A stretch of DNA of 64,000 nucleotides from Acetohalobium arabaticum DSM 5501 (GTDB taxonomy: Bacteria; Bacillota; Halanaerobiia; Halobacteroidales; Acetohalobiaceae). Both the position numbers and the translations under genes were made by a program. The stretch covers positions 718,781 to 782,780 of the forward strand of contig NC_014378.1 of NCBI RefSeq assembly GCF_000144695.1, read 5' to 3'. The notes beneath the pieces were generated by a model that saw only the letters and a list, made by a program, of their open reading frames with translations, was not told the DNA's origin and did not search any database. The first letter of the stretch is position 1, and every line of letters begins with the position of its first letter. Positions 1 through 64,000 of the stretch are shown here, piece by piece.

Positions 1-1
1 G

Positions 2-694
2 GCAGCAAGAGAGCTGGCGGGAGAGTTTGTTCTAGTGATAGAAGGTGCGGTTCCTATTAAAGATGATGGGCTCTACAGCGTAGTAGTAACTACTGATGAA
101 GAAAGGATTACTGCTCTGGAAGCAGTAAACTGGTTAGGGAGACTAGCCCGAGAAGTAGTGGCTATCGGCACCTGTGCCAGCTTTGGTGGAGCCAGTGCAG
201 CCAAACCTAACGTCTCCGGCAGTGTTCCGGTAAGTGAAGTATTAGACCGACAGGTAATCAATGTCAGCGGCTGTCCTGTCAATCCTGACTGGTTTGTAGG
301 GACGCTAGCCCATCTGTTGATGTACGGCAGACCGGAGCTTGATGATTTAGGGCGTCCTCTTTTATTTTATGGTTTTACTGTTCACCGCCACTGCCAGCGC
401 CGTTCTTACTTTGATGCCGGTGTGTTTGCTGAGAAGCTAGGCGATATTGAATGTATGTTCAGCCAGGGCTGTGTAGGGCCCAGAACCGGAGCCGACTGTC
501 CTTATCGGCAGTGGGTTAATCATGTTAGCTGGCCGGTAAAGGCCAATACTCCTTGTATTGGCTGTACTACTCAGGAGTTTCCTGATGGATCATCACCCTT
601 CTTTGTCCCTCTACCAGACAAGAATAATCAGGAGCGGGAAAGAAGAGAAGAAGGTACAGCGGCTGACCAGAGGGGAGAGATTGATTATGACTAG
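2..694 (+). CDS. NiFe hydrogenase small subunit (5' end outside window)
   Basis: This is the iron-sulfur subunit that carries electrons from the NiFe site. The reading frame is open from base 2, so the gene starts upstream of the window; the GTG at 35 is internal. Visible cluster ligands include the GTCASFGG segment, the SGCPVNPDW motif, HRHCQRRSYFD, the FSQGCVGPRTGADCPYRQW segment and the late PCIGCTTQEFPDGSSPFF motif, as in group 1 uptake-type enzymes. After that motif comes only a short charged tail with no membrane anchor. The gene overlaps the large-subunit gene by 8 nt, which indicates translational coupling. The twin-arginine signal expected at the N-terminus cannot be seen. The family is certain; the subgroup and physiological direction are inferred. 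Confidence 0.93.
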   Translation, partial: AARELAGEFVLVIEGAVPIKDDGLYSVVVTTDEERITALEAVNWLGRLAREVVAIGTCASFGGASAAKPNVSGSVPVSEVLDRQVINVSGCPVNPDWFVGTLAHLLMYGRPELDDLGRPLLFYGFTVHRHCQRRSYFDAGVFAEKLGDIECMFSQGCVGPRTGADCPYRQWVNHVSWPVKANTPCIGCTTQEFPDGSSPFFVPLPDKNNQERERREEGTAADQRGEIDYD

Positions 695-2108
695 AGAAGA
701 GATTAATTTCAGTCCAGTTACCCGGCTTAGCGGGCTGCTTTCGGTGGATGTAATAATGGATAATCTACAGGTAGTAGAAGCCGATGTTAAAGGAAATATG
801 TTCCGCGGTTATGAAGAGATTATGGGCGGGCGGCAGGTAAGGGATGCTGTCTATATGACACAGCGCGTCTGCGGTATCTGTTCTCTGGCCCATGGTGCAG
901 CTGGGAGCTATCTGCTAGATGAGTTATACGGTAATGAAATATCAGAGACGGCACAGTATCTGCGCAATATAATGTACGGTGCTGATTTTTTACAGAATCA
1001 TATTCGCCATTTCTATCTATTCAGTCTGCCTGACTTTGTTGATCTGCCCAATGAACCTCCTTTTCAGGATCAGAACTTAACTGATGCCCGGCTAAATCCA
1101 GAGGAGAATCAGCGCTTGATTGAACATTATTATGATGCTATTGAAGCCTCGCAGGAAAGCCACCAGATCTTAGCCTTATTCGGCGGTAAGGCTCCTGAAC
1201 AGCATAGCTTTCTTGATGGAGGAGTAGCTGTAGCCCCTACAGTGGATAAGATTAATCAGGCTAGGGCTTTAGTTGATGATATCTATGAATTTGTAACAGG
1301 AGCTATGCTGCCGGATACCCAGTTGATTGCTGATGTCTATAATGATTACTTCGATATTGGTGTTACTCCTAAACGTTTGCTTTCTTTTGGTCTCTTTAGA
1401 TTCGGTCCCAGAAATGAAGAGCTTTTGTGGAAAGGCGGAATCTTAGAAGATAATAGTTTGACTCCACCAGAGTTGGACTTAATTGAAGAAACAGTTATTA
1501 ACTCTTGGTTTGAAGATGAAGATGGCGATGGTGAAGTAGAGCCTAATCCCTATAAGCCCTATGCCTATAGCTGGATTAAAACAGTCCAGTACGGCGGAGA
1601 GTTTTTCGAAACCGGTCCTCTAGCTCGAATGCTGATTAACGGTTTCTATGAAGGTGGAACATCGACAATGGACCGTATTTTGGCCCGGACGATAGAAACA
1701 GTCAAGATTGTTGCTTTAATGAAGAAGTGGCTGGAAAGATTAAATCTCCAGTCTGAAGCACCGATTAATCAGAACCAGACTCCAGTTAAGAGTGAAGCAG
1801 ACGGTATTACTGGTGCTATGCGCGGGGGGCTGTTACACAGTGCCAGCATTCAAGATGAAGAGGTGGTTGAGTATGATATCATCACGCCTACTGTCTGGAA
1901 TTTTGCTCCTAAAGATAGATTCGGCAGCCGGGGGCCAGTAGAGAATGCTATAGTAGGAACAGAGATTCCAAGAGAGGATGAGATTTATACAGTATTAGGC
2001 CGGATCATCCGCTCCTTCGATCCCTGTATTTCCTGCGGAACACATGTGCTTGACTCGCAAGGTAATCTCCAGGGCAAGAAGATCTTTGGACTACAGATGG
2101 GGGATTAG
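687..2108 (+). CDS. NiFe hydrogenase large (catalytic) subunit
   Basis: This 473-residue protein holds the NiFe(CN)2CO centre. The N-terminal nickel ligand motif RVCGIC lies near residue 60 and the C-terminal motif DPCISCGTH near residue 450. After that His come about 20 more residues (VLDSQGNL onward), so the precursor needs a nickel-dependent endopeptidase to cleave after GTH. I chose ATG 687 because it has a purine-rich ribosome site (aggggag at 671-677) and begins MTREEINFSPVTRLSG like family members; an in-frame upstream extension from 558 lies inside the small-subunit gene. No maturation protease gene is in the window. The maturation genes follow immediately. Confidence 0.95.
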   Translation: MTREEINFSPVTRLSGLLSVDVIMDNLQVVEADVKGNMFRGYEEIMGGRQVRDAVYMTQRVCGICSLAHGAAGSYLLDELYGNEISETAQYLRNIMYGADFLQNHIRHFYLFSLPDFVDLPNEPPFQDQNLTDARLNPEENQRLIEHYYDAIEASQESHQILALFGGKAPEQHSFLDGGVAVAPTVDKINQARALVDDIYEFVTGAMLPDTQLIADVYNDYFDIGVTPKRLLSFGLFRFGPRNEELLWKGGILEDNSLTPPELDLIEETVINSWFEDEDGDGEVEPNPYKPYAYSWIKTVQYGGEFFETGPLARMLINGFYEGGTSTMDRILARTIETVKIVALMKKWLERLNLQSEAPINQNQTPVKSEADGITGAMRGGLLHSASIQDEEVVEYDIITPTVWNFAPKDRFGSRGPVENAIVGTEIPREDEIYTVLGRIIRSFDPCISCGTHVLDSQGNLQGKKIFGLQMGD

Positions 2109-2109
2109 A

Positions 2110-2352
2110 ATGCATGAGATGTCAGTAGTAGGCCATTTATTTGAAATTATAACTGATTATGTAGCTGAATATGAGCTGGAAGAGATTAATAGAGTGGTAG
2201 TTAGAGTTGGTAAGCTAACCTGCATCGAAGAATCAGCCTTTCAGTTTGCGTTTGATGTCTGTGCCGAAGGAACAGCAGCCGAAGAAGCCGAGTTAGTGAT
2301 TAATAGAGTCAAAGGAGATGAACTTTTATTAGATAAACTGGAGGGATCATAA
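2110..2352 (+). CDS. hypA: HypA-like nickel chaperone lacking the zinc-binding loop
   Basis: HypA delivers nickel to the hydrogenase large subunit together with HypB. The start MHEMSVVGHLFEII keeps the His2/Glu3 nickel-binding end, and the alpha/beta core continues through VRVGKLTCIEESAFQFAFDV. The protein is only 80 residues, whereas HypA is usually 110-120. The zinc-binding loop with its paired CxxC motifs is absent: the sequence passes from ELVINRVK directly to GDELLLDKLE, which matches the strand that normally follows the loop. It starts 1 nt after the large-subunit stop and ends 1 nt before hypB. The flanking frame is intact, so this looks like a clean in-frame loss rather than a frameshift. 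Retained nickel-delivery function is an inference. Confidence 0.85.
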   Translation: MHEMSVVGHLFEIITDYVAEYELEEINRVVVRVGKLTCIEESAFQFAFDVCAEGTAAEEAELVINRVKGDELLLDKLEGS

Positions 2353-2353
2353 A

Positions 2354-3025
2354 ATGGAACTGATTGAAGTTAAAGAGGATATACTCCATAAGAATGATGA
2401 ACTTGCCGCTAATAACCGCAAATTACTGAACAATCACGGGGTGTTTACAATTAATCTAGTCGGATCCCCCGGAGCAGGCAAGACTGCTTTATTAGAAGAG
2501 TTAATAGCTAGACTCAAAGATAAGATCCAAATTGGGGTTATCGAAGGTGACCTATATACTACTAAAGATGCAGCCCGCATAGAAGCCTATGATATTCCAG
2601 TAATCCAGGTTAATACCGGCGGTGCCTGCCATCTAGAAGCGGCTATGATTAGAGAGGCTTTGAATGAACTTGATCTGGCTGAGCTTGATTTATTGGTGAT
2701 TGAAAATGTAGGTAATTTAGTCTGTACTGCTTCCTTTGATCTCAGTGAGGATCTGAAGATAACAGTTTTGAGTGTTACCGAGGGCAGTGATAAACCCAGA
2801 AAGTATCCCATTATCTTTCGCAAGTCTGATCTGTTAGTGGTTAATAAACTGGATTTATTGGAATATACCGATTTTTCTTTGGCTGATTTGTACGTAGATG
2901 TCAAAGCTTTGAATGATGAATTAGAGAGCTTTGAAATTTCATGTAAGGATGGTAGCGGTATTGCTAAGTTCTGTAATTATTTATTCACGCAAGTACAACA
3001 GGTAAAACTAGCAAGGAGTAATTAA
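2354..3025 (+). CDS. hypB: Hydrogenase nickel incorporation GTPase HypB
   Basis: HypB is a SIMIBI-class GTPase that powers nickel insertion into the hydrogenase with HypA. In its 223 residues I see the P-loop GSPGAGKTALLEEL near residue 37, the switch region IEGDLYTTKDAARI, the NTGGACHLEA metal-site segment, ENVGNLVC, and the guanine-specificity NKLDLL. There is no N-terminal His-rich nickel-storage stretch, so it is the short form of the family. It starts 1 nt after the hypA stop and ends 1 nt before the hypF start, within one tightly packed operon. Confidence 0.95.
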   Translation: MELIEVKEDILHKNDELAANNRKLLNNHGVFTINLVGSPGAGKTALLEELIARLKDKIQIGVIEGDLYTTKDAARIEAYDIPVIQVNTGGACHLEAAMIREALNELDLAELDLLVIENVGNLVCTASFDLSEDLKITVLSVTEGSDKPRKYPIIFRKSDLLVVNKLDLLEYTDFSLADLYVDVKALNDELESFEISCKDGSGIAKFCNYLFTQVQQVKLARSN

Positions 3026-3026
3026 G

Positions 3027-5297
3027 ATGGTAAACCAGAGAAAGCTAATTCAAGTGCAGGGCGTAGTCCAAGGAGTTGGTTTTAGGCCGTTTATTTATAA
3101 GTTAGCTAAAAAGCATGGATTAAATGGGAGGGTTAGTAATACTTCTAGGGGAGTTGAGATTGATATTGAAGGGGGAAAGAAGAATATAACAGATTTTATA
3201 TCTGCTGTGAAAGACCAACCTCCTCGGCTGGCTAAAATAGAAAAGATAACAACTGAAGATTTACCAGCAGGCAAGTATAAAAACTTTCAGATTGCAACAA
3301 GTAAGAGTGAAGATGATACTTTAACTTTAATCAGTCCCGATGTATCCCTCTGTCGAAAATGTAAAGCAGAGATCTTAGAAGTTAATAATCGCCGTTATAA
3401 GTATCCCTTTACTAACTGTACTAACTGTGGACCGCGGTTTTCTATTATCAAAGATCTGCCTTATGACCGCCGGCAAACAACTATGGAACCATTTAAAATG
3501 TGCCCAGAATGTAGAGCAGAGTACCATAATCCCGAAGATAGGCGGTTCCATGCTCAGCCTAATGCCTGTCCTGACTGTGGCCCTGAGGTCTGGCTGACAG
3601 ATAATGAAGGTAATGAATTTGAAGTTGAGCAGCCTCTAGAAGAGAGTGGGAGATTGCTTAGGCAGGGACAGATTATTGCAGTAAAAGGTTTAAGCGGTTT
3701 TCATTTGATCTGTGATGGAACTAACCAACAGGCGGTTGTTAGATTACGCCGAAATAAATCAAGGCCTAATAAGCCCTTGGCGGTAATGATGGATAGGATA
3801 GAAACAGTAAAGGAGTACTGCCAGGTAAGTAAGCTTGAAGCCGATATACTGCAGGGAATCAGAAAACCGATTCTATTATTGGAGAAGAAAGGAAGCAGGC
3901 TTCCTTTCAATATAGCTCCTAATAATAATTCCCTAGGTGTAATGCTGCCTTATACTCCTTTACACTGTCTCTTATTTAGTGATCAGCTGCAGATTTTAGT
4001 CGTTACCAGTGCTAATCAGAGCAGTTTGCCTCTTGAGTATAAGAATCAATCGGCTCTAGAGAATTTAAGGGAGATTACAGATTACTTCTTGTTACATAAT
4101 CGCGAGATACATCTACCGATAGATGACTCAGTTGTTGAGGTAATGGCAGGGAAAGAAAGGATAGTTAGGCGTTCACGCGGCTATACGCCTCAGCCAATTG
4201 AGATATCAGAGCTAGCGGACAAGGATACTTTAGCCTACGGTGCCCACTTTAAGAATACATTCTCGATTTCTAAAGGAAGACTTATTTTTTTAAGCCAGCA
4301 TATTGGAGATCTGGATAATCTGGAAACTTATCAACGCTTTAAAAGAGTACTTAATCATTTTAAGGAAATATATGAGATTGAACCGAAGATTATTGCCTAT
4401 GATCTCCATCCTGATTATCCAGTATCCAAATTTGGACAGCATGAAGTCGGCAAAAAGGCTGCTGTTCAGCATCATCATGCCCATATAGTCAGCTGTTTGG
4501 CTGAAAATGGAGTTAATAAGCGGGTGATTGGTGTTGCTTTTGATGGAACAGGATGGGGGACTGATAATAGAATCTGGGGCGGAGAATTTCTGCTCTGTGA
4601 TTATAATGATTTTCAGCGAGTCGGTCGGCTTAATTATGTTCAACTGCCCGGAGGCGATAGAGCAGTTAAGGCTCCCTGGCGAATGGCCGTCAGTTATCTA
4701 TTTAATACATATGGAGAAGAACTAGACTGTTATTTAAGTGATAATTTAGCCGAGAAAGAGCTAAGATATATAATCAATATTTTGAAACATAGAATTAATT
4801 CGCCTCAGACCTCCAGTATGGGGCGACTATTTGCTGCTGTGTCAGCCTTAATTGGACAGCGGGAATCAATAACCTATCAGGGACAGGCAGCTGTGGAGCT
4901 AGAAGCAGTGGCTGCTAAAGAGGCGATGGAGAGTTACGCTTACGAGATTGAAGATAGAAAAGAAGGCTATGTCATCAATACAGATAAGATTATTCGGGGT
5001 ATAGTTACCGATCTGAAGCAAGGAACTGCCAAACAAGTAATAGCTGGTCGGTTTCATGCTACTGTAATTGGTTTCTCCTTGGAAGTATGCAGCTTACTTA
5101 GGGATAGATATAATATTAATAGAGTTGCTTTAAGCGGGGGAGTCTTTCAAAATGAGATTATCTTTACTGGGCTATATAATCGGTTAATTAAAGCGGGCTT
5201 TGAAGTCTATACTCATAGCCGGGTGCCCTGTAATGACGGCGGTCTTTCTCTGGGGCAGTTAGTAATTGCTAATAATCAGGAAAGGAGTCAGACTTAA
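3027..5297 (+). CDS. hypF: Carbamoyltransferase HypF
   Basis: HypF makes the thiocarboxamide on HypE from carbamoyl phosphate and ATP, the source of the cyanide ligands. The 756-residue protein has the full domain order: acylphosphatase (QVQGVVQGVGFRPFIYKL, residues 7-25), two zinc fingers (CRKCKAE, CTNCGPRF, CPECRAEY, CPDCGPEV, about 108-185), a YrdC-like domain (about 200-380), and a Kae1-like C-terminal domain with HHHAHIVSCLAENG, FDGTGWGTD and LSGGVFQNEI. Length and motifs are complete. Its TAA overlaps the hypC ATG by 1 nt. Confidence 0.97.
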   Translation: MVNQRKLIQVQGVVQGVGFRPFIYKLAKKHGLNGRVSNTSRGVEIDIEGGKKNITDFISAVKDQPPRLAKIEKITTEDLPAGKYKNFQIATSKSEDDTLTLISPDVSLCRKCKAEILEVNNRRYKYPFTNCTNCGPRFSIIKDLPYDRRQTTMEPFKMCPECRAEYHNPEDRRFHAQPNACPDCGPEVWLTDNEGNEFEVEQPLEESGRLLRQGQIIAVKGLSGFHLICDGTNQQAVVRLRRNKSRPNKPLAVMMDRIETVKEYCQVSKLEADILQGIRKPILLLEKKGSRLPFNIAPNNNSLGVMLPYTPLHCLLFSDQLQILVVTSANQSSLPLEYKNQSALENLREITDYFLLHNREIHLPIDDSVVEVMAGKERIVRRSRGYTPQPIEISELADKDTLAYGAHFKNTFSISKGRLIFLSQHIGDLDNLETYQRFKRVLNHFKEIYEIEPKIIAYDLHPDYPVSKFGQHEVGKKAAVQHHHAHIVSCLAENGVNKRVIGVAFDGTGWGTDNRIWGGEFLLCDYNDFQRVGRLNYVQLPGGDRAVKAPWRMAVSYLFNTYGEELDCYLSDNLAEKELRYIINILKHRINSPQTSSMGRLFAAVSALIGQRESITYQGQAAVELEAVAAKEAMESYAYEIEDRKEGYVINTDKIIRGIVTDLKQGTAKQVIAGRFHATVIGFSLEVCSLLRDRYNINRVALSGGVFQNEIIFTGLYNRLIKAGFEVYTHSRVPCNDGGLSLGQLVIANNQERSQT

Positions 5298-5515
5298 TGT
5301 GTATAGCAGTACCGGTAGAGATTATAGAAGTTAGTGGTTCTACTGCTGTGGCTGAACTTGATGGAGTTAGAAAGAGAATTAATGTTGAGTTAGTTTCTGA
5401 AATTGAGGTTGGTAATTATGTTCTGCTTCATTCTGGCTGTGCAATCGAAAAAATAGATCAGAAGCAGGCTGAGGATACACTTAAACTACTTAGATCTTTA
5501 GCTGTTGATAGGTAG
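5297..5515 (+). CDS. hypC: Hydrogenase assembly chaperone HypC
   Basis: HypC is the small chaperone that works with HypD to carry the Fe(CN)2CO group to the large subunit. The 72-residue protein begins MCIAVPVEII, with the essential Cys2 that becomes N-terminal after Met removal. It also has the OB-fold segment GNYVLLHSGCAIEKID and a helical C-terminus. The start overlaps the hypF stop (TAATG), so the two are translationally coupled. Confidence 0.96.
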   Translation: MCIAVPVEIIEVSGSTAVAELDGVRKRINVELVSEIEVGNYVLLHSGCAIEKIDQKQAEDTLKLLRSLAVDR

Positions 5516-5533
5516 TGATTGGAGGTAGGTATG

Positions 5534-6613
5534 ATGGAATATATAGATAAGTTTAGGGATCCCGAGTTAGTTAGGGGATTATTAAAGAGGATAACAGCTA
5601 AGGTAGATAGCAGAGTAAGAATTATGGAAGTCTGCGGTACCCATACCAGGGCTATCTTAAAGAGCGGGATTAAGAATCTACTCTCTGATAATATAGAATT
5701 GATTTCAGGACCAGGCTGTCCAATCTGTGTTACTTCTTCAGGTTATATAGATGCGGCAGTTAAATTAGCGAGTAAGGAAGAAGTTATAGTTGCTACTTTT
5801 GGAGATATGATGAGAGTACCAGGTAATGAGATTTCTTTACACCAGGCTAAAGCTAGCGGTTGTGATATTAGAGTAGTCTATTCACCGCTAGATACAGTCG
5901 AACTGGCCCAGCAGAATCCTGACTCTGAGGTTGTCTTTCTGGCTTTAGGATTTGAGACAACAGCTCCTACTATTGCTTTAAATATTAACCAGGCTGCAAA
6001 ACTGGAGCTGCAGAATTACTCTATTCTATCTTCATTAAAGACTATGCCGGGAGTAATGGAGAAATTGGCTGCAAGTGATGAACTTAATTTAGATGGGTTT
6101 ATCTGTCCTGGCCATGTGAGTACAATCATAGGTGCTGAACCTTTTGAATTTTTAGCCTATCAATATAATCTGCCGGCTGTGATAGCAGGCTTTGAACCGG
6201 GTGATATTCTTTTAGGATTATACCAATTATTAGAAATGGAAGCAGCAGGGATAAGTAGGCTTAAGAACCAATACAGCCGGGTAGTTAAATATCGAGGAAA
6301 TAGACAGGCTATAGATAGAATTTATAATATCTTTACTAGAACTGATGCTTTCTGGCGGGGAATGGGCAGTATAGAAGACAGCGGCTTGAGATTAAAGGAT
6401 GAATATAGGCAGTTTTCGGCTAGAGATAAATTTGGGATTCAGATTTCAAATCGAAAGAAGCCAGAAGGCTGTATCTGTGGTGAAATATTGAGAGGAATTA
6501 AAAAGCCAGTAGATTGTGAACTATTTGCTGATAGCTGTACTCCTGAAAGTCCAATAGGTCCCTGTATGGTATCTTCGGAGGGAGCCTGTGCTGCTTATTA
6601 TCAATATCAATAA
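5534..6613 (+). CDS. hypD: Hydrogenase iron-ligand assembly protein HypD
   Basis: HypD is the iron-sulfur scaffold on which the Fe(CN)2CO moiety is built with HypC and HypE. The visible motifs are CGTHTRAI, SGPGCPICVTS, FGDMMRVPG, FICPGHVSTIIG, and the C-terminal cluster segment GCICGEILRGIKKP followed by C residues at DCELFADSC. I chose ATG 5534 (MEYIDKFRDPE) because the GGAGGT at 5521-5526 is 7 nt away and the family starts there. ATG 5531 is possible, and TTG 5519 overlaps the ribosome site. The protein has about 359 residues, normal for the family. Confidence 0.95.
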   Translation: MEYIDKFRDPELVRGLLKRITAKVDSRVRIMEVCGTHTRAILKSGIKNLLSDNIELISGPGCPICVTSSGYIDAAVKLASKEEVIVATFGDMMRVPGNEISLHQAKASGCDIRVVYSPLDTVELAQQNPDSEVVFLALGFETTAPTIALNINQAAKLELQNYSILSSLKTMPGVMEKLAASDELNLDGFICPGHVSTIIGAEPFEFLAYQYNLPAVIAGFEPGDILLGLYQLLEMEAAGISRLKNQYSRVVKYRGNRQAIDRIYNIFTRTDAFWRGMGSIEDSGLRLKDEYRQFSARDKFGIQISNRKKPEGCICGEILRGIKKPVDCELFADSCTPESPIGPCMVSSEGACAAYYQYQ

Positions 6614-6622
6614 GGAAAAGAG

Positions 6623-7633
6623 GTGAAGATTATTAGTGTCATAACTTTAGCCCACGGTAATGGAGGAAGATTGACTCATGATTTAATTGATAATCTATTT
6701 TATAAGTACTTTGGGAATGATATTCTGGCTCAGAAGGGCGACTCAGCCCTCATACCTCCTGTTTCAGGTCAGGTAGTGACTACTACAGATTCATTTGTAG
6801 TCAATCCTATCTTCTTTACTGGTGGAGATATCGGCAAGTTAGCAGTTACAGGAACGGTAAATGACTTAGTAATGAGCGGCGCTAAACCGCTTTATTTAAC
6901 AGTTGGCTTAATTATAGAAGAAGGTCTGCAGTTTGAAAAATTAGAAGCAGTTATTGAATCTATCGGCAGAACGGCAGAAAAAGCAGAGGTTAAAGTAGTA
7001 ACTGGCGATACTAAGGTAGTAGAGAAGGGCAGTGTAGACCAGATTTATATCAATACTACAGGGATTGGAAGAATTAGAGAGGAAGACCAGTTATCAGATG
7101 AGATAGAGACTGGAGATAAAGTAATTATTAATGGATCAGTAGGTGATCACGGGGTCTCAATTATGGCCCAGCGGGATGAATTAGGCTTCGAATCATCTAT
7201 AAAGAGCGACTGTGGATTATTGGATTCATTAGTGGAAGATATTTTAGCAGAGAGTAATGGGGTTAAATTATTAACCGATCCAACTCGAGGAGGACTGGCT
7301 ACTGCTTTAAAAGAGATTGCTAATCAGAATCAGGTAAGTATCTGCTTAAAAGAAGAAAGAATTTCTGTTAAGAAAGAAGTTAACGGAATCTGTGAAATTT
7401 TAGGGCTTGATCCATTATATTTAGCTAATGAGGGAAAAGTAATTATAGTGGCTTCTTCGGATGAAGCTGAAAGAATATTAGAAATCATGAAACGTCATCC
7501 TCAAGGAGAACAGGCAGAGGTGATTGGTACAGTAGTAGAGGATAATGGCAGTAGACTCTCTTTAGAGACTGAATTAGGCGGTACTAGAGTCTTAAGTATG
7601 TTGACTAATGAGTTGCTACCAAGATTATGTTAA
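6623..7633 (+). CDS. hypE: Hydrogenase expression protein HypE
   Basis: HypE is an ATP-dependent dehydratase that turns the HypF-made thiocarboxamide on its C-terminal Cys into thiocyanate. The protein ends NELLPRLC, so the essential C-terminal cysteine is present. The PurM-like fold shows LAHGNGGRLTHDLI, the metal/ATP segment TTDSFVVNPIFFTGGDIGKLAVTGTVNDL (seen in parts), TGDTKVVEKG and LTDPTRGGLATALKEI. It starts at GTG 6623 with aagga at 6612-6616, and 336 residues is normal. It is the last hyp gene; the A-B-F-C-D-E set is complete. Confidence 0.96.
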   Translation: MKIISVITLAHGNGGRLTHDLIDNLFYKYFGNDILAQKGDSALIPPVSGQVVTTTDSFVVNPIFFTGGDIGKLAVTGTVNDLVMSGAKPLYLTVGLIIEEGLQFEKLEAVIESIGRTAEKAEVKVVTGDTKVVEKGSVDQIYINTTGIGRIREEDQLSDEIETGDKVIINGSVGDHGVSIMAQRDELGFESSIKSDCGLLDSLVEDILAESNGVKLLTDPTRGGLATALKEIANQNQVSICLKEERISVKKEVNGICEILGLDPLYLANEGKVIIVASSDEAERILEIMKRHPQGEQAEVIGTVVEDNGSRLSLETELGGTRVLSMLTNELLPRLC

Positions 7634-7722
7634 TTTAGAAATTCACAGTATAATGCAGGAGCTTCAATCTTTATCTAGAAATTTATTTTTGGTATTATAA
7701 TTATTAAAGGAGGATTATCAAT

Positions 7723-7917
7723 ATGGAATGTAAAGTAGAAAAGAATAAAGAACACTGTAATTGTACCTACAGTCCCTGTCCTCGCAAAGGGAATTGTTGT
7801 GAATGTATTCAGTATCATCAGAAGAAGGATCAGTTGCCGGCCTGTTTCTTTCCAGATGAAGTAGAAAAGACTTATGATCGGTCTATCGAGCGCTTCATAG
7901 CATGCCATTCTGAGTAA
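7723..7917 (+). CDS. Small Cys-rich protein, DUF6485-like
   Basis: This 64-residue protein has seven cysteines in its first 35 residues (positions in [17 protein letters not shown] and [14 protein letters not shown]), an arrangement that suggests metal or iron-sulfur binding, plus one in PACFFP and one near the end. It matches the small DUF6485-type family found in anaerobes, whose function is unknown to me. A strong ribosome site (aaggagg, 7707-7713) precedes ATG 7723. It sits between hypE and thpR; whether it is co-transcribed with the hyp operon is not clear. Confidence 0.8.
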
Positions 7918-7931
7918 GAGGGGGAATAAAT

Positions 7932-8489
7932 TTGCGTTCATTTATAGCTGTTGATTTAGCCAATGAAGAAGTAAAGGATAAGCTAGTTGAGATTCAAAAA
8001 GAGATTAAAGCTTTACATTCTGGTAAGATTAAATTAGTAAAGCCTGAGAATCTTCATTTAACACTGAAGTTTTTAGGAGAGATAGAAGATACAGAGGTTG
8101 AAGAACTAGAAGAAATGTTGGAAGGATTTAAAGAATATTCTCAGCAGGAGATTAACGTTAGCGAGCTAGGAGTCTTTCCCCATTATGGATATATGAAAGT
8201 AATCTGGGCAGGCTTAAAAGAGAATGAGACTTTAAAGCAAATCAAGTCTGAATTAGAAGATAAGTCTGCTGAATTAGGTTTTGATAGAGATACGAAAGAC
8301 TTTCATCCCCATATTACTATCGGGAGAGTTAAAAATATTTGGGCCAAGGATAAGTTAGTGAATAAGCTAAAAGAATTTGTAGATCAGGATTTTGGAAAAC
8401 TAAAGTTGGATAAATTAAAATTGAAAAAAAGCACTTTAACTTCCGATGGGCCAGTATATGAAACTATAAGTGAAGTGGAATTAAATTAA
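7932..8489 (+). CDS. thpR: RNA 2',3'-cyclic phosphodiesterase ThpR (2'-5' RNA ligase family)
   Basis: The two catalytic HxT motifs of the 2H phosphoesterase family are present as HLTLKFLGE (near residue 43) and HPHITIGRVK (near residue 125). The N-terminus RSFIAVDL is also typical. The 185-residue length is normal. The start is TTG 7932, supported by gaggggg at 7919-7925; no ATG fits. The enzyme hydrolyses 2',3'-cyclic phosphate RNA ends. A good terminator follows directly. Confidence 0.93.
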   Translation: MRSFIAVDLANEEVKDKLVEIQKEIKALHSGKIKLVKPENLHLTLKFLGEIEDTEVEELEEMLEGFKEYSQQEINVSELGVFPHYGYMKVIWAGLKENETLKQIKSELEDKSAELGFDRDTKDFHPHITIGRVKNIWAKDKLVNKLKEFVDQDFGKLKLDKLKLKKSTLTSDGPVYETISEVELN

Positions 8490-8490
8490 A

Positions 8491-8520
8491 TCTCTGGATT
8501 TTTCCAGAGATTTAATTTTT
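8491..8520 (+). terminator. Intrinsic terminator after thpR
   Basis: An 8-bp perfect stem (tctctgga / tccagaga) with a 4-nt T loop lies at 8491-8510, followed by a T-rich tail. It closes the unit ending with thpR and isolates the ABC exporter genes. Confidence 0.85.
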
Positions 8521-8566
8521 AAAATTGGAATTTAAAATTAAGGAGATAAGGAATGGAGTGAGTTGA

Positions 8567-10336
8567 GTGCAGAAATCAACTTTAAAAAGAGGCTTACAGC
8601 TTTTAAGTTATGCTGGTAATTATGGTTGGGCAGTGGTGGGAGTAGTGATATCTGTCCTGATGTCTACTGTCTTTGTCTTACTGCCGCCCTGGTTGATTCG
8701 GTATGGTATTGATAATCTAATTATTGGAGAAAAACCGGAGTTTCTCTGGCTGTTGGGTTTAGCATTGGTAGGAATTACACTACTAAAAGGGGTAGTTGAT
8801 TTTGCTAAACGCTATGGTGCTGAATATATTGCCCAGAGAATTATTCATGATGTCCGTAGCCAGTTATATGATCATCTAAACCAGCTTTCATTTTCTTTTT
8901 ATGATTCTGCCCGCACTGGTGATATTATGTCGCGGATAACTGCTGATACTGATGCTTTAAGAAAATTTTTATCCAAAGTTAGCGTCTATGTATCAGGGAA
9001 TATTCTGACTATTATCGGGATTTTAGCAGTAATGATTTTTTGGAATCTCCAGTTAGCATTATTATATTTGATAATGGTACCTTTAATGGTTTATGGTATG
9101 TTTAAATATTCTACTCAGGTTAGGCCTATGTTTAGAAGAGTCAGATGTAAATTCTCTAATCTAACAGAGATTATTCAGGAGGATTTAAATGGAATAGAAA
9201 GTATTAAACTCTTTGGTCAGGAGAAGAAAGAAAAGGAAGACTTTATTCAGGAGAATCAAGAGTATGTTAATACCAGAATAGAAACTGCCCAGACTTCTGC
9301 TCTCTGGATGCCTTATGTGAACTTCTTAGTCGGTCTAGGCAGCTCTCTGGTAATTTGGTACGGTGGACGATTAGTAATCAGCGGAGAAATTTCCTTTGGA
9401 ATGTTGGTCGGATTTATCAGTTATATTGCGATGCTGCTTAGACCGGTTCGTCAGACGGGAATGATGATTAATTCTGCTACTCAGGCGGCTGCGGCAGCAG
9501 AGAGGATATTTGATATACTCCAGATGGAGCCTGAGATTCAAGAGGTCGATAATGCTTATGAGCTGCCACCAGTTGATGGTCGAGTAGAATATAGAGATGT
9601 CAGTTTTTCCTATCAACAGGATGAAGAGGTATTAACCGGAATAAATCTAACAGCAAAACCGGGTCAGCTGATAGCCATAGTAGGTCCTAGCGGTGCTGGA
9701 AAAAGTACACTGCTCCATCTTCTGCCCCGCTTTTATGATCCAGACCAGGGAGAGATATTGATTGATGGCCATAATATAAAAGAGCTTACTATCGGTAGTC
9801 TGCGGAGCCAGATTGGAATAGTTCTTCAGGACACCTTCTTATTTGCAGCTTCAATTAAGGATAATATCTCTTATGGACGTCCAGAGGCTTCGATGGAAGA
9901 GATTATTGAAGCAGCCAAGATAGCCCAGATCAACGACTATATCCAGTCGCTGCCGTTAGGTTATGAAACACCAGTAGGGGAGGAAGGAGTCAACCTTTCC
10001 GGGGGGCAGAAACAGAGGCTGGCTATGGCCCGGGTGCTTTTAACAGATCCCCAGTTACTTCTACTTGATGAACCGACTTCCAGTCTGGATGCCGAAACTG
10101 AAGAGCAGATGCAGCAGGCTTTATCTGAAGTTATCAAAGGTAGAACTACATTCATAATTGCCCATAGATTATGGACAGTTGAGAGAGCCGATCAGATTTT
10201 AGTAATCGACAATGGCAGGATTGTAGAGCAGGGTAGCCACGAAGAGTTGGTTTCGGCTGACAGGTTATATAGTCAACTCTACAGCCGTAGTTTAAGTGAT
10301 AGACTAATAAGTGAAACGGCAGGTGATAAGAGATGA
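8567..10336 (+). CDS. ABC exporter half-transporter 1 (ATP-binding and permease)
   Basis: This 589-residue half-transporter has an N-terminal six-helix type-1 exporter domain (about 1-320) and a C-terminal nucleotide-binding domain. The NBD shows Walker A GPSGAGKST (near residue 378), Q-loop LQDTFLF, signature LSGGQKQRLAMAR, Walker B LLLLDEPTSSLD with the catalytic Glu intact, and switch IAHRLWT. It starts at GTG 8567; the ATG of the next gene overlaps its stop by 4 nt, so the two halves are coupled and probably form a heterodimer. Likely roles are multidrug or lipid export; the substrate cannot be read from the sequence. Confidence 0.93.
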   Translation: MQKSTLKRGLQLLSYAGNYGWAVVGVVISVLMSTVFVLLPPWLIRYGIDNLIIGEKPEFLWLLGLALVGITLLKGVVDFAKRYGAEYIAQRIIHDVRSQLYDHLNQLSFSFYDSARTGDIMSRITADTDALRKFLSKVSVYVSGNILTIIGILAVMIFWNLQLALLYLIMVPLMVYGMFKYSTQVRPMFRRVRCKFSNLTEIIQEDLNGIESIKLFGQEKKEKEDFIQENQEYVNTRIETAQTSALWMPYVNFLVGLGSSLVIWYGGRLVISGEISFGMLVGFISYIAMLLRPVRQTGMMINSATQAAAAAERIFDILQMEPEIQEVDNAYELPPVDGRVEYRDVSFSYQQDEEVLTGINLTAKPGQLIAIVGPSGAGKSTLLHLLPRFYDPDQGEILIDGHNIKELTIGSLRSQIGIVLQDTFLFAASIKDNISYGRPEASMEEIIEAAKIAQINDYIQSLPLGYETPVGEEGVNLSGGQKQRLAMARVLLTDPQLLLLDEPTSSLDAETEEQMQQALSEVIKGRTTFIIAHRLWTVERADQILVIDNGRIVEQGSHEELVSADRLYSQLYSRSLSDRLISETAGDKR

Positions 10337-12123
10337 AAGGCCGTTTTAGAAGGCATTTAATGTCAGATGAGGAAGACGATTTTCAGCTATCAGAGTTAAA
10401 CTGGAAGCTGTTTAGATTTTTATTTAGTTACCTTAAACCTTATTCTAAAAGGTTACTGCTGGCTTCCATAGCAATGTTAATGGTAACAGTAACAACTTTA
10501 GCTGGTCCATATTTGAGTAAGCTGGCAGTTGATGATTACATTATGGTTGGAGACTTGGCTGGTTTAAATCGAATATTCATTCTAATGATTATTTCTTATG
10601 GAGTACTTTGGTTTTCATCTTATTGGCAGAGATATCTGGCCAGTTGGGTCGGCCAGCAGATTGTAGGTAAGATCAGGAAGGATTTTTATTCTAAGCTCCA
10701 GCGATTATCAATTGATTTCTTCTATCAGCAGAGAAAAGGAGATATTATTTCTCGGTTGACTCATGATGTTAATGCCTTGTCGGACCTTTTAACTACAGGA
10801 TTTATAAATCTTTTAAATGATTTCTTTACTTTAAGCGGAATAGTAGTTATTATGCTGTTGTTGAATTTAAAACTGGCTTTGGTAAGCTTTATTACCATTC
10901 CGGTTATTCTCTTTGTTGTCTCCTATCTCGGTAAAAAAATGCGGCGGGCTTATAGGGATGTGCGCCAGAAATTGGCCCAGTTGAATGCTGATGTAGAGGA
11001 GAGTATTTCGAATATCAGAATTGTGCAAGCCTTAAACCGTGAAGCAGTTAATACTGGTGAATTCAAAAAGTTAAGCTGGAAGAATCTCAAGGCCAATCTT
11101 AAGGCAGTATCGATTTTAGCTGTTTTATTTCCAACTATATCCCTTAGTAAGGTATTAGGGGAGGTTTTAGTGCTCTGGTATGGAGGCTGGGGAGTAGTAA
11201 AGGGAAGTATTACTTTAGGAGTAGTAGTTGCCTTTTTAGGCTATGTTCGCCGCTTCTTTGCTCCTTTAGCCAACTTAAGCCAGGTCTATAATACCTATCA
11301 ATCGGCCGGAGCAGCATTAGAACGAATCTATGAATACATTCTGCTTGAGCCGGAAATTAAAGAGCCAGCAGAGCCGCTGGTTCCTGAAGGAGGATTTAGT
11401 GGTGAGATAGACTTTGTGGATGTAGACTTTGCTTATGATCAGGAGCCGGTAATTAAAGGTTTTAATCTGCATTTAGATTCAGGCGACAACTTTGCTTTAG
11501 TAGGTAAGACAGGCGCTGGCAAGACAACAGTTATCAATCTTTTGACTAGACTTTATGATGTAGACAGTGGCGAGATTTTGCTTGATGGGATTGACCTAAG
11601 GAAGATTTCATTTGAATCATTAAGAGAAGTAATCGGTGTTGTTTCTCAGAATGTATTCTTATTTAATACTTCAATCAAAGAGAATATAAAGTACGGCAAT
11701 CCGAAGGTAACAGAAAAAGAGGTAATTAAAGCTGCCCAAAAAGTACATGCTCACGACTTCATAACCGGACTGCCTGAGGGCTATGAAACAGAAGTAGGCG
11801 AGAAAGGAGTTAAGCTTTCCGGCGGCCAGAAACAGCTTATTTCCTTTGCCCGGACGTTATTGGCCGATCCTCAGATTTTAATTTTAGATGAGGCTACTTC
11901 CAGTGTTGATGCCTATACAGAGATGTTGATTCAACAGGCTTTAGATGAATTACTGGCTGGTCGGACAGCAATAATGATTGCTCACCGTTTTTCAACTTTA
12001 AAAAAAGCAGAGAAAATCGGAGTATTAGAAGAGGGGAGATTAACTTCAGTAGGCTCTCATCAGGAAGTATTAGAAGAGAACAGTACCTATCAAGAGCTAT
12101 ATCAGAAGCAGTTAATTAAATAA
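10333..12123 (+). CDS. ABC exporter half-transporter 2 (ATP-binding and permease)
   Basis: This is the partner half-transporter of 596 residues: an N-terminal acidic tail (MSDEEDDFQLSE), a six-helix domain and an NBD. Motifs are Walker A GKTGAGKTT, signature LSGGQKQLISFAR, Walker B ILILDEATSSVD and switch IAHRFST. The catalytic Glu and His are present in both halves, so both ATP sites could be competent, unlike heterodimeric exporters with one degenerate site. ATG 10333 overlaps the previous stop (ATGA). An alternative start at ATG 10363 (MSDEED) is possible. Confidence 0.93.
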   Translation: MKGRFRRHLMSDEEDDFQLSELNWKLFRFLFSYLKPYSKRLLLASIAMLMVTVTTLAGPYLSKLAVDDYIMVGDLAGLNRIFILMIISYGVLWFSSYWQRYLASWVGQQIVGKIRKDFYSKLQRLSIDFFYQQRKGDIISRLTHDVNALSDLLTTGFINLLNDFFTLSGIVVIMLLLNLKLALVSFITIPVILFVVSYLGKKMRRAYRDVRQKLAQLNADVEESISNIRIVQALNREAVNTGEFKKLSWKNLKANLKAVSILAVLFPTISLSKVLGEVLVLWYGGWGVVKGSITLGVVVAFLGYVRRFFAPLANLSQVYNTYQSAGAALERIYEYILLEPEIKEPAEPLVPEGGFSGEIDFVDVDFAYDQEPVIKGFNLHLDSGDNFALVGKTGAGKTTVINLLTRLYDVDSGEILLDGIDLRKISFESLREVIGVVSQNVFLFNTSIKENIKYGNPKVTEKEVIKAAQKVHAHDFITGLPEGYETEVGEKGVKLSGGQKQLISFARTLLADPQILILDEATSSVDAYTEMLIQQALDELLAGRTAIMIAHRFSTLKKAEKIGVLEEGRLTSVGSHQEVLEENSTYQELYQKQLIK

Positions 12124-12146
12124 GAGCTAAATAAGCAGATAAAAGA

Positions 12147-12174
12147 TTGACATTTTAATTTAGTCTGTTATAAT
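12147..12174 (+). promoter_or_regulatory. Sigma-A-type promoter of the permease/arsR operon
   Basis: A consensus -35 TTGACA (12147-12152) and -10 TATAAT (12169-12174) are separated by 16 nt. The -10 box runs into the operator palindrome at 12170-12203. It lies just upstream of the first permease gene. Confidence 0.85.
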
Positions 12175-12203
12175 TTAATTAAGTGACCACTTAATTAAAT
12201 TAT
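12170..12203. promoter_or_regulatory. 34-bp palindromic operator, probable ArsR-family site
   Basis: Two 16-nt arms (ataatttaattaagtg and its exact complement) are separated by 2 nt, giving a perfect inverted repeat. It covers the -10 box and the start of transcription, where a bound repressor would block RNA polymerase. The only regulator gene nearby is the ArsR-type gene at 13288, so autoregulation of the three-gene unit is the likely reading. The palindrome is directly visible; the identity of the bound protein is inference. Confidence 0.75.
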
Positions 12204-12220
12204 AAGGAGGAATATAGTCA

Positions 12221-12700
12221 TTGTTTTATGTCGTAATTTCAGTTTTAATTATTATTCTCTTTATCAAAGACCGAGAGAAGACTGTCACCGGAGTTAAGAA
12301 AGGGATTAAGAAGTTAATCAAAAATCTCCCGGCCTTTCTTAATATGATGATTTTAGTGGCTATTTCGCTTTATTTTGTTTCTGATGAGGTTCTAGTTGCT
12401 TATTTAGGTCAGGACAGTGGTATATCGGGCCTCTTTTTGGCCAGCTTCTTGGGCTCTATCACTCTAATGCCTGGCTTTATTGCTTTTCCGCTGTCAGGGC
12501 TGTTGTTGGAGAAAGGCGTAAGTTATACAGTTATTGCTCTCTTTACGACTACTTTAATGATGGTAGGAGTCTTAACCTATCCTGTAGAAAAGGAATTCTT
12601 TGGTCGAAAGGTAACAATTATTAGAAATAGTTTGAGCCTGCTGATTGCTTTAATAGTTTCTTTATTGGTTGGACTCTTTTATGGTGAGGTGATGATCTAA
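12221..12700 (+). CDS. Half-size ArsP/UPF0718-like permease, first half
   Basis: This 159-residue membrane protein has about four or five hydrophobic segments and a glycine/proline-rich motif (SFLGSITLMPGFIAFPLSG) like the repeated motif in the COG0701/ArsP_1 permease family, which exports organoarsenicals or other anions. Full-length members are about 300 residues; here the two halves are separate genes, and the next gene supplies the second. It starts at TTG 12221 behind aaggagg (about 12204-12210). The last A of its TAA stop is the A of the next gene's ATG. Confidence 0.75.
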   Translation: MFYVVISVLIIILFIKDREKTVTGVKKGIKKLIKNLPAFLNMMILVAISLYFVSDEVLVAYLGQDSGISGLFLASFLGSITLMPGFIAFPLSGLLLEKGVSYTVIALFTTTLMMVGVLTYPVEKEFFGRKVTIIRNSLSLLIALIVSLLVGLFYGEVMI

Positions 12701-13224
12701 TGCTGCAGATGCTGAAGCGGTATTTATTAACAATTATATTCTTTACTTTTGTCAGCGGTAGTTTCTTATTTGGCTATAGCCCCGGTGAAGAGATTTACTT
12801 TAATTTCTTTGATTTTTTGCTGACTATGCTTAAGTTTCTGCCGGCCGTCTTTATTCTGATCGGTCTTTTTGATGTCTGGGTTGATAGAGAGGTGATTGAA
12901 AAACATTTAGGTGATAATTCATCAGTTTCGTCTTATTTCTGGGCGATTTTATTAGCTGGAACTACTGTTGGCGGTCTCTATATAACCTTTCCTGTTGCCC
13001 ATGCTATGTGGAAGAAAGGGGCTAGCTTGAGAATCATCTTTACTTATATTGGAGCAGCCGCCATCTGTAGAATTCCAATGACACTCTTTGAAGCTTCTTA
13101 TGTCGGGACTAAGTTTACCTTAATTCGTTTATTAGTTTCAGTTCCGTTAGTAATATTAACCAGTATTCTATTAGAGAAGTATCTTAATCAGAAAGATTAT
13201 GAGCTTAAGAATAACTTATCATAA
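12700..13224 (+). CDS. Half-size ArsP/UPF0718-like permease, second half
   Basis: This 174-residue membrane protein has an equivalent glycine-rich motif (ILLAGTTVGGLYITFPVAH) in a predicted helix pair, matching the second repeat of the permease family. It overlaps the preceding half by 1 nt, implying equimolar synthesis and a heteromeric pore. Adjacent to an ArsR-type regulator, it is likely a metalloid or metal-responsive efflux system. The exact substrate is unknown. Confidence 0.72.
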   Translation: MLQMLKRYLLTIIFFTFVSGSFLFGYSPGEEIYFNFFDFLLTMLKFLPAVFILIGLFDVWVDREVIEKHLGDNSSVSSYFWAILLAGTTVGGLYITFPVAHAMWKKGASLRIIFTYIGAAAICRIPMTLFEASYVGTKFTLIRLLVSVPLVILTSILLEKYLNQKDYELKNNLS

Positions 13225-13233
13225 TAACTCAGG

Positions 13234-13262
13234 TTGTTCTTTCCTGTTTGGTATTATATAAT
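13234..13262 (+). promoter_or_regulatory. Possible separate promoter for arsR-type gene
   Basis: TTGTTC (13234-13239) and TATAAT (13257-13262) are 17 nt apart in the 63-nt gap before the regulator gene. The -35 is imperfect, so the regulator may also be read from the upstream permease promoter. Confidence 0.45.
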
Positions 13263-13287
13263 CTAAGTACTAATTGAATCGATAGGG

Positions 13288-13602
13288 GTGATTATACTGC
13301 AGGATCTACTTGTAGGTTTGAAAGCAATTGCTGATGAAAAGAGGTTGAAATTAGTAAACTTACTGTTAAAACAGGATTACTGTGTCGGGGCTTTAGCTAA
13401 AGAATTAGAAATTTCCAAGTCTGCTGTTTCCCAGCATTTGAAAGTCCTTCGTGAATCAGAGCTTGTCATCGGGGAAAAGAGAGGTTACTGGGTCCACTAT
13501 TCTGTTCAGGAAGATAAGCTAATCGAGTTAGCTGATGGATTGAAAGGACTTATTACTGAGTCTAAGTCTCAGTCAACTGGATGCTGCCACCATTCTGATT
13601 AA
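13288..13602 (+). CDS. ArsR/SmtB-family transcriptional regulator
   Basis: This 104-residue winged-helix regulator shows LVGLKAIADEKRLKLVNLL, the recognition helix region KELEISKSAVSQHLKVLRESELV, and the wing GEKRGYWVHYSV. The usual CVC metal site in the recognition helix is here DYCVGAL, with only one Cys. A separate C-terminal tail TGCCHHSD could supply thiol and imidazole ligands. GTG 13288 is the annotated start, but aggggtg at 13284-13290 would be ideally placed for CTG 13297, so the N-terminus is uncertain. It probably represses the permease operon through the palindrome at 12170-12203. Confidence 0.88.
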   Translation: MIILQDLLVGLKAIADEKRLKLVNLLLKQDYCVGALAKELEISKSAVSQHLKVLRESELVIGEKRGYWVHYSVQEDKLIELADGLKGLITESKSQSTGCCHHSD

Positions 13603-13610
13603 GCTAGAAG

Positions 13611-14933
13611 TTACAGTATTAAGTTAACGACCTTCCAAGCGGTAGAATCCAGAACTTTCTTTTTAAAGTAACTTTTGGCCTGGAAGAATAAATATCCTTT
13701 ACGTTTTAATGGCGGAGTACCGATAATAGCTTCAATAATATTCTGCTTGTCTTTGGTCTCAACCCGTTTACAGGAGAGTTGGTCAGCCTTGGTAGGCAGT
13801 ATTTTTATAGAAGCGCTGTTAGCATCTTTAACAGGAGTAATAGTAAAGTCTATAATTTCTCTCTGTTTTTTAACTCTGGAGCTTAATAGAATATAGAGTT
13901 TAATTCTGAAGCTGTAGCGGGGTGAACACTTAGATTTGGTTATTAACTTTACATTTAATTGATCTGGCTGCTGTAAACTAAGCTCTATTCTTTTAATATC
14001 TCCGCCTGGCCGGCGTCTGCGTTTTTTGGTATTGGCTGTTGGTTCTTTATATGCCAGGATTTTAGATTCAATTGGATTGCTGGCTGGTAATTCAAGTTGA
14101 CGGATATCATCTACAATAAATATTTCATTATTTGTGATAAAACTGAAAAGATACTTCTTAGTTACTTTCAGCTGGGATTTATATTCTTTAAGTGCTGTTA
14201 ATTTGGTAGTCTGCTGGCTGGAATTGAGATTGAAACGGCTCCAGTTTATAACATCATTATTAAGTTCACTAGGCGGTAGTATATCTTCTCTGTTAGAAAT
14301 AGGCCAGCTTCCCTTATGGGTAAGATATTGATAGATAGCTGGATCAACTGCTAATTTATTATCCAGCTTTAGCTTAGCTAAAGCATAATGGAGAAAGTTA
14401 TAGGCTGCCCAGTGGTCTGCATGGTCATCAAACGGGGAGGAAATAAATATCTTAGTTGGTTTCTCTGTGGAGAGAATTTCTGTTAAGTCTTCGACAAGAT
14501 TTTTGCCCGTATAAGGGCGAGCCGGTTTATAGGTTAAGTCATAGGGATTGGTCATAGAACCGGTATAACGAGAAAAATAGGTATTTTCATTATGCCAGTA
14601 GTCACTCCACAGAAATTCCAGGCCGCGGTCAGGATAGCCTAGGAAATAGATACTTTCCTTACTAAGTCCTAATTGTTTGAGTGCGTTAATTGCTTCTTGC
14701 TGTCTTAGCTTGCCGAATTCTTGAAACTTCTGGTGGGATAGAAAGGGACGGCGAAAGTTTCGGACAGCAGCCCAGCGGAAACTGTCTCCATTGGTTAAAA
14801 ATACTACTCTGGATTCAATATTTTTAGCTACAGCTTCTTGAATCAATCCTCCACAGCTCAATAGTTCATCGTCACAGTGAGGAGCTAAGATCATGATTTG
14901 GTCTGAAGTTTTATTTAAGGTTATTCCTTCCAA
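13611..14933 (-). CDS. PIG-L/LmbE-family N-acyl deacetylase with C-terminal extension
   Basis: The N-terminal 230 residues form a zinc-dependent PIG-L deacetylase: PHCDDELLSCGG supplies the first metal ligands, and the DDHADHWA motif supplies the second His. Such enzymes deacetylate sugars such as N-acetylglucosaminyl conjugates. The C-terminal 200 residues contain a basic patch (KKRRRRPGGD) and a segment I do not recognise. It starts at TTG 14933 (complement strand) 7 nt from AAAGGAGG. It follows the formyltransferase gene by 29 nt, so the two form an operon that faces the arsR gene convergently. Confidence 0.85.
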   Translation of the reverse strand: MEGITLNKTSDQIMILAPHCDDELLSCGGLIQEAVAKNIESRVVFLTNGDSFRWAAVRNFRRPFLSHQKFQEFGKLRQQEAINALKQLGLSKESIYFLGYPDRGLEFLWSDYWHNENTYFSRYTGSMTNPYDLTYKPARPYTGKNLVEDLTEILSTEKPTKIFISSPFDDHADHWAAYNFLHYALAKLKLDNKLAVDPAIYQYLTHKGSWPISNREDILPPSELNNDVINWSRFNLNSSQQTTKLTALKEYKSQLKVTKKYLFSFITNNEIFIVDDIRQLELPASNPIESKILAYKEPTANTKKRRRRPGGDIKRIELSLQQPDQLNVKLITKSKCSPRYSFRIKLYILLSSRVKKQREIIDFTITPVKDANSASIKILPTKADQLSCKRVETKDKQNIIEAIIGTPPLKRKGYLFFQAKSYFKKKVLDSTAWKVVNLIL

Positions 14934-14962
14934 TATAAAGCCTCCTTTAAAACAATTATAAA

Positions 14963-15757
14963 TTAAATTAACCGCTTTCCTTTAGCTTTAAATTTTTCTA
15001 CATCTTTTTTAGTAGGGAAGGAAAAGTAAGATCCTTCTATATCAGGCAGCGGTCTGAATTCAACTTCATTATTGAAAAACTTAAGTAAGACTTCTCCTAA
15101 CGCCTCTGCTGCTTTAATCTTAGTCTGACAGACTAGATCATCGAGAGTCATATCAGATTTAATTTTAGTCTTTTTCTGCATAATTATATCTCCCTTATCC
15201 AGCTTTGTTATCATGCGGTGGATTGTTAAGACTGAGTATTCTTCGCCGTGATACATCTGCCAGAAGTTAGGCATCATTCCTCTATATCTTGGCAGCGGTG
15301 CGCTGTGGATATTGATACAGCCGTATTTAGGAGCAGTCAGGATTTGTTCTTTAAAGATCTGTGTAGCAGAAGCAGAGACTACTAAATCTATCTGATTATC
15401 AGTTATGAAGTCGATAAATTCCTGTGAATTTATATCTGAATAGGATAGAACTTCGATATTATACTTTTTAGCTAGAGCTGGAATTGATAAAAAATTATCC
15501 TTCAGTCCTACTCTGTATCGGAGGTAGTTTAGCTGTTTTTTGAGATAACGCAAAGCCTGTTTACTAAAATCAATTGGACCATAAAAGTTATATAGCTGTT
15601 TAAGTAAATTCCAGATTGAACTTCTCCCCAGCGGTTGTTGAATGACTATGCCTTCAATTTCAATTTTATTTTGGTGTTGAATATAGAATTTAAAGAATTT
15701 CTTAAATAATAAAGGAAGATAAAAGGGATCATGCTGGGTTACAATAATAATTTTCAT
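14963..15757 (-). CDS. Formyltransferase-family protein (methionyl-tRNA formyltransferase-like)
   Basis: The family core is visible as DLVVSASATQIF, the catalytic segment INIHSAPLPRYRGMMPNFW (Asn-His plus the LPxYRG loop), and the later Asp in KLDKGDIIMQ. The length (about 264 residues) is shorter than Met-tRNA formyltransferase, and there is an unusual N-terminal 90 residues. It is therefore more like sugar-amine formyltransferases such as those of nucleotide-sugar pathways. I chose ATG 15757 because AGGTGA lies 5 nt upstream; GTG 15766 is less well placed. Paired with a deacetylase, it suggests deacetylation followed by N-formylation of an amino sugar; this pathway is inferred. Confidence 0.75.
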   Translation of the reverse strand: MKIIIVTQHDPFYLPLLFKKFFKFYIQHQNKIEIEGIVIQQPLGRSSIWNLLKQLYNFYGPIDFSKQALRYLKKQLNYLRYRVGLKDNFLSIPALAKKYNIEVLSYSDINSQEFIDFITDNQIDLVVSASATQIFKEQILTAPKYGCINIHSAPLPRYRGMMPNFWQMYHGEEYSVLTIHRMITKLDKGDIIMQKKTKIKSDMTLDDLVCQTKIKAAEALGEVLLKFFNNEVEFRPLPDIEGSYFSFPTKKDVEKFKAKGKRLI

Positions 15758-16107
15758 TATCCTCACCTACCTTATGTTTAGTATATAGAAAAAAGAATTC
15801 ATAATCCACTTGTAATCAAGTTCTAATCTAAATAATAGGTTATTTGATTATAATATGATTTTTTGATAAAATATGTTATTGTAGGTTTTTAGATATAATT
15901 ATAAATTTTAATTTTTTACTAGCTACATGGCTTATATTTGTTAGTTATTATATCATAGTTTCACAGATCAAAAAGGGGGGATAAACAGATTATTAATTAG
16001 ATTTGAGGAGAGAGAAGGGACTAATATTTAAATAAATAATTTAAAGAAGTAGAGAATAGATAAGCAGTAACAACAAGGTGAGCTTAATTATTCTTAGGAG
16101 GGTTATT
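15758..16107. other. AT-rich intergenic region between divergent genes
   Basis: This 350-nt stretch separates the formyltransferase (minus strand) from the OPT transporter (plus strand). It is strongly AT-rich. I see TATAAT-like hexamers (for example 15894-15899) but no -35 at a good distance, no clear inverted repeat and no open reading frame. The taggagg ribosome site for the OPT gene lies at 16095-16101. Confidence 0.5.
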
Positions 16108-18048
16108 ATGTCACAACAAGAAATAACAGAAGAAACTAATGAAAAACCTGAACCTTATGTTGCTGCAGATAAGTCAATGGCTGAATTTACTCCTAAAGCT
16201 ATAATTTTAGGGGTGATTATGACAGTAGTCTTTGCTGCTGCTAATGCTTACTTAGGTTTAAAAGTAGGAATGACAGTTAGTGCTTCTGTACCAGCAGCAG
16301 TAATTTCTATGGGAATTTTACGCGGAGTCTTAGATCAAGGTACTATTTTAGAGAATAATACTGTGCAGACAATTACTTCGGCTGGAACATCCCTGGCAGC
16401 AGGAGTAATCTTTACTGTTCCGGCATTGATTTTATGGGGCGTAGACCCTAGTATGATCAAGATATTCTTTTTATCATTATTCGGTGGAGTTTTAGGAGTC
16501 TTATTTATGATTCCACTGCGTAAGTTCTTGATTGTAGATGAACATGAAAATCTTCCTTATCCAGAAGGAACAGCCTGTGGTGAGGTTTTGATTGCCGGTG
16601 AAGAGGGCGGCGCTAAGTCAAAGTATGTATTCACCGGTATGGGTATCGGTGCTATTTATAAGCTATTTTCTGGTGGAATGAAGATCTGGAAGGATGCTGT
16701 CGAATGGGCTATCCCCGGTTATAAAGGAGCAGCCATTGGGTTTGATCTCTATCCTTCATTATTGGGAGTAGGATATATTATCGGGCCTAAAATTGCAGTT
16801 CGAATGTTAGCCGGAGGTACCTTAGGTTGGCTTGTATTTATGCCTTTGATTGCTAAAGTAGGCGGCGGTTTATCACAGCCGTTATTCCCGGCTAGTCAGC
16901 CGATTGCTGAATTAGGTTACTGGGGAATCTGGGATAACTATATTCGGTATGTCGGTGCTGGAGGTGTAGCTTTAGGCGGTGTTGTTAGCTTAATTAAAGC
17001 TTTACCGACAATTGTTGAATCCTTCAAGGCAGCCATGGGAGAATTAACTACTGGATTGGCTAAGGATGCCAAGAAGGTTAGAACTAATCTTGATCTTTCA
17101 ATTAAGTGGGTAGGTTTAGGTGCATTGGCAGTGATTTTAGCAATTGCCTTTGTTCCTCAGGTTCCAGTTGGAATTTTAGGAGCTGCAATTGTAACGATCT
17201 TTGGATTTTTCTTTGTAACTGTATCATCAAGAATTGTAGGTATTGTTGGTAGTTCTTCTAATCCGGCTTCCGGAATGACAATTGCGACTTTACTGGCTAC
17301 TAGCCTAATTATGAAAGCAGTAGGCTGGACTGATAAGACTGGTATGATAGCTGCGTTAAGTGTAGGAGCAATTGTCTGTATTGCTGTAGCAGTGGCCGGT
17401 GATACTTCTCAGGACTTAAAGACCGGATTTTTGGTAGGAGCCACCCCTAAAAAACAGCAGATTGGAGAATTAATTGGAATTTTAATTTCTGCTATCTTTG
17501 TCGGCGGTATTGTATTAATGTTACATCAAGCTTACGGCATTGCTACTAAACAGCTGCCGGCGCCTCAGGCCAATCTAATGTCTATGGTTGTTAAGGGAGT
17601 TATGAAGGGCAACTTACCGTGGGCCTTAGTCTTTACTGGTGTATTTTCGGCTCTAGTAATTGAGATGTTTGGTATTGGTTCTTTACCTTTTGCGGTTGGT
17701 TTATACCTACCAATTCATTTAAGTACACCGATTATGATTGGCGGTTTAATTAAGTTAGCCCTGGATAAAAAGTCAATTTCTAAGGAAGCTAGAAAGGATA
17801 AGAATGAAAGCGGAGTCTTATTTGCTTCCGGTTTAGTAGCCGGTGATGCATTGGTAGGAATCTTGCTTTCTGCTTTAGCTCTTAAAGGCTGGCATACAGC
17901 AATTCAAGTTGGTTCTGGCTGGGCAGGTAGTGCTGCTAATATTATTGCCTTAGGTACTTTTGCTGTTCTGGCTTATATTCTTTGGCGTAATTCTGTAGGT
18001 GCTACGCTGCGCGAAGAGCATAAAGATTCAACTAATATCACAGGATAA
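16108..18048 (+). CDS. OPT-family oligopeptide transporter
   Basis: This 646-residue integral membrane protein of the oligopeptide transporter family has many hydrophobic helices. Typical motifs are FAAANAYLGLKVGMTVSASVP, QTITSAGTSLAAGVIF, and NLPYPEGTACGEVL. ATG 16108 follows taggaggg at 16095-16102; an upstream in-frame TTG at 16078 has no better signal. A terminator follows, then an aminopeptidase gene, suggesting uptake of peptides and their breakdown, though the two may be transcribed separately. Substrates of this bacterial OPT subfamily are poorly known; peptides or metal-chelate peptides are possible. Confidence 0.92.
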   Translation: MSQQEITEETNEKPEPYVAADKSMAEFTPKAIILGVIMTVVFAAANAYLGLKVGMTVSASVPAAVISMGILRGVLDQGTILENNTVQTITSAGTSLAAGVIFTVPALILWGVDPSMIKIFFLSLFGGVLGVLFMIPLRKFLIVDEHENLPYPEGTACGEVLIAGEEGGAKSKYVFTGMGIGAIYKLFSGGMKIWKDAVEWAIPGYKGAAIGFDLYPSLLGVGYIIGPKIAVRMLAGGTLGWLVFMPLIAKVGGGLSQPLFPASQPIAELGYWGIWDNYIRYVGAGGVALGGVVSLIKALPTIVESFKAAMGELTTGLAKDAKKVRTNLDLSIKWVGLGALAVILAIAFVPQVPVGILGAAIVTIFGFFFVTVSSRIVGIVGSSSNPASGMTIATLLATSLIMKAVGWTDKTGMIAALSVGAIVCIAVAVAGDTSQDLKTGFLVGATPKKQQIGELIGILISAIFVGGIVLMLHQAYGIATKQLPAPQANLMSMVVKGVMKGNLPWALVFTGVFSALVIEMFGIGSLPFAVGLYLPIHLSTPIMIGGLIKLALDKKSISKEARKDKNESGVLFASGLVAGDALVGILLSALALKGWHTAIQVGSGWAGSAANIIALGTFAVLAYILWRNSVGATLREEHKDSTNITG

Positions 18049-18060
18049 ATAATGAAAACT

Positions 18061-18104
18061 AATCAGGCTCCCCATAAAAACAAGGGGAGTCTGGTTGATT
18101 TTTT
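18061..18104 (+). terminator. Intrinsic terminator after OPT transporter gene
   Basis: An imperfect stem (aatcaggctcccc with ggggagtctggtt, two G-T pairs) around an A-rich loop is followed by a run of six T. It ends the OPT transcript upstream of the aminopeptidase gene. Confidence 0.82.
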
Positions 18105-18136
18105 AATTAAAAATGAGAGTAGGGAGGAAGATAAAA

Positions 18137-19093
18137 ATGAATAACTTAAAAGAAGCAGCAGAGATAATTATTAATGACTGTATGTCAGTTAAGGATGATG
18201 AAACTACACTGGTGATTGTGGATAAGCCGCTGCGCAAGATTGGACAGGCTATTTTTGCGGCAGCTAAAGAAGCAGCCAATGAGGCAGTTTTGACAGAGAT
18301 TGCTCCGAGGGCTAACCATGGAGCAGAACCGCCGGCCAGTATTGCTAATCTGATGCAAGAATTCGATGTAGTTATAATGCCGACTTCTAAATCTCTTTCT
18401 CATACTAAAGCCCGTAAGGCAGCCAATGATGCTGGAGCGAGAGCAGCTACTCTACCGGATATTACAGAAGAGATTATGATTAGAACTCTAACAGCCGATT
18501 ATGAAGCTATTAAAGAGCGGAGTGAAAAGGTAGCTGAGATATTGGATGAAGGAAAGAAAGCCCACCTTATTACTGAAGCAGGAACAGACCTTAAGATGTC
18601 ACTGGTTGAACGCAGCGGACATCCCGATACAGGAATCTATCATCAAGCTGGAAACTTCGGGAATCTGCCAGCAGGAGAAGCCTACATAGCACCGCTAGAA
18701 GAGACAGCCGAAGGAAAAGTAGTTATTGATGGAGCTATGTCCGGATTGGGAGTGTTGGAGGAACCGGTTACCTTAATTGTAGAAGACGGTTATGTAGTTG
18801 ATATTCAAGGCGGTAAAGAAGCTGCTGAACTGACTGAATTAGTAGATCAGTATGGCAAAGAGGCCAGGAATATTGCTGAGTTAGGTATCGGTACTAATGA
18901 TCAGGCTATATTGACTGGTAATGTATTAGAAGATGAGAAGGTTATGAGCACTGTTCATGTAGCTATTGGTGATAACAGTGCCTTCGGCGGTAAAATAGAG
19001 ATAGAATCACATTTGGACGGTATTATCAATCAGCCGACATTGAAGGTGGATGACAGAGTGATTATGAAGGAAGGAGAGTTTAAGATACTTTAG
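18137..19093 (+). CDS. M29-type metalloaminopeptidase (aminopeptidase T-like)
   Basis: This 318-residue protein belongs to the COG2309 aminopeptidase group: AEIIINDCMSVKDDETTLVI at the start, LITEAGTDLKMSL, GNFGNLPAGEAYIAP, GLGVLEEP, ELGIGTNDQA, HVAIGDNSAFGG and the late ESHLDGII. The Glu and His residues in these segments correspond to the metal ligands. ATG 18137 has agggagga at 18121-18128. It is shorter than thermophilic M29 enzymes (about 410), so it lacks part of the N-terminal region. Its position behind the OPT transporter suggests hydrolysis of imported peptides. Confidence 0.82.
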   Translation: MNNLKEAAEIIINDCMSVKDDETTLVIVDKPLRKIGQAIFAAAKEAANEAVLTEIAPRANHGAEPPASIANLMQEFDVVIMPTSKSLSHTKARKAANDAGARAATLPDITEEIMIRTLTADYEAIKERSEKVAEILDEGKKAHLITEAGTDLKMSLVERSGHPDTGIYHQAGNFGNLPAGEAYIAPLEETAEGKVVIDGAMSGLGVLEEPVTLIVEDGYVVDIQGGKEAAELTELVDQYGKEARNIAELGIGTNDQAILTGNVLEDEKVMSTVHVAIGDNSAFGGKIEIESHLDGIINQPTLKVDDRVIMKEGEFKIL

Positions 19094-19122
19094 ATAGCAA
19101 GGTACTGCGGAAATAGAATTAA

Positions 19123-19546
19123 ATTGATATATTGTTGCAGTTTAGAGTTGATATCTTGCAAACGCTCCGAAAATCAGCTCTAATCAATCAGCAATGATTT
19201 ACCTTTATAGCTCCATTTTAAATTCCTAACTTATATGGTGATCATTCTCTCTTTTGGAGCTGCTTTAAAGTCGCTTATTGCAAGATATCAACTAATTGTG
19301 CAAAATTATCTGGGGAAGCGTTTGAAACCAAATTAATGAAAACTCTGTGCTACAAATAGTCAACATTTCTCTGGAGCGACTCTTAAAACTGACTCGGAAC
19401 CAGGGATGGTGGAGAGTCAGTTTTTGAGAATGAGTGAGACAGGATGTCGAACGAATGGCAAGCGTAGGAGATTTGTTGACTATAATCTGCAATATCATAA
19501 ATGAAATCATATTAGCTGCAAATGGAAAGTGACACAATATATCAAT
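19123..19546 (+). mobile_element. MITE-like hairpin element, copy 1
   Basis: A 424-bp repeat bounded by ATTGATATATTGT-type inverted ends lies between the aminopeptidase and patatin genes. It contains the 128-bp core (19356-19483) with inverted ends ATAGTCAACATTTCTC / GAGATTTGTTGACTAT. Inside is a perfect 11-bp stem (AAAACTGACTC at 19385-19395 with its complement at 19414-19424) around an 18-nt loop GGAACCAGGGATGGTGGA. Related copies are at 21469-21967 and 48286-48592. It carries no transposase, so it is non-autonomous or a structured repeat. It holds about 100 bp more left-side sequence than the 48-kb copy. Confidence 0.8.
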
Positions 19547-19552
19547 ATTCCT

Positions 19553-21376
19553 CTAAAAGATGAGATTGATATTCCATCCAAAGTGACTGCCGTCTTCATC
19601 ATCTTCAGCAATATAAATTCCAAAATCCAGCGGTTTTAATCCTAATAATTTCAGATTAGTATTAGCTCCAATTCCAGCGGCATGGGATGAATCATAAGAA
19701 GTTTGGTAATCGGAGAAGAGATAATATTCAATATCAGTTAGCTGTAATATTTCCATTAATTTAATAGTCGGTAGAAAGTTATGAGTATAAATCAAGTCAA
19801 TAGCTGTCTGCAGTTTTACATTATCTTTAGGTTTACTACCGCGATAGATAATAGGTGATTTAAGTAGACCAGTAGTATTATAGACAAGCTTAGGTTTAGC
19901 ACTCCAGATGCTGCTTATTTCAAATATCCCTTGGTGAGAGGTTAGTACTTTCCAGGAATCCAATTCCGGTGAAACCAATACTGAAGTTTCTCCTTCAAGT
20001 TTTATATTATTTATCTTTATGGTGTATTCATTATCTATAAGGTTGAACTCTCTATTATCAATACTTCTTCGGCCGACACTTAAGGTATAATTAGGAGTAT
20101 AATATTTGAGTTTTAATTCCCAGTTATCGTTGGAACCAGGCTTAATATTACTGATTAAATCAATAGTTTTAGTTAGCTGTTTTACTCTCAATTTGGCTTC
20201 TAGGTTATTATCTTCGCGGCGGTTATCAAGGATTGTAGCCTCTATCTGTCCTAGCTGCTGTTTTAGACCATACTGGAATTTGAAGAGGTCATCTTTGAAT
20301 AGATTCTGTTTAAAGAATGAATGATCTTTACCAAAATATAATTTAGGTGTTAAGAGAGAAGAATCAAGTGCTAATCTATCATATTTAAGGTCTGTCAGTA
20401 GGCGGTCAAGATTAATCGTTCCTTTTCTATCTATTTTTTGGAGCTGGATATCATATTTGTTGAGCAGTGATTTAATTTTTGGTATTTTTTCTTTAGTATG
20501 CTGGTAGCCAATAGAGATTAGTTCTGCTGCCTGATTAAAATCCATAAATGAATAATCAGCTACAGGATTATCGATGATGATATCCGAATATTCTTCAGTT
20601 ATCGGTCTTGATATCTTTTCCTGGAGTAGTTCAATCATTCTCATCATTGAGCGACTAGCGGTATTATAATTTTTATAAGGTAGTTTTCCGATAGCAGTAG
20701 AAGAGATTACAATATCTGCCCCTAATACTCTGGCTGTTTTAGCTGGAGTCGATTCTATAATTCCAGGGTCGATAAAGGTAAATTCATCCTGCTTCTGAAT
20801 AGGAAAATAATATGGAATGGCATAGGCATCTTGAATCTTATCAGAAACCCTACCCGAAGTATGGATGTATTTATTTCCTGTATTTAATTCACAGCTTAAA
20901 AAAGCTGTAGGAATGGGAAATTTCTCTAACTGATCAACTGGAGTTAATCTTTCTAGGAACTTATTAACTTTTTCTGTTTTAAGTAGAGATTGGGTACCAA
21001 AGAAGTTTGTTTCAAAAAGATTTGAAAAGGCAGCTTCAGTAGCTACTCTTTCAATTTCTGAAATAGTCATTCCGCTACCGTACATAGTACCTATGATTCC
21101 ACCCATGCTTGTACCTACAAGCATATCAATTGGAATTCCTTCTTCTTCTAAGGCTTTTAAGACACCAATGTGGACTAAAGCTCTACCTCCGCCTCCGCTT
21201 AGAGCAACTGCTATTCTCGGTTGATTAAGATTATCAAATTTGCTGGTATCTTCAAGAAGATATGTATCATCTTTGACAGTAATTCGTTTCAATTTATTCT
21301 TTGCAATAGAGGTTTGAGTAATGGAAAGAAGCATTATTAGTATCAGACTAATGATAATAAATTTATTACTCTTCAT
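19553..21376 (-). CDS. Secreted patatin-like phospholipase with predicted outer-membrane beta-barrel
   Basis: The N-terminus has a signal peptide (MKSNKFIIISLILIMLLSIT and following). A patatin domain (about residues 50-260) shows the oxyanion loop SGGGGRALVHIG, the nucleophile elbow GTSMGG, and the dyad Asp in FIDPG (usually DGG). Residues about 270-330 could form a POTRA-like linker. The last 250 residues are rich in alternating beta-strand pattern and end in Phe (WNINLIF), as outer-membrane barrels do. This order resembles the type Vd PlpD/FplA proteins of diderms, and the 607-residue length fits. Mobile hairpin copies lie on both sides. Patatin is certain; the barrel is inference. Confidence 0.82.
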   Translation of the reverse strand: MKSNKFIIISLILIMLLSITQTSIAKNKLKRITVKDDTYLLEDTSKFDNLNQPRIAVALSGGGGRALVHIGVLKALEEEGIPIDMLVGTSMGGIIGTMYGSGMTISEIERVATEAAFSNLFETNFFGTQSLLKTEKVNKFLERLTPVDQLEKFPIPTAFLSCELNTGNKYIHTSGRVSDKIQDAYAIPYYFPIQKQDEFTFIDPGIIESTPAKTARVLGADIVISSTAIGKLPYKNYNTASRSMMRMIELLQEKISRPITEEYSDIIIDNPVADYSFMDFNQAAELISIGYQHTKEKIPKIKSLLNKYDIQLQKIDRKGTINLDRLLTDLKYDRLALDSSLLTPKLYFGKDHSFFKQNLFKDDLFKFQYGLKQQLGQIEATILDNRREDNNLEAKLRVKQLTKTIDLISNIKPGSNDNWELKLKYYTPNYTLSVGRRSIDNREFNLIDNEYTIKINNIKLEGETSVLVSPELDSWKVLTSHQGIFEISSIWSAKPKLVYNTTGLLKSPIIYRGSKPKDNVKLQTAIDLIYTHNFLPTIKLMEILQLTDIEYYLFSDYQTSYDSSHAAGIGANTNLKLLGLKPLDFGIYIAEDDEDGSHFGWNINLIF

Positions 21377-21468
21377 ATATAATTAACTCCTTTATTGCTG
21401 GCTGAGATTAATAATATAATAACATATTTAGACTTTGGAAGCCAAATATGGTTTTAAAGTAAAGCTAT

Positions 21469-21967
21469 ATTGATATAATGTTGCACTTTCAAGATATTGC
21501 AGTGATAGTCAATATGTATCCGCCGCTTGTCGTTCGCTCAACATCCTGTTTCGCTCACTGTCAAAAACTGGCCCTCCACCGTCCGTGGTTCCGGACCAGT
21601 TTTAAGAGTCGCTCTGGACACATATTGACTATTGATAATAGAATATATTGAACTACAAATAGTCAACATTTCTCTGGAGCGACTCTTAAAAAGAACTTGG
21701 AGCCATGGAGGTTGTAGAATAATTTCTTTTTGTTCTTAGTCCTTTAGATTTGCTCAATACTACCATATTTAGCTCTAAAGGTTACTCCCATAGCCAGTCA
21801 TTGGTTTGTATGCTGGCTATGGCGGAAAGTTCTTTTTTGAGAGTGAGTGAGACAGGACGTCGAGCGAATGGCAAGCGTAAGAGATTTGTTGACTATAATC
21901 TGCAATATCTCAAACGAACGGTAAACGTTTGCAAGATATCAACTCTAAACTGCAACAATATATCAAT
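21469..21967. mobile_element. MITE-like hairpin element, inverted pair (copies 2 and 3)
   Basis: This 499-bp unit starts and ends with ATTGATAT / ATATCAAT inverted ends. It holds two cores head to head: copy 2 on the minus strand (21505-21632, 128 bp) and copy 3 on the plus strand (21659-21896, 238 bp). Copy 2 has stem AAAACTGGTCC / GGGCCAGTTTT (one T-G pair). Copy 3 has stem AAAAAGAACTT at 21688-21698 with its complement at 21827-21837 and a 110-nt insertion in the loop. The right end repeats, inverted, the left end of copies 1 and 4. It fills most of the 720-nt gap between the patatin gene and recO; nothing else is recognisable there. Confidence 0.8.
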
Positions 21968-22098
21968 TAAGTACAGATTAGTAGGAATAATCACCTCACT
22001 TTTGTAGATACTAAAAATAGGATTCTTAAAAAGAGGGATTTAAAGCTGAATACAGAAAAAATAGGAATAACTCTTTTTAAATAAAGGATTGATTATTG

Positions 22099-22854
22099 AT
22101 GTCCCTCTATAAAACAGAAGCAATAGTATTGAAGTACTATGAACTGAAAGAAGCCGATAAGATTATTGTTTTATATACTAGACAACACGGTAAGGTACAG
22201 GCTGTGGCCAATGGTGCACGAAAGACAAAAAGCCGTTTGGCTGGCAGCGTGGAGCTGTTTACTTACAGCGACTTTCTGCTTTATCAAGGTAAATCCTTAT
22301 CTACTATTAGCCAGACTGAAATTATAAACTCCTTTGCTTCTCTGCGGGATGACCTCTTTAAGATGGCCTATGCTTCCTATGTAGTCGAGGTAGTTAATGA
22401 GTTTACAGTCGATGAAGAAAAGAATGAACCGCTCTTTGCTCTTTTATTGGCAACACTTTATATGTTAGATAGAGGAGAAGAGTTAGAACTGGCTACTAGA
22501 TTCTTTGAGTTAAGACTTCTTAATTTATTGGGGTATCGTCCTCAACTAGATGCCTGTGTTGATTGTGATCTGGATTTAGCTAAAATAGATAAAGTTAAGT
22601 TCAGCTCAAAGCTAGGCGGAGTAGTCTGTGCTGACTGTGCCCTAGAGGATCAGTATGCTATGCGGATTAATAAAGGAACAGTAGCTACTATGGAGCGTTT
22701 ATTGGAAATAGATTATAAAAAATTGGATAGATTGAAGGTGCCTGAAAGCACAAGACAGCAATTGGCTAAAATACTTCCTAATTATTTACAATCAATTATT
22801 GAAAAGAAATTAAAGAGTTTAGACTTTCTTAAAACATTAACTATGACTAATTAA
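22099..22854 (+). CDS. recO: DNA repair protein RecO
   Basis: RecO loads RecA on single-stranded DNA in the RecFOR pathway. The N-terminal OB fold (YKTEAIVLKYYELKEADKI, VANGARKTKSRLAG) and the zinc motif made of CVDCDL and CADCAL near residues 155-180 are visible. The 251-residue length is normal. I chose ATG 22099 over TTG 22096; aaagga lies at 22083-22088. It begins a conserved Firmicutes order with glyQS. Confidence 0.94.
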   Translation: MSLYKTEAIVLKYYELKEADKIIVLYTRQHGKVQAVANGARKTKSRLAGSVELFTYSDFLLYQGKSLSTISQTEIINSFASLRDDLFKMAYASYVVEVVNEFTVDEEKNEPLFALLLATLYMLDRGEELELATRFFELRLLNLLGYRPQLDACVDCDLDLAKIDKVKFSSKLGGVVCADCALEDQYAMRINKGTVATMERLLEIDYKKLDRLKVPESTRQQLAKILPNYLQSIIEKKLKSLDFLKTLTMTN

Positions 22855-22874
22855 TACTGAAGAGAGGTGAGATA

Positions 22875-23264
22875 ATGCAGGATATAAACCAGCAGTTAGA
22901 GAAGATAGATCTGATCAGAGAGCGGACTAAAGCCAGCTATCGGGAGGCTAAAGAAGCATTGGAAGCAGCAGATGGTGATGTTCTGGAAGCAGTTGTCAGA
23001 TTAGAAGAGGAGGACTTGAACCATAAAAAAGAGTTTCAGGTAGCCGGTAGTAAATTGATAGAAAAGATAAAGGAACTGATTAAGAAAGGAAATGTAACTA
23101 AGATTCTGGTTAAGAAAGATGGAGAGATTATCTTTAGTCTTCCAGTAACTGTTGGAGTAATAGGAACAGCCTTCTATCCACCGCTGGCAGTTTTAGGCTT
23201 AGCAGCTACCTTAGTAGGTCAGTATACTCTGGAAGTAGAGTATAACGAACCAACAAGAAAGTAA
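22875..23264 (+). CDS. DUF4342 protein with UBA/TS-N-like domain
   Basis: This 129-residue protein has an N-terminal UBA/TS-N-type three-helix motif (LIRERTKASYREAKEALEAADGDVLEAV) as in the start of EF-Ts, followed by a C-terminal half with a hydrophobic segment (LPVTVGVIGTAFYPPLAVLG) that could be a membrane hairpin. It matches DUF4342 proteins, whose role is unknown. An agaggtgag ribosome site precedes ATG 22875. It sits between recO and the glycine T-box. Confidence 0.78.
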   Translation: MQDINQQLEKIDLIRERTKASYREAKEALEAADGDVLEAVVRLEEEDLNHKKEFQVAGSKLIEKIKELIKKGNVTKILVKKDGEIIFSLPVTVGVIGTAFYPPLAVLGLAATLVGQYTLEVEYNEPTRK

Positions 23265-23271
23265 GTTTCTA

Positions 23272-23300
23272 TTGACAATGGAAGTTGAGTCTGATATATT
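23272..23300 (+). promoter_or_regulatory. Promoter of the glyQS T-box operon
   Basis: TTGACA (23272-23277) and TATATT (23295-23300) are separated by 17 nt, directly upstream of the T-box leader. Confidence 0.8.
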
Positions 23301-23306
23301 TATATG

Positions 23307-23530
23307 TAAAATTAATATTAGCTGTGATGAAGAAGAGGAGTAGCTAAATGTGGCTATTACAGCGAATCAGGGATAGTGGAAGCCTGATGTAGTCAGTTTA
23401 GTGAAAGGCGCTTTGGAGCAGACTTCATGAGTGAATTATCTACTTTAAGATGGATAATTAATCAGGGTGGAACCGCGGGAAACCTCGTTCCTGATAGCTG
23501 TTGCTATCAGAAATGAGGTTTTTTGATTTT
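23307..23530 (+). ncRNA. Glycine T-box leader (riboswitch) of glyQS
   Basis: The T-box signature TGGAACCGCGGG lies at 23468-23479, preceding a strong terminator hairpin (aacctcgttcctgatagc paired with gctatcagaaatgaggtt, then T-run at 23519-23524). The conserved stem I segment with GAAGCCTGAT is at about 23380, and a GGC triplet at 23407-23409 in a GAAAGGCGC context is the likely glycine specifier. The A after TGG matches a Gly tRNA discriminator U. Uncharged tRNA-Gly would stabilise the antiterminator and raise glyQS expression. Confidence 0.88.
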
Positions 23531-23561
23531 TAATATTATTTCTTAAGGAGGAATAGTTGAG

Positions 23562-24449
23562 ATGAATTTTCAAGATATGATTCATGCCTTGAATGAATTC
23601 TGGGCTGAACAGAAATGTATTATCAAGCAGCCTTATGATATTGAAGTAGGAGCAGGAACAATGAATCCGGCTACTACACTGCGTGCTTTAGGGCCTGAAG
23701 ATTGGAATGTAGCATATGTAGAGCCCTGCCGCCGTCCGGCTGATGGCCGTTATGGTGAAAATCCTAATCGCTTACAGCATTATTATCAATACCAGGTGAT
23801 TATGAAGCCGTCACCACAAAAGATTCAAGAGATTTATTTGGATAGTTTAGAGGCTTTAGGGATTGATCCGGCCAAGCATGACATCCGCTTTGTAGAGGAT
23901 AACTGGGAATCGCCTACTCTAGGTGCCTGGGGTTTAGGCTGGGAAGTCTGGTTAGATGGTATGGAGATTACTCAGTTTACTTACTTTCAGCAGGTAGGAG
24001 GCTTTGATGTCAAACCGGTCTCTGTTGAGATTACCTATGGGTTAGAACGAATTGCAGTCTATTTACAGGAAGTAGACAGCGTCTTTGATATCGAATGGGT
24101 TGATGGTATCAGTTACGGCGATGTACATCATCAAGGCGAAGTAGAACATTCTACTTATAACTTTGAAGTAGCAGATATCGATAAGTTATTAACCTTCTTT
24201 GATCTCTATGAAGAAGAGGCCAAGCAGGCTATAGAGGAAGACTTAGTTCTGCCGGCTTATGATTATGTATTGAAGTGTTCACATACCTTTAATTTACTGG
24301 ATGCCCGGGGAGCAATCAGCGTAACAGAACGAACTAGCTATATTAAGCGGGTTAGAGATCTTGCTAATCTATGTGCTAAGGCCTATCTAGAGCAGCGGGA
24401 AAGATTAGGCTATCCGTTAATGAAGGAAGGGAGGAGAGAGAATGAGTAA
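23562..24449 (+). CDS. glyQ: Glycyl-tRNA synthetase alpha subunit
   Basis: GlyQ is the catalytic subunit of the alpha2-beta2 class II synthetase. Its 295 residues include [17 protein letters not shown], the [17 protein letters not shown] segment, [16 protein letters not shown] and the class II motif 3 region [16 protein letters not shown]. The length is normal. It overlaps glyS by 8 nt, and it is controlled by the T-box at 23307-23530. Confidence 0.97.
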
Positions 24450-26526
24450 CAATAAACTATTATTAGAGATTGGAACTGAAGAGATTCCGGCTGGGTTTAT
24501 GGAGCCTACCTTTGAACAGTTAGAGGAACTAGCAGCTGAATTATTTAAACAGTATCGGATTGAGACTGGTTCAGTAGCTACTTATGGTACCCCCCGCCGG
24601 TTAACTCTTGTAGTTAATGAAGTCAGCAGCCGTCAGGATGATTTAACCAAGGAGGTTAAGGGTCCTGCTAAGAATATTGCCTTTGATGATGAAGGTAATC
24701 CGACAAAAGCCGGAAGTGGATTTGCTAGAGGACAGGGACTTACAGTTGATGAGTTAGAGATTAGGGATACTGATAATGGTGAGTATCTATTTGCTGTTCA
24801 GACTGAGGAAGGAAAACCGACAGAAGAGTTACTGCCTGAGATTTTAACAGAATTAATTCATGATTTGGATTTTGCTAAATCCATGCGCTGGGCAGATAAA
24901 GATATGCAGTTTGTAAGACCGATTCACTGGATTCTAGCTCTCTATGGGGATGAACCGGTGGAGTTAGAAGTAGCAGATATAGAATCTGATACATATACCA
25001 AAGGCCACCGTTTTTTGAGTACAGGCCAAATAGAGATAGATTCTGCCCAGGATTATTTTGATAGATTAAATGAAGAATATGTGATTGTTGACCAGAATAA
25101 ACGCAGAGAGATGATTATTGACCAGATTACTGAGTTAGGTAAAGAAGCCGGGGGAGAAGTTTTGATTGATGAAGATCTGTTAAAGGAAGTTAATTATTTA
25201 GTAGAGTACCCGACAGCTTTGATGGGCAGCTTTGATGAAGAATTTTTGGACCTACCGCGTGAGGTATTAATTACTTCTATGCGTGAACATCAGCGCTATT
25301 TCCCTATCGAAGATGATAATGGAGATCTGATGGCACGTTTTATTACTGTCAGAAATGGTTCTGAAGATCATATTGATATCGTAAGAGAAGGAAATGAAAA
25401 GGTACTTAGGGCCCGATTAGCTGATGGAATGTTTTTCTATGAAGAAGATCAAAAGGAGGATCTAGAGGATAAAGTCGATGAACTGAAAAATGTTATCTTC
25501 CAAGAGGATTTAGGAACTATATATGAGAAGGTAAAACGGTTAGTTGAATTAAGTAAAGTATTTGCTAAAAAGTTAGATTTAAGTGAAAAGGAGGTTAAGG
25601 ATAGTAAACGGGCAGCTTATTTATCTAAAGCAGATTTGATTACTGAAATGGTTATTGAGTTTCCTAAGCTAGAAGGAGTTATGGGCCGTGAATATGCTAA
25701 GTTATCAGGTGAGAATAAAGCTGTAGCAGATGCTATCTTTGAACATTATCTACCGCGCTATGCTACTGATGTTCTGCCTCAGACTAAGACTGGACAGATA
25801 GTAAGTATTGCTGATAAAATAGATAATATTGTTGGTTGTTTTGGCGTCGGTTTGATTCCAACCGGTTCTCAAGATCCTTATGCACTGCGGCGGCAGGCCC
25901 AAGGAATTGTAAAGATTATTCTAGACTCTGATTTAAAGCTTAATTTAGCCGGGTTAATAGATAATGTTTTGGAACTATTGGTTGAAGCAGAGAAGTTAAA
26001 ACGCAGTCAGGGTGAGGTCAAGACTGAAGTTCTGGACTTCTTTAAACAGCGCCTAGAACATATATTTGAAGAGAGAGGAGTTAGGTATGATGTTTCTAAT
26101 GCAGTCTTAGCTACGGATATTACCGACCTCAATGATGCAGTTAAACGGGCTGAAGCTGTAATGGAGTTTAGAAATGAAGAAAAATTTGAAGATTTACTTA
26201 CTGCGTATAATCGTGCTGGTAATCTGGCAGACAAGGCTACTAGTGAAGATATTAACCCTGATTTATTTACTGATGAATCTGAAGAAAAGCTATATGAAGC
26301 ATATCAATCTACTCAAGCAGAAGTGGAAGAATTACTAGTAGCTAAGGATTATTCTTCTGCTTTAGATGAATTAGCAACTCTGCAAAAGCCGGTTGATAAG
26401 TTCTTTAATTCGGTAATGGTAATGGCCGATGATGAAAAAGTAAAGAATAATCGTTTAGCTCTGTTGAAGAATACTGTTCAGATCTTTACTAAGATAGCTG
26501 ATCTGTCTGAGATTGTGATTGATTAA
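24442..26526 (+). CDS. glyS: Glycyl-tRNA synthetase beta subunit
   Basis: This 694-residue subunit has the usual start ([17 protein letters not shown]), the FAKSMRW segment, the HD-type domain with [43 protein letters not shown] and a C-terminal anticodon-binding region. The start overlaps the glyQ end by 8 nt. It completes the synthetase. Confidence 0.97.
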
Positions 26527-26555
26527 GCAATTTAGAATCGGGAGTGATGACTAGC

Positions 26556-27359
26556 ATGTCCAAAGCTTTGGCCTTTATAGTCTCTGATTCTATTGGTGAG
26601 ACAGCACGTCAGGTAGTAGAAGCAGCAGCAACCCAATTTAATAGCACCACAGCTGTAGAGTTTAAAAGCTTTTCTTATGTTACAGATAATGATGATGTAT
26701 CAAAAGTAATTGATGAAGCCCGGAATCAAAGAAGTATAATTGCTTTTACGTTGATTAATCCTGACTTAAGAGAGTATTTGAAGACGGAAGCAGTCAAGGC
26801 GGATATTGAATATGTAGATATTATGGGACCGATGATGGAAGCTTTAGGGAATGTTCTAGATAAAGATCCTAAATTACAGCCCGGGTTAGTAAGAGAATTA
26901 GATGAAGAGTACTTCAAAAAAGTAGATGCTATTGAATTTACTGTTCAGTATGATGATAGAAATGATATTGAGGGAATTAAAGAAGCAGATATAGTCCTAG
27001 TTGGTGTCTCTCGAACTTCAAAAACGCCGATGTCTATCTACCTTTCTTACCGCGGATATAAGGTAGCCAATATACCATTGGTTCCTGAAGTAACACCGCC
27101 CAAAATTCTGTATAACAATCCTGATCATAAAGTAATTGGTTTGACAATTGATTCGGAGACTCTAAATGAAATTAGACAGGAAAGATTAAAAACATTAGGT
27201 TTGAATATGAAGTCTGATTATGCTTCTTTAAGCCGGATTACTGAAGAGTTAAATTATTCTTATAAGGTCTTTAATAGAATCGGCTGTCCGGTAGTTGATG
27301 TCAGCAATAAATCAGTAGAAGAATCTTCTAATACTGTATTAAAACTGATTCAAAAGTAA
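26556..27359 (+). CDS. PpsR-family bifunctional kinase/phosphorylase, paralogue 1
   Basis: Proteins of this family (DUF299) are ADP-dependent kinases and Pi-dependent pyrophosphorylases that switch pyruvate phosphate dikinase or PEP synthase off and on by modifying an active-site Thr. The 267-residue protein has FIVSDSIGETARQVVEAA at the start and the P-loop-like GVSRTSKTPMS near residue 150. ATG 26556 is 8 nt from ggagtga. It follows glyS closely, an order seen in many Firmicutes. A second paralogue is at 28253. Confidence 0.9.
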   Translation: MSKALAFIVSDSIGETARQVVEAAATQFNSTTAVEFKSFSYVTDNDDVSKVIDEARNQRSIIAFTLINPDLREYLKTEAVKADIEYVDIMGPMMEALGNVLDKDPKLQPGLVRELDEEYFKKVDAIEFTVQYDDRNDIEGIKEADIVLVGVSRTSKTPMSIYLSYRGYKVANIPLVPEVTPPKILYNNPDHKVIGLTIDSETLNEIRQERLKTLGLNMKSDYASLSRITEELNYSYKVFNRIGCPVVDVSNKSVEESSNTVLKLIQK

Positions 27360-27379
27360 TATATTATTAATTGTAATCA

Positions 27380-27406
27380 GCCCCTGGGTGTGTTGCAGGG
27401 GCTTTA
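27380..27406 (+). terminator. Weak intrinsic terminator after first ppsR
   Basis: A 7-bp GC-rich stem (gcccctg / caggggc) with a 9-nt loop is followed by only three T residues. It may end the glyQS transcript. Confidence 0.6.
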
Positions 27407-27585
27407 ATCATGTAACATAATTATTAAAAAAGATAAAAAAACAAGGAAAGTTGCAGGAGAAAGTAGATTTAATCTAGTATAATGTATGTGATAACCATTA
27501 AATGTGTTGTGTTTTTTTGGCTGTTTGCTTCAATAGTGCAACATATAAATAATGTAGCATATAAATGGAATAAGGAGGGATTGGG

Positions 27586-28236
27586 ATTAATTTAAGTGAT
27601 CGCCAAAGAAGAATAATTGAAATTGTAAAAAATAATGAACCAATTACCAGTAAAGAGATAGCCGATAAACTAGATTTAACTCGTAGTGCCCTCCGTTCAG
27701 ACCTATCTGTATTGACAATGGCTAAGATACTAGAAGCCAAACCACGGGTAGGATACTTTCATCTACAGGATAATTCTTATTTAGCAGAGATCAATAAATT
27801 ATATACTAAGGAAGTTGCCGAAGTTAAGTCAGTGCCGGTTGTAGTTACAGAGAAGACATCAATTTATAATGCAATTACGACTCTTTTTTTAGAAGATGTA
27901 GGTTCTTTGTTTGTAGTTGATGAAGAAGATAAGAATCTAGTTGGAGTTATATCCCGCAAGGATTTATTAAAGATCACTATTGGAGATGCTGATATCAATC
28001 AAGTGCCTGTTAGTGTAGCTATGACTAGAATGCCTAATATAATTACTATTCGGGCTGATGATACTGTTCTGCTGGCAGCTAAACGGTTAGTAAATTATGA
28101 AATTGATGCTTTGCCAGTCGTTGAGAATTTTATTGATGAGTCTGGAGAACCATTAGAAGATAAGCTGAAGGTGATCGGTAGGGTAAGTAAGACTAATATT
28201 ACGAGAGTCTTAGCAGATTTAGGATTAGAAATGTAA
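27586..28236 (+). CDS. ccpN: CcpN-family regulator (HTH plus tandem CBS) with an ATT start
   Basis: CcpN represses gluconeogenic genes. The frame from 27586 gives a complete N-terminal helix-turn-helix (LSDRQRRIIEIVKNN, EIADKLDLTRSALRSDLSVL), then two CBS domains (TTLFLEDVGSLFVVDEED, ISRKDLL, MTRMPNI, IDALPVVENF) as in Bacillus CcpN, about 216 residues in all. An in-frame stop lies at 27571, and between it and the HTH there is no ATG, GTG or TTG. A perfect AAGGAGG (27572-27578) lies 7 nt before ATT 27586. Starting at ATG 27718 (or TTG 27706) would delete the HTH. The gene precedes ppsR-2, glpX and ppdK, all linked to gluconeogenesis. Confidence 0.82.
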   Translation: MNLSDRQRRIIEIVKNNEPITSKEIADKLDLTRSALRSDLSVLTMAKILEAKPRVGYFHLQDNSYLAEINKLYTKEVAEVKSVPVVVTEKTSIYNAITTLFLEDVGSLFVVDEEDKNLVGVISRKDLLKITIGDADINQVPVSVAMTRMPNIITIRADDTVLLAAKRLVNYEIDALPVVENFIDESGEPLEDKLKVIGRVSKTNITRVLADLGLEM

Positions 28237-28252
28237 GGAGGAGAATAAGGCG

Positions 28253-29074
28253 TTGTTAAATAGAGTAGAGGATGAAGATTTAACTGTCTTTATTGTATCA
28301 GATTCTATTGGAGAGACAGCTGAAACAGTAGTTAATGCTGTAATAAGTCAGTTTGGTACTGATCAGATTGAAATTAAAAAGTTTACTAATATAACTAGTA
28401 TAGCAAAATTATCAGAAGTAGTTAGTAGAGCTAAAGATAGAAAAGTAATTATAGCCTACACTATAGTTTTACCTGAATTATGTGAGCACTTAAAAAAAGC
28501 GGCTAAAGCAGCAGAGATTCCGATTGTGGATGTTATAGGACCTGCTATGTTGAAGTTTTCAGAGTTATTGGGACAGAAGCCTAAGCTAGAACCGGGTTTG
28601 AATCGCCAACTTGATCAGGAGTATTTTGAACGAATTTCTTGTATTGATTATGCTATTAGATGTGATGATGGTAAAGAATTGAAAAAGTTAGAAGAAGCAG
28701 ATGTAGTAATCATTGGTGTGTCCAGAACTTCAAAGACACCGCTGAGTATGTATCTAGCTCATCAAGGCTATAAAGCTGCTAATATTCCACTGATGCCGGA
28801 AGTAGATGTTCCTCAAGAATTATATGAACTGTCAGCTAAGAAATTAGTAGGTTTGACAATTGATCCTACTGTTTTACAGGAGATAAGACAGGAGAGGCTC
28901 AATTCTATGCAGTTTAAAAAGCAGGCTGATTATGCTACTATGGATAGAATCCTTAAAGAATTGGATTTTGCTGAAGAGATTATGAAAAAATTAGGCTGTA
29001 TGATTATTAATGTAACTAATAAATCTATTGAGGAGACAGCCCATAAGATATTATCTGAGAGGAGTGATTTATAG
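28253..29074 (+). CDS. PpsR-family pyruvate phosphate dikinase regulator, paralogue 2
   Basis: This is the second DUF299 bifunctional enzyme, 273 residues, with FIVSDSIGETAETVVNAVI and the nucleotide loop GVSRTSKTPLSMY intact. It starts at TTG 28253 after aaggagg (28235-28241) and a weaker aagg nearer. The stop overlaps the glpX GTG by 1 nt. Its position next to ccpN and one gene before ppdK makes it the better candidate for the dikinase regulator. It clearly diverges from the copy at 26556, and what the other copy modifies is unknown. Confidence 0.9.
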   Translation: MLNRVEDEDLTVFIVSDSIGETAETVVNAVISQFGTDQIEIKKFTNITSIAKLSEVVSRAKDRKVIIAYTIVLPELCEHLKKAAKAAEIPIVDVIGPAMLKFSELLGQKPKLEPGLNRQLDQEYFERISCIDYAIRCDDGKELKKLEEADVVIIGVSRTSKTPLSMYLAHQGYKAANIPLMPEVDVPQELYELSAKKLVGLTIDPTVLQEIRQERLNSMQFKKQADYATMDRILKELDFAEEIMKKLGCMIINVTNKSIEETAHKILSERSDL

Positions 29075-30057
29075 TGGAAAGAGAATTAGCATTAGAATTT
29101 GTACGAGTGACGGAGGCAGCAGCTTTAGCTGCAGCCCCCTGGATGGGAAAAGGCGATAAAGAGGCTGCTGATCAGGCGGCAGTTGATGCCATGCGGGCTA
29201 CCTTTGATACAGTTAATATTAAAGGAAGAGTAGTCATTGGCGAAGGAGAAAAGGATGAGGCTCCAATGCTGTATATTGGTGAAGAAATCGGTGGTGCTGA
29301 ATCTCCTGAGTTAGATATAGCTGTTGATCCAGTTGAAGGTACTACTCTGGTAGCTAAAGGGCTGCCTAACTCTTTGGCAGTAGTAGCTGCTGCTAAGAAG
29401 GGTAACTTACTTAATGCACCTGATATGTATATGAGGAAGATAGCTGTAGGATCAGAGGCTAAGGGAGCTATCGACTTAAAAGCCAGTCCCACAGAAAACT
29501 TAGAAGCTATAGCAGAAGCTAAAGACCAAGAAGTTTCTGATTTAACAGTTATTCTGCTTGACCGTCCTCGCCACGAAGAGATAATCGAAGAGATTAGAGA
29601 AGCAGGTGCTAGAATTAAGATGATTACTGACGGTGATGTAGCTGGTGGAATTGCTACTGCTCTACCCCATACCGGCGTAGATATGTTAATTGGAATTGGG
29701 GGAGCTCCCGAAGGAGTATTGGCTGCAGCAGCCTTAAAGTGTTTAGGCGGCGAGATGCAGGCGCAATTACATCCTCGTAATGATGAGGAAACTCAAAGAG
29801 CTATTGATATGAGTGGAATAGATGATATCAACAAAGTCTTTACTACTGATGATTTAGCAAAAGGTGAAGATGTAATGTTTTCTGTTACCGGTATTACTAA
29901 TGGAGAATTACTGCGTGGGGTTCAATACAGTGGTCAGAAAGCTGAAACCCAATCTATTGTAATGAGAAGCAAAACAGGAACTGTTAGAACTGTTAAAGCT
30001 GAACATAAGATTAAACAGAAGCCATCTTATTTTAGAGATGAGGTTATTAAATTTTAA
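29074..30057 (+). CDS. glpX: Class II fructose-1,6-bisphosphatase GlpX
   Basis: The 327-residue protein has the class II motifs: AAAPWMGKGDKEAADQAA, VVIGEGEKDEAPMLYIGEEIG, DIAVDPVEGTT, ITDGDVAGGIA, GIGGAPEGVLAAAALK. The metal-binding Asp and Glu residues are all there. It removes the C1 phosphate of fructose-1,6-bisphosphate, the committed step of gluconeogenesis. It starts at GTG 29074, overlapping the previous stop by 1 nt. Confidence 0.96.
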   Translation: MERELALEFVRVTEAAALAAAPWMGKGDKEAADQAAVDAMRATFDTVNIKGRVVIGEGEKDEAPMLYIGEEIGGAESPELDIAVDPVEGTTLVAKGLPNSLAVVAAAKKGNLLNAPDMYMRKIAVGSEAKGAIDLKASPTENLEAIAEAKDQEVSDLTVILLDRPRHEEIIEEIREAGARIKMITDGDVAGGIATALPHTGVDMLIGIGGAPEGVLAAAALKCLGGEMQAQLHPRNDEETQRAIDMSGIDDINKVFTTDDLAKGEDVMFSVTGITNGELLRGVQYSGQKAETQSIVMRSKTGTVRTVKAEHKIKQKPSYFRDEVIKF

Positions 30058-30078
30058 TTAAAAGGAGTTGATGATAAA

Positions 30079-32736
30079 ATGAATTCAGAAAAAAAGTATA
30101 TTTATTCCTTTGAAGAGGGTTCTTTGGATCTAAAGCCTATTTTAGGAGGTAAAGGTGCCAGTTTAGGTGAAATGACAAGTTTAGATCTGCCTGTCCCCCC
30201 CGGAATGACTTTAACTACTGAAGCCTGTAATCTATATTTTGAGAATGATGAAGAATTACCAGAATTTCTAAAAGAAGGTACTAGAGAGTATTTAAAAGAT
30301 TTAGAAGAGAAGACAGGTAAGAACTTTGGTGATGATAATAATCCTTTATTGCTGTCTGTCCGTTCGGGAGCTACAATTTCTATGCCCGGTATGATGGATA
30401 CTATTCTAAATTTAGGCTTGAATGATACTTCAGTTCAGGGATTGGCTAAAGAAGTAAATGATGAACGTTTTGCTTATGATTGTTATCGGCGTTTTATTCA
30501 AATGTTCGGAGATGTAGTGTTAGGTATTGAAGGCTACAAGTTTGGTCGGACCTTGGATAGTCTAAAAGAAGAAGTAGATGCAGATAGTGATTTAGATCTT
30601 ACTACTGACGACTTGAAAAAGTTAGTTGCTCAATATAAAGAGATAATCAAGGATGAAGCCGGAATTGAATTTCCCCAAGATCCCATGGAACAGTTGATTA
30701 AGTCTGTAGATGCTGTCTTTGGTTCTTGGAATAATAAACGGGCTATTGTTTATCGTGATGCCCATGATATTGCCCATGACTTAGGAACAGCTGTTAATGT
30801 TCAAACTATGGTCTTTGGTAATATGGGTAAGGATTCTGGAACAGGAGTTGTCTTCACTCGCAATCCATCCACTGGTGTTAATGAATTATACGGTGAGTAT
30901 CTATTGAATGCTCAGGGTGAGGATGTAGTAGCCGGAATTAGAACTCCGCAGTCGATTCAGACTCTTAAGGAAGAGCTACCTGAGGTCTTTGACCAATTAG
31001 TGGACGTGACTGAAACTTTAGAGGATCACTATAAGAATATGCAAGATATTGAATTTACTATTGAGAACGGCCAATTATATTTACTCCAGACCAGAACCGG
31101 AAAACGAACTGCTAAAGCAGCTATCAAGATGGCAGCTGATATGGCCGATGAAGGCTTAATTGATAAAGAGGAAGCTCTGCTCAGAGTAGAGCCGGAGCAT
31201 GTTGAGAAAGTATTACATAAGCAGATAGATCCGGAAGCTGAACCGGAAGTGATTGCTAAAGGTTTGCCTGCTTCGCCAGGAGCTGCTGCTGGGAAGGTAG
31301 TCTTTTCTGCTGATGAGGCTGAAAAGCTAGGTGATAAAGGAGAAAAAGTAATCTTAGTTAGTTTAGAGACAACGCCAGAAGATATCAATGGTGTTATTGC
31401 TTCCCAGGGGGTATTGACTACCCGCGGCGGTATGACTAGTCATGCAGCGGTAGTAGCTCGAGGAATGGGTAAGCCCTGTGTCTGTGGCTGTGAAGAGATC
31501 AAAATTGATTTTGAGAAGGAAGAATTTTTAGTCGGAAATCGTCGGTTTGAAAAAGGAGATAAGATTACTATTAATGGGGGAACCGGTGAAATCATGGTCG
31601 GTAAGGTAGAAATGACTGAACCCCGTCTTAGTGAAGAATGTCGTAAGATACTGAAGTGGGCTAATGAAACTAAAGAATTAGGAATTCGTGCCAATGCTGA
31701 TAATGGTCCTGATGCTAAAAAGGCTTTTGAGTTTGGAGCAGAAGGAATTGGCCTCTGCAGAACAGAACATATGTTCATGGCGGCTGAGAGAGTACCGTTA
31801 GTACAACAGTTAATTTTAAGTGATTCAGAGGCAGAGAAAGAAGAAGCTTTGGCTGAATTAGAGCCGATGCAGCGTAATGACTTTGAAGAGATCTTTACTG
31901 AAATGAAAGGAAAACCCGTAACAGTTCGACTCCTGGATCCGCCGCTCCATGAATTTTTACCTGATTTAGTAGAACTGGTAGAAGAGATAGCAAAGTTAGA
32001 ATCCGCCGCTGAAGATAATAAAGAAGAACTGAATAAGAAGCGAAAATTACTGCGGAAAGTAAAGGACATGAATGAGTCCAATCCTATGTTAGGCATGAGA
32101 GGATGCCGGTTGGGGATTATGGTTCCTGAAATTTATGAGATGCAGATTAGAGCAGTCTTTAAAGCTGCTGTTAATGTAGCTGAAGAAGGAATTGATGTTC
32201 AGCCTGAAATTATGCTACCGCTGGTTACTCATGTTAATGAATTTAAGATGCTGCGTAGCCGAGTAGATAAAGTAGCAGATGAAGTTTTGGCTGAAGCAGA
32301 TAGTGAGTTAAGCTATAAAGTAGGTACTATGATCGAACTGCCGCGGGCCTGCATGACAGCTGAGGAGATTGCTGAAGAGGCAGACTTCTTCTCCTTTGGT
32401 ACCAATGACTTAACTCAGACGACTTTTGGCTTCAGTAGAGATGATGCGGAAAGTAAATTCTTACATCATTATGTAGAAGAAGATATTCTGGAGGATAATC
32501 CTTTCATCAGTTTAGATCCTAACGGTGTTGGAAAGTTAGTTAAGATGGCTACTGATGATGGGCGAAAGGCAAATGAGAACCTGAAAGTTGGTATCTGTGG
32601 TGAGCACGGCGGTGAGCCGAAATCAATTGGTCTCTGCCAGGAATACGGTCTTGATTATGTTAGCTGTTCACCATATCGTGTACCGGTAGCACGCCTAGCA
32701 GCTGTTCAGGCTAAAATTGAAAGTGATAGAGAATAA
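30079..32736 (+). CDS. ppdK: Pyruvate, phosphate dikinase
   Basis: This 885-residue enzyme interconverts pyruvate, ATP and Pi with PEP, AMP and PPi. The ATP-grasp N-terminal domain (GGKGASLGEM, LLSVRSGATISMPGMMDTIL) is followed by the swivelling His domain with TRGGMTSHAAVVARGMGKPC, which holds the regulatory Thr and the catalytic His. The PEP domain shows GIGLCRTEHMF, GTMIELPRACMTAEEIA and CGEHGGEP with the catalytic Cys. The length is normal. The Thr of TSH is the target of PpsR proteins. A long palindromic terminator ends the unit. Confidence 0.97.
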   Translation: MNSEKKYIYSFEEGSLDLKPILGGKGASLGEMTSLDLPVPPGMTLTTEACNLYFENDEELPEFLKEGTREYLKDLEEKTGKNFGDDNNPLLLSVRSGATISMPGMMDTILNLGLNDTSVQGLAKEVNDERFAYDCYRRFIQMFGDVVLGIEGYKFGRTLDSLKEEVDADSDLDLTTDDLKKLVAQYKEIIKDEAGIEFPQDPMEQLIKSVDAVFGSWNNKRAIVYRDAHDIAHDLGTAVNVQTMVFGNMGKDSGTGVVFTRNPSTGVNELYGEYLLNAQGEDVVAGIRTPQSIQTLKEELPEVFDQLVDVTETLEDHYKNMQDIEFTIENGQLYLLQTRTGKRTAKAAIKMAADMADEGLIDKEEALLRVEPEHVEKVLHKQIDPEAEPEVIAKGLPASPGAAAGKVVFSADEAEKLGDKGEKVILVSLETTPEDINGVIASQGVLTTRGGMTSHAAVVARGMGKPCVCGCEEIKIDFEKEEFLVGNRRFEKGDKITINGGTGEIMVGKVEMTEPRLSEECRKILKWANETKELGIRANADNGPDAKKAFEFGAEGIGLCRTEHMFMAAERVPLVQQLILSDSEAEKEEALAELEPMQRNDFEEIFTEMKGKPVTVRLLDPPLHEFLPDLVELVEEIAKLESAAEDNKEELNKKRKLLRKVKDMNESNPMLGMRGCRLGIMVPEIYEMQIRAVFKAAVNVAEEGIDVQPEIMLPLVTHVNEFKMLRSRVDKVADEVLAEADSELSYKVGTMIELPRACMTAEEIAEEADFFSFGTNDLTQTTFGFSRDDAESKFLHHYVEEDILEDNPFISLDPNGVGKLVKMATDDGRKANENLKVGICGEHGGEPKSIGLCQEYGLDYVSCSPYRVPVARLAAVQAKIESDRE

Positions 32737-32760
32737 TAGATGGAATTTCAGTTTTCTAAA

Positions 32761-32789
32761 GGATAAGGCTTAAGCCTTATCCTTTTTTT
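32761..32789 (+). terminator. Intrinsic terminator after ppdK
   Basis: A perfect 22-nt palindrome (ggataaggctt and its complement) is followed by seven T residues. It ends the ccpN-ppsR-glpX-ppdK block. Confidence 0.9.
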
Positions 32790-32818
32790 CATACTTTTTC
32801 TTTTTGTTAAAGGAATTA

Positions 32819-32847
32819 TTGGAATTATCCTGTAATAATAATATAAT
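32819..32847 (+). promoter_or_regulatory. Promoter of the flavoprotein gene
   Basis: TTGGAA (32819-32824) and TATAAT (32842-32847) are 17 nt apart and lie 22 nt before the ATG of the flavoprotein. Confidence 0.7.
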
Positions 32848-32869
32848 AGTCGAAAGGAGTTGTTAATTA

Positions 32870-33463
32870 ATGTTGATTGCTGGTCTAAACGGTAGTCCAA
32901 ATAGCGATGGAAATACTGATCTTTTATTGAATAAAGCATTGGATGCTGCTAAAGATTTAGGAGCTGAAACAGAATTAATTCAGGTTTCATCCGGTTTAGA
33001 GGAGATAGAAGAGCCTTACTGTACTGCCTGTTCTCAGCCTTGTTCAAAAGCCTGTTATGAAGGAACTAAGTTAGAGGAACAGTATGAATTATTGTCTGAA
33101 GCTGACGGAGTGATTATTGGAAGTCCTGTCTATTTTGGGACTGTTAGTGCTCAGTTAAAGGCCTTTTGGGATATGACCCGTGATTTACGCGGCCAGAATA
33201 GTCTGTTAAATACTGTCGGAGGAACTATCACAGTTGGAGCAGCTAGATTCGGCGGTCAGGAAACTACTATAAAAGCTGTACATGATTTGATGCTGGTCCA
33301 GGGTATGATAGTTATAGGTGATGGAGATAGTGAAACTGATGCCGGACATCAGGGGGCAGCAGGACAGCGGAAAGCAGCTGAAGATGAGAATGCTCAAAAG
33401 AGGGCCAAGACTGTAGGAAGAAGAGTAGTGAAGGTAGCAGAAGCAACAGAGAGTCTGCGGTAA
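32870..33463 (+). CDS. Flavodoxin-fold NAD(P)H-dependent FMN/iron-sulfur reductase
   Basis: This 197-residue protein has the FMN-binding start LIAGLNGSPNSDGNTDLLL, a Cys cluster CTACSQPCSKAC near residue 51 that resembles the iron-sulfur flavoprotein type, and GSPVYFGTVSAQLKAFWDM. A four-cysteine motif like this can bind a 4Fe-4S cluster. The likely role is electron transfer or oxidant defence in an anaerobe; the partner is unknown. ATG 32870 follows aaaggag. Confidence 0.85.
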   Translation: MLIAGLNGSPNSDGNTDLLLNKALDAAKDLGAETELIQVSSGLEEIEEPYCTACSQPCSKACYEGTKLEEQYELLSEADGVIIGSPVYFGTVSAQLKAFWDMTRDLRGQNSLLNTVGGTITVGAARFGGQETTIKAVHDLMLVQGMIVIGDGDSETDAGHQGAAGQRKAAEDENAQKRAKTVGRRVVKVAEATESLR

Positions 33464-33481
33464 ATAAGAGAGGTAAGGATA

Positions 33482-34498
33482 ATGATGAAATCTCACCGAA
33501 GAAGACTAGAGGAGTTAGAGCATAAGAATTTAGTTCAGGATGCTGCTTTAAGCGGAGAGACTGAAGGTCGAAAGTATGCAGAATCCAAGTGTGAAATAAG
33601 GACGGATTTTCAAAGAGATCGGGATCGGATTATTCATTCCAAGGCCTTCAGAAGACTAAAACATAAGACGCAGGTATTTATTGCACCTGAAGGAGATCAT
33701 TATCGAACGCGGCTGACTCATACTTTAGAGGTGGCTCAGATTGCTCGAACTATTGCTAAGGCTCTTCATTTAAATGAAGATTTAACAGAAGCTATTGCAC
33801 TGGGCCATGATTTAGGCCATACCCCTTTTGGCCACAGTGGAGAAGAAGCTTTGGCTGAAATGTATTCTAAAGGTTTTAAACATAATCACCAGAGCCTTAG
33901 AGTTGTAGATTTACTAGAGGATAAATCAGGAGCTTATCCCGGGTTGAACTTAACTTTAGAAGTTCGGGATGGAATTTTGACCCATACTGGTAACCAGCAG
34001 CCAAAGACTTTAGAAGGTGAGATTGTAAGAATTGCTGATCGAATTGCCTATATTAATCATGATATAGATGATGCACTGCGGGCTGAAATAATATCCACTT
34101 CTGATCTACCTGAAGGGGCTTTAGAAGTTTTAGGTCGAACCAGTTCACAGCGAATTGATAGAATGGTAAAAGATATTATTAAACACAGCTGGCAGCAGCC
34201 AGAGATTAACAGAAGCCAGCAGGTTAAAGAAGCTACTGAGGAATTGAGGCAATTTCTTTACAATAGAGTCTATGTTGGTTCGAAGGCAAAGACAGAAGAA
34301 GACAAAGCAAAAGGTTTATTAAAGCAGTTATATACTTACTATAATGATAATCCGGAAGAATTACCACAGGAATTTAAAAATAAGCTTGAAATGTATCCGT
34401 TACCAAGAATAGTAGTAGATTATATAGCAGGAATGAGTGATAGGTATGCTCTCAAACGGGGCCGGGAGATATTTCTGCCCCGTCCCTGGCTGGGTTAA
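33482..34498 (+). CDS. dgt: dGTPase-like deoxynucleotide triphosphohydrolase
   Basis: This 338-residue HD-domain enzyme removes triphosphate from dNTPs. The motifs are DRDRIIHSKAFRRLKHKTQVF, RTRLTHTLEVAQIARTIAKAL with the first His, LGHDLGHTPFGHSGEEAL with HD, and VRIADRIAYINHDIDDALR. The start is ATG 33482 or 33485. Its TAA stop overlaps a downstream ATG at 34498. It is the usual gene before dnaG in many Firmicutes. Confidence 0.93.
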   Translation: MMKSHRRRLEELEHKNLVQDAALSGETEGRKYAESKCEIRTDFQRDRDRIIHSKAFRRLKHKTQVFIAPEGDHYRTRLTHTLEVAQIARTIAKALHLNEDLTEAIALGHDLGHTPFGHSGEEALAEMYSKGFKHNHQSLRVVDLLEDKSGAYPGLNLTLEVRDGILTHTGNQQPKTLEGEIVRIADRIAYINHDIDDALRAEIISTSDLPEGALEVLGRTSSQRIDRMVKDIIKHSWQQPEINRSQQVKEATEELRQFLYNRVYVGSKAKTEEDKAKGLLKQLYTYYNDNPEELPQEFKNKLEMYPLPRIVVDYIAGMSDRYALKRGREIFLPRPWLG

Positions 34499-34590
34499 TG
34501 TATAAATTTATAAAAACCGGAAAGGATATTCCTAGACTATCATTAAGTAGTAAATTATTGATTTTTACTTATATAAGTGGGGAAATAATG

Positions 34591-35031
34591 ATGCAGATTT
34601 TAGTTGATGGTGATGCCTGTCCGATTAAAGATCTTATTATTGATTTAGCAGTTAAATATAGCTGCCGGGTTACAATTATTAGCAGTATAGCCCACTGGAG
34701 TAATAGACTGAATGATAAATCAGTTAAAGAAGTTACTGTAGATAGTAATCCTGAAGCTGCAGATATGAAGATAATTAATCTTGCTTGTAGTGGTGATTTA
34801 GTTATAACCCAGGATTATGGATTGGCAGCTTTATTGTTAGAGCAGGAGGTTAAGGTCTTATCACCGCGCGGTAAAGTATTTACTAACCAGAATATTGATT
34901 ATCTGCTAGCCAAAAGACATCATTCAGCTAAATTACGCCGCAGTGGGCATAAGACTAAAGGACCTAGCCAGTATTCAAAGCAGGATCGAAGGAGGTTTAA
35001 GACAGCTTTTATAAAATTAGTTAATTCATGA
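34591..35031 (+). CDS. YaiI/YqxD-family protein (DUF188)
   Basis: This 146-residue NYN/PIN-like-fold protein of unknown function has ILVDGDACPIKDLIIDLA and DLVITQDYGLAALLLEQ, Asp-rich motifs that suggest nuclease activity. I chose ATG 34591 (MQILVDGDACP) with ggggа-like purines 34578-34582; ATG 34588 is equivalent, and the long upstream extension from 34498 lacks family similarity. YqxD-dnaG-rpoD is a standard order. Confidence 0.88.
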   Translation: MQILVDGDACPIKDLIIDLAVKYSCRVTIISSIAHWSNRLNDKSVKEVTVDSNPEAADMKIINLACSGDLVITQDYGLAALLLEQEVKVLSPRGKVFTNQNIDYLLAKRHHSAKLRRSGHKTKGPSQYSKQDRRRFKTAFIKLVNS

Positions 35032-35043
35032 GGGTGAATTGGA

Positions 35044-36894
35044 GTGGCATATTTAAATGATGAATTTATTGATAAAGTTAGAGATAACAATGATATTATA
35101 GATGTTATTTCTGATTATACTAACTTAGAAAAAGCTGGAAAGAATTATAAAGCATTATGTCCTTTTCATGATGAAAGGACTCCATCATTTATGGTTAATC
35201 CTGAAAAGCAGTTATATCACTGTTTTGGATGTGGTGTAGGCGGTAATGTCTTTAACTTTATGATGGATATTGAGAATTTAGACTTTATAGAAGCAGTTGA
35301 AATTTTAGCCCAGAGGATAGGACTTTCTTTGCCGGAAAGAAAAGATTCATCTACAGGAGAATCAACAACCAAAAGTGAAATTTATGAAATTCATAACTGG
35401 GCAGTTAAATTCTTTAATTATCTATTGACTGAGACTAACCAGGGTAGTGAAGCGTATGAATATCTTCGACAGAGGGGGATTAAAGAAGAGACTATTGATC
35501 AGTTTGAATTAGGCTATGCTCCGGATAGCTGGCGGGGGTTATTTGATTTTTTACGTAAGAAGGGGTATTCTGCTGATCGGATTCAGCAGGCCGGTTTAAT
35601 AATTCCTCAAAAGAAGGGTAAAGGCTATTATGATAGATTTCGCAACCGGATAATCTTTACTATCAATAATTTGCGAGGTCAGGCTATCGGTTTTGGAGGC
35701 CGAGTGGTGGATGATTCTCATCCTAAGTATCTTAATTCACCTCAGACTCCTGTTTTTAATAAGAAGAATATTCTGTATGGTCTAGCTCGGGCTAAAAGAG
35801 AGATTAAACGGTCAGGGAGTGTAGTTATTGTTGAGGGTTATACTGATGTTATTACAGGACATCAGTTTGGTATTGAAAATATAGTAGCTTCTTTAGGTAC
35901 TTCTCTGACTAAGAGTCAGGCTAGATTACTGCGCCGCTATGCTGACCGGGTCTATATTGCTTATGATGGAGATGTTGCTGGTGAGAATGCTACTCTACGC
36001 GGATTTAATATTTTAAAAAATACTGGTTTAGAAGTTTATGTTGTTAATCTACCGGTTGACCAGGATCCTGATGAAGTAATTCGCAGTCAGGGCAAGGAAG
36101 AGTTTGAATTATTGCTTTCTGAGGCAGTTTCGTTAATTGAATTTAAGTTGGAATCTTTATTGACAGATAGGGATTTAACCAAGATTGAACAGAAAGTAGA
36201 AGCAGTTGATGATATAATGCCGGTTTTAGCCGGAATTGAAAATGAGATTAAGCAGGCTGAATATATTAAAAAAATAGCCGGTAGATTGGATGTAGAGACT
36301 GGAGTTATTAAGTCCAGATTAAAAAAATTCCAGCAGGATGTAAGTGAACAGGATAGAAATTATAGAGATAGGAATAATAAATTTAAGTCCGATTCTAAAG
36401 TAGATAGTGAGGCTGAATCTGATACTCAGTTCCAATTCGAAAAGAAGTTATTGGAATTAATGATCAAAGACACTCAGATTCTGAATCTAGTTAAGGCTGA
36501 ATTAGATTCTGATGAATTTATTACCGATGAGTATCAATCAGCAGCAGAATTGATTTTTGATATAGATAATTCTGATTGGGAAGAATTGATTAATAAGGTG
36601 AACAGTGCTGAAATTAGACAGATGATTACTGAAGTTTCTCTCGGCAATTATCAAAAAGAAGAGATAAATGAATATCAATTAGAGGAAGCAAAAGGTTATA
36701 TAAAAAAAATAAAGGAGTATCAACTGAAGATGAAGAAAGAAAGATTAGATGCTGAAATTGAACAGCATGAGGCAAGCCGGGATTTTGCTAAAGTAAACCA
36801 GCTTCTGCGAGAGCGGCAGGAAGTAGTTCAATTGCTGCAGGATCCGGATAGTTTACTTGGGAATAATTTCGATGTTGGAAAGGGGGGATATTAA
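35044..36894 (+). CDS. dnaG: DNA primase
   Basis: DnaG makes RNA primers for replication. The 616-residue protein has the zinc-binding [11 protein letters not shown] and [11 protein letters not shown] motifs (about residues 40-65), the TOPRIM core [14 protein letters not shown] and [17 protein letters not shown], and an acidic, coil-rich C-terminal helicase-binding domain. It starts at GTG 35044. Its stop overlaps the rpoD ATG (TAATG), the usual macromolecular-synthesis arrangement. Confidence 0.97.
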
Positions 36895-37970
36895 TGACAG
36901 ATAAGGTCCGCAATATAGTAGAAGAAAAAGTGGAAAAATTGATTGAAAAAGGGAACCAGGAAGGACAAATAACTTATAAAGAGGTAATGGATACTCTTGC
37001 TAAAGTTGAATTAACTCCTGAGCAGATTGATGATATATATCAAAGATTTGCTGAGCTTGATATTGAAGTAGTTGATGAAGATGAGGATGAAGTATCGAAA
37101 GATACTGAGGAAGATTTGGATCTTAGTGTTCCGGATGGAGTAGGGATTGATGATCCGGTCCGAATGTATTTAAAAGAAATTGGAAAGGTTGATTTATTAA
37201 CAGCAGAAGAAGAGGTAGAACTAGCCAAAAGAATGGAAGAAGGCGATATGGAAGCTAAGCGAATGTTAGTAGAAGCTAACCTGCGGTTAGTAGTCAGTAT
37301 TGCTAAAAAGTATGTAGGCCGCGGAATGTTATTTCTGGATTTAATCCAAGAAGGTAATTTAGGGTTAATTAAGGCAGTAGAAAAGTTTGATTATACAAAA
37401 GGATATAAATTCAGCACCTATGCAACATGGTGGATTAGACAAGCTATTACCCGTTCTATTGCTGATCAGGCTCGGACAATTCGAATTCCGGTGCATATGG
37501 TAGAGACGATTAATAAGGTGATTAGAGTTTCTAGACATCTTCTCCAAGAATTAGGAAGAGAACCGACTCCCGAAGAGATTGCTGAAGAGATGGATTTAAG
37601 TGAAGAGAAAGTAAGAGAAGTACTTAAGATTTCTCAAGAACCTGTTTCGTTAGAAACTCCGATTGGAGAAGAAGAAGACAGCCATCTCGGTGACTTTATT
37701 GAAGATGATGATGCTCCTGCCCCATCTGTAGCTGCTTCACATATGATGTTGCAGGAACAGCTTGATGAAGTTTTGGATACATTAAGTGACCGCGAAAAAA
37801 GAGTCTTAGAACTTAGATTTGGAGTAGAAGACGGTCGGTCTCGTACTTTAGAAGAAGTCGGAAAGGAATTTGGAGTTACTCGAGAACGAATTAGACAGAT
37901 TGAAGCCAAGGCTTTACGTAAACTGCGCCATCCAAGCCGGAGTAAGAAGTTAAAGGATTATCTAGATTAA
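36894..37970 (+). CDS. rpoD: RNA polymerase primary sigma factor SigA
   Basis: The 358-residue sigma factor has region 1.1 (acidic, 1-90), 1.2 ([17 protein letters not shown]), region 2 ([43 protein letters not shown]), region 3 ([14 protein letters not shown]) and region 4 ([28 protein letters not shown]). It recognises the TTGACA/TATAAT promoters seen across the window. It is coupled to dnaG. Confidence 0.98.
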
Positions 37971-38073
37971 TTGATTTCAGCTGAAATTGGTAGAATTCAT
38001 GAATATAGAGTGAAAAAGATGAGATAATACGGGATAATATGTAATAATCCCTGTTAATCACTAATAATATCAG

Positions 38074-38102
38074 TTGACCTTTTACTGATTTTATCATATA
38101 AT
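38074..38102 (+). promoter_or_regulatory. Promoter of the tRNA pair
   Basis: TTGACC (38074-38079) and TATAAT (38097-38102) are 17 nt apart, ending 25 nt before the first tRNA. Confidence 0.82.
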
Positions 38103-38127
38103 AGTCACTGCTGTTTGAAAGTGGTGT

Positions 38128-38203
38128 TCCCCGATAGCTCAGCTGGTAGAGCGAGTGGCTGTTAACCACTTTGTCGCAGGTTCAAGTCCTGCTCGGGGAG
38201 CCA
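38128..38203 (+). tRNA. tRNA-Asn (GTT)
   Basis: A full cloverleaf: acceptor tccccga / tcgggga, D-arm gctcagctggtagagc, anticodon loop ctgttaa with GTT at 38161-38163, T-arm gcaggttcaagtcctgc, and an encoded CCA at 38201-38203. Confidence 0.96.
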
Positions 38204-38213
38204 TTTTAATTAC

Positions 38214-38290
38214 GGGCCCATAGCTCAGTTGGTCAGAGCCATCGGCTCATAACCGATTAGTCGTAGGTTCAAATCCTACTGGGCCCACCA
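38214..38290 (+). tRNA. tRNA with CAT anticodon (Met, possibly lysidine-type Ile)
   Basis: The acceptor gggccca pairs with tgggccc, and CCA is encoded at 38288-38290. The anticodon loop is ctcataa. It is not initiator-like, because the acceptor is fully paired. The anticodon stem ggctcataacc and T-arm gtaggttcaaatcctac resemble both clostridial elongator Met and lysidine-modified Ile2 tRNAs, so the identity is open. It is 10 nt behind tRNA-Asn. Confidence 0.93.
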
Positions 38291-38310
38291 TTAAAGTAAA
38301 TAAGCAGATT

Positions 38311-38343
38311 AACTCCATCTATAAGAAAGATGGAGTTTTTTTA
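38311..38343 (+). terminator. Intrinsic terminator after the tRNA pair
   Basis: A 10-bp stem (aactccatct / agatggagtt) is followed by seven T residues. Confidence 0.9.
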
Positions 38344-38429
38344 TATTTATATTTGCAGGAACTTTTCGCTAATATCTTGAATATAATGATGTATGAAGAA
38401 ACTATAATTAATCTATAAGGAGAGAATTG

Positions 38430-39119
38430 ATGAAGCTATCACCTAGATTAAAAGAAATTACTGAGTTGATATCAAGTCCTTATAGTGTAGCAGATATCGG
38501 TACTGATCATGCTTATCTACCTATCTATCTAGCAGAAAATTTTGATTGTGAAAAGTTGATTGCTAGTGATGTAAAGCAAGCTCCGTACCAGACGGCTGTA
38601 GAGAATGTACAGCAGGCTGAATTAGAAGATATGATTGATGTTAGATTAGGCTGTGGGCTGAAAATTTTGGAGCCTAATGAAGTAAAGGCTGCTGTAATAG
38701 CAGGGGTAGGGTCCGATACTATTATTGATATTATAGCTGATAATAAACAGATTACTGATTCAATAACAGAGTTTGTTCTCCAGCCTATGAACCATGCAGC
38801 CAGACTACGGAACTGGTTGATGAATAACGGTTTTCAGATTATTGATGAAGGACTAGCCCAGGAAGGGACTAGGTTTTATGAAATTATTCTTATTCAGTCA
38901 GGTTCGGAACAGATAAGTGATCCATTTCTGTTGGAAATAGGTCCTAGATTGCTAGAAAAGAATCCTCAGTGTTATCAGGAATTCTTGGTATCTAAAGAGA
39001 AAAAATGGCAGACAATTCTTAATCAGCTGCCTGATAATTCTTCTTCCGGTTTAACTGCTAAAAAGAAGCAACTAAAGTACAGATTAGATAAAATTCAGGA
39101 GGTAATGGAATGTCTTTAA
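38430..39119 (+). CDS. trmK: tRNA (adenine-22-N1)-methyltransferase TrmK
   Basis: This 229-residue SAM-dependent enzyme has SVADIGTDHAYLPIYLAEN as its SAM motif and QPMNHAARLRNWLMNNGFQIIDE in the catalytic part. ATG 38430 follows aaggagag; TTG 38427 is less likely. It overlaps the nif3-type gene by 10 nt, the standard order after rpoD. Confidence 0.93.
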   Translation: MKLSPRLKEITELISSPYSVADIGTDHAYLPIYLAENFDCEKLIASDVKQAPYQTAVENVQQAELEDMIDVRLGCGLKILEPNEVKAAVIAGVGSDTIIDIIADNKQITDSITEFVLQPMNHAARLRNWLMNNGFQIIDEGLAQEGTRFYEIILIQSGSEQISDPFLLEIGPRLLEKNPQCYQEFLVSKEKKWQTILNQLPDNSSSGLTAKKKQLKYRLDKIQEVMECL

Positions 39120-40231
39120 GCATTCAACAGATAATTCAGTTGATGGAAGAGATAGCTTCCGAAGAATTAGCCCTAGAGTGGGATAATGTTGGGTTACAGA
39201 TTGGTTCTTACAGCCAGCAGGTTGATAAGGTATTAGTAACTTTGGATGTGATCCCAGCGATAATGGAGGAAGCAGTAGAGAAGAATGTAGACTTAATTAT
39301 TTCTCATCATCCTGTAATCTTCAATTCATTATCTCAGGTTAGATTTGATACGGAGATCGGGGATTTGGTGCAGACAGCTGCTAAAAATGAAATCAGTATC
39401 TATACAGCCCATACTAATTATGATATAGCTCAGGGTGGTTTAAATGATCAACTGGCAGCTAAATTAGGCTTGACTGACTTACAGGTATTAAAGACTACCT
39501 GTGAAGATGAACTGAAGAAGTTAGTTGTCTTTATTCCGCAGAAGAATTTAGAGGAAGTAAGAAAGGCTATTATCAGCCAAGGAGCAGGCTGGATCGGCAA
39601 TTATCGGGATTGTACTTTTTCTGTTGAAGGAACCGGTACCTTCAAGCCTTTAGCTGGAACTGATCCGCATATAGGCCAAAAGGATCAGTTAGAGAAGGTA
39701 GATGAAGTAAGGCTAGAAACCATTCTACCAGCAAGCAAACTTGAGCAGGTGCTTGATAAGTTAGAAACTGTTCACCCTTATGAAGAGGTTGCTTATGATC
39801 TATATTCAGTAGAAGCTACTGGTGAGCAGTTGGGATTGGGGAGAATAGGTAACTTAAAAACAAGTTGTGAATTTAATCAATTTGTAGCCCAGGCTAAAGA
39901 TGTCTTAGAACTTGATCGAGTGAGGGTTGTAAAACCGGAGAATAGTGAAGTTAAGCGGGTTGCTGTCTGCAGCGGCAGTGGAGCTGATCTAATTAGACCG
40001 GCGGTATTTAAAGGTGCTGATCTATTAGTTACAGGAGATATTAAGTATCATGATGCTGAACTGGCTGCTAAGATGGGGCTGGGAATTATAGATGCTGGAC
40101 ATTATGGAACAGAAGTAATTATGGAGGAATGTCTTGTTGAAAGCTTAGTAACTGAGATTAAACAGGCAGGATTAGAAGAAATTGAAATTATTACTACTGA
40201 TAGAAATAAAGGTTTCATAGCAATAGTGTAG
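39110..40231 (+). CDS. Nif3-like dinuclear metal-centre protein
   Basis: The 373-residue protein has the Nif3 metal ligands in LIISHHPVIFNSL, IYTAHTNYDIAQGGLND, and the C-terminal DAGHYGTEVIMEE segment. A middle insertion (about residues 130-240, HPYEEVAYDLYS) is the YqfO/CutA-like domain found in the long Firmicutes form. The exact function is unknown, though a GTP cyclohydrolase-like role has been proposed for the family. ATG 39110 follows aggaggt. Confidence 0.93.
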   Translation: MSLSIQQIIQLMEEIASEELALEWDNVGLQIGSYSQQVDKVLVTLDVIPAIMEEAVEKNVDLIISHHPVIFNSLSQVRFDTEIGDLVQTAAKNEISIYTAHTNYDIAQGGLNDQLAAKLGLTDLQVLKTTCEDELKKLVVFIPQKNLEEVRKAIISQGAGWIGNYRDCTFSVEGTGTFKPLAGTDPHIGQKDQLEKVDEVRLETILPASKLEQVLDKLETVHPYEEVAYDLYSVEATGEQLGLGRIGNLKTSCEFNQFVAQAKDVLELDRVRVVKPENSEVKRVAVCSGSGADLIRPAVFKGADLLVTGDIKYHDAELAAKMGLGIIDAGHYGTEVIMEECLVESLVTEIKQAGLEEIEIITTDRNKGFIAIV

Positions 40232-40268
40232 GTAGGTCAACAGTCATTTAACTGTTCGACCTACCTTT
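40231..40268 (+). terminator. Intrinsic terminator after nif3-type gene
   Basis: The stem ggtaggtcaacag / ctgttcgacctacc with a short loop is followed by five T residues. Confidence 0.88.
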
Positions 40269-40309
40269 TTATATGGCTTATTAAATTTTGTTTAGAAAGG
40301 GGTAAGAGC

Positions 40310-41026
40310 ATGGCTAAACTACAGGAGTTATATAGATTACAACAGCTAGATAGAAAAATAAGTAGAATTGAGGAGGAATTAGACAGTCGGGATTTATTGG
40401 CTGAACAGGAGGAAGTTAAAATAGAGATAGCTGAATTAAAAGATAAATTAGCTGCAAATAAAGAGAAAGAAAAAGAATTGAATAAAAAACTTAAGAATAA
40501 AGAGTTTGATGATAGCCGGCTGGAAACACAGTTAAATGAGTACCAGGAGCAGCTGTATGATGGTGAAAATAATGTTAAAGAATTAGAACAGTTACAGAAG
40601 AAGATAAATGAAATTAAAAAACAGCAGTCCCAATTGGAGGATGAAATTCTGGATTTAATGATAGAATTGGAAGAAGTTGAAGCTAATCAGGCGGAAATAA
40701 AACAGGATTTAGAAGATTATCAATTGAAATTGAATAAGCTACAGAAGAGTTATAAAGAGGAACAGTCAGAGTTGAGTATCGAATTAGAAGAAGTAAAGCA
40801 GAAGAAAGAATCTTTGAGTGAGGCTATTGGGGATGATTTAATGGCAGAGTATCAGAAGTTAAAAGAAAAAAAGCATGGTCTGGCAGTAGTTGAACTACAA
40901 GACGGCTATTGTATGGGCTGTAGAGTTGGTTTACCTGCTAAATTAATTGAAGATGTTCGCAGAGGAAATCAGATATTTAAGTGTGAACGCTGTGGTAGAA
41001 TTCTTTACTGGACTGACAATGAATAA
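40310..41026 (+). CDS. Coiled-coil protein with C4-type zinc ribbon
   Basis: The 238-residue protein is a long coiled coil (about residues 10-175, rich in E, K and L heptads) ending in a zinc ribbon (CMGCRVGLP and CERCGRILYW). It belongs to the zf-RING_7/DUF164 family of unknown function, thought to bind nucleic acid. It precedes an RNase HI-like gene by 18 nt, as in many Firmicutes. Confidence 0.88.
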   Translation: MAKLQELYRLQQLDRKISRIEEELDSRDLLAEQEEVKIEIAELKDKLAANKEKEKELNKKLKNKEFDDSRLETQLNEYQEQLYDGENNVKELEQLQKKINEIKKQQSQLEDEILDLMIELEEVEANQAEIKQDLEDYQLKLNKLQKSYKEEQSELSIELEEVKQKKESLSEAIGDDLMAEYQKLKEKKHGLAVVELQDGYCMGCRVGLPAKLIEDVRRGNQIFKCERCGRILYWTDNE

Positions 41027-41044
41027 GAAAGGCGGTTTGATATA

Positions 41045-41650
41045 ATGGAATTGAATATATATACCGATGGAGCATCACGCGGCAATCCGGGGCCGGGCGG
41101 AATTGGAGTCTTAATTAAGGATGGTTCGAATAATATAAAAGAAGAATTAGCAGATTATATCGGTGAAGCTACAAATAACGAAGCAGAGTATCAGGCTATT
41201 ATTGCTGGCCTAAAGAAGGCTAGGGAGCTTAACTCAGAAAGTATTAGTCTCTTTAGTGATAGTCAACTAGTAATTAAACAGCTAACAGGAGAATATCGCG
41301 TGCGGAGTGAAAAGTTAAAGCCTTATTATTTAGAGATTAAGGAATTACTTCAGGATTTACCAGACTGTGATTTTCAACATATTCCTCGAGAAGAGAATCA
41401 TAAAGCAGATGAATTGGCTAATTTAGGAATTGATCAGTTTCAGCAAAGTAGAGTGGATTCAATTGGTGATGTAGAACAGTTAGTTGCTGAGTTAGATGAA
41501 GAAACTGCAGAGTTTGAAACATCTGCAGATATAGAATCAGTAATTGATTCTATTTGTGATAAATTAAACCAGGATGAAGGTGATTCAGAAGAGTGTTTGA
41601 AATCAGGCATAATTTACGGATTGTTATTGGCTGATAAGATAAATAAATAG
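41045..41650 (+). CDS. RNase HI-family protein with C-terminal extension
   Basis: Residues 1-135 form an RNase H fold: YTDGASRGNPGPGGIG (catalytic Asp), NNEAEYQAIIAGL (Glu), LFSDSQLVIKQL (Asp) and the final Asp in REENHKADELANLG. The enzyme cleaves RNA in RNA-DNA hybrids. An acidic extension of about 65 residues (ELDEETAEFETSADIESV onward) continues beyond the catalytic fold and has no recognised role. It directly precedes rnpB. Confidence 0.88.
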   Translation: MELNIYTDGASRGNPGPGGIGVLIKDGSNNIKEELADYIGEATNNEAEYQAIIAGLKKARELNSESISLFSDSQLVIKQLTGEYRVRSEKLKPYYLEIKELLQDLPDCDFQHIPREENHKADELANLGIDQFQQSRVDSIGDVEQLVAELDEETAEFETSADIESVIDSICDKLNQDEGDSEECLKSGIIYGLLLADKINK

Positions 41651-41659
41651 AAATTTTCC

Positions 41660-41688
41660 TTGACAATTACAGATTAAGGTGCTATCAT
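41660..41688 (+). promoter_or_regulatory. Promoter of rnpB
   Basis: TTGACA (41660-41665) and TATCAT (41683-41688) with 17-nt spacing lie upstream of the RNase P RNA. The predicted transcription start falls about 25 nt before the P1 helix. Confidence 0.8.
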
Positions 41689-41720
41689 TATTACCGCACT
41701 CAAAAAAATTTAATATTTTA

Positions 41721-42070
41721 GGCAAGTAGACTGGATGGTCGCAGATAGAGTTTGCTCTATCTGAGGAAAGTCCGGGCTCTATAGAGCAGGATGCTGAATA
41801 ACATTCAGCCGGAGTAATCCGCGGGCCAGTGCAACAGAGAGGAGACCGCCTGTCTTTGGCAGGTAAGGGTGAAAGGGTGCGGTAAGGGCGCACCGGGTAT
41901 CTGGTGACAGATACTGCAGGGTAAACCCCATCCAGAGCAAGACTAAATAGGAGAAGGTTAAGGGCTGCTCGTCCAGCTTCTCGGGTTAGTCGCTTAAGGC
42001 AGTAAGTAATTACTGTCCTAGATAGATGAGCATCTTAAAAGACAGAACCCGGCTTACAAGTCTGCTTGCC
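41721..42070 (+). ncRNA. rnpB: RNase P RNA
   Basis: The diagnostic bacterial segments GAGGAAAGTCCGGGCTC (near 41762) and ACAGAACCCGGCTTACA (near 42042) are present. The ends ggcaagtaga and tctgcttgcc form the P1 helix. The roughly 350-nt length is typical. It matures the 5' ends of tRNAs. Confidence 0.96.
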
Positions 42071-42080
42071 GATATTTAGT

Positions 42081-42117
42081 AAAAGGCTTACCCTTTATTA
42101 TAGGGTAGGCCTTTTAA
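42081..42117 (+). terminator. Intrinsic terminator after rnpB
   Basis: The stem aaaaggcttaccct / agggtaggccttttt-like, with a short AT loop, is followed by a T-rich tail. Confidence 0.85.
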
Positions 42118-42186
42118 TTTTACATTTAAATGATTATATAATATAATAATATATTAGGAATAAGATTATAATGAAGGTGGCTTATT

Positions 42187-43944
42187 ATGCTGGAAGAATA
42201 CTTTATAAATCAGAATGAAGAATGGCTAGGAGCAATGGAGATAGTTGAAATTGAATTTCCAATACCTAGTATAATTAAAGAATTAGAAGATTTATTTCTA
42301 AAGCTTAATATTGTACCAGTAATTGCTGGTGGAGTAGTTTCGGATAGTTATTTACAGGCTAGCGGTCTAATAACTGAAAATAAGTCATCGGATATAGATA
42401 TATTTCTTGATTTGAAAGTTAATGAGAATAGAATTAGACAGGAGTTAATGGCTAACCAAGAAGTTAGTGATTTAACAGAGATACAGCAGGAAGGAATTAA
42501 GGCTAATTACTCCACAGAAATAATTGATAAGAAAGCATCTTTTAGATATAAGGAACATAAGTGTGATTTGTTATTCTGTATTAATAACCGGACTAAAATC
42601 TGGGATTTTGATTTAACTTTTAGACAGTTTATGTATCTTAATGGTAAATTATATGCTACTCAGTTAGCAGTTAATGATAGTCAGCAGGAGATCTTGCGGG
42701 TTGTAAATCCTGTTAATGGATTAAATACTCTACAGCGGATAATTGAATTTCAGCAGAGGTATGGTTTCAGTGTAGAAAAGAGAAGTCTTAATCTTTTATT
42801 AGACTATATTGCCTGGCGGGGAACTAAGAAAGGACTCATAACTAAAGAATTTAACAATTATGTTCCCCAATACTTCTTTACAGGTAATCTGCGGTGGTAT
42901 TATTTTCGGTGGTTGAGCCAGAAGAAGGCCCACGGGAGAGGATTATTTACGTATTTGCTTAGAACAGAGAGGTATTATAATGACTACTTTACTGATTTGG
43001 TGGGTACATATAATATTGAATATGATTCTAATCTTAATTATAGGCGGTTTGTAAATAAAGTTAAAGATATAGAGTTTAAAATAGAGACTGAGATTGAAGA
43101 TAAAGAAGCAATAATTAATAATAGCGGTGATAAAGTTTCGTCGGTAGCTATTGACTGGCAGAACTGCAGAAGGGTTAAGACTATTTTAGAAGCATTAACC
43201 CAGCTGGAGTTTGAAGAATTTATTTCTGGTTATCTGGATGATGATAAGGTTAGAAAGATTTATAAATGGCATTCACCTAAGCTGGGTAAAATGATAGAGG
43301 GACTGGAGGACTTTATTAGTCAGCTTGATCTTGAGTATTATCAAAATTATACTCTTAAGCTCTGTAACCAGTTATTGGAGCTTTTTAATACTCGCGGGCC
43401 AAGTAATTTAGAATTTAAATTGACTATCTCCCAGCAGGCAGAAGATCTATTATCAGTTTCTACTGATCGGAACTGGACTAGCTGTTTAGAATTACCTGAA
43501 CCTGATCAGCAGCGGATTAGTGCTGCTAGAGTAGCAGCAAATCTACAGCCTAATACTGTAGTGGCTTATATTACTGATAGTAATAGTGATCAATGGCTAG
43601 GAAGAGTTTTGATCCAATTATTGCAGAATGGTAAACTGCGGCTAGAGAAGTATTATGGGGAACCGATGTTAAAAGAGATATTGATTAATGAACTGGAGGA
43701 GGTTATTGAGCAGACTGGCTATCAGCTTAATAAACTTAATGTAAGCCGAAGCTGTACTTTTATTGAATGGGAGCCATATTCTGATCAGGGACGAGTTAAG
43801 AAAATAGATACGGATATTTATCGTAAGTATTATATAGATTATTCTCTGCCATCATTTGTTCGGAATAAACTGAATAAAATAGAAGTGGAGTGTGAAGATA
43901 ATGGAAAGGCTGGCTTATTTAGGCCCCAGAGGAACCTTTACTAA
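42187..43944 (+). CDS. Unrecognised protein: nucleotidyltransferase-like head plus unknown C-terminal module
   Basis: The 585-residue protein has an N-terminal segment with the pol-beta nucleotidyltransferase pattern: AGGVVSD (GG at 48-49), SSDIDIFLDL (D69, D71) and a candidate third Asp in HKCDLLFC (D127). The middle is Tyr/Phe-rich with no motif I know. A C-terminal module (about 415-480) has SVSTDRNWTSCLELP and NTVVAYITD, a Trp-x-Ser-Cys plus VAYI arrangement like one I recall in uncharacterised phage proteins. ATG 42187 follows gaaggtgg. Its end overlaps pheA by 44 nt. No function can be named; RNA or nucleotide modification is a guess. Confidence 0.7.
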   Translation: MLEEYFINQNEEWLGAMEIVEIEFPIPSIIKELEDLFLKLNIVPVIAGGVVSDSYLQASGLITENKSSDIDIFLDLKVNENRIRQELMANQEVSDLTEIQQEGIKANYSTEIIDKKASFRYKEHKCDLLFCINNRTKIWDFDLTFRQFMYLNGKLYATQLAVNDSQQEILRVVNPVNGLNTLQRIIEFQQRYGFSVEKRSLNLLLDYIAWRGTKKGLITKEFNNYVPQYFFTGNLRWYYFRWLSQKKAHGRGLFTYLLRTERYYNDYFTDLVGTYNIEYDSNLNYRRFVNKVKDIEFKIETEIEDKEAIINNSGDKVSSVAIDWQNCRRVKTILEALTQLEFEEFISGYLDDDKVRKIYKWHSPKLGKMIEGLEDFISQLDLEYYQNYTLKLCNQLLELFNTRGPSNLEFKLTISQQAEDLLSVSTDRNWTSCLELPEPDQQRISAARVAANLQPNTVVAYITDSNSDQWLGRVLIQLLQNGKLRLEKYYGEPMLKEILINELEEVIEQTGYQLNKLNVSRSCTFIEWEPYSDQGRVKKIDTDIYRKYYIDYSLPSFVRNKLNKIEVECEDNGKAGLFRPQRNLY

Positions 43945-44734
43945 TGAAGCAGCAGAAAAGTTTATAAAAGATAGAGAGATAGAGTTAGTACCATACTGTG
44001 AAATCCGGACTTTAGTAGAAGCTGTAGATAATCAGCAGGAAGAGGCCGGTTTAGTTCCGATTGAAAATTCACTGGAAGGTTCAGTAAATATAATTTTAGA
44101 TCTTTTAGCCCATCAGGTTGACTTAAAGATTCAGGCAGAGATCTTAGTGCCGATTAATCATAATTTAATCGGTCATCCTGGAGCTGATATAGATTCAATA
44201 GAGAAGGTTCTATCCCATAGGCAGGCTTTAGCCCAGTGTAGGAATAGTTTAAAAGATTTATTAGGTGATTTTGATACAGTAAATGCTGATAGTACTGCTC
44301 AGGCAGTAAATATCATTCAACAGAAGGATAGTACCTGGGGAGCTATAGGTTCTAGATTAGTAGCGAAACTCCACGGCCTTGATATTTTAGCCGCTAATAT
44401 TCAGGATAATCAATTAAATCGGACTAGATTTGTAGTTTTAAGCAAGCATGATGGCAGGTGGGTTGAAGATTCCAAAACTTCTCTTGTCTGTTCTCCGGTT
44501 AAGAATAGACCAGGGATTTTATATGAGATTTTAAAGCTTTTTGCTCTGCGGAATATTAATCTAACTAAGATAGAGTCGCGGCCGGCTCGCAAAAAGTTAG
44601 GTGAATATATATTTTTTATTGATTTTGAAGGTGATAGAAGAGACAGAAAGGTGAAGGAAACTTTAGCAGAGTTAGATAGAAAGACTTCAATGTTGAAGGT
44701 TTTAGGTTCTTATCCTCAATTTAAAGAAGAATAA
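43901..44734 (+). CDS. pheA: Prephenate dehydratase
   Basis: This 277-residue enzyme converts prephenate to phenylpyruvate. The catalytic domain shows YLGPRGTFTNEAA, LVPIENSLEGSVNIILDLL and the TRF motif NRTRFVVL. The C-terminal ACT domain shows NRPGILYEILKLFALRNINLT and the ESRP phenylalanine-binding motif, so feedback inhibition is expected. ATG 43901 is preferred to GTG 43892. It overlaps the end of the preceding unknown gene. Confidence 0.95.
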   Translation: MERLAYLGPRGTFTNEAAEKFIKDREIELVPYCEIRTLVEAVDNQQEEAGLVPIENSLEGSVNIILDLLAHQVDLKIQAEILVPINHNLIGHPGADIDSIEKVLSHRQALAQCRNSLKDLLGDFDTVNADSTAQAVNIIQQKDSTWGAIGSRLVAKLHGLDILAANIQDNQLNRTRFVVLSKHDGRWVEDSKTSLVCSPVKNRPGILYEILKLFALRNINLTKIESRPARKKLGEYIFFIDFEGDRRDRKVKETLAELDRKTSMLKVLGSYPQFKEE

Positions 44735-44759
44735 ATTACTTATTTTTGGAGGGATGATT

Positions 44760-45524
44760 ATGGCTGGACATTCTAAATGGGCTAATATAAAACATCAAAA
44801 AAAGAAAGAAGATCGAAGAAGGGCTAAATTATTTTCAAAATTAAGCAAACGGATTGCTGTAGAAGCTCGTGAAGGCGGTGGTGATCCAGAGAAGAATCCT
44901 GATTTAAGAATGGCTATTCAGAAGGCTAAAGATAATAATATGCCTAAAGATAATATTCAGCGGGCTATTGATCGTGGAACTGGTAATTTAGATGGAGTTG
45001 AATATGAACGTATTATTTATGAAGGATATGGACCAGCAGGAGTAGCCTTATATTTAGATTTAATGAGTGATAATCGAAATCGAACTGCTTCTGAATTAAG
45101 GCACTTATTATCTCAGCATGGTGGTAATTTAGGCGAAAAAGGCTGTGTAGCCTGGATGTTTAAGCGCAAAGGCCAGTTGATTATCGATAGAACAGAAGTA
45201 GAAGTTGATGAAGATGAAGTGCTGATGTCTGCTCTGGAAGCTGGAGCTGAAGATATTTCTATTGAAGAACAGATGATTGAAATTATAATTGAACCTAGTG
45301 GATTAGAGGATGCCCGGAAGAGTATGGAAGAAGATGGCTATGAATTTTCTTCTGGAGATGTTGTTATGATTCCAGAGAATACAGTTGATGTCGATAATAA
45401 GAAAGAAGCACAGAAGGTACTGGATTTAATGGATGAATTAGAAGACCATGATGATGTTCAGGAAGTGTACTCTAATTTTAATATTCCTGATGAGATCATG
45501 ACAGAATTAGAAAAGGAAGAATAA
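44760..45524 (+). CDS. yebC: YebC/PmpR-family protein
   Basis: The 254-residue protein starts MAGHSKWANIKHQK, followed by LRMAIQKAKDNNMPKDNIQRAIDRG, YEGYGPAGVALYLD and the LSQHGGNLGEKGCVAWMF segment. The family acts as a transcription regulator or helps translation of proline-rich stretches. ATG 44760 is 6 nt from ggaggg; ATG 44754 is too close. Confidence 0.96.
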   Translation: MAGHSKWANIKHQKKKEDRRRAKLFSKLSKRIAVEAREGGGDPEKNPDLRMAIQKAKDNNMPKDNIQRAIDRGTGNLDGVEYERIIYEGYGPAGVALYLDLMSDNRNRTASELRHLLSQHGGNLGEKGCVAWMFKRKGQLIIDRTEVEVDEDEVLMSALEAGAEDISIEEQMIEIIIEPSGLEDARKSMEEDGYEFSSGDVVMIPENTVDVDNKKEAQKVLDLMDELEDHDDVQEVYSNFNIPDEIMTELEKEE

Positions 45525-45629
45525 TTTTGTTCACTTTATCGGGTATATTATCATCTTAATTCACAAATACTATCATAAAGTAAACTTATATTTGTCATTA
45601 AATAGTGATTATATCTGAAGGGTGATAAT

Positions 45630-46286
45630 ATGCTCGATAAAAAGAAGATTATTCTGATTTCATTAGTAATTATTCTTTTGGCTTCAGTTATTACTTATTT
45701 TGGACTGGATTTGCGCAATAATGAAAGTACTCCTCAAAAAGAAGATAGAATTAAATCTGAGGCAGAAGAAGATATAACACAATCTCAGCAGAAATTTTCT
45801 CAGCTAATTAAAGAAAAGAGGGAAGAGTTTGAGACTAAATTGGAATTGACAGAAGAAAGATTACTGACTGGTCCTAATCCTTCTTTAATCTTTAAGACCT
45901 ATTATACCCGCTGTGGAGATATTGTTGTTGATCACAAGAAAGCAAAGAATGAATTCGAAATAAATAATTTAGTAGCTAAATATCCTCAATGGACCTTGGC
46001 CAAGAAGGGAAAAGAAAGGATTATTTTAAAAAGACGAGTAGATAAGGTCTGTCCTGAACATAAAGAAGAGATGTATTTAGGAATTAAAGATGGAACTGTG
46101 GCCATATTTTATGGAAATCCGGATGATGAACAAGAGATTTTAAAACGCAAGACTAATATTTCAGTTGATCTTCTACCGGCAGAAGAAATAGAGAGTCTTA
46201 AAGAAGGAATTATAGTTGAATCACAAAAAGAATTACTGGCATTATTGGAAGGACTATCTAGTATTCAGGATGAACAGCTTAAATAA
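45630..46286 (+). CDS. BofC C-terminal-domain-like exported protein
   Basis: The 218-residue protein has an N-terminal membrane anchor (KIILISLVIILLASVITYFG) and an acidic linker. Its C-terminal domain (YYTRCGDIVVDHKKA, VCPEHKEEMYLGIKDGTVAIFYG) contains two Cys that could form a disulfide. It resembles the BofC C-terminal domain found in many Firmicutes beside ruvAB. The role here is unknown. Confidence 0.75.
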   Translation: MLDKKKIILISLVIILLASVITYFGLDLRNNESTPQKEDRIKSEAEEDITQSQQKFSQLIKEKREEFETKLELTEERLLTGPNPSLIFKTYYTRCGDIVVDHKKAKNEFEINNLVAKYPQWTLAKKGKERIILKRRVDKVCPEHKEEMYLGIKDGTVAIFYGNPDDEQEILKRKTNISVDLLPAEEIESLKEGIIVESQKELLALLEGLSSIQDEQLK

Positions 46287-46294
46287 AGTTGTTT

Positions 46295-46320
46295 ACAGCC
46301 GTTCACACGGCTGTTTCTTA
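46295..46320 (+). terminator. Weak terminator before ruvA
   Basis: The stem acagccg / cggctgt with a 6-nt loop is followed by a weak T tail (ttctta). Confidence 0.55.
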
Positions 46321-46388
46321 TCTTTAAGAAAGGGAAAAGAACTTTAGTATAGAAATAAGTGTAGGTAGTCAGTAATGGAGGGGAGAAG

Positions 46389-46994
46389 ATGATAGCACAT
46401 CTTACAGGGGAGTTAGTCCTAAAAGAGGAAGCACGGATTGTCATTGATGTTCAAGGAGTAGGTTATGAAGTGATGATTCCTACTTCAGTGCAGAATCGTC
46501 TGCCGAATATAGGAGAGGATATTAAAGTATATACCCATACCTATGTGCGGGAAGATAGATTTGTCTTATATGGTTTTTTACAGCTGAGCGAACTGGAACT
46601 ATTCGGAAAACTATTAAAGGTTTCTAAAGTTGGACCTAAAGTAGCAGTCAGTATTCTATCCACTTTAAATGCTAGAGAATTCAAACTGGCAGTGGCTAAG
46701 GAGGATATTGAGGTTTTAAAAGAGGTTAAGGGTATCGGCAAAAAGACAGCCCAGAGATTAATTCTGGAGATGAAGGGTAAGATTGATTTAGATCGGATAA
46801 TGGAAGAAGAGGAAAGCAGTCAATCAGTTGATGGTATAGAGCGAGAAGAAGCAGTAGAAGGCTTGATGAATTTAGGTTATAATATTCAAGAGGCTCGTGA
46901 GGCAGTAACTGAGGCCTGTAAAGGTGTAGATGAAGCTGCTGGAGTGGAAGAAGTTATTAAATTGGCTTTACAGAAATTTGGTCAAAATGATTAG
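46389..46994 (+). CDS. ruvA: Holliday junction DNA helicase subunit RuvA
   Basis: The 201-residue junction-binding protein has domain I MIAHLTGELVLKEEARIVID, VQGVGYEVMIP, the helix-hairpin-helix pair KVSKVGPKVAVSILS and EVKGIGKKTAQRLILEMKGK, and a C-terminal RuvB-binding domain (AVEGLMNLGYNIQEAREAV). No ruvC gene precedes it. Confidence 0.97.
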   Translation: MIAHLTGELVLKEEARIVIDVQGVGYEVMIPTSVQNRLPNIGEDIKVYTHTYVREDRFVLYGFLQLSELELFGKLLKVSKVGPKVAVSILSTLNAREFKLAVAKEDIEVLKEVKGIGKKTAQRLILEMKGKIDLDRIMEEEESSQSVDGIEREEAVEGLMNLGYNIQEAREAVTEACKGVDEAAGVEEVIKLALQKFGQND

Positions 46995-47023
46995 TTTTAG
47001 ATCTATTTTAGGAGGAACTGGCT

Positions 47024-48025
47024 ATGGAGGATAGAATTGTATCGCCTGATGAGAATACATCAGATAAAGAACTGGATTCAAGTCTACGGCCTAAAAGTCT
47101 GAATGAATATATAGGACAGGAAAAGGTAAAGAATAATTTAGAGATATTCATTGAAGCAGCAAAAGGTAGAGGAGAAGCGCTGGACCATGTCTTATTATAC
47201 GGGCCGCCAGGGCTAGGTAAGACAACATTAGCTAATATAATTGCCGAGGAAATGGGAGTCAATATCAAGATTACTTCTGGACCGGCAATTGAACGGCCGG
47301 GAGATTTGGCTGCTATTTTAACTAATTTAAATCCTAATGATGTCTTGTTTATAGATGAAATCCATCGGCTTAATCGAATGGTAGAAGAGGTTCTTTATCC
47401 TGCTATGGAGGATTTTGCTCTGGATATTATTATCGGCGATGGACCTAGCGCCCGGTCTGTCCGGTTGGATCTGGCTCAGTTTACTTTAGTAGGAGCGACT
47501 ACTAAAGCAGGCCAACTTACTTCTCCTCTGCGGGATAGATTCGGAGTAATCAGCAGACTGAAGCTATATAGTACAGAAGAATTACAGCAGATAGTCTACC
47601 GTTCAGCCCGGGTATTGAATGTGAAGATAGATGATGCTGGTGCTCTGGAACTGGCTAAACGCTCGCGAGGGACGCCAAGGATTGCTAACCGGCTATTGAA
47701 GCGAGTCAGGGATTATGCTCAAGTTAGGGCTGATGGGGTGATTACTGAAGAGGTAGCTAAGGCAGGACTGGAGATGTTAGAAGTAGATGAGTTAGGTTTG
47801 GATGATATAGACCGCAAAATGCTGCAAACATTGATCAATAAATTCGGCGGCGGTCCTGTTGGATTGAATACTCTATCTGCTGCTGTTGGTGAAGAAGAAG
47901 CAACTATTGAGGATGTTTATGAGCCTTACCTGTTACAGATTGGTTATCTCCAGCGGACTCCCCGTGGCAGAGTAGCTACTAAGTTAGCATATGAACATTT
48001 AGACTTAGATTATAAGGAGGAGTAA
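47024..48025 (+). CDS. ruvB: Holliday junction DNA helicase subunit RuvB
   Basis: The 333-residue AAA+ motor has Walker [19 protein letters not shown], Walker [11 protein letters not shown], the sensor segment [39 protein letters not shown] and a winged-helix C-terminus ([19 protein letters not shown]). It drives branch migration with RuvA. Confidence 0.98.
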
Positions 48026-48027
48026 TG

Positions 48028-48246
48028 ATGGGGGCTCAGTTTTCCGGGCTAGGGAAGAGTTTAATTATTATTGGTTTGTTGTTAGTAGCTGTGGGAGCCA
48101 TTTTTACTCTTGATTTAAACTTACCCTTGGGAAGACTGCCGGGCGATATCAGAATTGAACGGGAGAACTTTAGTTTCTATTTGCCGATTACTACTTCGAT
48201 TATTTTAAGTATAGTTCTATCGCTACTGCTTAAATTCTTTAGATAA
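48028..48246 (+). CDS. Small membrane protein, DUF2905
   Basis: The 72-residue protein has two hydrophobic helices (SLIIIGLLLVAVGAIFTL and the C-terminal ITTSIILSIVLSLLLKFF) with the conserved LPLGRLPGDIRIERENFSFYLP motif between them, typical of DUF2905, which often follows ruvB. Function is unknown. ATG 48028 is 7 nt from aaggagg; ATG 48025 overlaps the ruvB stop. Confidence 0.88.
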   Translation: MGAQFSGLGKSLIIIGLLLVAVGAIFTLDLNLPLGRLPGDIRIERENFSFYLPITTSIILSIVLSLLLKFFR

Positions 48247-48285
48247 GATTGTTAGCTGATTCAGTTTAAATTATAGTTGGCTGAT

Positions 48286-48592
48286 ATTGATATATTGTTG
48301 CAGTTTAGAGTTGATATCTTGCAAACGCTCCAGAAATCAGTCCTAGTCACCCATAAATTGTGCAAAATTATCTGAGGGAAAGCGTTAAAACCCAAACCAA
48401 TGAAATTTCTGTTCTGTAATACCGCAAATAGTCAACATTTCTCTGAAGCGACTCTTAAAACTGATTCGGAACCATGGACGGTGGAGAATCAGTTTTTGAG
48501 AACGAATGAGGCAGGACGCCGAATGAGTGGCAAGCGTAAGAGATTTGTTGACTATAATCTGCAATATCTTGAAAGTGACACATAATATCAAT
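48286..48592 (+). mobile_element. MITE-like hairpin element, copy 4
   Basis: This 307-bp repeat of the family at 19123 and 21469 has the same outer ends. The 128-bp core is at 48428-48555. The 11-bp stem AAAACTGATTC (48457-48467) pairs perfectly with 48486-48496 around an 18-nt loop GGAACCATGGACGGTGGA. Compared with copy 1, one stem pair is changed on both sides (C-G to T-A). It fills most of the gap between the DUF2905 gene and queA. Confidence 0.8.
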
Positions 48593-48665
48593 TATGTCAA
48601 ATTTTATTTCAAGCTGACACTCGGGCAAATAAAATCAAATATCAGCATTAATGGAGGAATGGATA

Positions 48666-49691
48666 ATGAAAGTATCAGACTTTGACTATGATTTACCAGA
48701 AGAGTTAATTGCTCAACAGCCGGCTGAACCAAGAGATGAGTCTCAGTTGATGGTTTTGGATCGAAAGACTGGTGAAATAAAAGAAAGAATTTTTAAGAAG
48801 ATTATTGATCTTATAGAACCAGGAGATACTCTAGTCTTAAATAATACCGAAGTAATTCCAGCCCGATTATATGGTAAGAAAGAAAAGACTGGAGGCAAGG
48901 TTGAGTTTCTATTATTAACAGAAACTGAATTGGATACCTGGGAGGTTTTAGTTAGACCGGGTAGAAAGGTTAAAATCGGCACTAGAGTAGTATTTGGAGA
49001 TAATGACTTAATAGCAGAAGTTAAAGATAGAACTGATTTCGGCGGCAGAGTAGTTGAATTTGAGTATAAGGGCGTCTTTGCTGAAGTGTTGGATAAATTA
49101 GGAGAGATGCCGCTGCCGCCCTATATCACCAAAGAATTAGAAGAAAGAAATCAATATCAGACAGTTTATGCCCAGAAGAAAGGAGCAGCAGCTGCTCCTA
49201 CAGCCGGTCTTCATTTTACTGAAGAGGTTCTGGAACAGTTAGAAGAGAAAGGAGTAAATATTGCTGCTATTACACTTCATGTAGGCTTAGGTACCTTTCG
49301 GCCTGTTAGAGCTGATGAGGTAGAAGAACATGATATGCATGCGGAGTATTATGAAGTTACTGATAAGGCAGCAGACACTATCAATCAGACTAAAGAGTCT
49401 GGCGGACGAATTATTGCTGTAGGGACTACAGTAACAAGAACTCTAGAGACTGTCGGTAATAAAGAAGGCTATGTTGAAGCAGATAAAGGATGGACAGATA
49501 TCTTTATCTATCCTGGTTATGAGTTTAAGGTGATTGATGGATTATTGACTAATTTTCATCTGCCAGAATCGACGCTGATTATGATGGTTACTGCCTTTGC
49601 AGGCTATGATAAAGTAATGGCAGCTTATCAAGAGGCAATAGATAAAGAATATCGCTTTTACAGCTTTGGAGATGCAATGTTAATTATTTAA
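48666..49691 (+). CDS. queA: S-adenosylmethionine:tRNA ribosyltransferase-isomerase
   Basis: QueA adds the epoxycyclopentanediol ring of queuosine. The 341-residue protein has [75 protein letters not shown] and a late [24 protein letters not shown] 48666 follows ggagga; the ATG at 48651 overlaps that site. It precedes tgt. Confidence 0.97.
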
Positions 49692-49702
49692 AAGAAGTAT
49701 AA

Positions 49703-50830
<1,128 letters not shown>

Positions 50831-50930
50831 GTCAGCAAAAAGCTTAAGATAAAATAGAGGAGTTAATCATGCTGTATTGAATTATAAAATAGTAGTTGCT
50901 AACAAAATATCACAACAGGAGGAATAAACT

Positions 50931-51215
50931 ATGAATATTGTAATGAGCATTTTACCTTGGGTAGCTATCTTTGGTATCTTTTGGTTTTTATTCATTAGAC
51001 CCCAGAAAAAGAAGCAGCAGGAACATGAAGATATGGTTGATAATCTTGAAGTAGGAGATGAAATTATAACTATCGGTGGTATTAAGGGTAAGATAACTAA
51101 AATTGATGGTGATGAATTTAGATTAAAAATTTCACCTGAAGTCGAGGTTGAAGTAATTAGAAATGCTGTCGGTCGTTTAGCTGGTGATGAATCTGAAGAA
51201 AATAATGATGAATAA
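50931..51215 (+). CDS. yajC: Preprotein translocase subunit YajC
   Basis: The 94-residue protein has one N-terminal membrane helix (ILPWVAIFGIFWFLFIRPQ) and a cytosolic domain (NLEVGDEIITIGGIKGKITKI). YajC assists SecDF, which lies about 1.6 kb downstream. The C-terminus is strongly acidic. Confidence 0.95.
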   Translation: MNIVMSILPWVAIFGIFWFLFIRPQKKKQQEHEDMVDNLEVGDEIITIGGIKGKITKIDGDEFRLKISPEVEVEVIRNAVGRLAGDESEENNDE

Positions 51216-51271
51216 TTCTGTTTAGATAATGTATAATTTAGAAGCTGTTTTGGAGTGTTGGGAGGATGTCT

Positions 51272-51820
51272 ATGCAAATTACTAAACAAGAAGTTAGAGA
51301 ATTCTTTGAATCAGTAGTAATTGCTGGTGTTCTGGCTTTTTTTATTATTACTTTTGTGGCCCAGTCTTTTGTAGTTCAGGGTGAATCGATGGAGCCGACC
51401 TTACATAATGGAGAACGATTATTTGTTGATAAAGTTTCTTATCGGTTTAGTAATCCTGACCGAGGAGATATTATTGTCTTTAGCCCTCAGGGTTCACCGG
51501 GCAGGAAGTATATCAAGCGGGTAATCGGCTTGCCGGGCGATAAGGTGATGATTAGAGATAAGAAGGTATATGTTAATGGAACTTCAATTAAAGAAGATTA
51601 TACTTTAGAAGAAACACTGGGAAATTTTGGTCCCTATCATGTACCTCAAGATCATTTATTTGTGTTAGGGGATAATCGTAATAATAGTGCTGATAGCCGT
51701 TATACCTCTTTAGTCGGGTTTGTATCTTATAGTGATATTGAAGGAAGGGCTTTCTGGGTTTATTGGCCGCTGGATGAAATGAGAATTATCGATCATGAAG
51801 AGTATAAAAGAATAAATTAA
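51272..51820 (+). CDS. lepB: Signal peptidase I
   Basis: The 182-residue membrane protease has one N-terminal helix (VVIAGVLAFFIITFVAQSF), the catalytic Ser in GESMEPTL, the Lys in KYIKRVIGLPGD, and the GDNRNNSADSRY box. It cleaves signal peptides of secreted proteins. ATG 51272 is 6 nt from ggagg; ATG 51266 overlaps it. Confidence 0.95.
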   Translation: MQITKQEVREFFESVVIAGVLAFFIITFVAQSFVVQGESMEPTLHNGERLFVDKVSYRFSNPDRGDIIVFSPQGSPGRKYIKRVIGLPGDKVMIRDKKVYVNGTSIKEDYTLEETLGNFGPYHVPQDHLFVLGDNRNNSADSRYTSLVGFVSYSDIEGRAFWVYWPLDEMRIIDHEEYKRIN

Positions 51821-51831
51821 AGATAGTTTAA

Positions 51832-51866
51832 GGCTATCATTCTATATATCGGAATGATAGTCTTTT
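51832..51866 (+). terminator. Intrinsic terminator after lepB
   Basis: The stem ggctatcatt / aatgatagtc with an AT loop is followed by a T-rich tail. Confidence 0.8.
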
Positions 51867-51896
51867 CTGTAGGGTATAATTAATAATTAGTCAGCT

Positions 51897-52076
51897 TCTC
51901 GGAACTAAAGTACCGAATTGTAAAAACAATAGGGGCTACTAGTTACCTCGTATGCTATCTTTTAAATAGCTTGTTTAACAATTAATACTATATACCATGT
52001 GGTTAAACTTTTCAACAGAAAGGAGTTGAAAAAGCCGTTTTCCTCCCCAGGCTAGAAGTCTGAGGTTTCCAACGGC
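51897..52076 (+). other. Structured leader, possible IS200/IS605-type end remnant
   Basis: Four hairpins are visible: TCGGaACT..AGTaCCGA (51899-51916), GCTAT..ATAGC (51954-51970), CTTTTCAAC..GTTGAAAAG-like (52008-52034), and a terminal one, GCCGTT..AACGGC (52034-52076), with an inner CCTCCCCAG/CTGAGG stem. The last resembles, from memory, the TCCTCCCCAGGCTAAAG-type right-end/omegaRNA hairpin of IS200/IS605 elements. No transposase or TnpB frame is present. It ends 8 nt before the ATG of the HD gene, which has no purine-rich ribosome site. A cis-regulatory RNA of unknown class is the alternative. Confidence 0.45.
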
Positions 52077-52084
52077 TAAATTCT

Positions 52085-52744
52085 ATGAGTATTTTAGAAA
52101 AGATCAAGGAAGCTTCTCAGGTTACTGCTTATATAAAAAAGGCTGATGAACATCTTAAGAATATCGGTTTTACAGAACATAGTTTTCGCCATGCTAATCT
52201 AGTGGCTGAGACTGCGGAAAACATCTTAAAGAAACTGGATTATTCTTCGGAAATGGCTGAATTGGCTGGGGCAGCCGGTTACTTACATGATATCGGAAAT
52301 GTGGTTAATCGCCAGAATCATGCCCAGTCCTCAGCTGTATTGGCTTCACAGATTTTAACTGATTTAGGTTTAGATTATGATAAGATAGCTACAATTATGG
52401 GGGCGATCGGAAATCATGATGAAGGAGAAGGTCAGCCGGTTAATAATATTGCTGCTGCCTTAATAATTGCTGATAAATCAGATGTCCACTGGACTAGAGT
52501 CAGAAATGATGATTATTCTACTTTTGATATTCATGATCGGGTCAATTATGCTGTTCAACAGTCTTGTATTGAGATTGATAGGACAGAAAAGATGATTACG
52601 CTTGATTTAGAGATTGATACTGAAATAAGTACTGTTATGGAATACTTTGAAATCTTTTTAACCCGGATGGTAATGTGCCGTCAGGCAGCAGAGGTTCTTG
52701 GGTGTGATTTTCAATTGATTATCAATGAAGTAGAACTCCTTTAG
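52085..52744 (+). CDS. HD-domain phosphohydrolase
   Basis: The 219-residue protein shows the HD metal motifs: FTEHSFRHANLVAETAENIL (first His), AAGYLHDIGNVVNRQNHA (HD), GAIGNHDEGEG and IIADKSDVHW (last Asp). The substrate is unknown; nucleotide phosphohydrolases are likely. ATG 52085 follows no clear ribosome site; the structured element ends at 52076. Confidence 0.85.
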   Translation: MSILEKIKEASQVTAYIKKADEHLKNIGFTEHSFRHANLVAETAENILKKLDYSSEMAELAGAAGYLHDIGNVVNRQNHAQSSAVLASQILTDLGLDYDKIATIMGAIGNHDEGEGQPVNNIAAALIIADKSDVHWTRVRNDDYSTFDIHDRVNYAVQQSCIEIDRTEKMITLDLEIDTEISTVMEYFEIFLTRMVMCRQAAEVLGCDFQLIINEVELL

Positions 52745-52763
52745 ATGTAAATGGAGACTATGA

Positions 52764-52792
52764 TTGACAAGCTATAGTTGAAGAGATATAAT
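52764..52792 (+). promoter_or_regulatory. Promoter of secDF
   Basis: TTGACA (52764-52769) and TATAAT (52787-52792) with 17-nt spacing lie 60 nt before secD. Confidence 0.88.
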
Positions 52793-52852
52793 ATAAAATG
52801 TTGGAATAATGTTGAAGTTATATTTTAAAGTGAAGAAAGGAGAGTAATCTTA

Positions 52853-54073
52853 ATGACGCGGAAGAATAAGAAACTGCTTAAAATAGTAGGGATTATGGCT
52901 GCAGTAATTATAGCTGCTTATTTTTTACTTCCGATTAATGAGGCTATTAATTTAGGTCTTGATTTACAAGGAGGAACCCATGTAGTTTTGGAAGCAGAGC
53001 CTACAGAACAAAGTAAAGTAACTAATGATTCTATGCAGCGGGTAATTAGCGTTATTAATCGCCGAGTTAATCAGATGGGCCTTACAGAACCGGTAATTCA
53101 GCGAGAAGGCGACCGCAGGATTATTGTCGAACTGCCTGGGGTAGAGAACCCAAATCAGGCGATTGAGACTATTGGCAAGACAGCCCAATTAAAATTTAAA
53201 GATCCAAATGGAGAAGTGGTAATGACAGGTGGACATTTGGTTGATGCTCAAGCTACCTACGGGACTCAATTTAACCAACCAGTAATTCAGTTTGAATTAG
53301 ATAGTGTCGGTAAAGATAAGTTTGCTCAATTGACTAAAAAGCATGTAGGAGAGCGAATTGCTATTCATCTTGATGAAGAATTATTGACCAATCCTCAGGT
53401 TCAGGACCCAATCCCTGGAGGTGAAGGAATTATTACCGGGTATGAGACATTAGAAGAGGCTCAAGAGGATGCTTTATTATTACGGGCTGGTGCATTACCT
53501 ATGCCGGTTAAAGTAATTCAAAACAGAACTATTGGGCCTACTTTAGGAGCTCGGTCTATTGATCAGAGTATTACTGCTGGCTTAATTGGTCTTGCTTTAG
53601 TAGCTTTATTGATGATAATCTTGTATCGTTTATCCGGGGCAGTTGCGACAGTTGCGTTAGGAATCTATGGTGTGATTGTAATGGGAACTTTAGCTGGCTT
53701 GAATGCAACTTTGACGCTACCGGGAATTGCTGGTTTGATTCTGTCTATTGGTATGGCTGTAGATGCTAATATTATTATCTTCGAGCGGGTTAAACAGGAG
53801 TTAGGAGCAGGAAAGACTAAAAGGGCTGCTATTAAATCAGGATTTGAGCGTGCGTATAAGACAATCTTTGATGCTAATGTAACTACTTTAATTACAGCAG
53901 GTATTTTAGCTTATTTTGGTACTGGTACAATTAGAGGATTTGCGGTTACATTAAGTATAGGTATTTTAGCCAGTATGTTTACAGCAATTGTTGTAACTAG
54001 AACATTAGTTGATCTATTGTTAGATGCTAATTTATTAAAAGGTCAGAATGCTTTTGGCCGGGTAAGGAGGTAA
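52853..54073 (+). CDS. secD: Protein translocase subunit SecD
   Basis: The 406-residue RND-type protein has TM1 (IVGIMAAVIIAAYFLLP), LGLDLQGGTHVVLEAEP, a large extracytoplasmic domain and five C-terminal helices with the AGLILSIGMAVDANIIIFER motif. It uses the ion gradient to pull secreted proteins. SecF follows 6 nt later. Confidence 0.96.
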   Translation: MTRKNKKLLKIVGIMAAVIIAAYFLLPINEAINLGLDLQGGTHVVLEAEPTEQSKVTNDSMQRVISVINRRVNQMGLTEPVIQREGDRRIIVELPGVENPNQAIETIGKTAQLKFKDPNGEVVMTGGHLVDAQATYGTQFNQPVIQFELDSVGKDKFAQLTKKHVGERIAIHLDEELLTNPQVQDPIPGGEGIITGYETLEEAQEDALLLRAGALPMPVKVIQNRTIGPTLGARSIDQSITAGLIGLALVALLMIILYRLSGAVATVALGIYGVIVMGTLAGLNATLTLPGIAGLILSIGMAVDANIIIFERVKQELGAGKTKRAAIKSGFERAYKTIFDANVTTLITAGILAYFGTGTIRGFAVTLSIGILASMFTAIVVTRTLVDLLLDANLLKGQNAFGRVRR

Positions 54074-54079
54074 TTTAGA

Positions 54080-54952
54080 GTGGAAATTATCGGCAAACGA
54101 AAGATCTGGTTTATTATTTCAGCTTTAATCATCATTGTTGGATTAGGATCTCTAGTAATGCAGGGGCTTAATCTAGGGATTGATTTTACAGGCGGTACTT
54201 TGATGGAGTTTACCTTCGATAAGGAAGTAACTACCGGCCAAATTAGAGAAGTATTAGCCGGATTTGATCTGGATAAGAAGAGTGTAGTTCAAAATACAGG
54301 TGAAATGGGAATTTTAATTAGAACAGTAAATTTAAGACAGGATGAAATTACCGAGGTTCAATCAGCAATTAAAGATAAATATTCATCAGCGGAAATGTTA
54401 AGAACTGAGATGGTAGGTCCTGCTATTGGATCAGAATTAAAGAGTAAGGCCTACTGGGCATTATTAATAGCAGCAATAGCAATTGTTCTTTATATCAGTT
54501 ATAGGTTTGAATTCAAATTTGCTATTGCAGCTTTGATGGCTCTAGCCCATGATGTTTTAATTGTGATCGGAAGCTTTTCGTTGGTTGGTGAAGAGGTCGG
54601 TAGTCCATTTATTGCTGCTTTATTGACTGTGGTAGGTTATTCTATTAATGATACTATTGTTATCTTTGATAGAATTAGAGAAACAGTTAAATATCGTGAT
54701 AAAGAGAGTTTTGCTGATTTGAATAACAAGGCGGTATTAGATACCTTACCGCGTTCAATTAATACTTCAATGACAACTTTAGTTTCGATTTTAGCTATTT
54801 TAATCTTTGGAGGAGCTACTATTAAACCCTTTATGCTTGCTCTGTTAATTGGAATTTTATCGGGAACTTATTCTTCAATTTTTATAGCTAGCCCGGTATT
54901 AGTAGAAATCGATGCCTGGAAGAAGCGCAGGAATTCTAAACAGACAGCTTAA
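54080..54952 (+). CDS. secF: Protein translocase subunit SecF
   Basis: The 290-residue partner of SecD has TM1 (IWFIISALIIIVGLGSLVM), GIDFTGGTLMEF, and the helix motif YSINDTIVIFDRIRE. It starts at GTG 54080, 8 nt from aaggaggt. The pair is separate, not a fused SecDF. Confidence 0.96.
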   Translation: MEIIGKRKIWFIISALIIIVGLGSLVMQGLNLGIDFTGGTLMEFTFDKEVTTGQIREVLAGFDLDKKSVVQNTGEMGILIRTVNLRQDEITEVQSAIKDKYSSAEMLRTEMVGPAIGSELKSKAYWALLIAAIAIVLYISYRFEFKFAIAALMALAHDVLIVIGSFSLVGEEVGSPFIAALLTVVGYSINDTIVIFDRIRETVKYRDKESFADLNNKAVLDTLPRSINTSMTTLVSILAILIFGGATIKPFMLALLIGILSGTYSSIFIASPVLVEIDAWKKRRNSKQTA

Positions 54953-54962
54953 TTAATCTATT

Positions 54963-54994
54963 AGCCATTCTAATTATTAGGATGGCTTTTTTTG
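54963..54994 (+). terminator. Intrinsic terminator after secF
   Basis: The stem agccattct / aggatggct with an AT-rich loop is followed by seven T residues. Confidence 0.87.
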
Positions 54995-55024
54995 TTGGTA
55001 ATAATTCTTAACCTATGGTATAAT
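54995..55024 (+). promoter_or_regulatory. Promoter of the phasin-like/ubiB cluster
   Basis: TTGGTA (54995-55000) and TATAAT (55019-55024) are separated by 18 nt, upstream of the aaggagg at about 55034. Confidence 0.6.
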
Positions 55025-55050
55025 AATGTAAAGTAAGGAGGCGAGAAGTT

Positions 55051-55425
55051 ATGTTTGAGTTATTCAAAAAAACGATGGTTACTGGTTTGGGAGCTATGTT
55101 ATTTACTAAAGAGAAAGCAGAAGAGTTAGTAAATGAATTAGTCGAACAGGGCCGAATTAATAGACAAGAAGCAGAAGAAATCATAGAGGATTTAGTAGCT
55201 GAGATTGAAAAAGAATCCAATGAAACTAAGAATAGAATGAAACAGGAGTTAAGAGGACTTTTAGATAAAATGGGTTTGAAGAATGATGAAGAGATTACTA
55301 AATTAAAAGGAGAAATTAAGGATTTAGAATTAGAATTGGAAGCTTTGAAAGAAGAAGTTGAGGAATTAAAAGCTAATAAAGATTCTGGAAAAGAAAATGC
55401 AATAACGGAGATTGATGATGAGTAA
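55051..55425 (+). CDS. Phasin-family-like coiled-coil protein
   Basis: The 124-residue protein has a start typical of the poly-hydroxyalkanoate granule-associated/phasin-like group (ELFKKTMVTGLGAMLFTKEKAEELVNELVEQG) followed by a long, highly charged coiled coil (EITKLKGEIKDLELELEAL). In clostridia this family often neighbours ubiB. No PHA genes are seen in the window, so a membrane or scaffold role is more likely. It overlaps the DUF456 gene. Confidence 0.78.
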   Translation: MFELFKKTMVTGLGAMLFTKEKAEELVNELVEQGRINRQEAEEIIEDLVAEIEKESNETKNRMKQELRGLLDKMGLKNDEEITKLKGEIKDLELELEALKEEVEELKANKDSGKENAITEIDDE

Positions 55426-55891
55426 AGTATTAATCATAGTAGCAGTTATAATTGGAGTTTTAGGAACCCTTCTTCCTGGGCTACCTGGAACTCCAATTAT
55501 ACTTATAGCCGGTATAATTTATGGTTGGCTAAATGGCTTTCAAGTTATTTCTCTACAATTGGTCTTTTGGTTGGTAGTACTTAGTTTAGTGGCTGAATTT
55601 CTGGAGTATATTATAAGCGGCTTTAGCGCTAAAAGGTTCGGCGGTAGTAAATATAGTATTTTGGGACTACTTATTGGAGCTTTAATAGGAGCAATTATAC
55701 TAGGTCCCTTAGGAATTCTGGCGGGAATGTTTTTAGGTAGTATTATTGTAGAATTAATATTAGGGAAAGAAGTTAATTCAGCTGTTAAGACGGGAATAGG
55801 GGCTATAATAGGTGCTATAGGAGGTTCAATATTTTCATTTTTAATTTCTCTATTGATGGCTGGTTTATTATTAAGTAGAGTGTTTTATTAG
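55418..55891 (+). CDS. DUF456 membrane protein
   Basis: The 157-residue protein is composed of hydrophobic, glycine-rich helices (LIIVAVIIGVLGTLLPGLPG and GALIGAIILGPLGILAGMFL), with the PGLPGTPIILIAGIIYG motif typical of DUF456. Function is unknown. ATG 55418 overlaps the previous gene by 8 nt with acggag as ribosome site; ATG 55415 and TTG 55412 are also in frame. Confidence 0.85.
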   Translation: MSKVLIIVAVIIGVLGTLLPGLPGTPIILIAGIIYGWLNGFQVISLQLVFWLVVLSLVAEFLEYIISGFSAKRFGGSKYSILGLLIGALIGAIILGPLGILAGMFLGSIIVELILGKEVNSAVKTGIGAIIGAIGGSIFSFLISLLMAGLLLSRVFY

Positions 55892-55904
55892 GATGGTGAC
55901 TTAA

Positions 55905-57584
55905 ATGATAGGATTTAGGGGGTTAAATCGTCGTTATCGCCATATTCAGCGTTACCGCAAGATTGCTGAAGTATTGATCAAGAATGGATTTGGCTATCTT
56001 CTTGATAGTCTGGATTTATACCAGTTCTTACCATTGACCCGCAGATTAAAGCTGGATAATGAAGAATCTGAAGAATTATCTCGAGCAGAAAGGCTGAGGC
56101 TGGTATTAGAAGAGTTGGGGCCGACATTTATTAAGTTAGGGCAATTATTGAGTACACGACAGGATTTGATTCCACAGGAATATATTAAAGAATTAACAAA
56201 ATTACAGGATGATGTGCCCCCGTTTTCATTTGAATTGGTTTTACAACAGGTAGAAGAAGAATTAAACCAGCCAGTAGATGATCTATTTGCTAACATAGAG
56301 AAAGAGCCTTTAGCCGCAGCATCGATCGGCCAGGTACATAAAGCTGTTTTGAAGAATGGACAGCAGGTTGTAATTAAGGTACAGAGGCCTGAAATAAGAG
56401 ATATAATTGAAACTGATCTGGATATTATCTTTAATTTAGCTGAGATTCTGGATAAGCGGGTGATTGGTGATGACTTTTTGGATCCGGTGGAGATTGCTAG
56501 TGAATTCAATCGGATTATCAAGAAAGAATTGGATTATCAGATTGAAGGTAGAAATACAGAAAAGTTTAACAGGAATTTTGCAGATGAAGAAGAGATCAAG
56601 GTTCCGAAGATATATTGGGAACTGAGTACGAAAAAGCTACTGGTATCCGAATATATTGAGGGAACAAAGTTAAGTAGGATTAAATCTGAAGATATAGATT
56701 GTGATTACAAAAAAATAGCCCAAATTGGAGCTAACTCTTTTATGAAACAGGTTTTGGTTGACGGCTTCTTTCATGGAGATCCACATCCTGGAAATGTTCT
56801 GATTACTCCTGAAGAAAAAGTAGCCTTTATTGATTTTGGAATTGTAGGACGAATAGATAAAGATACTATGGAGGAGATAGCTGATTTATTTTTAGCTGTA
56901 ATCAACCGGAATATAGATAAAATGGTTGATAAGTTACTAAAACTCGGTATGTTAACCCAAAAAATTAATAGGCGAGCTTTAAAACGGGATATGGGTGAAT
57001 TATTGGATGAATATTATGGAGCAGATCTTAAAGAAATAGATATTAGCCGGATTATTAATCAGATGTTGAATCTTGCTTTTAAGTATCGAGTACAGCTGCC
57101 TACAGACTTTATTTTATTAGGTAAAGCTTTAATGACAGTAGAAGGAATAGGTAGAGATCTAGATCCAGACTTTAATGTATTGGCTGCAGCTAAACCTTTT
57201 GCTTATCAATTATTAAGGAAAAGATTCCATCCTAAGCGTATTTTTACCGAGATATTCAGTGATGCAAAGCAGCTATATCATTTCTTAGTTCATACCCCTA
57301 AACAGCTAGAACGAATATTAAAGTTATTAGAAAGACAGGACTTTAAAATTGAGTTAAGACATATCGGCTTAGAAGAACTGATATCCAAATTGGATATTAT
57401 TACTAACCGATTGTCTGTTTCCATAATAGTCAGTGCTTTAATTGTAGGCTCTTCTTATATTATGCAGACTGATAAAGGACCTACTTTATTTGAACTGCCT
57501 GCACTTGGTTTAGGTGGGTATCTGCTGGCAGGATTCTTTGGGCTCTGGCTAGTTATTTCTATTCTGCGGTCCGGTAGATTTTAA
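55905..57584 (+). CDS. UbiB/ABC1-family atypical kinase
   Basis: The 559-residue protein has the family motif GPTFIKLGQLLSTRQDLIP (KxGQ), the Ala-rich loop EPLAAASIGQVHKA, KVQRPEIRDII, HGDPHPGNVLI, FIDFGIVGRI and two C-terminal membrane helices (SIIVSALIVGSSYIM and GYLLAGFFGLWLVISIL). The family supports isoprenoid quinone or other lipid metabolism. Together with the small membrane genes around it, a membrane-lipid role is likely. Confidence 0.93.
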   Translation: MIGFRGLNRRYRHIQRYRKIAEVLIKNGFGYLLDSLDLYQFLPLTRRLKLDNEESEELSRAERLRLVLEELGPTFIKLGQLLSTRQDLIPQEYIKELTKLQDDVPPFSFELVLQQVEEELNQPVDDLFANIEKEPLAAASIGQVHKAVLKNGQQVVIKVQRPEIRDIIETDLDIIFNLAEILDKRVIGDDFLDPVEIASEFNRIIKKELDYQIEGRNTEKFNRNFADEEEIKVPKIYWELSTKKLLVSEYIEGTKLSRIKSEDIDCDYKKIAQIGANSFMKQVLVDGFFHGDPHPGNVLITPEEKVAFIDFGIVGRIDKDTMEEIADLFLAVINRNIDKMVDKLLKLGMLTQKINRRALKRDMGELLDEYYGADLKEIDISRIINQMLNLAFKYRVQLPTDFILLGKALMTVEGIGRDLDPDFNVLAAAKPFAYQLLRKRFHPKRIFTEIFSDAKQLYHFLVHTPKQLERILKLLERQDFKIELRHIGLEELISKLDIITNRLSVSIIVSALIVGSSYIMQTDKGPTLFELPALGLGGYLLAGFFGLWLVISILRSGRF

Positions 57585-57601
57585 GCATAGGAGTGGTAAA
57601 G

Positions 57602-57982
57602 ATGCAGTTAATTTTAGTGGCAGCTTTTGTTTTTGCTTTGATAGTTGCTATTTTTGCTATTCAGAATGCCATTACAGTTCAGGTAGTCTTATTTACCTGG
57701 CAGTTTGAGACATCACTAGTGGTAGTTATCTTTGGGGCAGCAATTCTGGGAGCATTATCAGTAGGCTTATTTGGATTGATGCAGTATATTAAGTTGAAGC
57801 TTAAATTAAGGAAGAAAGAGCAGAAGATTAATAAGTTAGAAGGGGAGTTAGCAGAATTATCTCCAGCCGAAGATGATAATAAGGAAAGAGGATTAATTGA
57901 AGAAGAGGAATCGGTTGAAAATAAAGCAATAGAGATAAAATCTGAAGTTAGGGATGAAAAAGAGCAGGAAAATCATTATTAA
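57602..57982 (+). CDS. LapA-domain (DUF1049) membrane protein
   Basis: The 126-residue protein has two membrane helices (LILVAAFVFALIVAIFAI and VVVIFGAAILGALSVGLFG) with IQNAITVQVVLFTWQFETSL between them, then a charged coiled tail. LapA proteins help assemble lipopolysaccharide in Gram-negatives, which fits a diderm. ATG 57602 is preferred to GTG 57593. Confidence 0.85.
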   Translation: MQLILVAAFVFALIVAIFAIQNAITVQVVLFTWQFETSLVVVIFGAAILGALSVGLFGLMQYIKLKLKLRKKEQKINKLEGELAELSPAEDDNKERGLIEEEESVENKAIEIKSEVRDEKEQENHY

Positions 57983-58039
57983 TCTAGAATTATGGGTATT
58001 GTTTGTTAGTAAGCAAATGTCAATCTGGAGGTTAAGAAT

Positions 58040-61000
58040 TTGATTTTGGATAGAGAATGGAAATTATTAAACCGGTCAACAGAAGAGGAGCCGAATTTAA
58101 GTGATTCCCTAAATATTTCATCAGTACTAGCAGAGATTCTATCCAGTAGAGGATTGAATAGCAAACAGAAGGTTGAGAACTTTTTAGAAGTGGAGTTAGA
58201 TGGACTCCATTCTCCTTTCTTGCTGGAGGGAATAGAGCAGGCAGTCGATAGAATCTCAACCGCAATGGAGTCTCAAGAGATTATCGGTATCTACGGCGAC
58301 TATGATGTTGATGGAATTACCAGTACCGGACTGCTTATTAATTACTTTCAACATTTAGGAGTTGAGCCTAAGTATCATATTCCCAATCGTCTAGAAGAAG
58401 GATATGGCCTCAATAAAGATGCTATTGAGAGCTTGGCTCAGAGCGGAGTTGAGCTTTTAATTACAGTTGACTGCGGTATTAGTGATTATCAAGAAGTAAA
58501 ATATGCTAATCAATTGGGGATAGATGTAATTATTACTGACCATCACGAAGTACCGGCCCGGATTCCACCCGCTGAAGCAGTCATAAATGCTAAACAGAGT
58601 AATTGTAATTATCCTTTCTCTCAGCTTTGTGGAGCAGGAGTTGCCTATAAATTAATTCTAGCGCTGGCTGATAAGGACCAACAGGTTAATCAGAAAGAAA
58701 TAAAAGAATATTATTTAGATTTATTAGCTATGGGAATAGTTGCTGATATTGTGCCGTTAGTAGATGAGAATAGGATTATGGTTAAATATGGTTTGGAGTT
58801 GCTGCAGAATCCAAATAATTTAGGTTTGAGTGCTTTAATTGAAGCGGTTGATTTAACAGAAACTGAGATCAATACCGGCCATATCGGCTACATTTTGGCA
58901 CCCAGGCTGAATGCTGCCGGCCGAATCGGTAATCCGGATCTGGCTTTAGAACTATTAATTACCGATGATCCTTCTCAGGCAGCCGATATTGCTGCTGAAT
59001 TGGAGGAAATTAATCACCGGCGGAGAGATATAGAGGCTGATATACGCCAAGAGGCAGAATTAATGGTTGAAGGAATGGACTTAGAGCAGACTAAAGCGCT
59101 GGTTTTAGCTTCTGAAAATTGGCATTCTGGAGTGGTAGGGATTGTAGCTTCTGATATTCAGGAGAAGTATTACCGTCCTACGATTATGATTGCCATTGAA
59201 GATGACGGCATCGGCAGGGGTTCAGCCCGAAGTATTAAAGGCTTCAATATTTATCAGGCAGTTAAGAATTCTGAAGATCTGCTCCCTAAATTTGGGGGTC
59301 ATGAACAGGCGGCTGGATTGAGTATTGCTAAAGAGGATATTGCTCAATTTAGGGATGAGATTAATCAGTATGCCGATGATAGACTGAGTGATAAGGATTT
59401 AACTCCGCGGTTAAAGCTGGATTGTGAAGTTGAACTGTCAGAGCTAAGCAAGGAATTAGTCCAGGAGATCGATTATTTAGCCCCCTTTGGTTTCGGCAAT
59501 CCGCGGCCTAAACTGGCTGTCAGGGAAGTTACGGTAGCTGATTTTGCGACAGTGGGCTCGAATGGTGAACATTTGAAGTTAGCTGTTACAGATGAAGCCG
59601 GTACTACTGTGGAATGTATTGGCTTTAATATGGCTGGTTTCAGACAAAAACTTATCTCCCAGCAGGAAGAGATAGATTTGGCCTGTACAGTAGAGATCAA
59701 TAACTGGCAGGGGAAGAGTGAATTACAGTTAAAGCTTAAAGATATTAACTTTCCTGAAGTTTCATTTATAGATCAATTATTTGCCAAATCAAAAGAGATT
59801 ATTGCTGATAATTATTACCGAGGTATTGGAGAGGAAGACCAGTTTTATACCAAAGTAGTAGGAGTTACCTTCGAAGGTCGTCAGGAGTTAATTAAAGAGT
59901 TAAAGAGAGGAGATAAGCTTAATTTAGTAAGAGAACCGGAGAATGAATATGATGAGTCTGCCATTCGAGTAGAGACTACTGATCAAGAGCAGATTGGCTA
60001 TCTTAAGTCCGGTCTAGCCAAACATTTGGCCCCTTATCTCGATGTCGGCTTTGAATATCAGGTGACTGTTTCAGAAGTAACCGGAGGAGTAGATAAAAAT
60101 TTAGGTGTTAATATCTTTATTGAGCAGGCAGGTTATAAAGAAGCAGAGTCAGCCGAGGAAGCAAAATCTTGTCGGGCCCAGCTGGAGACATTAAACCGCA
60201 GTGAGATTCTAAATGAAGTACGCCAGGCGTTGATTGGTGATTATGATTTTAGAAGTAAACAGAAAGAGGTCTTAACTACACTGGATAATGACCAGGATAC
60301 TTTAGCCATTTTTGGTACCGGACGTGGTAAATCGGCTATCTTCCAGAGTTATGCTGCTTTGCAGGCCTTGAATCAAGGCCGAATAACAGTTATACTATAT
60401 CCACTGCGGGCATTGGTCAATGATCAGTTTGACAGCCTGAAGAAGAATTTGGCACCATTAGGATTAGACATCTATAAGGCTAATGGTTCTTTAAGTGTTG
60501 GTGAACGAGAAAAGTTGATTACTGCTTTGAATCACGGGGAACTTGATATTGTTTTAACAACTCCTGAATTTATGGAGTATCATTTAGATAAGTTTCAGAA
60601 TTTAGCAGATGAAATCGGATTTTTAGTAGTTGATGAAAGCCATCATATCGGTATGGCTTCCAGTTCTTTCAGACCTACTTATAAACGTTTGGGCAAATTG
60701 AATTCTAAATTAGGTAATCCGCTGGTTTTAGCTGTTACAGCTACTGCTAATAATCAGGTAGCCAGAGAGATTATAGAAACTTTGAATATTGGAGAGATTA
60801 TTATTGATCCGCATGTACGTAGTAATCTAGAAATAATTGATAAGCGGGGCTGCAGAGATAAGGAAGCATATCTTTATGAGGTGGCAAGCAGTGGTGAAAA
60901 GAGTATTATCTATGTTAACAGCCGGGAGCAGAGTATAGAGCTAGCCAGCAATTTAAGACAGCGACTGCCTGGTCTTGCCGAGGAGATTGGCTTTTATAAT

Positions 61001-61672
61001 GCTGGACTGACAAATAAGGAACGAAACCGGATTGAAAGTATGTTCTGGAGCGGGAAATTAAAGATAATAGTTTCTACCAGTGCTTTTGGAGAAGGAATTG
61101 ATATTCCTGATATTAGAAATATAGTACTGTATCACCTTAATTTTAATTTAACTGAATTCAACCAACAGAGTGGACGCGTCGGCAGGGATGGTAAACAGGC
61201 CAAGATTCATCTACTTTTTGGCCAGCAGGATGTCCGGATTAATGAGTTTATTCTGGATAGTATGGCACCAGAAAGAGAAGTCTTGGTTCAATTATACTGT
61301 GTATTAAAACAGGAAGAGGATACAGACCAACAAATAAAGTTAACCAATCAGCAGTTAGCCCAAAAAGTCAGCAGTCGGCTGCAGGGTAAAGTCAGAGAGA
61401 ATACAGTTTCTGCTGGTTTAGGAGTTTTAGAAGATTTAAATATATTAACCAGGATTCAGGAGGCAGGAAATAGAATAATTCAATTAAGAAGGATTCCTGA
61501 TTCTCAACTGGACTTAAATGATTCACTGCGGTATAGGGAGGGATTGGAGGATAAAGAAGCCTTTAATGAATTCAAAGACTTTATTCTGAATGCAGAAGCT
61601 GAAGAATTATTATCTTTAGTTAATCAACCTATCTATCCAACTAAATTAGTAAAGACTAAGGGGGAGAATTAA
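58040..61672 (+). CDS. recJ: RecJ exonuclease fused to a HIRAN domain and a RecQ-like helicase
   Basis: One uninterrupted 1210-residue frame holds three modules. RecJ (about 1-580): GDYDVDGITST (residues 86-96), ITDHHEVPARIPP (DHH 167-169), LAPRLNAAGRIGNPD, the DHHA1 GGHEQAAGLSI (about 418) and an OB region. HIRAN (about 600-690): VVGVTFEGRQELIKELKRGD, EPENEYDESAIRV, QIGYLK. RecQ-like helicase (about 725-1070): Walker A FGTGRGKSAIF (about 756), PLRALVNDQFDSL, DESHH (about 864), FRPTYKRLGKL, AVTATANNQVAREII, AFGEGIDIPDIRN, QQSGRVGRDGK. RecJ alone is usually about 560-580. All catalytic motifs look intact. It starts at TTG 58040, 7 nt from ggaggtt. It precedes apt, as recJ often does. Confidence 0.95.
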   Translation: MILDREWKLLNRSTEEEPNLSDSLNISSVLAEILSSRGLNSKQKVENFLEVELDGLHSPFLLEGIEQAVDRISTAMESQEIIGIYGDYDVDGITSTGLLINYFQHLGVEPKYHIPNRLEEGYGLNKDAIESLAQSGVELLITVDCGISDYQEVKYANQLGIDVIITDHHEVPARIPPAEAVINAKQSNCNYPFSQLCGAGVAYKLILALADKDQQVNQKEIKEYYLDLLAMGIVADIVPLVDENRIMVKYGLELLQNPNNLGLSALIEAVDLTETEINTGHIGYILAPRLNAAGRIGNPDLALELLITDDPSQAADIAAELEEINHRRRDIEADIRQEAELMVEGMDLEQTKALVLASENWHSGVVGIVASDIQEKYYRPTIMIAIEDDGIGRGSARSIKGFNIYQAVKNSEDLLPKFGGHEQAAGLSIAKEDIAQFRDEINQYADDRLSDKDLTPRLKLDCEVELSELSKELVQEIDYLAPFGFGNPRPKLAVREVTVADFATVGSNGEHLKLAVTDEAGTTVECIGFNMAGFRQKLISQQEEIDLACTVEINNWQGKSELQLKLKDINFPEVSFIDQLFAKSKEIIADNYYRGIGEEDQFYTKVVGVTFEGRQELIKELKRGDKLNLVREPENEYDESAIRVETTDQEQIGYLKSGLAKHLAPYLDVGFEYQVTVSEVTGGVDKNLGVNIFIEQAGYKEAESAEEAKSCRAQLETLNRSEILNEVRQALIGDYDFRSKQKEVLTTLDNDQDTLAIFGTGRGKSAIFQSYAALQALNQGRITVILYPLRALVNDQFDSLKKNLAPLGLDIYKANGSLSVGEREKLITALNHGELDIVLTTPEFMEYHLDKFQNLADEIGFLVVDESHHIGMASSSFRPTYKRLGKLNSKLGNPLVLAVTATANNQVAREIIETLNIGEIIIDPHVRSNLEIIDKRGCRDKEAYLYEVASSGEKSIIYVNSREQSIELASNLRQRLPGLAEEIGFYNAGLTNKERNRIESMFWSGKLKIIVSTSAFGEGIDIPDIRNIVLYHLNFNLTEFNQQSGRVGRDGKQAKIHLLFGQQDVRINEFILDSMAPEREVLVQLYCVLKQEEDTDQQIKLTNQQLAQKVSSRLQGKVRENTVSAGLGVLEDLNILTRIQEAGNRIIQLRRIPDSQLDLNDSLRYREGLEDKEAFNEFKDFILNAEAEELLSLVNQPIYPTKLVKTKGEN

Positions 61673-61676
61673 CAGA

Positions 61677-62189
61677 ATGGATTTAACAGATAAGATTAGA
61701 GTTATTGAGGATTTTCCTGAGGAAGGAATTAAATTTAAAGACATTACTACTTTATTAAAGGATATTGAAGCTTATCAGGCTGCTATTGATCAATTTGTTG
61801 ACCGGTATCAGGACTGTGATATAGATGTAGTGGTAGGAATTGAATCCAGAGGCTTCTTAGTAGGTGCTCCGCTTGCCTTAGAATTGGGTAAAAGTTTTGT
61901 GCCGGCTAGAAAGGAAGGTAAACTTCCTGCTGAAGTGGTTCGGGCTGAATATGATCTTGAGTACGGAACTAGTATTTTGGAACTTCATTGTGACGCTATT
62001 GACCCAGGAGATAAAGTCTTAATTGTAGATGATCTGTTGGCTACAGGGGGAACAGTTGAAGCAGCAGTTAGCTTAGTAGAAGAATTAGGAGGAGAAGTAG
62101 TTGAATTGGCCTTTTTAATAGAACTGTCATTCCTAGAAGGACGTGATGAATTAACAGACCATGATATATATTCAGTAATTATTGAATAA
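61677..62189 (+). CDS. apt: Adenine phosphoribosyltransferase
   Basis: The 170-residue enzyme makes AMP from adenine and PRPP. It has FPEEGIKFKDITTLL, VVGIESRGFLVGAPLALELG, FVPARKEGKLP and the PRPP loop VLIVDDLLATGGTVEAAV. It starts 4 nt after the recJ-fusion stop. Confidence 0.97.
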   Translation: MDLTDKIRVIEDFPEEGIKFKDITTLLKDIEAYQAAIDQFVDRYQDCDIDVVVGIESRGFLVGAPLALELGKSFVPARKEGKLPAEVVRAEYDLEYGTSILELHCDAIDPGDKVLIVDDLLATGGTVEAAVSLVEELGGEVVELAFLIELSFLEGRDELTDHDIYSVIIE

Positions 62190-62219
62190 ATTCGAGTTTG
62201 AATAAAGGAGATTTAGAGA

Positions 62220-64000
62220 ATGATAAGAGTAAAAGAGGAGACAGAAGGAGCAGAAAATATGGCTTTAGAAGATTTAATCGAGAAGATAGAATCTTATATT
62301 AATGACCCTGACCTTGAATTGATTACTAAAGCCTATAAATTTGCTAAAGATGCTCATGAAGGCCAGTACCGTGTTTCAGGCGAACCTTTTGTAGAGCATC
62401 CTTTGGGTGTAGCTTTGATTATGGCAGAGCTTGAACTGGATATAATCTCTATTACTGGTGCTTTACTGCATGATGTAGTTGAGGATACAGAAGTCTCTTT
62501 TGCTCAACTTAGGAATGAGTTTGGAGAAGAGATTACTCTGTTGGTTAATGGAGTAACTAAGTTAAGTAAGATTGCCTTTAAATCTCGGGAAGAACAGCAG
62601 GCTGAAAGTCTGCGAAAGATGTTTCTGGCTATGTCCAAGGATATTAGAGTAATTTTAATTAAGTTATCAGATAGGCTCCATAATATGAGAACTCTTGAAT
62701 ATTTATCCCAACAAAAGCAGGAGCGGATTGCTCGAGAAACTATAGAAATTTATGCTCCTTTAGCCCATAGGCTAGGAATTTCAACCTTGAAGTGGGAACT
62801 AGAGGATTTAAGTTTTAAGCATTTAGAACCAAATAAGTATTATGAATTGTCCAATAAAGTAAGTAAGAATCGTGATGAACGGGAAGAGTATATTGATAGA
62901 TGTATTTCTAAGGTAGAAAAGAGATTAAATTTAGAAGGAATTGACGCCCATATCTATGGACGTCCCAAGCATCTATACAGTATCTATCAGAAGATGAAGC
63001 GGAAGAATAAAGAGCTATCTGAAATCTATGATTTAGTTGCTCTGCGGGTTATTGTAAATGATGTTCAAGAATGTTATCAGGTATTGGGAAATATCCATGA
63101 AATCTGGAATCCGATACCGGGAAGAATTAAAGATTACATAGCTATGCCTAAGTCGAATATGTATCAATCACTACATACTACAGTTATCGGTCCTAAAGGA
63201 GAACCATTAGAGATTCAGATTAGAACCTGGGATATGCATCGGACTGCTGAATATGGAGTTGCTGCTCACTGGCGCTATAAAGAAGGAAAGAAGAATAATG
63301 AAAAAGCAGCTAAAAAGATTTCCTGGTTAAGACAGCTTCTAGAGTGGCAGAAAGATCTTCAGGATGCTACAGAATTTATGGAGACTTTAAAGGTGGATCT
63401 GTTTGAGGATGAAGTCTTTGTCTTTACTCCTCAAGGAGATGTGATTTCTCTACCTAGGGATGCAACTCCAGTGGATTTTGCTTATAATATTCATACTGAA
63501 GTAGGCCACAGCTGTGTGGGGGCTAAAGTTAATGACAAATTAGTTCCGCTGGAATATAAACTCGAGAATGGCGATATAGTTGAGATTCTTACTTCAAAGA
63601 ACAGCGGTCCTAGCCGGGATTGGCTGAACTTTATTAAGACTTCCCGGGCCAAAAGTAAGATTAAGCGCTGGTTCAAACAGCAGCGGCGTGATGAGGCAAT
63701 TGATAAGGGAAAGGATAGCTTAGAAGAGAAATTAAATAAGTATAATATTCAATTCAAAGAAGAAGAAAAGAAAGCAAAATTAAAGAATATAGCACAGAAG
63801 CTGGGTCGTTCCAGCATTAAGGATCTATATGCTGCCATCGGTTATAATAAAGTTAAGACTTCTCAGGTGATTAGTAAGCTGCGTCCTGAAGATGAGAAGA
63901 AGGATAAGGCTCCAGAAGAGATATTAAAGAAACTTAAAGAAAAAACAAAGACTAAACGCAAAAGTAAGGCAGATAAAGGCATTAAAGTTAAGGGCATGGA
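62220..64000 (+). CDS. rel: Bifunctional (p)ppGpp synthetase/hydrolase Rel (3' end outside window)
   Basis: The frame is open to the window edge, about 593 residues. The HD hydrolase shows FVEHPLGVALIMAELELD, LLHDVVEDTEVSF, LIKLSDRLHNMRTL. The synthetase shows RPKHLYSIYQKMKRKN, DLVALRVIV, YIAMPKSNMYQSLHTTVIG, EIQIRTWDMHRTAEYG. The TGS domain shows VFVFTPQGDVISLP and DFAYNIHTEVGH. The ACT end is missing. ATG 62220 (aaggag at 62205) and ATG 62259 (gaaggag at 62244; MALEDLIEKI) are both plausible starts. It completes the recJ-apt-rel order and links amino-acid starvation to growth control. Confidence 0.96.
   Translation, partial: MIRVKEETEGAENMALEDLIEKIESYINDPDLELITKAYKFAKDAHEGQYRVSGEPFVEHPLGVALIMAELELDIISITGALLHDVVEDTEVSFAQLRNEFGEEITLLVNGVTKLSKIAFKSREEQQAESLRKMFLAMSKDIRVILIKLSDRLHNMRTLEYLSQQKQERIARETIEIYAPLAHRLGISTLKWELEDLSFKHLEPNKYYELSNKVSKNRDEREEYIDRCISKVEKRLNLEGIDAHIYGRPKHLYSIYQKMKRKNKELSEIYDLVALRVIVNDVQECYQVLGNIHEIWNPIPGRIKDYIAMPKSNMYQSLHTTVIGPKGEPLEIQIRTWDMHRTAEYGVAAHWRYKEGKKNNEKAAKKISWLRQLLEWQKDLQDATEFMETLKVDLFEDEVFVFTPQGDVISLPRDATPVDFAYNIHTEVGHSCVGAKVNDKLVPLEYKLENGDIVEILTSKNSGPSRDWLNFIKTSRAKSKIKRWFKQQRRDEAIDKGKDSLEEKLNKYNIQFKEEEKKAKLKNIAQKLGRSSIKDLYAAIGYNKVKTSQVISKLRPEDEKKDKAPEEILKKLKEKTKTKRKSKADKGIKVKGM

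Follow-up and report, generated by a model that had tools for sequence, protein, structure and literature searches.

We conclude that the ccpN gene of Acetohalobium arabaticum starts with the rare codon AUU, as a sequence-only reading of this DNA had proposed and as comparison with relatives has confirmed. The gene was studied in a window of 64,000 nt, the whole stretch that was analysed, corresponding to positions 718781-782780 of a single-contig genome of 2,469,596 bases (Table 1). The explanation that very probably holds combines initiation at AUU 27586 behind a strong Shine-Dalgarno (SD) sequence, a conserved weak-start design, a low output that would depend on the stringency of start-codon selection, and feedback through an operator. 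The elements read directly from the DNA are the position of the codon, its conservation, its start-like substitutions, the compensating SD and the operator sequence.

The protein read from ATT scored 278.1 bits against NF053704 ('transcriptional regulator CcpN', an NCBIfam equivalog with a cut-off of 260). Passing this curated threshold identifies it as a full-length CcpN, which bears out the identity suggested by the sequence-only reading, and it is the sole full-length CcpN match genome-wide. A domain search placed two CBS stretches C-terminal to the helix-turn-helix (HTH), giving the HTH plus CBS-pair architecture, and the CBS structure of B. subtilis YqzB (3fv6) matches residues 70-212. 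A role as repressor of gluconeogenic genes is predicted from membership of the family.

After TAA 27571 the frame runs GGA GGG ATT GGG ATT(27586) AAT TTA AGT GAT, and direct reading of the sequence found no in-frame ATG, GTG or TTG between this stop and TTG 27712. The AAGGAGG motif is separated from ATT by a 7-nt spacer (27579-27585). All the coordinates given for this start by the sequence-only reading that we checked were correct, including the SD 7 nt before it and the lack of an in-frame ATG, GTG or TTG from 27571 to the HTH. That reading had also named ATG 27718 as the first downstream start; the position is correct, but TTG 27712, inside the HTH, precedes it. A mechanical ORF caller reported a truncated 174-aa ORF from 27712, and initiation there or at ATG 27718 would give a product without most of the HTH. 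We regard this as scarcely credible: the HTH_11 domain starts well before 27712, an SD lies at 27572-27578, and the frame upstream of the 27712-equivalent is conserved as protein in 289/289 loci, with NF053704 matching from profile position 1.

The window was scanned for ATH codons that lie ahead of any canonical codon in open frames still having 80 or more codons to run (37 on the + strand and 89 on the - strand). ATT 27586 was the only one with a duplex energy of -10 or below that also lay far (42 codons) from a canonical codon, and it is thus not a chance occurrence; the only other match, on the - strand, directly preceded a canonical start. Duplex energies were calculated against a presumed anti-SD sequence.

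Table 1. Coordinates of ccpN and associated features in the window
Feature	Position	Strand	Remarks
ppsR1, second ppsR paralogue upstream of ccpN	26544..27359	+	GTG/ATG start; ORF list
Hairpin after ppsR1, possible terminator	27379..27403	+	fold -16.4 kcal/mol, z -2.87; pattern scan gave no entry
Possible -10 element TATAAT of ccpN promoter	27478..27483	+	direct reading; promoter scan gave no entry (no fitting -35)
First tandem operator-like site, AATAGTGCAACATATAAA, diverged	27532..27549	+	WRTATRDCAYA core at 27535, 2 mismatches; PWM rank 24 in window
Second tandem operator-like site, AATAATGTAGCATATAAA, diverged	27548..27565	+	core at 27551, 1 mismatch; PWM rank 4 in window
Shine-Dalgarno AAGGAGG	27572..27578	+	direct reading; duplex energy -14.5 vs anti-SD
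ATT start codon	27586..27588	+	no in-frame canonical codon from TAA 27571 to TTG 27712; homologous codon AUH in 215/275 loci
ccpN coding sequence from ATT	27586..28236	+	216 aa plus stop; NF053704 match and direct reading
HTH_11 domain (Pfam PF08279)	27601..27756	+	residues 6-57, E 3.5e-11
ppsR2 (PPDK regulatory protein)	28253..29074	+	TTG start; VSDSIGETA motif

On the + strand the ORF list gives the order glyQ, glyS, ppsR1, ccpN, ppsR2, glpX, ppdK. Names other than ccpN are presumptive, assigned from the sequences, that of ppsR2 resting on its VSDSIGETA motif as well. The SD of ppsR2 and the ccpN stop codon overlap. With ppsR1 and ppsR2, ccpN has a ppsR paralogue on either side, and a locus of the same genus (L095) likewise has two frames.

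Homologues were collected by a search of genome contigs for related loci, which yielded 368 relatives (80 kept), and by draws from the order, the phylum and one class. The order draw placed 12/13 genomes above the NF053704 cut-off. An even draw over the phylum yielded CcpN at E <= 1e-40 in 91/149 genomes, all 91 of which were read. A draw from the class of genome G149 found CcpN in 133/151 genomes at 136 places, three genomes holding two; we read 110 of these places, namely those with a locus and 80 hand-picked over families, and omitted 26. Loci L001-L008 and the weak non-CcpN matches L101-L118 had been omitted beforehand. Removing 14 duplicates from the 289 pooled loci, all of which contain a CcpN frame, left 275 distinct CcpN loci. 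Below, AUH stands for AUU, AUC or AUA, and NTG starts are ATG, TTG or GTG.

The codon homologous to ATT 27586 was ATC in 120 loci, ATT in 49, ATA in 46, ATG in 32, TTG in 18, GTG in 8, GCT in 1 and TTC in 1; in the last two loci an ATG lies one codon later (L197) or two codons earlier (L309). AUH thus occupies the position in 215/275 loci, in 65/91 loci and 37/52 family codes of the even phylum draw, and in 94 of the 110 places read in the class draw (136 in total). B. subtilis-like loci carry ATC (the CcpN proteins of L208 and L119 are 95% and 90% identical to structure 3fv6), and a second species of the same genus also has ATT, behind a different spacer. As judged from these alignments, an AUH start proves to be the norm for ccpN across Bacillota, not an oddity of one genome. 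The sequence-only reading had called an ATT start unusual for this repressor: the start is real, but its rarity does not hold for ccpN. Since 58/275 loci have ATG, TTG or GTG, the weak start is not indispensable. Among the three genomes with two ccpN genes (L214/L302 in G284, L217/L304 in G171 and L216/L289 in G238), two pair a TTG-start copy with an ATT-start copy.

A normal start might instead have been lost through a sequencing or assembly error: with a single G inserted behind TTG 27581, that TTG would be in frame. The TTG would lie only 2 nt from the SD, and among the 13 genomes of the order draw 12/12 CcpN genes that pass the cut-off have ATT at the homologous codon, the opposite of the normal start in relatives that the sequence-only reading had linked with such an error. 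We give an error practically no chance.

Substitutions at the position follow those of a start codon. Where the codon was not isoleucine, it was ATG, GTG or TTG in 58/60 cases, compared with 385/1307 at internal Ile-dominant columns (p = 2.5e-27), so that the place behaves as a start codon rather than as an internal isoleucine. The SD was stronger before AUH (median duplex energy -13.2, n = 215) than before NTG (-10.65, n = 58; p = 5.5e-12, loci treated as independent). On a FastTree tree, at least 19 changes between AUH and NTG states and at least 70 codon changes were required, and parsimony counted about 40 AUH-AUH, 12 AUH-to-NTG and 9 NTG-to-AUH changes. The last two numbers are similar, which counts against the explanation favoured here. 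Third-base changes to G were about 7/47 vs 599/1894 at fourfold sites (p = 0.016), so that changes to AUG are under-represented, by a modest test based on a parsimony count over the FastTree tree. AUH codons replaced one another less rapidly than codons did at four internal Ile columns, each of which had 90-98 changes. Across the aligned loci, the start is held within AUU, AUC and AUA in most lineages, which is a conserved design of ccpN in Bacillota. AUC was over-represented among AUH starts (120/215 vs 933/2818 internal Ile codons).

In many relatives a GTG overlaps the SD and could be the true start instead, with the window as a degenerate case; such a start would presumably give N-termini such as MSTIELNKRQ. 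In 141/215 AUH loci a canonical in-frame codon does occur within 21 nt upstream, mostly a GTG inside GGTGGTGA and most often at -9 or -12; in 9/215 the only such codon is farther upstream than 21 nt, and 65/215 have none back to the stop. This GTG belongs to the SD itself, and its frame varies, which argues that it is not the start: 119 loci have its first base at -9, whereas 60 have it at -10, a register in which TGA can come next in frame. The nearest in-frame stop lies at -9 in 41 loci. The window has no such GTG, the start-like replacements described above fall at the AUH place, and in S. aureus the initiation peak mapped by Ribo-Ret sits at AUA (PMC13009471). An SD-embedded start is therefore very improbable; like the truncated start and the sequence error, it is rejected on the relatives' codons, frame and SD evidence. 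Initiation at AUU 27586 is the reading that we retain.

Other genes were examined by the same means. Loci in which no canonical codon occurs from the upstream stop to a conserved motif numbered 62/275 for ccpN and 22/217 for ppsR, with none among 138 ppdK, 29 dnaG and 7 glpX genes (n only 7 for the last). An SD-based start caller returned AUH for 70/217 ppsR, 0/138 ppdK and 0/7 glpX; the one dnaG call (1/29) was located at the motif itself and is spurious. The gene ppsR failed as a negative control because it has AUH starts itself, and ppdK, dnaG and glpX were used instead. Each of the 22 ppsR genes that lack an alternative was called AUH, 21 of them with a duplex energy of -10 or stronger, for example gggagggaagaacc ATT (L211) and ttaaggagggcggtatcc ATT (L026). 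They come from several groups, including Desulfotruncus, Desulfoscipio, a Heliobacteriaceae MAG and genomes of the class draw. By these sequence calls, AUU, AUC or AUA starts seem to be present in about one third of ppsR genes in many lineages. An apparent AUH-type ppsR downstream of ccpN occurs, for example, at L026, L041, L072, L073, L155, L210-L212, L225, L227, L228, L255 and L301. An exchange of AUH starts between ccpN and ppsR from lineage to lineage was considered and rejected (Fisher p = 0.10, no tree-aware association): with AUH ppsR calls whose SD was weaker than -8 dropped, the ccpN/ppsR combinations were AUH/AUH 50, AUH/NTG 121, NTG/AUH 19 and NTG/NTG 25.

The AUH start of ccpN is of a kind already known by experiment from S. 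aureus. Kohl et al. 2026 mapped initiation of S. aureus ccpN to AUA by Ribo-Ret and stated that the ccpN start is conserved with B. subtilis (PMC13009471). The two cases share the gene, a near-cognate AUH start and a strong extended SD; they differ in that AUA was established there by Ribo-Ret and reporters, whereas AUU in Halanaerobiales comes from comparative sequence alone. The infC gene, which encodes IF3, resembles ccpN in having AUU or AUA after a strong SD, and the likeness drawn by the sequence-only reading extends to the same genome, whose infC reads aggaggtgtgtaataATTAGTAAC. Present in 13/13 order genomes, infC could be placed in frame by its motif in 12/13, and most other copies in the order have ATTAGT after the SD (for L326 the available stretch stops short of the infC start). 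It is controlled by feedback of IF3 on its own gene (PMC13009471), but IF3 is an initiation factor and CcpN is not. A further parallel is Streptomyces sigR, a transcription regulator whose non-canonical start limits its own translation and whose GTC start is repressed by IF3 (Feeney et al. 2017, PMC5472188). That start is GTC rather than AUH, in Actinomycetota, with IF3 dependence demonstrated there. For Lactobacillales, ccpN was predicted to be a target of its own product, in a regulon that also includes ppdK and fbp; the prediction covers autoregulation in that order, and the passages concerned make no mention of the start codon (PMC3616900). Our literature search, with most subscription journals outside its reach, found no further papers on CcpN start codons and no published AUH start of ppsR. 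New here are the breadth of AUH ccpN starts, the AUH starts of ppsR and, for many lineages, a CcpN operator upstream of ccpN.

In the proposed mechanism, ccpN would be translated from AUU 27586, decoded as (f)Met by initiator tRNA, with the strong SD helix keeping the ribosome at a start codon whose pairing with that tRNA is poor. The outcome would be little CcpN per mRNA, in an amount dependent on the stringency of start-codon selection (IF3, state of the initiator tRNA). Output tied to stringency means that CcpN could rise in good translation conditions, when gluconeogenesis should be repressed. We infer by analogy that initiation in A. arabaticum may behave like that at the S. aureus AUA, and likewise infer the link with IF3 and the feedback; control of ccpN through IF3 or nutrients is plausible.

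The weak start may merely fix a constant low level of CcpN and sense nothing, a view to which we give slightly less than an even chance. Regulators are needed in small amounts, and SD strength follows the class of start codon, as though a target rate were being held. Two of three S. aureus non-AUG reporters, citZ (AUA) and cvfC1 (AUU), responded little or not at all to the medium, so a nutrient response is not general to such starts; against a fixed set point, the ccpN AUA reporter, which gave about 10% of the AUG level in RPMI (poor), reached up to 30% in BHI (rich) (PMC13009471). A weaker SD with AUG would give a low level too, yet AUH with a strong SD has been retained.

The genes infC and ccpN, joined in many lineages by ppsR, might form a 'weak-start' group in Bacillota, in which selected AUH starts would tie control of gluconeogenesis to start-codon stringency, with the level of IF3 or the formylation of initiator tRNA as a metabolic signal. 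We offer this tentatively and consider it rather doubtful. CcpN would act in this group on transcription and PpsR on PPDK activity. That two neighbouring regulators of one pathway have kept a weak start across most families raises the question of whether start-codon stringency carries metabolic information, and natural AUC, AUA, AUU, UUG and AUG versions of ccpN occur among the hosts compared. Since ordinary ORF calling skips AUH starts, many Bacillota risk having their CcpN listed as starting at a false GTG or as lacking the HTH.

Regions upstream of ccpN were searched for TRTGHYATAYW, the presumed CcpN operator consensus. Its reverse complement was found exactly in 93/242 regions vs 2.2 expected, clustering at -60 to -25, and the + strand form in 16/242 vs 1.7 expected. 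A PWM trained on 92 ccpN upstream sites gave sites above 14 bits before ccpN in 112/274 loci, the 92 training sites included, and scored 18-26 bits at pckA, a known CcpN target (PMC3616900, PMC7028823), in 19/19 loci from the family of G149. Such sites stood before 1/219 ppsR, 0/138 ppdK and 0/29 dnaG genes. Present at pckA and scarce before ppsR, ppdK and dnaG, the motif very likely represents the operator of CcpN, and transcriptional autoregulation of ccpN is probable for many lineages. The translational autoregulation suggested by the sequence-only reading finds no support in these data, in which it is operator sequence that precedes ccpN. The B. subtilis-like loci L119 and L208 have no CcpN operator before ccpN.

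In the window, ccpN is preceded by two tandem operator-like sites, 16 bp apart, between the possible -10 element and the SD. They match the lineage pattern exactly, a match that is partly circular since these sites and those of relatives served to define the pattern, and the two-site combination was found nowhere else in the genome. There is no strong match to the operator consensus before the window ccpN, nor is the motif enriched in the window, in its strict form (43 matches with at most one mismatch vs 63.6 expected) or its relaxed form (4 vs 3.9 expected). With a PWM rank no better than 4 as well, the operator claim for the window rests on the lineage-specific tandem sites. A CcpN operator would add transcriptional negative feedback to the weak start in many lineages, and would probably do so for ccpN in the window too.

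The hairpin after ppsR1 may act as a terminator, possibly separating ccpN from the upstream genes. A structured leader or riboswitch was rejected, with no Rfam family at 22000-33000 and a leader whose fold did not surpass those of shuffled sequences (z -0.29). In this lineage the CcpN operator seems to have moved from AGTATRDCAYA to AGTGYARCATA. The recognition helix region of the lineage's CcpN reads TRSALRSDL, a departure from TRATLRPDL, which we take to be the usual form.

Follow-up and report, generated by a model that had tools for sequence, protein, structure and literature searches.

RecJ degrades the 5' strands of single-stranded DNA. Helicase-nuclease fusions are already known in the form of WRN and DinG, as is the partnership between RecQ and RecJ. 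In AddAB and RecBCD, helicase and nuclease are coupled for end resection, like the role proposed below for a RecJ fusion protein of Acetohalobium arabaticum, but these enzymes have SF1 motors and PD-(D/E)XK nucleases and consist of two or three subunits. The Werner syndrome protein (WRN) carries a nuclease and a RecQ helicase in one chain; unlike the fusion, it is eukaryotic, has a 3'-5' DEDD exonuclease together with RQC and HRDC domains, and lacks HIRAN. RecQ and RecJ of the RecF pathway in E. coli and Deinococcus have the same two activities as the fusion with compatible polarity, but they are separate proteins without HIRAN, and RecQ bears Zn-binding, RQC and HRDC domains. E. coli RecJ is described as needing RecQ (3'-5') for the resection of blunt or 3'-tailed ends (Morimatsu and Kowalczykowski, as cited in PMC4846377), and a direct interaction between DrRecJ and DrRecQ was not found in Deinococcus (PMC4846377).

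DinG with a DEDD exonuclease, reported from S. aureus (PMC12345164) and B. subtilis (PMC12525004), is also an exonuclease-SF2 helicase fusion of Bacillota. However, it joins a 3'-5' exonuclease of another fold to an XPD-like 5'-3' helicase, which have opposite polarities. HLTF and Rad5 likewise have HIRAN beside an SF2 motor, but this motor is a Swi2/Snf2 translocase accompanied by a RING domain, without a nuclease. S. aureus RecJ (PDB 8y30) and other PF10141-type RecJ of Bacillota have a RecJ core followed by a C-terminal domain that aligns with part of the fusion, its RecA2 lobe and tail, whereas RecA1, HIRAN and the helicase motifs are missing from them. In the open-access literature, we found no paper with HIRAN and RecJ together as whole words and no relevant paper on PF10141; neither a RecJ-HIRAN-RecQ-like chain nor an interpretation of the RecJ tail of Bacillota as a decayed motor appeared in the open-access literature searched.

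The fusion gene lies in the window, the whole stretch of 64,000 nucleotides that was analysed, from a genome that is a single contig of 2,469,596 bases. The features of the locus are given below with their window coordinates.

52853..54952, plus strand: secD-secF, conserved upstream neighbours
58027..58042, plus strand: Shine-Dalgarno GGAGGT (58027-58032) and TTG start codon (58040-58042), from the sequence, spacing 7 nt
58040..61672, plus strand: recJ-HIRAN-helicase gene, 1210 codons, 1210 aa, no internal stops, orthologues known
58283..58738, plus strand: DHH domain, residues 82-233 (PF01368, 3e-30), DYDVDG, VDCG and DHH motifs intact by alignment
59090..59374, plus strand: DHHA1 domain, residues 351-445 (PF02272, 1.6e-18), GGH motif intact
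59417..59743, plus strand: RecJ OB domain (RecJ_OB), residues 460-568 (PF17768, 3.8e-30)
59843..60088, plus strand: HIRAN domain, residues 602-683 (PF08797, 2.8e-16)
60215..60814, plus strand: helicase RecA1 lobe, residues 726-925 (PF00270, DEAD, 740-907, 1.5e-23)
60314..60334, plus strand: motif I (Walker A) GTGRGKS, residues 759-765, by alignment
60626..60646, plus strand: motif II (Walker B) VVDESHH, residues 863-869, by alignment
60815..61264, plus strand: helicase RecA2 lobe, residues 926-1075 (PF00271, Helicase_C, 943-1051, 5.5e-24), homologous to the PF10141-type C-terminal domain of other Bacillota RecJ
61163..61189, plus strand: motif VI QQSGRVGRD, residues 1042-1050, by alignment
61265..61639, plus strand: C-terminal tail domain, residues 1076-1200, kept longest in reduced RecJ, with HMM matches in nearly all reduced RecJ
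61677..62189, plus strand: apt, 4 nt downstream of the fusion gene, conserved neighbour
62220..63998, plus strand: rel, conserved neighbour, extending past the window end

The original prediction had described a fusion in a single frame of 1210 residues with every catalytic motif intact, and the open reading frame, Pfam and motif alignments confirmed this description. Pfam placed the domains in the order DHH, DHHA1, RecJ_OB, HIRAN, DEAD and Helicase_C, with every call above its gathering cut-off. The supposition that the protein is probably the cell's RecJ, based on its normal recJ-apt-rel position, also held: the gene is the sole RecJ of the genome and occupies the usual secDF...recJ-apt-rel locus. 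The remaining DHH matches in the genome (ORFs of 331 aa and 902 aa) were not RecJ by a RecJ query. The RecJ half scored 599.9 bits with NCBIfam recJ TIGR00644 (cut-off 396.9). The full-length AlphaFold model (model residue n is protein residue n+10) reached a pLDDT of 86 and a pTM of 0.58, with uncertain inter-domain geometry, and matched RecJ structures over residues 11-574, with Z about 46-56 for the best bacterial entries. With its DHH/DHHA1 motifs and OB domain, the RecJ half is a predicted 5'-3' single-strand exonuclease.

The HIRAN domain is the only one in the genome. Its score of 59.6 bits against a gathering cut-off of 24.7 for PF08797, and a match to the HIRAN of HLTF at 1.2e-4, agree with the HLTF-type domain proposed at the outset. 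R631, N635 and D638 are invariant in a 29-row alignment of relatives, and Y637 sits, by our own alignment, at what we take to be the position of HLTF Y93. The HIRAN of HLTF takes up a single-stranded dinucleotide in a cavity that Y72 and Y93 border (PMC4666394). Pocket-like residues are conserved in the domain of the fusion, a putative binder of 3' single-stranded DNA ends.

In the helicase half, motifs I (GTGRGKS), Ia, Ib, II (DESH), III (TAT), IV, V and VI (QQSGRVGRD) are all intact by alignment, and the two RecA lobes with motifs I-VI form a RecQ-like SF2 fold. The DEAD and Helicase_C matches above gathering, together with these motifs, bore out the RecQ-like SF2 assignment and answered the question of whether the downstream half had helicase homology at all. 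Residues about 717-1200 of the model matched RECQL5, RecQ and WRN with Z 23-25, and the helicase half matched WRN at 7e-37. RecQ proper was nevertheless rejected as its identity, as both RecQ cut-offs were missed (202.3 vs 640.2 bits for TIGR01389; 194.7 vs 219.8 bits for TIGR00614) and the accessory Zn-binding, RQC and HRDC domains, sought in the protein with Pfam, were absent, whereas the genome's own RecQ has all three. Neither a UvrD-type SF1 motor nor a PD-(D/E)XK nuclease, the marks of AddA (TIGR02785), was found in the fusion protein with Pfam. The tail domain alone had no clear relative in the PDB by sequence, the best being a MarR-like winged helix (E 0.11).

A search for separate genes found no second recJ and a canonical recQ elsewhere in the genome (L049), encoding 711 aa with Zn-binding, RQC and HRDC domains. 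An AddAB-like pair of the same genome lies on the minus strand (L091:4605-7712 and 7703-10324). It comprises a 1035-aa UvrD-type helicase with weak PD-(D/E)XK matches, which scores far below the Gram-positive AddA model, and an adjacent 873-aa PD-(D/E)XK protein. Because the fusion is the only RecJ, and a separate RecQ and an AddAB-like pair exist, it is a housekeeping RecJ with an added motor and no substitute for recQ or addAB; its interpretation as a replacement for either was rejected.

How could such a protein work? The coupled resection suggested in the original prediction is still an inference. HIRAN would grip the 3'-terminated strand, on which the RecQ-like motor would run 3'-5' under ATP, peeling the 5'-terminated strand away. 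The displaced 5' end could be passed in cis to the tethered RecJ nuclease, which would degrade the strand 5'-3' and leave a 3' single-stranded tail for RecA. We consider it somewhat more probable than not that the protein is a single-chain, ATP-driven helicase-nuclease for the resection of DNA ends and gaps and that many Bacillota RecJ tails are its fossil. Its role may be narrower than general resection, because canonical RecQ and the AddAB-like pair have both been retained in the genome.

The main rival concerns the substrate, namely action at blocked forks or gaps. HIRAN and helicase might remodel or unwind the nascent strand at forks as in HLTF, with RecJ trimming the nascent 5' end, rather than act at double-strand breaks. 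HLTF HIRAN serves fork remodelling (PMC4666394), E. coli RecQ and RecJ process blocked forks according to a reference cited in PMC4846377, and the AddAB-like and RecQ proteins are also available for breaks. On the other hand, the motor is RecQ-like and not Swi2/Snf2, and the sequence does not separate fork from break substrates. We regard the fork role as possible, with perhaps a minor share of the probability, and retain resection of ends and gaps as the preferred reading.

A first scan of genome contigs with one query sequence gave no matches. The survey for the same architecture nevertheless found it in many Bacillota genomes, and a recent private fusion was rejected; the fusion is an old architecture spread through Bacillota and not unique to A. 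arabaticum. Full-length counterparts from close relatives, which belong to other species and genera, are 85, 68, 67 and 53% identical. When species genomes were scanned with the HIRAN-helicase part, 39 loci emerged; in most of them RecJ shares the frame, secD-secF lies upstream and (apt-)rel downstream. Carriers occur in Halanaerobiia and include Orenia, Frackibacter, Thermincola, Peptococcaceae, Anaerospora and other Negativicutes, as well as MAGs labelled Slackia and Actinomycetota. Not counting identical copies, at least 39 fusion proteins have intact motifs; they come from several classes, share the secDF-recJ-(apt)-rel locus and comprise 36 that pass a strict motif pattern plus L073, L101 and L104, intact by alignment. 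An even draw across the phylum placed the intact full-length fusion in 11 of 119 genomes. Exactly one RecJ match at E 1e-25 occurred in each of the 27 fusion-locus genomes having RecJ; the helicase is intact or apparently so in 25 of these and dead in two. In many fusion-bearing Clostridia (L053-L057, L062-L066 and others), apt is absent between recJ and rel.

Across 36 intact proteins, evolutionary distances of the RecJ core agree with those of the HIRAN-helicase part (Mantel r 0.88, 0 of 2000 permutations); therefore, both halves travelled together. In relatives, the helicase has also decayed in graded steps, which the original prediction did not mention: the motifs died, HIRAN and RecA1 were lost, and then RecA2 and the tail alone were left. 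Five genomes of the same order (G002, G005, G006, G009, G010) encode proteins of 1100-1200 aa without helicase motifs; G014 and G017, from another order, have lost HIRAN besides the motifs; and in G008 only RecA2 and the tail remain. Most class members retain about 250 aa after the OB domain, and an otherwise plain RecJ of 663 aa (L121) still ends in the tail domain (1.5e-20). Because it was repeatedly lost, the helicase is dispensable, which counts against the resection reading.

Two MAGs, an Armatimonadetes (L085:475-3993) and a Bacillota (L089:3282-6785), encode RecJ-HIRAN proteins with an intact-looking HIRAN and a dead helicase, a loss order opposite to that in G014 and G017. A second, shorter RecJ of about 760-780 aa occurs in six of six decayed genomes of the order (G002, G005, G006, G008, G009, G010) and is absent from the intact genomes G000, G001, G003, G004, G007, G011 and G012; the association with a dead helicase was not significant, with only two independent contrasts. 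G014, in which the helicase of the RecJ fusion itself is dead, also encodes a standalone intact HIRAN-helicase of 648 aa that retains the RecJ-side linker (L038:6343-8289). It neighbours ParM-like, SSB and DndC-like genes (by eye) in an apparently mobile element and is perhaps an escaped copy. In two MAGs without a RecJ match at 1e-25, standalone HIRAN-helicases occupy the place of recJ immediately downstream of secD-secF (L077:4818-6866 and L078:4703-6563). They are basal to the fused forms in a RecQ-rooted helicase tree and might represent an ancestor or a product of RecJ loss.

Intact and decayed forms are interleaved on the RecJ-core tree, where supported branches force at least five changes (L104 is labelled decayed on this tree and is intact by alignment). 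Loss is the likelier direction, because the decayed forms lost many independent motifs, although the tree alone is no proof. The opposite history, in which a reduced RecJ with a RecA2-like domain and tail was ancestral and recombination or transfer later brought in or spread the active helicase, draws on the inability of change counts on the tree to separate gain from loss, on the two changes that suffice inside the class and on the standalone HIRAN-helicases L038, L077 and L078. We find it improbable, since core and helicase share a single history, the order's intact and decayed members fall in one helicase clade (97 SH-aLRT), intact forms are found in several classes, selection on decayed copies is relaxed, and the regain of eight motifs is implausible.

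The remnant of the motor can be followed into RecJ proteins of the PF10141 (ssDNA-exonuc_C) type. Nine of 12 C-termini of the class matched PF10141 at E up to 0.1 (best 1.5e-11); the A. arabaticum genome itself had no PF10141 match above cut-off, the homology being to its reduced relatives. By hhalign, the reduced C-terminal profile matched the fused helicase of intact proteins (3.4e-27) and, taken singly, its RecA2 lobe (2.3e-18) and its tail (5.8e-19); HIRAN, RecA1 and RecJ decoys gave nothing. Against canonical RecQ, the profile match of the reduced C-terminus was not significant (E 0.11), and the link between them goes via the fused intermediates and the fold. Independently, the predicted structure of the motif-less C-terminus of L017 (pLDDT 87) has a RecQ-type fold: it superimposes on RecQ RecA2 lobes (Z up to 16.2, 162 residues, 2.6 A), and RecQ-family proteins fill the top rows of this comparison. 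Its top Foldseek match was S. aureus RecJ, 8y30, and the C-terminal part of that protein also aligns with the RecA2 and tail end of the full-length fusion model. That alignment covers 652 residues, running to 752 in the chain and to 1181 in the model; its overall rmsd is high, as the two differ in domain placement.

The PF10141-type tail of many Bacillota RecJ thus looks like the remnant of a decayed motor. For S. aureus this rests on the fold and a weak profile match (0.0013), and for B. subtilis on PF10141 membership. In many lineages, the motor would have decayed while a RecA2 and tail remnant, overlapping PF10141, stayed on RecJ. We think it somewhat more probable than the contrary that Bacillota RecJ proteins descend from a common ancestor in which RecJ, HIRAN and an ATP-driven helicase were joined, that PF10141, also in S. 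aureus and B. subtilis, is the fossil of its RecQ-like motor and that some bacteria, A. arabaticum among them, still run the complete machine today.

Purifying selection separates the intact from the decayed forms. In the intact pairs tested, the helicase lobes have a dN/dS of about 0.04-0.12, similar to or below that of the RecJ core in most of them, whereas in two dead-motif pairs it reaches 0.24-0.41 for helicase/HIRAN vs 0.08-0.13 for the RecJ core. This pattern is that of a functional helicase in intact fusions and of relaxed constraint in decayed ones. A merely structural or regulatory part in A. arabaticum, binding SSB or DNA without a working motor, could appeal to the many relatives that retain the domain with dead motifs; with all motifs intact here and a helicase dN/dS of about 0.05-0.07 vs the sister species, we judge it very unlikely. 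An assembly or frameshift artefact fusing two genes has a negligible chance and was rejected; nothing spoke in its favour, as a stop or frameshift near residue 590 was looked for and not found, and the identical architecture is open in the same frame across dozens of independent genomes.

A natural one-chain version of the textbook RecQ-RecJ partnership makes physical coupling of the two directly testable with one purified protein and its point mutants. For the Bacillota, the fusion would give a common RecJ domain an origin and point to the part of RecJ in S. aureus or B. subtilis that is predicted to be a former motor lobe. The repeated decay of the helicase is a natural series in which to study when an attached motor becomes dispensable to a cell.
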